Positions 1 through 13,292 of a stretch of DNA of 13,292 nt are shown here, in pieces. Under the pieces are notes generated by a model. That model was not told where the DNA came from, made no database searches, and saw nothing but the letters and a program-made list of their open reading frames with translations. The stretch comes from Rhodocyclaceae bacterium. Lineage in GTDB: Bacteria; Pseudomonadota; Gammaproteobacteria; Burkholderiales; Rhodocyclaceae. The stretch's first letter is position 1; each line of letters starts with the position of its first letter. The stretch is taken from NCBI GenBank assembly GCA_030689585.1, contig JAUYFZ010000209.1, forward strand, positions 1-13,292. The letters are read 5' to 3'. The translations under genes were made by a program, and so were the position numbers.

Positions 1-974
1 CTGGTTACAACTACATTCACGGCGAAATTTTCGAACTCTACGAGCGTTTTGAAGCCGCCTTGGCTGAAGCTCGTGCCGCCGGTTATTTAGGCAAAAACAT
101 ACTGGGTTCCGGCGTGGAATTCGATTGCTTCGCTCATCAAGGGTTTGGGGCTTATGTCTGCGGTGAAGAGTCTGCCCTGATCGAATCCATCGAAGGCAAA
201 AAAGGCCAACCGCGCATGAAACCGCCGTTCCCTGCTCAGGTAGGGTTATATGGAAAACCCACGTTGGTCAACAACACGGAAAGTTACGCCTCAGTTCCCG
301 CACTCTTCCGCATTGGCGGAGAAGCCTATCTCAATCTGGGCAAGCCCAACAATGGGGGAACCAAGTTGTTTTCCATTTCCGGTCACGTGATGAAACCGGG
401 TAATTACGAAGTCCCGCTTGGCACACCCTTTGCCAAACTGCTAGAAATGGCAGGCGGCATACGAGGGGGACGCAAATTAAAGGCGGTCATCCCGGGGGGG
501 TCTTCCTCTCCTGTCTTAACAGCAGAGATCATCATGGATTGCACCATGGATTACGACTGCATCGCCAAAGCCGGTTCCATGTTCGGTTCCGGAGCGATTA
601 TCGTCATGGATGAAACCGTGTGCATGGTCAAAGCACTGGAACGACTTTCCCATTTTTACTGGGACGAATCCTGTGGTCAATGCACCCCCTGCCGCGAAGG
701 CACGGGCTGGTTGGCGAAGATTCTTCACCGCATTGAACAGGGTCATGGTCGTCATGAAGACCTTGATTTACTCACTTCTATCACCGGCAACATCATGGGA
801 CGCACCGTATGTCCGTTGGGCGATGCCGCTTCAATGCCGGTCAATGGCTTCCTGAAGCACTTCCGACCGGAGTTTGAATATCACATCGAATATAAAAAAT
901 GCTTAGTGCCACCCGACGTGCAAAAATCGGGAAGCACGTTCCATACTCGAATGATGGCGGGCGCATCATGTTAA
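1..974 (+). CDS. nuoF: NADH-quinone oxidoreductase subunit F (NuoF), 5'-truncated by window edge
   Basis: NuoF is the 51-kDa-type subunit of complex I. It binds NADH and FMN in the peripheral arm and passes electrons to [4Fe-4S] cluster N3. The reading frame is open from base 3 (323 residues visible). Family members have about 430 residues, so roughly the first 110 are outside the window. Visible family signatures are the FMN/NADH-fold segment with [20 protein letters not shown] (bases about 147-206), the N3 motif [11 protein letters not shown] (about 669-701) and the fourth ligand in TVCPLGDAA. The C-terminus carries a short polar tail ending GASC. It overlaps nuoG by 7 bases (ATGTTAA). A G7 run at 494-500 is in frame. 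The ATG/TTG codons inside the visible part are not starts, because the conserved fold begins further upstream. Confidence 0.97.
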
Positions 975-3019
975 ATATTGAAATTGACGGCAAGCCCATT
1001 CAAGTTGAGCCAGGCACAACCATTATTCAAGCGGCCAAAAAATTAGGGGTGCACATTCCGCATTTCTGCTATCACAAGAAATTATCCATTGCCGCTTCCT
1101 GCCGCATGTGTTTAGTCGAAGTAGAACAAGGCGGTAAACCTTTCCCAAAACCGTTGCCGGCCTGCGCAACCACCACGGCAGAAGGCATGAAGGTTTTCAC
1201 GCATTCCGACCTTGCGATTAAAGCCCAGCAAGGCGTGATGGAATTTCTGCTCATCAATCATCCGCTGGATTGCCCCATCTGCGACCAAGCCGGAGAATGC
1301 AAACTTCAAGACATTGCCATGGGGTATGGCAACACGGTTTCCCGCTTCCATGAAGAAAAACGGGTCGTGGAATCCAAAGAATTAGGGCCTCTCATTGCCT
1401 CCGATGCCTCACGTTGCATCAACTGCACTCGCTGTGTGCGATTTTTACAAGAAATTTCCGGTTTCCAAGAAATGGGGCAAGCTTTCCGTGGCGATCGAGC
1501 AGAGATCATGCCGTTCATCGGACAAGCGATTACCTCTGAATTGTCCGGTAATCTCATTGATATTTGCCCCGTCGGCTCGCTCACCTCGAAACCGGCTCGC
1601 AATACAGTCCGTAGCTGGGAGTTAGCACGCCGACTCTCTGTGGCTCCCCATGACGGGTTAGGCAGTCGCCTCTACATTCACGTCAAAAATAACCGTGTCT
1701 ATCGAGTCACACCACGTCATACAGAAGCCATTAACAGTTGCTGGATATCTGATAAAGACCGCTTCTCCTATACCGGGCTGTATGCCGCAGATCGGCTGAC
1801 AAAACCGATGTTGAAACAAGGGGGTGTTTGGCAGGAAGTGAGTTGGAATCAAGCACTCGACTACGCCGCCCATACCTTGCGCGATATTGCCCAACAAGAT
1901 GCGTCCGCTCTAGGCGCACTCATCAGCCCCACTGCCACGCTGGAAGAAATGAGTTTGGCGGGACAACTCATGCGCGGTTTGGGTTCAGAAAACATCGATC
2001 ACCGTTTGCGCCAGCGGGATTTTTCACCTTCATCCGCCCCTTGGTTAGGCATGAAAATCACCGATCTACCCACATTGGATCGCGTGTTGCTTGTTGGTTC
2101 AAACCTGCGAAGCGAACATCCCTTGATTGCCCTGCGTCTGCGTCAAGCCGTCAATCGGGGGGGAGAAGTTCATCTCATCGACAACGATCTTCTCATCCGC
2201 TTGGCCGCCATCGTCAAAGCCGTTGCCACTCTCAAAAACGCCCCCTGCGAATTAAAGTGCATCGTTTCGGAAGAAGCAAAGCGCGTTGCGGACAATCTTG
2301 TCATCGGACAAAACATCGCCGTATTGCTCGGCAATGTTGCACAGCACCACCCGAAGGCCGCCACCTTGCACACGCTGGCACAACAACTCGCCTCTTTGTT
2401 AAATGCAAAAGTCGGTTGTCTGTCCGAATCCGCCAACACGGTCGGAGGCTATGTCGCCCGCGCCCTGCCCAGCAAGAATGGATTGAACGCAGATCGCATG
2501 TTGCGTGAACCCCGTCAGGCGTATTTATTACTAGGATGCGAACCAGAGCAAGACTGCGCCGAGGGTGCGTTGGCGTTGAGCGCGATGAAACAAGCGCAAA
2601 GTGTCATCGTGCTTTCTCCTTTTGCTTCCGCAGCCACATATGCGGATTGCCTCTTACCCATCGCGCCTTTCACGGAAACTTCCGGAACCTTCATCAACAT
2701 GGAAGGTCGAGTACAAAGCTTTGCCGCTGCGGTTCGCCCCTTGGGTGAAGCCCGTCCGGGTTGGAAAGTGCTGGCTGCATTAGGCAAACTGCTTGATTTG
2801 CCTGATTTCGATGTTGAGAGCAGTGAAGAGGTCAAGAACAACTTGCTACCCAACACACCAGAATTCGTGACTCTCGAAGATTCTCTTTCTGACCTCCCCG
2901 TTGATCTGACTTCAGATTTATTAGCAGATGCTCTCGTGCCGGTTGCGCCTTATGCCACGGACGCGCTGGTGCGCCGTGCCACTTGCCTCCAACAACCCAG
3001 AAACGGAGGGAATGCCTGA
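968..3019 (+). CDS. nuoG: NADH-quinone oxidoreductase subunit G (NuoG)
   Basis: NuoG is the 75-kDa-type Fe-S subunit of the complex I peripheral arm (683 residues). It relays electrons from NuoF towards NuoI. The N-terminal ferredoxin-like domain has C34, C45, C48 and C66 for the [2Fe-2S] cluster N1b. The next segment has H98, C102, C105 and C111 for the His-ligated cluster N5, then C150, C153, C156 and C200 for N4. The rest is a molybdopterin-oxidoreductase-like domain with no catalytic cofactor signature that I can see. The extra Cys motif for cluster N7, known from E. coli, is absent after residue 210, as in mitochondria and many proteobacteria. I chose ATG 968 ([10 protein letters not shown]) because the frame upstream lies inside nuoF and the ferredoxin domain begins here. 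It overlaps nuoF by 7 bases and shares the A of its TGA with the nuoH start. Confidence 0.97.
3005..3010 (+). promoter_or_regulatory. Ribosome binding site of nuoH
   Basis: GGAGGG lies 8 bases before ATG 3019. It supports that start over an in-frame upstream ATG at 2983 and lies inside the last codons of nuoG. Confidence 0.75.
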
Positions 3020-4098
3020 TGGAAGCCATTCTGCTCAACTTCTTCCAATGGATGTGGGGCCCTTATTGGGAACCCATCTGGGCTTACATCGCCCCCATTT
3101 GGCCGGCGGTATGGACACTCCTTAAAATTGTCGCCATCATCGCGCCGCTGATGCTGTGTGTCGCCTACCTCACCTTCTGGGAACGCAAGATCATTGGCTG
3201 GATGCAGGTGCGCATCGGCCCAAACCGCGTCGGGCCTTGGGGTCTTCTGCAACCCATCGCCGACGGAATGAAACTCTTCTTCAAGGAAGTGGTCATCCCC
3301 TCGCAAGCGGATAAACAACTTTTCATCCTCGCGCCAATACTGTCCATCGCGCCAGCACTGGCCGCCTGGGCAGTCATTCCATTCTTTGAAGGCGGCGTGC
3401 TGGCCAATATTGATGCCGGCGTGTTGTATCTACTGGCGGTCTCATCGATGGGGGTCTACGGCATCATCATCGCCGGATGGGCTTCCAACTCAAAATATCC
3501 CCTATTGGGGGCCATGCGTTCTGCCGCGCAAATGGTGTCTTATGAAGTGGCGATGGGATTGGCACTGGTAACGGTGTTGATGGTATCGGGGAGTCTTAAT
3601 CTCACCGAAATTGTGCTGGCACAAAACAAAAATCATGTTCCCGTGATGAATTTCCTTACTTGGAACTGGTTGCCCCTCTTTCCTTTATTTCTTGTCTATC
3701 TCATCTCCGGTGTGGCGGAATTGAACCGCGCTCCTTTCGATGTCGTCGAAGGCGAATCCGAAATCGTCGCGGGACACATGGTCGAATACTCCGGCATGGC
3801 GTTTGCCATGTTTTTCCTCGCTGAATACGCGAACATGATTCTCGTAGCGGCGATGACCGCCCTGTTCTTCTTCGGCGGATGGCTCTCACCTGTGAGTTTC
3901 CTGCCCGATAGCGCGCTCTGGCTATTTGCCAAAATGGCCGCCGTATTGTTCTTCTTCCTGTGGATTCGCGCCACTTTCCCACGCTATCGCTATGACCAGA
4001 TCATGCGCTTGGGCTGGAAAGTGTTCGTACCCATCACACTCCTCTGGATCCCCGTGGTGGGCATCTGGATGATGTCACCGTGGAGTCTCTGGACATGA
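3019..4098 (+). CDS. nuoH: NADH-quinone oxidoreductase subunit H (NuoH)
   Basis: NuoH is the ND1-type membrane subunit (359 residues) that joins the peripheral arm to the membrane arm and forms much of the quinone chamber. Visible signatures are the first-loop block [20 protein letters not shown] (residues about 53-72) with [15 protein letters not shown] just after it. The long acidic loop [20 protein letters not shown] (about 233-252) is also present; its glutamates are thought to carry protons from the quinone site. About eight hydrophobic membrane segments can be seen. The start at ATG 3019 overlaps the nuoG stop as TGATG and has a good GGAGGG site; the upstream ATG at 2983 would add a polar, non-conserved leader. 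It ends overlapping nuoI by 4 bases. Confidence 0.97.
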
Positions 4099-4580
4099 AT
4101 ATTAAAAACCTCATCCAGAGTTTCTCTCTTGGCGAACTGCGTCAAGGCTTGGCGGTCACGTTGCGTTACATGTTTGCGCCAAAGATCACCGTTCAGTATC
4201 CCGATGAAAAAACACCCCTGTCGCCGCGTTTCCGTGGATTACATGCGTTACGCCGCTATTCAGATGGGGATGAACGTTGTATCGGCTGCAAGCTATGCGA
4301 AGCCGTTTGTCCCGCCAAAGCCATCACCATTGATCTGGGAACCAATGAAGAAGGGGTTCGTTGCACCACGCGCTACGACATCGACCTAACCCTGTGCATC
4401 TTCTGCGGCTTCTGTGAGGAAGCCTGCCCGGTGGATGCCATCGTCGAAACACATGTCTTCGAATATTACGGTGAAAAGAAATCTGATCTTCTTTACACCA
4501 AGAAAATGCTGCTGGCCAATGGCAACCGCCATGAAGCAGAAATCGCCAAAAACCGCGAACTAGACGCAAAATATCGATGA
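4095..4580 (+). CDS. nuoI: NADH-quinone oxidoreductase subunit I (NuoI)
   Basis: NuoI is the TYKY-type 8Fe ferredoxin subunit (161 residues). It carries clusters N6a and N6b, which hand electrons on towards N2. The two motifs are [12 protein letters not shown] (C62, C65, C68, C72) and [12 protein letters not shown] (C101, C104, C107, C111). The middle block [16 protein letters not shown] is typical. ATG 4095 overlaps the nuoH stop as ATGA, with GGAG 9 bases upstream. The protein is full length, but its last 14 residues ([14 protein letters not shown]) are encoded again at 4985-5026. The stop codon used here lies within ATGA at 4577-4580, which is also the start of an inserted PIN-toxin fragment. 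The presumed original ending is CGC TGA in the second copy; here it is CGA TGA, a silent change. Confidence 0.97.
4536..4580 (+). repeat. Direct repeat, copy 1 (3' end of nuoI)
   Basis: This 45-base segment matches 4985-5029 with one mismatch (A4577 against C5026). The first 41 bases (4536-4576, ending in CGCAAAATATCG) are identical. Copy 1 encodes the NuoI C-terminal tail in its normal place. Confidence 0.97.
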
Positions 4581-4671
4581 AAAAACCTTCTGTTTACATC
4601 GAAACCACTATCCCAAGCTACCTAACGGACATGGCGAATCGCCACCCCGCATCATGAAACATGCCCCATTG

Positions 4672-4789
4672 ACCCCCATCCCCTCCCCAACCCTCCCCTT
4701 CAAGGGGAGGGAGAGATGCTCCTCCCCCTTCAAGGGGAGGGAGAGATGCTCCTCCCCCTTCAAGGGGGAGGCGGGGAGGGGGAGGGGGA
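4672..4789 (+). repeat. Cluster of GC-rich palindromic repeats with three 30-base tandem units
   Basis: Three units of 30 bases follow each other (4691-4720, 4721-4750, 4751-4780). Each contains the hairpin CCTCCCC-TTCAA-GGGGAGG, and the first two end in GAGAGATGCT. The outer flanks, C-rich on the left (4674-4700) and G-rich on the right (4762-4788), are also roughly complementary to each other, so the whole stretch can fold as one long hairpin or three small ones. The right flank has four or more G runs and could form a G-quadruplex. The same palindrome occurs at 11729-11825 and 13264-13292. The element has no coding role; the proline-rich frames through it are artefacts of composition. Confidence 0.85.
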
Positions 4790-4814
4790 CTGTATTTCAC
4801 GCTAAGGAACTAAT

Positions 4815-4820
4815 GGAGGG
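4815..4820 (+). promoter_or_regulatory. Ribosome binding site of the antitoxin-like gene
   Basis: GGAGGG lies 8 bases before ATG 4829 and fixes that start. It sits within the surviving 3' end of the toxin gene. Confidence 0.7.
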
Positions 4821-4828
4821 ATCAGAGC

Positions 4829-5029
4829 ATGTGGCATGATTCTATTGTTGAAGAAGTTCGCCACGTCAGAGCGACCTATGCAAATCGCTTTGATAACAAT
4901 ATTCATGCTATTTGTGAAGATATTCGTAAAAGACAATCTGCATCGTCCCATACAGTCGTTTCGCTCCAAGCGCAAACGCCGACCGCAGAAATCGCCAAAA
5001 ACCGCGAACTAGACGCAAAATATCGCTGA
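4829..5029 (+). CDS. Antitoxin-like small protein, fused in frame to a duplicated NuoI tail
   Basis: This 66-residue protein begins MWHDSIVEEVRHVRATYANR. That start resembles the small proteins (MW-D-IVEEV-R pattern, then a HAI--D-RK helix) encoded directly after PIN-domain toxins of the ETTIPSYLT type, so it is probably the antitoxin of the broken pair. Residues 1 to about 52 look native. The last 14 ([14 protein letters not shown]) are the NuoI C-terminal tail, contributed by the 41-base duplication and lying in the same frame. A good GGAGGG site precedes the ATG, so translation is plausible. It lies inside the nuo operon and would be transcribed with it. Its stop (5027-5029) touches the nuoJ ribosome binding site, so it may couple translation into nuoJ as nuoI once did. 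With its toxin dead it has no local partner. Function is inferred, not certain. Confidence 0.6.
   Translation: MWHDSIVEEVRHVRATYANRFDNNIHAICEDIRKRQSASSHTVVSLQAQTPTAEIAKNRELDAKYR
4985..5029 (+). repeat. Direct repeat, copy 2 (duplicated 3' end of nuoI)
   Basis: Second copy of the nuoI end. It runs straight into GGATG and the start of nuoJ, so it probably keeps the ancestral nuoI-nuoJ junction (CGC TGA followed by the nuoJ ribosome binding site). Copy 1 would then be joined to the inserted DNA. Confidence 0.9.
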
Positions 5030-5032
5030 GGA
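5028..5032 (+). promoter_or_regulatory. Ribosome binding site of nuoJ
   Basis: GAGGA overlaps the stop of the preceding frame and lies 11 bases before ATG 5044. It argues for ATG 5044 rather than ATG 5032, which overlaps the site itself. The spacing is somewhat long. Confidence 0.5.
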
Positions 5033-5043
5033 TGTCACCGACA

Positions 5044-5676
5044 ATGGAACTCAAAACAATCCTCTTTTATCTCTTTTCAGCCATTCTGCTGTTCGCGGCC
5101 TTGCGCGTCATCACCGCAAGAAACCCTGTTCATGCCGTCCTGTATCTGGTGTTCACTTTTTTCAATACGGCTGCCTTATGGCTGCTTCTGGGCGCGGAAT
5201 TCCTAGCTATCGCCCTCATCATGGTCTATGTCGGGGCTGTCATGGTACTGTTCCTGTTCGTCGTCATGATGCTCGACATCAATATCGACCGGTTACGTCA
5301 AGGGTTTTGGAGCTATCTGCCTTTTGGTGCAACAATCGGGCTATTGATGGTGGCAGAAATGGCTTTGGTACTCTCTAGCGAATACTTCAGCACGGCCTCT
5401 TTCCCTGATCATCCGATTTCAGCCTCCGTCAGTAATACCAAGGAACTTGGAAGATTGATCTTCACCGACTACGTCTATCCCTTTGAATTGGCCTCCGTCA
5501 TTCTTCTAGTGGCTATTATTGCGGCAGTGATGCTGACTTTGCGCCATCGCACAGATACCAAACACCTCGACCCCTCAAAACAAATTGCAGTCAAGGCCAG
5601 CGATCGCCTACGCATCGTACAAATGTCGGTGGAAAAACCAGTGACAGACTGTGCCCCGAAGGAGGTTTTGACATGA
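5044..5676 (+). CDS. nuoJ: NADH-quinone oxidoreductase subunit J (NuoJ)
   Basis: NuoJ is the ND6-type membrane subunit (210 residues) at the heel of the membrane arm, next to NuoK and NuoH. Five hydrophobic segments are visible. The third contains the conserved block [20 protein letters not shown], whose pi-bulge helix is linked in other complex I structures to coupling of quinone reduction and proton movement. A polar C-terminal tail of about 40 residues follows. ATG 5044 ([13 protein letters not shown]) matches family starts better than ATG 5032, which would add MSPT. The gene has been separated from nuoI by the inserted block but keeps its own upstream context. It overlaps nuoK by 4 bases (ATGA). 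Confidence 0.96.
5659..5665 (+). promoter_or_regulatory. Ribosome binding site of nuoK
   Basis: AAGGAGG lies 7 bases before ATG 5673. It is the best Shine-Dalgarno match in the operon and lies inside the end of nuoJ. Confidence 0.8.
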
Positions 5677-5978
5677 TCTCTCTTTCTCACACACTCATTC
5701 TGGCTGCCCTACTCTTTACCATTGGCGTGGTCGGCATCTTCCTCAACCGTAAAAACCTCATCGTTCTGCTGATGTCCATCGAGCTGATGCTGCTCGCCGT
5801 CAACATCAACTTCGTCGCCTTCTCGCACTTCCTAAATGATCTTGCCGGACAGGTATTTGTGTTATTCACTTTAACCGTCGCAGCCGCCGAAGCCGGTATT
5901 GGTTTAGCCATTCTGGTCGTCATGTTCCGCAACCTCTCATCCATTCATGTGGATGATCTTGACACTTTGAAGGGTTGA
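5673..5978 (+). CDS. nuoK: NADH-quinone oxidoreductase subunit K (NuoK)
   Basis: NuoK is the ND4L-type membrane subunit (101 residues, the usual length) with three membrane helices. It carries the two buried glutamates of the proton path: E37 in [14 protein letters not shown] and E73 in [11 protein letters not shown], matching E36 and E72 of the E. coli protein. The ATG overlaps the nuoJ stop (ATGA) and follows a near-perfect Shine-Dalgarno site. nuoL starts 8 bases after its stop. Confidence 0.97.
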
Positions 5979-5986
5979 TTGCCAAT

Positions 5987-8008
5987 ATGAAAGCCCTCTA
6001 CCTCATCATTCCCTTCGCTCCCCTTGTTGGCGCAATCATCGCTGGATTCTGCGCACGCATGATCGGTCGTGTCGGGGCACACTCCGTCACCATCCTCGGT
6101 GTCACGGTATCTCTGATCTGCTCCCTCCTCGTTTTTCAGGATGTCATGGCGGGAAACACATTCAACGGCGCGCTCTACACCTGGCTTGAATCGGGTGGGC
6201 TGAAAATGGAAATCGGCTTTTTGATTGATCCTCTCACCGCCGTAATGATGATCGTTGTCACCTTTGTTTCGCTCATGGTGCATATCTACACCATCGGTTA
6301 TATGGCGCACGATGAAGATAACTGGCCGGAAAACAGCCTGGCCGGAAAATACAGTTATCAACGTTTCTTCTCCTACATCTCGCTTTTCACCTTCTCGATG
6401 TTGATGCTGGTGATGAGCAATAATTTCGTGCAACTCTTTTTTGGCTGGGAAGCCGTCGGGCTGGTTTCCTATCTCTTGATCGGATTCTGGGCCACGCGCC
6501 CCACTGCTATCTATGCCAACCTCAAGGCATTTTTAGTCAACCGCGTAGGCGATTTCGGCTTCCTTCTAGGCATTGGACTGATCGCCACCTACGCAGGCAG
6601 CTTGGACTACGCAGTCGTTTTCGGCAAGGCCAAGGAATTAGCGACGGTCATAGAACCCGTCACCGGCTGGCCCCTCATCACCGCAGCCTGCATCGGACTA
6701 TTCATCGGTGCGATGGGTAAATCAGCCCAATTCCCGTTACATGTCTGGCTACCCGATTCAATGGAAGGCCCGACCCCCATCTCTGCCTTGATTCACGCCG
6801 CTACCATGGTTACAGCGGGTATCTTCATGGTCTCCCGCATGTCACCGCTGTTTGAATTGTCCGAAACCGCCCTGTCCTTCGTCATCGTCATCGGGGCCAT
6901 CACCACCCTCTTCATGGCCTTGATCGCCATTGTCCAGACAGACATCAAACGGGTCGTTGCTTACTCCACGCTCTCCCAGCTCGGCTACATGACCATGGCA
7001 CTGGGAGCTTCCGCTTATTCTGTCGCCATCTTCCACCTGATGACCCACGCCTTCTTCAAAGCCGTACTTTTCTTGGGAGCCGGTTCAGTCATCATCGCCA
7101 TGCACCACGAACAGGACATGCGGCGCATGGGCGGGTTGCGTAAATACATGCCGATTACCTATCTCACCGTATTGATCGGCGCGATAGCCAACGCGGGACT
7201 CCCGCCCTTCGCCGGATTCTTCTCGAAAGATTCCATCATCGAAGCCGTGCATCTGGCCAATATTCCCGGAGCCAGCTTCGCCTATGTTTGCGCACTCGCT
7301 GCGGTGTTCATCGGTGGTTTATATTCCTTCCGCCTCGTGTTCTTTGCCTTCCACGGAGAAGAACGATTCCGCCATGCGGGGGGGGGGCTAGGGCATTGCG
7401 AAGATCATGGTCAACACGCCCCATCGCACGACTCACATGAACCTCACGAATCTCCAGCGGTCGTCACCCTGCCGCTCATTCTGCTGGCCATTCCCGCCGT
7501 TGTTTCAGGCTGGTTCATCGGTCCCATGCTCTTCGGGGGCTGGTTCGGCGATGCCATCGTCATCGCACCGGAACACACCGCCTTGGCTCAGATGAAAGAA
7601 AGTTTCCACGGTGTCATTGCCATGATGGCGCACGGCGTGACCACGCTCCCCTTCTGGCTTGCCATCAGTGGTGCTGCCACTGCTTGGTTCCTCTACATAA
7701 AACGTCCTGATCTACCCGCCGTCATCCGTCAGAAACTCGCCTTCCCCGTCATGATTCTTGAAAACAAATACGGCTTCGATGCCTTCAACGACTGGTTCTT
7801 TGCTGGTGGCGCACGAAGATTAGGTTATGGTCTATGGCGAGGTGGCGATCAAATAATGATCGATGGGGCTGTCAATGGATCAGCGCGCATGATCGGTTGG
7901 TTGGCTTCTGTGGTTCGCTTGTTCCAAAGTGGTCATCTCTACCAATATGCTTTCTCCATGATTATCGGTGTCTTCGTTCTACTGACACTCTGGCTCGGAA
8001 TCGCATGA
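5987..8008 (+). CDS. nuoL: NADH-quinone oxidoreductase subunit L (NuoL)
   Basis: NuoL is the distal antiporter-like (ND5-type) proton-pumping subunit of the membrane arm (673 residues). Key residues by motif: E155 in FFGWEAVGLV, K245 in GAMGKSAQFPLHVWLPD, the block HLMTHAFFKAVLFLGAG with K358, and K414 in GFFSKDSII. These correspond to E144, K229, a central-axis lysine and K399 of E. coli. The C-terminal part should form the long lateral helix and its anchor. ATG 5987 (MKALYLIIPF) is chosen; a TTG at 5975 in frame overlaps nuoK and adds only MIAN. A possible GAAGGG site lies about 12 bases upstream. A run of ten G (7378-7387) encodes A464-GGG in the variable loop before a histidine-rich stretch. 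nuoM overlaps its end. Confidence 0.97.
   Translation: MKALYLIIPFAPLVGAIIAGFCARMIGRVGAHSVTILGVTVSLICSLLVFQDVMAGNTFNGALYTWLESGGLKMEIGFLIDPLTAVMMIVVTFVSLMVHIYTIGYMAHDEDNWPENSLAGKYSYQRFFSYISLFTFSMLMLVMSNNFVQLFFGWEAVGLVSYLLIGFWATRPTAIYANLKAFLVNRVGDFGFLLGIGLIATYAGSLDYAVVFGKAKELATVIEPVTGWPLITAACIGLFIGAMGKSAQFPLHVWLPDSMEGPTPISALIHAATMVTAGIFMVSRMSPLFELSETALSFVIVIGAITTLFMALIAIVQTDIKRVVAYSTLSQLGYMTMALGASAYSVAIFHLMTHAFFKAVLFLGAGSVIIAMHHEQDMRRMGGLRKYMPITYLTVLIGAIANAGLPPFAGFFSKDSIIEAVHLANIPGASFAYVCALAAVFIGGLYSFRLVFFAFHGEERFRHAGGGLGHCEDHGQHAPSHDSHEPHESPAVVTLPLILLAIPAVVSGWFIGPMLFGGWFGDAIVIAPEHTALAQMKESFHGVIAMMAHGVTTLPFWLAISGAATAWFLYIKRPDLPAVIRQKLAFPVMILENKYGFDAFNDWFFAGGARRLGYGLWRGGDQIMIDGAVNGSARMIGWLASVVRLFQSGHLYQYAFSMIIGVFVLLTLWLGIA
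7378..7387 (+). repeat. G10 homopolymer tract within nuoL
   Basis: Ten G in a row cover the last base of codon 464 through codon 467. In the sequence given the frame is open. Loss of one G would give TAG directly after the run, and gain of one G would lead to a stop about 50 bases later. Confidence 0.95.
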
Positions 8009-9510
8009 TGAACTTTTTACTCAGCCTCTCTATCTGGACCCCCATCCTCGGCGCATTGCTCATCTTCGCCGTTAGTGCCATCGGTGCCATTGGTGAACAT
8101 AGCTCATCTCAACAACGCAATACCGTTCGCTGGCTATCGCTTGCCGTCGCACTGGTAAGTTTTCTGGTCACCCTACCGCTTTATCTCGGCTTCGACACTC
8201 AAGCAACCAGCTTCCAGTTCATCGAACAGGCTCCTTGGATTCCACGATTCAACGTCTGGTATCTTTTAGGTGTTGACGGCATTTCATTGCTTTTCATTTT
8301 GCTTAATAGCTTTATCACCGTGCTGGTGGTATTGGCCGGCTGGGAAGTAATCGAAGAAAAGCAAGCCCAGTACATGGGAGCCTTCCTCATCATGTCGGGC
8401 CTGATGAACGGCATCTTCGCCGCACTCGATGCCATGTTGTTCTACGTGTTCTTTGAGGCCAGCCTAATTCCGATGTACATCATCATCGGTGTCTGGGGCG
8501 GTCCGAACCGTGTTTATGCCGCCTTCAAATTCTTCCTCTACACCCTTGCAGGCTCACTTCTGATGCTCGTGGCCCTGATCTGGCTGTTCCTAGAATCCGG
8601 CGGCAGTTTTGTCTTGCCGGAATGGCACGCACTCAAGATCGGCATGGCTCCTCAAATCCTGCTGTTTATTGCCTTCCTAATCGCCTTTGCCGTCAAGGTG
8701 CCCATGTGGCCGGTGCATACTTGGTTACCCGATGCCCACGTCGAGGCTCCCACAGGGGGCTCGGTCGTGCTGGCCGCCATCATGCTGAAACTGGGTGCCT
8801 ACGGCTTCCTGCGGTTCTCACTACCTATCGCACCGGATGCCAGCCATTATTTCGCCCCGATGATGATTGCACTCTCGCTCATCGCCGTGATCTACATCGG
8901 CTTTGTAGCCTTGGTGCAAACCGACATGAAGAAGCTGATCGCCTATTCTTCAATCTCTCACATGGGGTTTGTCACGCTGGGATTTTTCCTCTTCAATTCG
9001 CTCGGCATCGAAGGTGCTTTGGTGCAGATGATCTCCCACGGGTTCATCTCCGCTGCGATGTTCCTCTGCGTTGGCGTGATGTATGACCGCATGCATTCGC
9101 GCATGATCGGCGATTACGGCGGCGTCATCCACACCATGCCGAAATTTGCCGCTCTGTTCGTTTTCTTCGCCATGGCCAATGCAGGGTTGCCCGCCACGTC
9201 CGGCTTCGTCGGTGAATTCATGGTCATTCTGGGGGCTGTCAAAACCAACTTCTGGGTGGCTGCGGCCGCCGCGACCACGCTCATCATGGGAGCCGCCTAC
9301 ACACTCTGGATGGTCAAGCGCGTTGCCTTCGGCCCCATTGCCAACGATCACGTGCGCCATCTCGTCGATATCAATCAACGTGAATTTTTGATCCTCGCAC
9401 TGCTTGCCGTCTGCGTACTGGGCATGGGACTCTATCCCTTCCCCTTCACCGATGTCATGCACATCTCCGTCGATAACCTGCTCCGGCATGTTGCCGTCAG
9501 CAAACTGTAG
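8005..9510 (+). CDS. nuoM: NADH-quinone oxidoreductase subunit M (NuoM)
   Basis: NuoM is the middle antiporter-like (ND4-type) proton-pumping subunit (501 residues from ATG 8005). Essential charged residues appear in their motifs: E151 in FYVFFEASLIPMYIIIGVWG, K231 in AFAVKVPMWPVHTWLPDAH, K262 in AAIMLKLGAYGF, and the glutamate of TSGFVGEFMVIL near the end. These match E144, K234, K265 and E407 of E. coli. Two adjacent ATG codons (8005 and 8008) could serve. ATG 8005 gives the usual 4-base overlap with nuoL, while 8008 is better spaced from a weak CGGAA. The frame upstream of 8005 lies within nuoL and is not conserved. The C-terminus HISVDNLLRHVAVSKL resembles betaproteobacterial NuoM. Confidence 0.97.
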   Translation: MMNFLLSLSIWTPILGALLIFAVSAIGAIGEHSSSQQRNTVRWLSLAVALVSFLVTLPLYLGFDTQATSFQFIEQAPWIPRFNVWYLLGVDGISLLFILLNSFITVLVVLAGWEVIEEKQAQYMGAFLIMSGLMNGIFAALDAMLFYVFFEASLIPMYIIIGVWGGPNRVYAAFKFFLYTLAGSLLMLVALIWLFLESGGSFVLPEWHALKIGMAPQILLFIAFLIAFAVKVPMWPVHTWLPDAHVEAPTGGSVVLAAIMLKLGAYGFLRFSLPIAPDASHYFAPMMIALSLIAVIYIGFVALVQTDMKKLIAYSSISHMGFVTLGFFLFNSLGIEGALVQMISHGFISAAMFLCVGVMYDRMHSRMIGDYGGVIHTMPKFAALFVFFAMANAGLPATSGFVGEFMVILGAVKTNFWVAAAAATTLIMGAAYTLWMVKRVAFGPIANDHVRHLVDINQREFLILALLAVCVLGMGLYPFPFTDVMHISVDNLLRHVAVSKL

Positions 9511-9519
9511 GGAACGACA

Positions 9520-11001
9520 ATGCTCCAAAATTTTATTGCACCAGACTTAACGCCCGCCCTGCCGGAAATCTTCCTGTTGTCCATGGCGTGCGCGATTCTG
9601 CTCCTAAGTGCTTTCACTCACCGAACACGCCTCATCGCCGCGCTCATCGGCCCACTCACCCAACTCACGCTGGTAGGCTGTGCCGTTCTCACCTACCTCA
9701 CCATGGACACCCAAACGGTGCTGACTTTCAGCAACATGTTTGTAGATGACCTGTTGGGCGATTTTCTAAAACTGATCCTCATGGTGGCCGTGACGACCGT
9801 TCTGGTCTACAGCCGTGATTATCTAGCAGTGCGTAATCTTGAAAAACCAGAGTTCTATCTGCTAGTACTCTTCGCCACCCTCGGCATGATGGTCATGATC
9901 TCCGCATCGCATCTGATCACTGTCTATCTGGGTCTGGAACTACTCTCGCTCTCCCTCTACGCACTGGTCGCCATTGACCGCGATTCCTCCCGTGCCACCG
10001 AAGCTGCGATGAAGTATTTCATCCTAGGCGCGCTCGCTTCCGGCCTCTTGCTCTACGGCATGTCGATGATCTACGGAGCCACAGGCACGCTTGAAATTGG
10101 CGGTATCGCCCAGGCCATTGACAATCATGCGGCCAACAGCGGATTGATGATCTTCGGCCTAGTCTTCCTAGTGGCCGGCATCGGATTCAAACTGGGTGCC
10201 GTCCCCTTCCACATGTGGATTCCCGACGTGTATCAGGGCGCACCCACTCCCATGACCCTCCTGATCGGCTCGGCCCCCAAACTGGCTGCTTTTGCCATGA
10301 CACTGCGCCTGCTCGTTTATGGTCTCTTTGACCTGGCGGGACACTGGCAAGCCATGTTCATGATTATGGCGGTACTCTCCATCGCACTCGGCAATCTGGC
10401 CGCCATCGCCCAGACCAACCTCAAACGAATGCTCGGTTACTCCACCATCTCTCACATGGGCTTTTTATTGTTGGCCCTGATGAGCGGGGTCGTCGGAGAT
10501 GACAAGCATTTCGCGCTCAATGCCTATAGCGTGGCGATGTACTACGTCGTCGCCTATGTGATGATGTCACTGGGCAGCTTCGGCATGATCCTGTTGCTCT
10601 CCCGTGCCGGACATGAAGCCGAAAACCTCGACGATTTCAAAGGGTTGAACAAAAGAAGTCCGTGGTTCGCCGCGATGATGATGATTTTCATGCTCTCCAT
10701 GGCGGGCATTCCCTTCTTTGTCGGCTTCTTCGCCAAATTCTCGGTACTACTGGCGGCAGTGGATGCGGGTTATCTATCCCTCGTCATCTTCGCCGTAATC
10801 TTTTCGCTCATCGGTGCTTTTTATTACTTGCGCGTGATCAAACTCATGTACTTCGATCCACCCATCGACACGGCCCCCATTGAAGCACGTCTCGACATGC
10901 GCGTGCTATTGTCGGCTAATGGAATCGGCGTGGCACTCTTTGGCCTCTTTCCGAACATGCTGATGGCATTGTGCACGGCAACCCTCATCCATTCGATGTA
11001 G
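9520..11001 (+). CDS. nuoN: NADH-quinone oxidoreductase subunit N (NuoN)
   Basis: NuoN is the inner antiporter-like (ND2-type) proton-pumping subunit (493 residues). Motifs are the glutamate E140 in [18 protein letters not shown]224 in [19 protein letters not shown] with [11 protein letters not shown] after it, K254 in [10 protein letters not shown], and a late lysine in [13 protein letters not shown]. These match E133, K217, K247 and K395 of E. coli. AGGGA (9509-9513) lies 6 bases before ATG 9520, and only 9 bases separate it from nuoM. It is the last nuo gene. No intrinsic terminator is visible before the tRNA gene, which starts 19 bases after its stop, so transcription probably runs on. 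Confidence 0.97.
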
Positions 11002-11020
11002 AATCCGACCTTTCAAATTT

Positions 11021-11095
11021 GGGCGGTTAACTCAGCGGTAGAGTGTTACCTTCACACGGTAGAAGCCACTGGTTCGATCCCAGTACCGCCCACCA
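11021..11095 (+). tRNA. tRNA-Val (anticodon CAC)
   Basis: A complete cloverleaf can be drawn. The acceptor stem is GGGCGGT (11021-11027) with ACCGCCC (11085-11091), the D stem ACTC/GAGT, and the anticodon stem TTACC/GGTAG with loop TTCACAC. The T arm is ACTGG-TTCGATC-CCAGT. The anticodon at 11053-11055 is CAC, reading GTG valine codons. The CCA end is encoded (11093-11095). It starts 19 bases after the nuoN stop and may be cut from the nuo transcript. A TAGAAT box (10999-11004) could be part of its own promoter, but no good -35 is visible. Confidence 0.96.
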
Positions 11096-11102
11096 TTTTG
11101 AT

Positions 11103-11107
11103 AGGAG
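11103..11107 (+). promoter_or_regulatory. Ribosome binding site of the Uma2-family gene
   Basis: AGGAG lies 7 bases before ATG 11115 and decides that start over an in-frame upstream codon that would lie within the tRNA gene. Confidence 0.75.
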
Positions 11108-11114
11108 AAACTTG

Positions 11115-11702
11115 ATGGCACTTCCTCAACTCAAAATGACCCTCGATGATTTTGTCGACTGGGAAAATGAGCAGCCGGAGCGTCATATCTTCTATCGCGG
11201 TGAAATCTTCGCCATGAACGACGGTGAGGTTTCTGCCATGGCAGGGGTTCGTAAAGCCCATGCCCATGTCACCTTGAATCTCGGTGCTGCTCTCAACTCC
11301 CCTCTACGTGGCACCCCCTGTAAACCCTTTATCACTGATGTAAAACTACGCATTGATGCGGCAGAAACCATGTTCTACCCAGACATCATGGTCGGTTGTG
11401 ATCCCCGTGATAAAAAAACGCCGCTTCATCTCGCGCATCCAAAACTCATTATCGAAGTGTTATCCGAATCCACAGCAGCCTTCGACCGAGGTTTGAAATT
11501 CATCACCTGTCGCCGCATCGACACCTTGGAAGAATATGCCTTGGTCGATATCGATCATCGTTGCGTCGAAGTTTTTCGTCGAAACTCAGATAACCAGTGG
11601 GTGCTACACGAATTCTCAGGTGAAGAATCCGTCGAATTTGCCAGCGTCGGACTCACCCTCTCCGCCGAACTGCTCTACGAAAACGTGGATATTGAAGAAT
11701 AA
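11115..11702 (+). CDS. Uma2-family (DUF820) putative restriction-fold nuclease
   Basis: This 195-residue protein opens with LTLDDF-like MTLDDFVDWENEQPERHIFYRGEI-type features typical of Uma2 proteins. The family is predicted to have a PD-(D/E)XK endonuclease fold; cellular roles are largely unknown and copies are often numerous and mobile. Candidate catalytic residues are D90 in FYPDIMV, E114 in LIIEVLSEST and K128 in DRGLKF, all in the expected spacing. The start at ATG 11115 is supported by AGGAG. It begins 19 bases after the tRNA and has no visible promoter of its own. Its stop TAA sits in the target duplication of the following MITE; before that insertion the TAA overlapped an ATG (TAATG) of the next gene. 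A nuclease activity is a family inference only. Confidence 0.85.
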   Translation: MALPQLKMTLDDFVDWENEQPERHIFYRGEIFAMNDGEVSAMAGVRKAHAHVTLNLGAALNSPLRGTPCKPFITDVKLRIDAAETMFYPDIMVGCDPRDKKTPLHLAHPKLIIEVLSESTAAFDRGLKFITCRRIDTLEEYALVDIDHRCVEVFRRNSDNQWVLHEFSGEESVEFASVGLTLSAELLYENVDIEE

Positions 11703-11704
11703 TG
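11697..11704 (+). repeat. Target site duplication, left copy (GAATAATG)
   Basis: Eight bases directly before the left terminal repeat of the MITE, identical to 11859-11866. They include the TAA stop of the Uma2-family gene. Confidence 0.85.
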
Positions 11705-11858
11705 GTAACTACTCAGGTCGGTGTCAATCTCCCTCCCCTTCAAGGGGAGGGCTGGGGTGGGGATGGGGTTTTACGCGGAATTCCCCCCCCCATCCCCCTC
11801 CCCGCCTCCCCCTTGAAGGGGGAGGAGAGCTGTGTTGCGACCGGACCTGAGTAGTTAC
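11705..11858. mobile_element. 154-base MITE with IS66-type ends
   Basis: The ends are perfect 15-base inverted repeats: GTAACTACTCAGGTC (11705-11719) and GACCTGAGTAGTTAC (11844-11858). They are flanked by a perfect 8-base direct repeat GAATAATG. IS66-family elements have ends starting GTAA and make 8-base target duplications, so this is probably a non-autonomous derivative. There is no transposase inside. The interior is a nested inverted repeat: palindrome CCCTCCCC-TTCAA-GGGGAGGG with a run of GGGG blocks, a short AT-richer loop (about 11768-11782), then a C9 run and the complementary arm ending CCTCCCC-CTTGAAG-type palindrome at 11805-11825. The G blocks at 11745-11767 could form a quadruplex. 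The structure may also end transcription after uma2. Confidence 0.85.
11729..11825 (+). repeat. Paired GC-rich palindromes inside the MITE
   Basis: The left unit at 11729-11751 and an inverted unit at 11805-11825 share the CCTCCCC/GGGGAGG hairpin seen at 4691-4780 and 13264-13286. Together they form the arms of a long hairpin. Confidence 0.85.
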
Positions 11859-11866
11859 GAATAATG
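11859..11866 (+). repeat. Target site duplication, right copy (GAATAATG)
   Basis: Identical to 11697-11704. It contains the ATG (11864) that starts a 36-codon frame leading towards the capK-like gene. Confidence 0.85.
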
Positions 11867-11974
11867 GCACTCAATCACACTCCCCCTCTGCCATGCGCCC
11901 TCTCCTTCAATGCAGCCCTGCTAGATTTTGGTCGTGCCGTTGAAGAGAGGTGGTCTACGGGCGATACCGCTTGA
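11864..11974 (+). pseudogene. Probable out-of-frame 5' end of the capK-like gene
   Basis: From ATG 11864 a frame of 36 codons ends at 11972-11974, overlapping the next frame by 23 to 25 bases. It contains AALLDFGRAVEERW, which could be the N-terminal helix missing from the 411-residue frame that follows. About 29 codons from here would bring that protein to about 440 residues, a normal size for the family. Without the MITE, this ATG would overlap the uma2 stop as TAATG. I see no clear Shine-Dalgarno site now. It may instead be chance coding. Confidence 0.4.
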
Positions 11975-13185
11975 TTACCCAACTGCTCGCCAATCAATCC
12001 CTGACGAAGGAACACCTGCACCACAAACAACAGGACGATTTGAGGAACATCGTCCGCTTTGCTGTGCAAAACACAGACTACTACCGCGATCGCTTCTGCG
12101 GTTTTGAAGAAGCCGAGCTGAAAAACCTGCCCCTCTTGCGCAAGCAGGATGTCACCGCCAACCTCGATGCCCTGCTCGTTCGCACCGCTAAGGATCACGC
12201 CAAACTAGGCCATACAGGGGGTTCCACCGGTTGTCCGCTGGCCTTCTGGTATGACGATGCCAAGCATGCGTTAATGCGGGCGGGCATGACACGCAGTTAC
12301 ATGATGTCGGGCTGGCAACCCGGCCAAAAAATCATCAACTTTTGGGGAGCCGCTCGTGACATCGGTGCGGGTGGCGTTTTTGACGACAACCCTGAAGCCT
12401 CGGAAAGAACGTTACCCGCTCAGGAATTCAACGAAACAAAATTGCAGGAGTGGGCTGAATTCATCTTGGCCTATCAACCCGTTTTACTGCAAGGTTACGC
12501 CTCGGCACTGACCGCCTTGGCCGACTTCATCATCGATCATCACCACAGGATGCCCCCTACCCTGCTCGGCATTTATTCCACCGCTGAAATGCTGGATGAT
12601 CATGCCCGTGAACGGATGAAACGCGCTTTCGGCTGCCACGTCTTCAACCAATATGGCAGTCGCGAAATCCCCAACATCGCCTGCGAATGCCAGCACGGCA
12701 ACATGCACATTTTCACTGACATGGTGTTCTTAGAATCACTGGTTCTGGAAGATGAGACTCGTTTAATCGTCACCTCTCTGACAAACCGCTTAATGCCCAT
12801 GATTCGCTATGACATCGGGGATTCTGGGCAACTCAAGGAAGGCGACTGTCGCTGCGGTTCCCCCTTCCCCCTGATGGAAGTGGGACTATGCCGCAAAAAC
12901 GATTTCATTCGCACAACAGATGGTCGCCGTATCCATCCTTCCTACTTTAATCGCCTACTTTATGGCGAAACACGAATTAAAGAATATCAATGGGTGCAAG
13001 ACACGCCCGATCACCTCACGTTGAACATCGTCCCCCATGGAAATTGGCCGCCTCACCTGTCTGTGCTACTCCAAGACAGTATTCAACGCGACCTTGACAT
13101 GCGGTTAGATGTAAAACCAAGCAACACTATCGCCCGCACTCTATCGGGTAAACGACGATTCGTTATCGGGTTGCCAACGCTCTGA
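11950..13185 (+). CDS. CapK/PaaK-type adenylate-forming enzyme (phenylacetate-CoA ligase family)
   Basis: The frame gives 411 residues from GTG 11950. Family motifs in order: NTDYYRDRF near residue 41, the phosphate-binding loop GHTGGSTGCPL (87-97), LLQGYASALTALADFI (179-194), the NQYGSREI block (233-240), the RYDIGD adenylation motif (286-291), and a C-terminal SGKRRFV (399-405) with the usual late lysine. Cysteines C245, C247, C300 and C302 (CEC, CRCG) could bind a metal, as seen in relatives. Such enzymes activate a carboxylic acid as an acyl-adenylate; CapK-type members sit in capsule or exopolysaccharide loci, but no such neighbours are visible here. The substrate is unknown. The GTG start is uncertain: AGAGAGG overlaps it, and the protein looks about 25-30 residues short at the N-terminus, which suggests a frameshift or decay. 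Confidence 0.75.
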   Translation: MVYGRYRLITQLLANQSLTKEHLHHKQQDDLRNIVRFAVQNTDYYRDRFCGFEEAELKNLPLLRKQDVTANLDALLVRTAKDHAKLGHTGGSTGCPLAFWYDDAKHALMRAGMTRSYMMSGWQPGQKIINFWGAARDIGAGGVFDDNPEASERTLPAQEFNETKLQEWAEFILAYQPVLLQGYASALTALADFIIDHHHRMPPTLLGIYSTAEMLDDHARERMKRAFGCHVFNQYGSREIPNIACECQHGNMHIFTDMVFLESLVLEDETRLIVTSLTNRLMPMIRYDIGDSGQLKEGDCRCGSPFPLMEVGLCRKNDFIRTTDGRRIHPSYFNRLLYGETRIKEYQWVQDTPDHLTLNIVPHGNWPPHLSVLLQDSIQRDLDMRLDVKPSNTIARTLSGKRRFVIGLPTL

Positions 13186-13263
13186 CGTAAAAATCTGGCT
13201 CTAGGTTTTAATGGCTCTATGCGGTTTGTAGTGGGTGACATGCCATATCGCTGACATGATAGT

Positions 13264-13292
13264 CTCCCTCCCCTTCAAGGGGAGGGTTGGGG
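13264..13292 (+). repeat. GC-rich palindromic repeat, cut by the window edge
   Basis: A third locus of the same family: CTCCCTCCCC, TTCAA, GGGGAGGG, then TTGGGG. The first 23 bases equal 11729-11751 exactly. It lies 78 bases after the capK-like stop and probably continues past the window. The 78 bases in between (13186-13263) hold nothing that I can identify. Confidence 0.8.

Follow-up and report, generated by a model that had tools for sequence, protein, structure and literature searches.

A toxin-antitoxin relic between nuoI and nuoJ is enclosed by an exact 41-base duplication of the nuoI 3' end

The remains of a PIN-type toxin-antitoxin pair were found between nuoI and nuoJ in the 13.3-kb stretch of DNA analysed here (the window, taken at its full length), with the end of nuoI present on both sides of them. 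The case is an insertion inside the nuo operon in which both neighbouring genes are intact and the toxin gene was probably broken afterwards. Our best explanation, held with about even confidence, is that the pair was inserted by a duplicative, copying-type repair at the nuoI-nuoJ junction and was kept since both neighbours survive. The features of the junction, all on the plus strand, are as follows.

4095 to 4580, plus strand: nuoI, complete, 161 aa; its TGA stop and the ATG of the toxin overlap (ATGA).
4536 to 4576, plus strand: copy 1 of the 41-base repeat, the nuoI end, from the repeat comparison.
4577 to 4625, plus strand: start of a PIN-type toxin frame, 17 residues, ATG at 4577; the final few bases fit dispersed repeat A too.
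4622 to 4805, plus strand: dispersed repeat A, 184 bp, which replaces most of the toxin, with YTAA at each end.
4807 to 4839, plus strand: final codons of the toxin, ELMEGSEHVA and stop (compare the toxin end at locus L067).
4829 to 5029, plus strand: antitoxin open reading frame, ATG at 4829; 52 residues up to 4984, then 14 NuoI-tail residues in frame.
4985 to 5025, plus strand: copy 2 of the 41-base repeat, from the repeat comparison, then TGA and the nuoJ leader.
5044 to 5676, plus strand: nuoJ, with an alternative start possible at 5032.

A repeat comparison of the window showed identity at 41/41 bases between 4536-4576 and 4985-5025. This pair was the longest repeat within the 13.3 kb, where about 3e-17 matches of that length would be expected by chance. 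Extended by the next letters (4536-4580 and 4985-5029), the copies matched at 44 of 45 positions, differing by A against C in the final Arg codon before the TGA, in agreement with the initial annotation of this DNA. Positions 4500-4640 were used to query the own genome, G000 (1.7 Mb in 314 contigs; completeness 79%), and yielded 32 matches, namely the two nuoI-tail copies and 30 matches of 21 bases or fewer; no third place for the nuoI tail was found in this assembly. The remaining repeats in the window were pieces of CCTCCCC-type dispersed repeats of at most 24 bases.

The insert proper spans 4577-4984 (408 bases). The NuoI protein is intact at 161 aa despite the insert, and the second tail copy keeps the nuoJ leader intact, both as had been claimed. 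It had also been proposed that the insert supplies the ATGA that completes the nuoI stop. NuoI is indeed whole, but a foreign origin of these letters is not required, since nuoI of the same-genus genome G001 also ends CGATGA, with nuoJ overlapping the nuoI end. For the same reason, CGA may be the older state of the last nuoI Arg codon.

The nuoI-nuoJ junction was compared in 29 relatives (loci L010-L038) from 40 searched, a check that the initial annotation had proposed. The gap measured 2-146 bases in the relatives and 466 bases here, which places the insertion of the pair in this lineage. No insert lies between nuoI and nuoJ in G001, the one genome of the same genus that was seen. When the 29 nuoI loci served as controls, none had flanking repeats at E <= 1e-9 and four had weaker ones (E 4e-4 to 5e-3), with the control and survey sets being small and unmatched. 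The duplication is a recent event, since the two copies in the window agree at 41/41 bases while NuoI proteins that are 97% and 94% identical (P0016 and P0017) differ from the window within the tail, as compared at the protein level.

The DNA between the nuoI-tail copies is a PIN-type toxin-antitoxin relic in its native order, toxin first, a PIN-toxin relic having been noticed from the letters alone. Its start and end resemble those of PIN-type toxins: the toxin start matches that of the L067 toxin, which itself matches the Pfam PIN model, and the toxin end reads ELMEG here and ELMEE (..TPMELMEE) in L067, compared by eye. The toxin is not intact, about 130 of its codons being missing. The antitoxin ATG at 4829 overlaps the toxin 3' end. 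Twelve database relatives of the antitoxin (50-58% identity) differ among themselves in their C-terminal ends; here the end consists of the last 14 NuoI residues, read in frame, and the fused 66-residue antitoxin/NuoI-tail frame had a database match to the window itself only. The antitoxin had no match among the models of Pfam, PADLOC and NCBIfam, and NCBIfam likewise gave no match for the toxin relative or for the ATPase of contig 6 described below. The antitoxin had one weak match among plasmids, and a search limited to close relatives found none in viral contigs. Of 23 loci with antitoxin relatives, 18 had a toxin motif, and in 17 an unbroken toxin frame ended directly before the antitoxin; toxin first is therefore the native order, which the insert follows. 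A circular permutation, in which the order of antitoxin and toxin would be swapped and a circle implied, was dropped because the relatives have the toxin first.

Most of the toxin has been replaced by dispersed repeat A. Positions 4400-5150 gave at least 106 matches in G000, the window itself included, with 40 of 305 candidates scored, and nearly all fell within repeat A. The same YTAA letters, with the same Y, stood at both ends in all 11 repeat A copies with both ends aligned, that of the window among them. Such ends are to be expected of a short inserted element. The toxin start forms the left flank of repeat A and the toxin end its right flank, which means that a deletion accompanied or followed the insertion of the repeat; that the toxin was broken after the pair had been inserted would be the simplest reading. 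The initial annotation had put the cargo at about 400 bases. This figure is a lower bound only, as repeat A replaced most of the toxin. Repeat A as the cause of the 41-base duplication was rejected, since it sits within the toxin and has nothing but YTAA in common between its two ends.

The same repeat raises the question of an assembly error, as several of the 314 contigs of G000 end inside repeat A. We consider such an error very improbable. The repeat A copy in the window has variants of its own and shares at most 71 bases of exact match with 80 other G000 contigs, which makes a misjoin less likely; on either side of it lie pieces that belong together, from a single toxin-antitoxin pair and from nuoI, and a similar case is present in the single-contig genome G011, described below.

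A second dispersed repeat, repeat B, is located at 11705-11858 of the window (154 bp), with terminal inverted repeats and the 8-base target duplication gaataatg. Twelve copies were present in the contigs read, and the 8-base duplication was exact in six of them; one lies inside the contig 6 insert. At 1499-1645 of L204, a 29-base direct repeat surrounds a shortened 81-bp repeat B copy that is without the usual 8-base duplication. More dispersed-repeat families with a CCTCCCC core and other ends were seen in L140 (29-63, 1079-1108 and 1317-1347) and in L215 (4130-4226).

A search for other duplicated gene ends, also suggested at the outset, proved productive and gave one of 50 bases in contig 6 (L102) of the same genome and one of 60 bases in L244 of G011. 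The own-genome survey covered 125 further G000 contigs, amounting with the window to 764,076 bases (45%); the sample is non-random, since 25 of the 125 were chosen from earlier matches. Across the window and the first 80 contigs, two unique direct repeats (at least 18 bases, 100-6000 apart) were detected, those at nuoI and in contig 6. Looser settings in 40 added contigs produced one more pair within these limits, the 29 bases around the short repeat B copy in L204. The looser-setting surveys listed 15 and 16 repeat pairs. Rejected as gene-end duplications were L142, L140 and L215 (dispersed repeats by inspection), L110, L124, L169 and L208 (which look tandem-like or low-complexity), and L114 and L115 (which look like coding similarity).

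The repeat in contig 6 is exact over 50 bases (3841-3890 and 5353-5402). Read on the minus strand, the first copy contains the end of a DUF4143/AAA ATPase gene, its stop and the first seven bases of the next gene; the insert carries repeat B and then a complete 399-codon DUF4143 ATPase gene; and the second copy leads into a glycosyltransferase-like gene (named by eye). The insert frame MNPPQVTK continues into the copied tail without a change of frame, and in both contig 6 and nuoI a frame from the insert terminates at the native stop of the host gene. The host gene and the inserted gene of contig 6 are paralogues, which counts against our best explanation. In G011, a genome of another genus of the same family, the 60-base repeat of L244 has one mismatch (2608-2667 and 3485-3544) and starts nine bases short of an ATPase gene's end, counting the stop. 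It encloses an addiction-module pair on the opposite strand, comprising a PF21716-matching antidote and a Gp49-like toxin just under the model cut-off; the ATPase, next to which this pair lies, is itself not enclosed.

Besides these two clear parallels to the nuoI case, there are a few possible ones. In L257 (G304; 196-736 and 1556-1680), portions of a DUF4351 gene's 3' end, together with its stop, are found again past a HigBA-like pair, and the second copy is internally deleted. L245 (G273; 12-3600) contains an ATPase piece, lgt, an ATPase, a diverged lgt tail, a VapBC-like pair and more lgt pieces, possibly the result of layered insertions or of tandem duplication around lgt. More diverged repeats or gene pieces surround the pairs in L236 and L262.

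The view that flanking repeats generally accompany these gene types was not supported, and most loci were without a gene-end repeat. A gene-end repeat accompanied one of the 13 own-genome DUF4143 matches (contig 6), and the other 12 had none or only fragments of tandem or dispersed repeats. For a 1.7-Mb assembly, 13 places with a whole or partial DUF4143 ATPase gene is a high number. Two of the 19 DUF4143 loci of the family (L236-L254) passed the repeat threshold (L236 and L244), with a weaker repeat in L245. Five of 24 PIN-antitoxin loci did so: the repeats of L066 and L077 look dispersed, those of L084 and L088 resemble integron attC sites by eye, and that of L071 is without explanation. No attC sites were recognised by eye at the nuoI insert. 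Among 18 HigB-type loci, hand-picked from genomes of one to five contigs, five passed E <= 1e-9, with repeats of a gene end (L257), a gene piece (L262), a tRNA end (L263) and dispersed type (L267 and L268).

The main rival explanation, which we regard as unlikely, takes the pair for a minimal satellite or an island remnant integrated at the nuoI 3' end, with the 41 bases as attachment core and a recombinase that acted in trans or was lost with the interior when repeat A entered. The duplication of a gene end with the target kept whole, as observed for nuoI, is a hallmark of such islands, and the cargo may once have been larger than the part now present. L263 has a conventional look, with 78-base copies containing a tRNA-Thr gene end on both sides of a HigBA-like pair, and may be an ordinary integrase element, although its suspected integrase end was recognised by eye only and had no Pfam match. 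At nuoI, no integrase or recombinase frame was present among ORFs of at least 50 aa in 4577-4984, as the initial annotation had stated, and no integrase frame was seen in any of the three clear inserts, whose ends moreover lie close to open reading frames. The suggestion of site-specific integration itself was not supported. The three clear cases have unrelated targets and repeats of different length (41, 50 and 60), so one shared site-specific recombinase appears unlikely; one nuoI insertion is known, and the repeat sequences of contig 6 and G011 are unrelated to the nuoI tail. Duplications left by a transposase would have a characteristic length. No terminal inverted repeats were found at the insert ends, and the inverted repeats in 4500-5100 lie only inside repeat A. 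The judgement that 41 bases is too long for a transposon target duplication agrees with the available text of PMC10132070, where the longest target duplications are the 16-28 bp of the IS1202 group.

A single crossover could also place the pair between two nuoI ends, if circular or concatemeric DNA already carrying the pair beside 41 bases of nuoI had been integrated by homologous recombination. Exactly such a layout would result, and the diverged gene pieces around the pairs in L236 and L262 may derive from related species. However, a donor with the pair already beside the nuoI end would be needed and none was found, and 41 bases is short for homologous recombination; we consider this route quite improbable.

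In the copying-type repair that we prefer, repair or replication would have left nuoI at its stop codon, passed along toxin-antitoxin DNA and come back into nuoI 41 bases upstream of the exit point, so that the nuoI end is present twice. A long staggered break filled in around captured DNA may be an alternative route, and no dedicated recombinase would be needed. NuoI stays whole through copy 1, and copy 2 preserves the stop and the leader ahead of nuoJ, which could make the insertion tolerable inside the nuo operon; a dispersed repeat would later have replaced most of the toxin and left the relic. Re-entry upstream of the exit could create duplications of any length, whereas gene ends would be deleted by re-entry downstream, and such events would not persist in essential operons; the cases that survive would therefore be those at gene 3' ends whose two neighbours are intact. 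No donor copy of the inserted genes was found, which counts against this explanation. Ku was detected in 2 of 21 genomes, neither G000 (79% complete) nor G001 among them; end-joining is therefore disfavoured as the route and was set aside.

The cases might even reflect a recurrent recombinase-free route that brings single addiction modules and DUF4143 ATPase genes into gene-dense operons, copied along with a duplicate, 40-60 bases or longer, of the neighbour's 3' end and with neither neighbour harmed, a generalization that we consider doubtful. There is no settled account of how toxin-antitoxin pairs pass from one chromosome to another when no mobile machinery is visible, and exactly duplicated ends of adjoining genes would serve as a footprint that is searchable in closed genomes, datable and testable. 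No description of gene-end duplication around such genes was found in the literature searched, which is weak evidence, as subscription papers were mostly outside its scope.

Compared with known systems, the insert is like PIN-domain toxin-antitoxin pairs in its toxin start, its toxin end and the order of the antitoxin, but it lacks about 130 toxin codons and has its antitoxin tail swapped for the NuoI tail. Template switching and illegitimate recombination give one-off foreign insertions with a local duplication of variable length, which is the likeness to the present case; the difference is that the cargo in the cases seen here consists of addiction-module or ATPase genes. The tDNA integrase islands, which duplicate and restore a gene 3' end according to the available text of PMC4383910, likewise hold foreign DNA between gene-end copies with the target whole, whereas here the target is a protein gene, no integrase frame is present, the insert measures 408 bases and the similar cases are without a common target. 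The IS1202-group elements, as described in the available text of PMC10132070, share a long direct duplication at the insertion site, but the duplications here are 41, 50 and 60 bases, compared to 16-28 bp there, and no transposase was seen.
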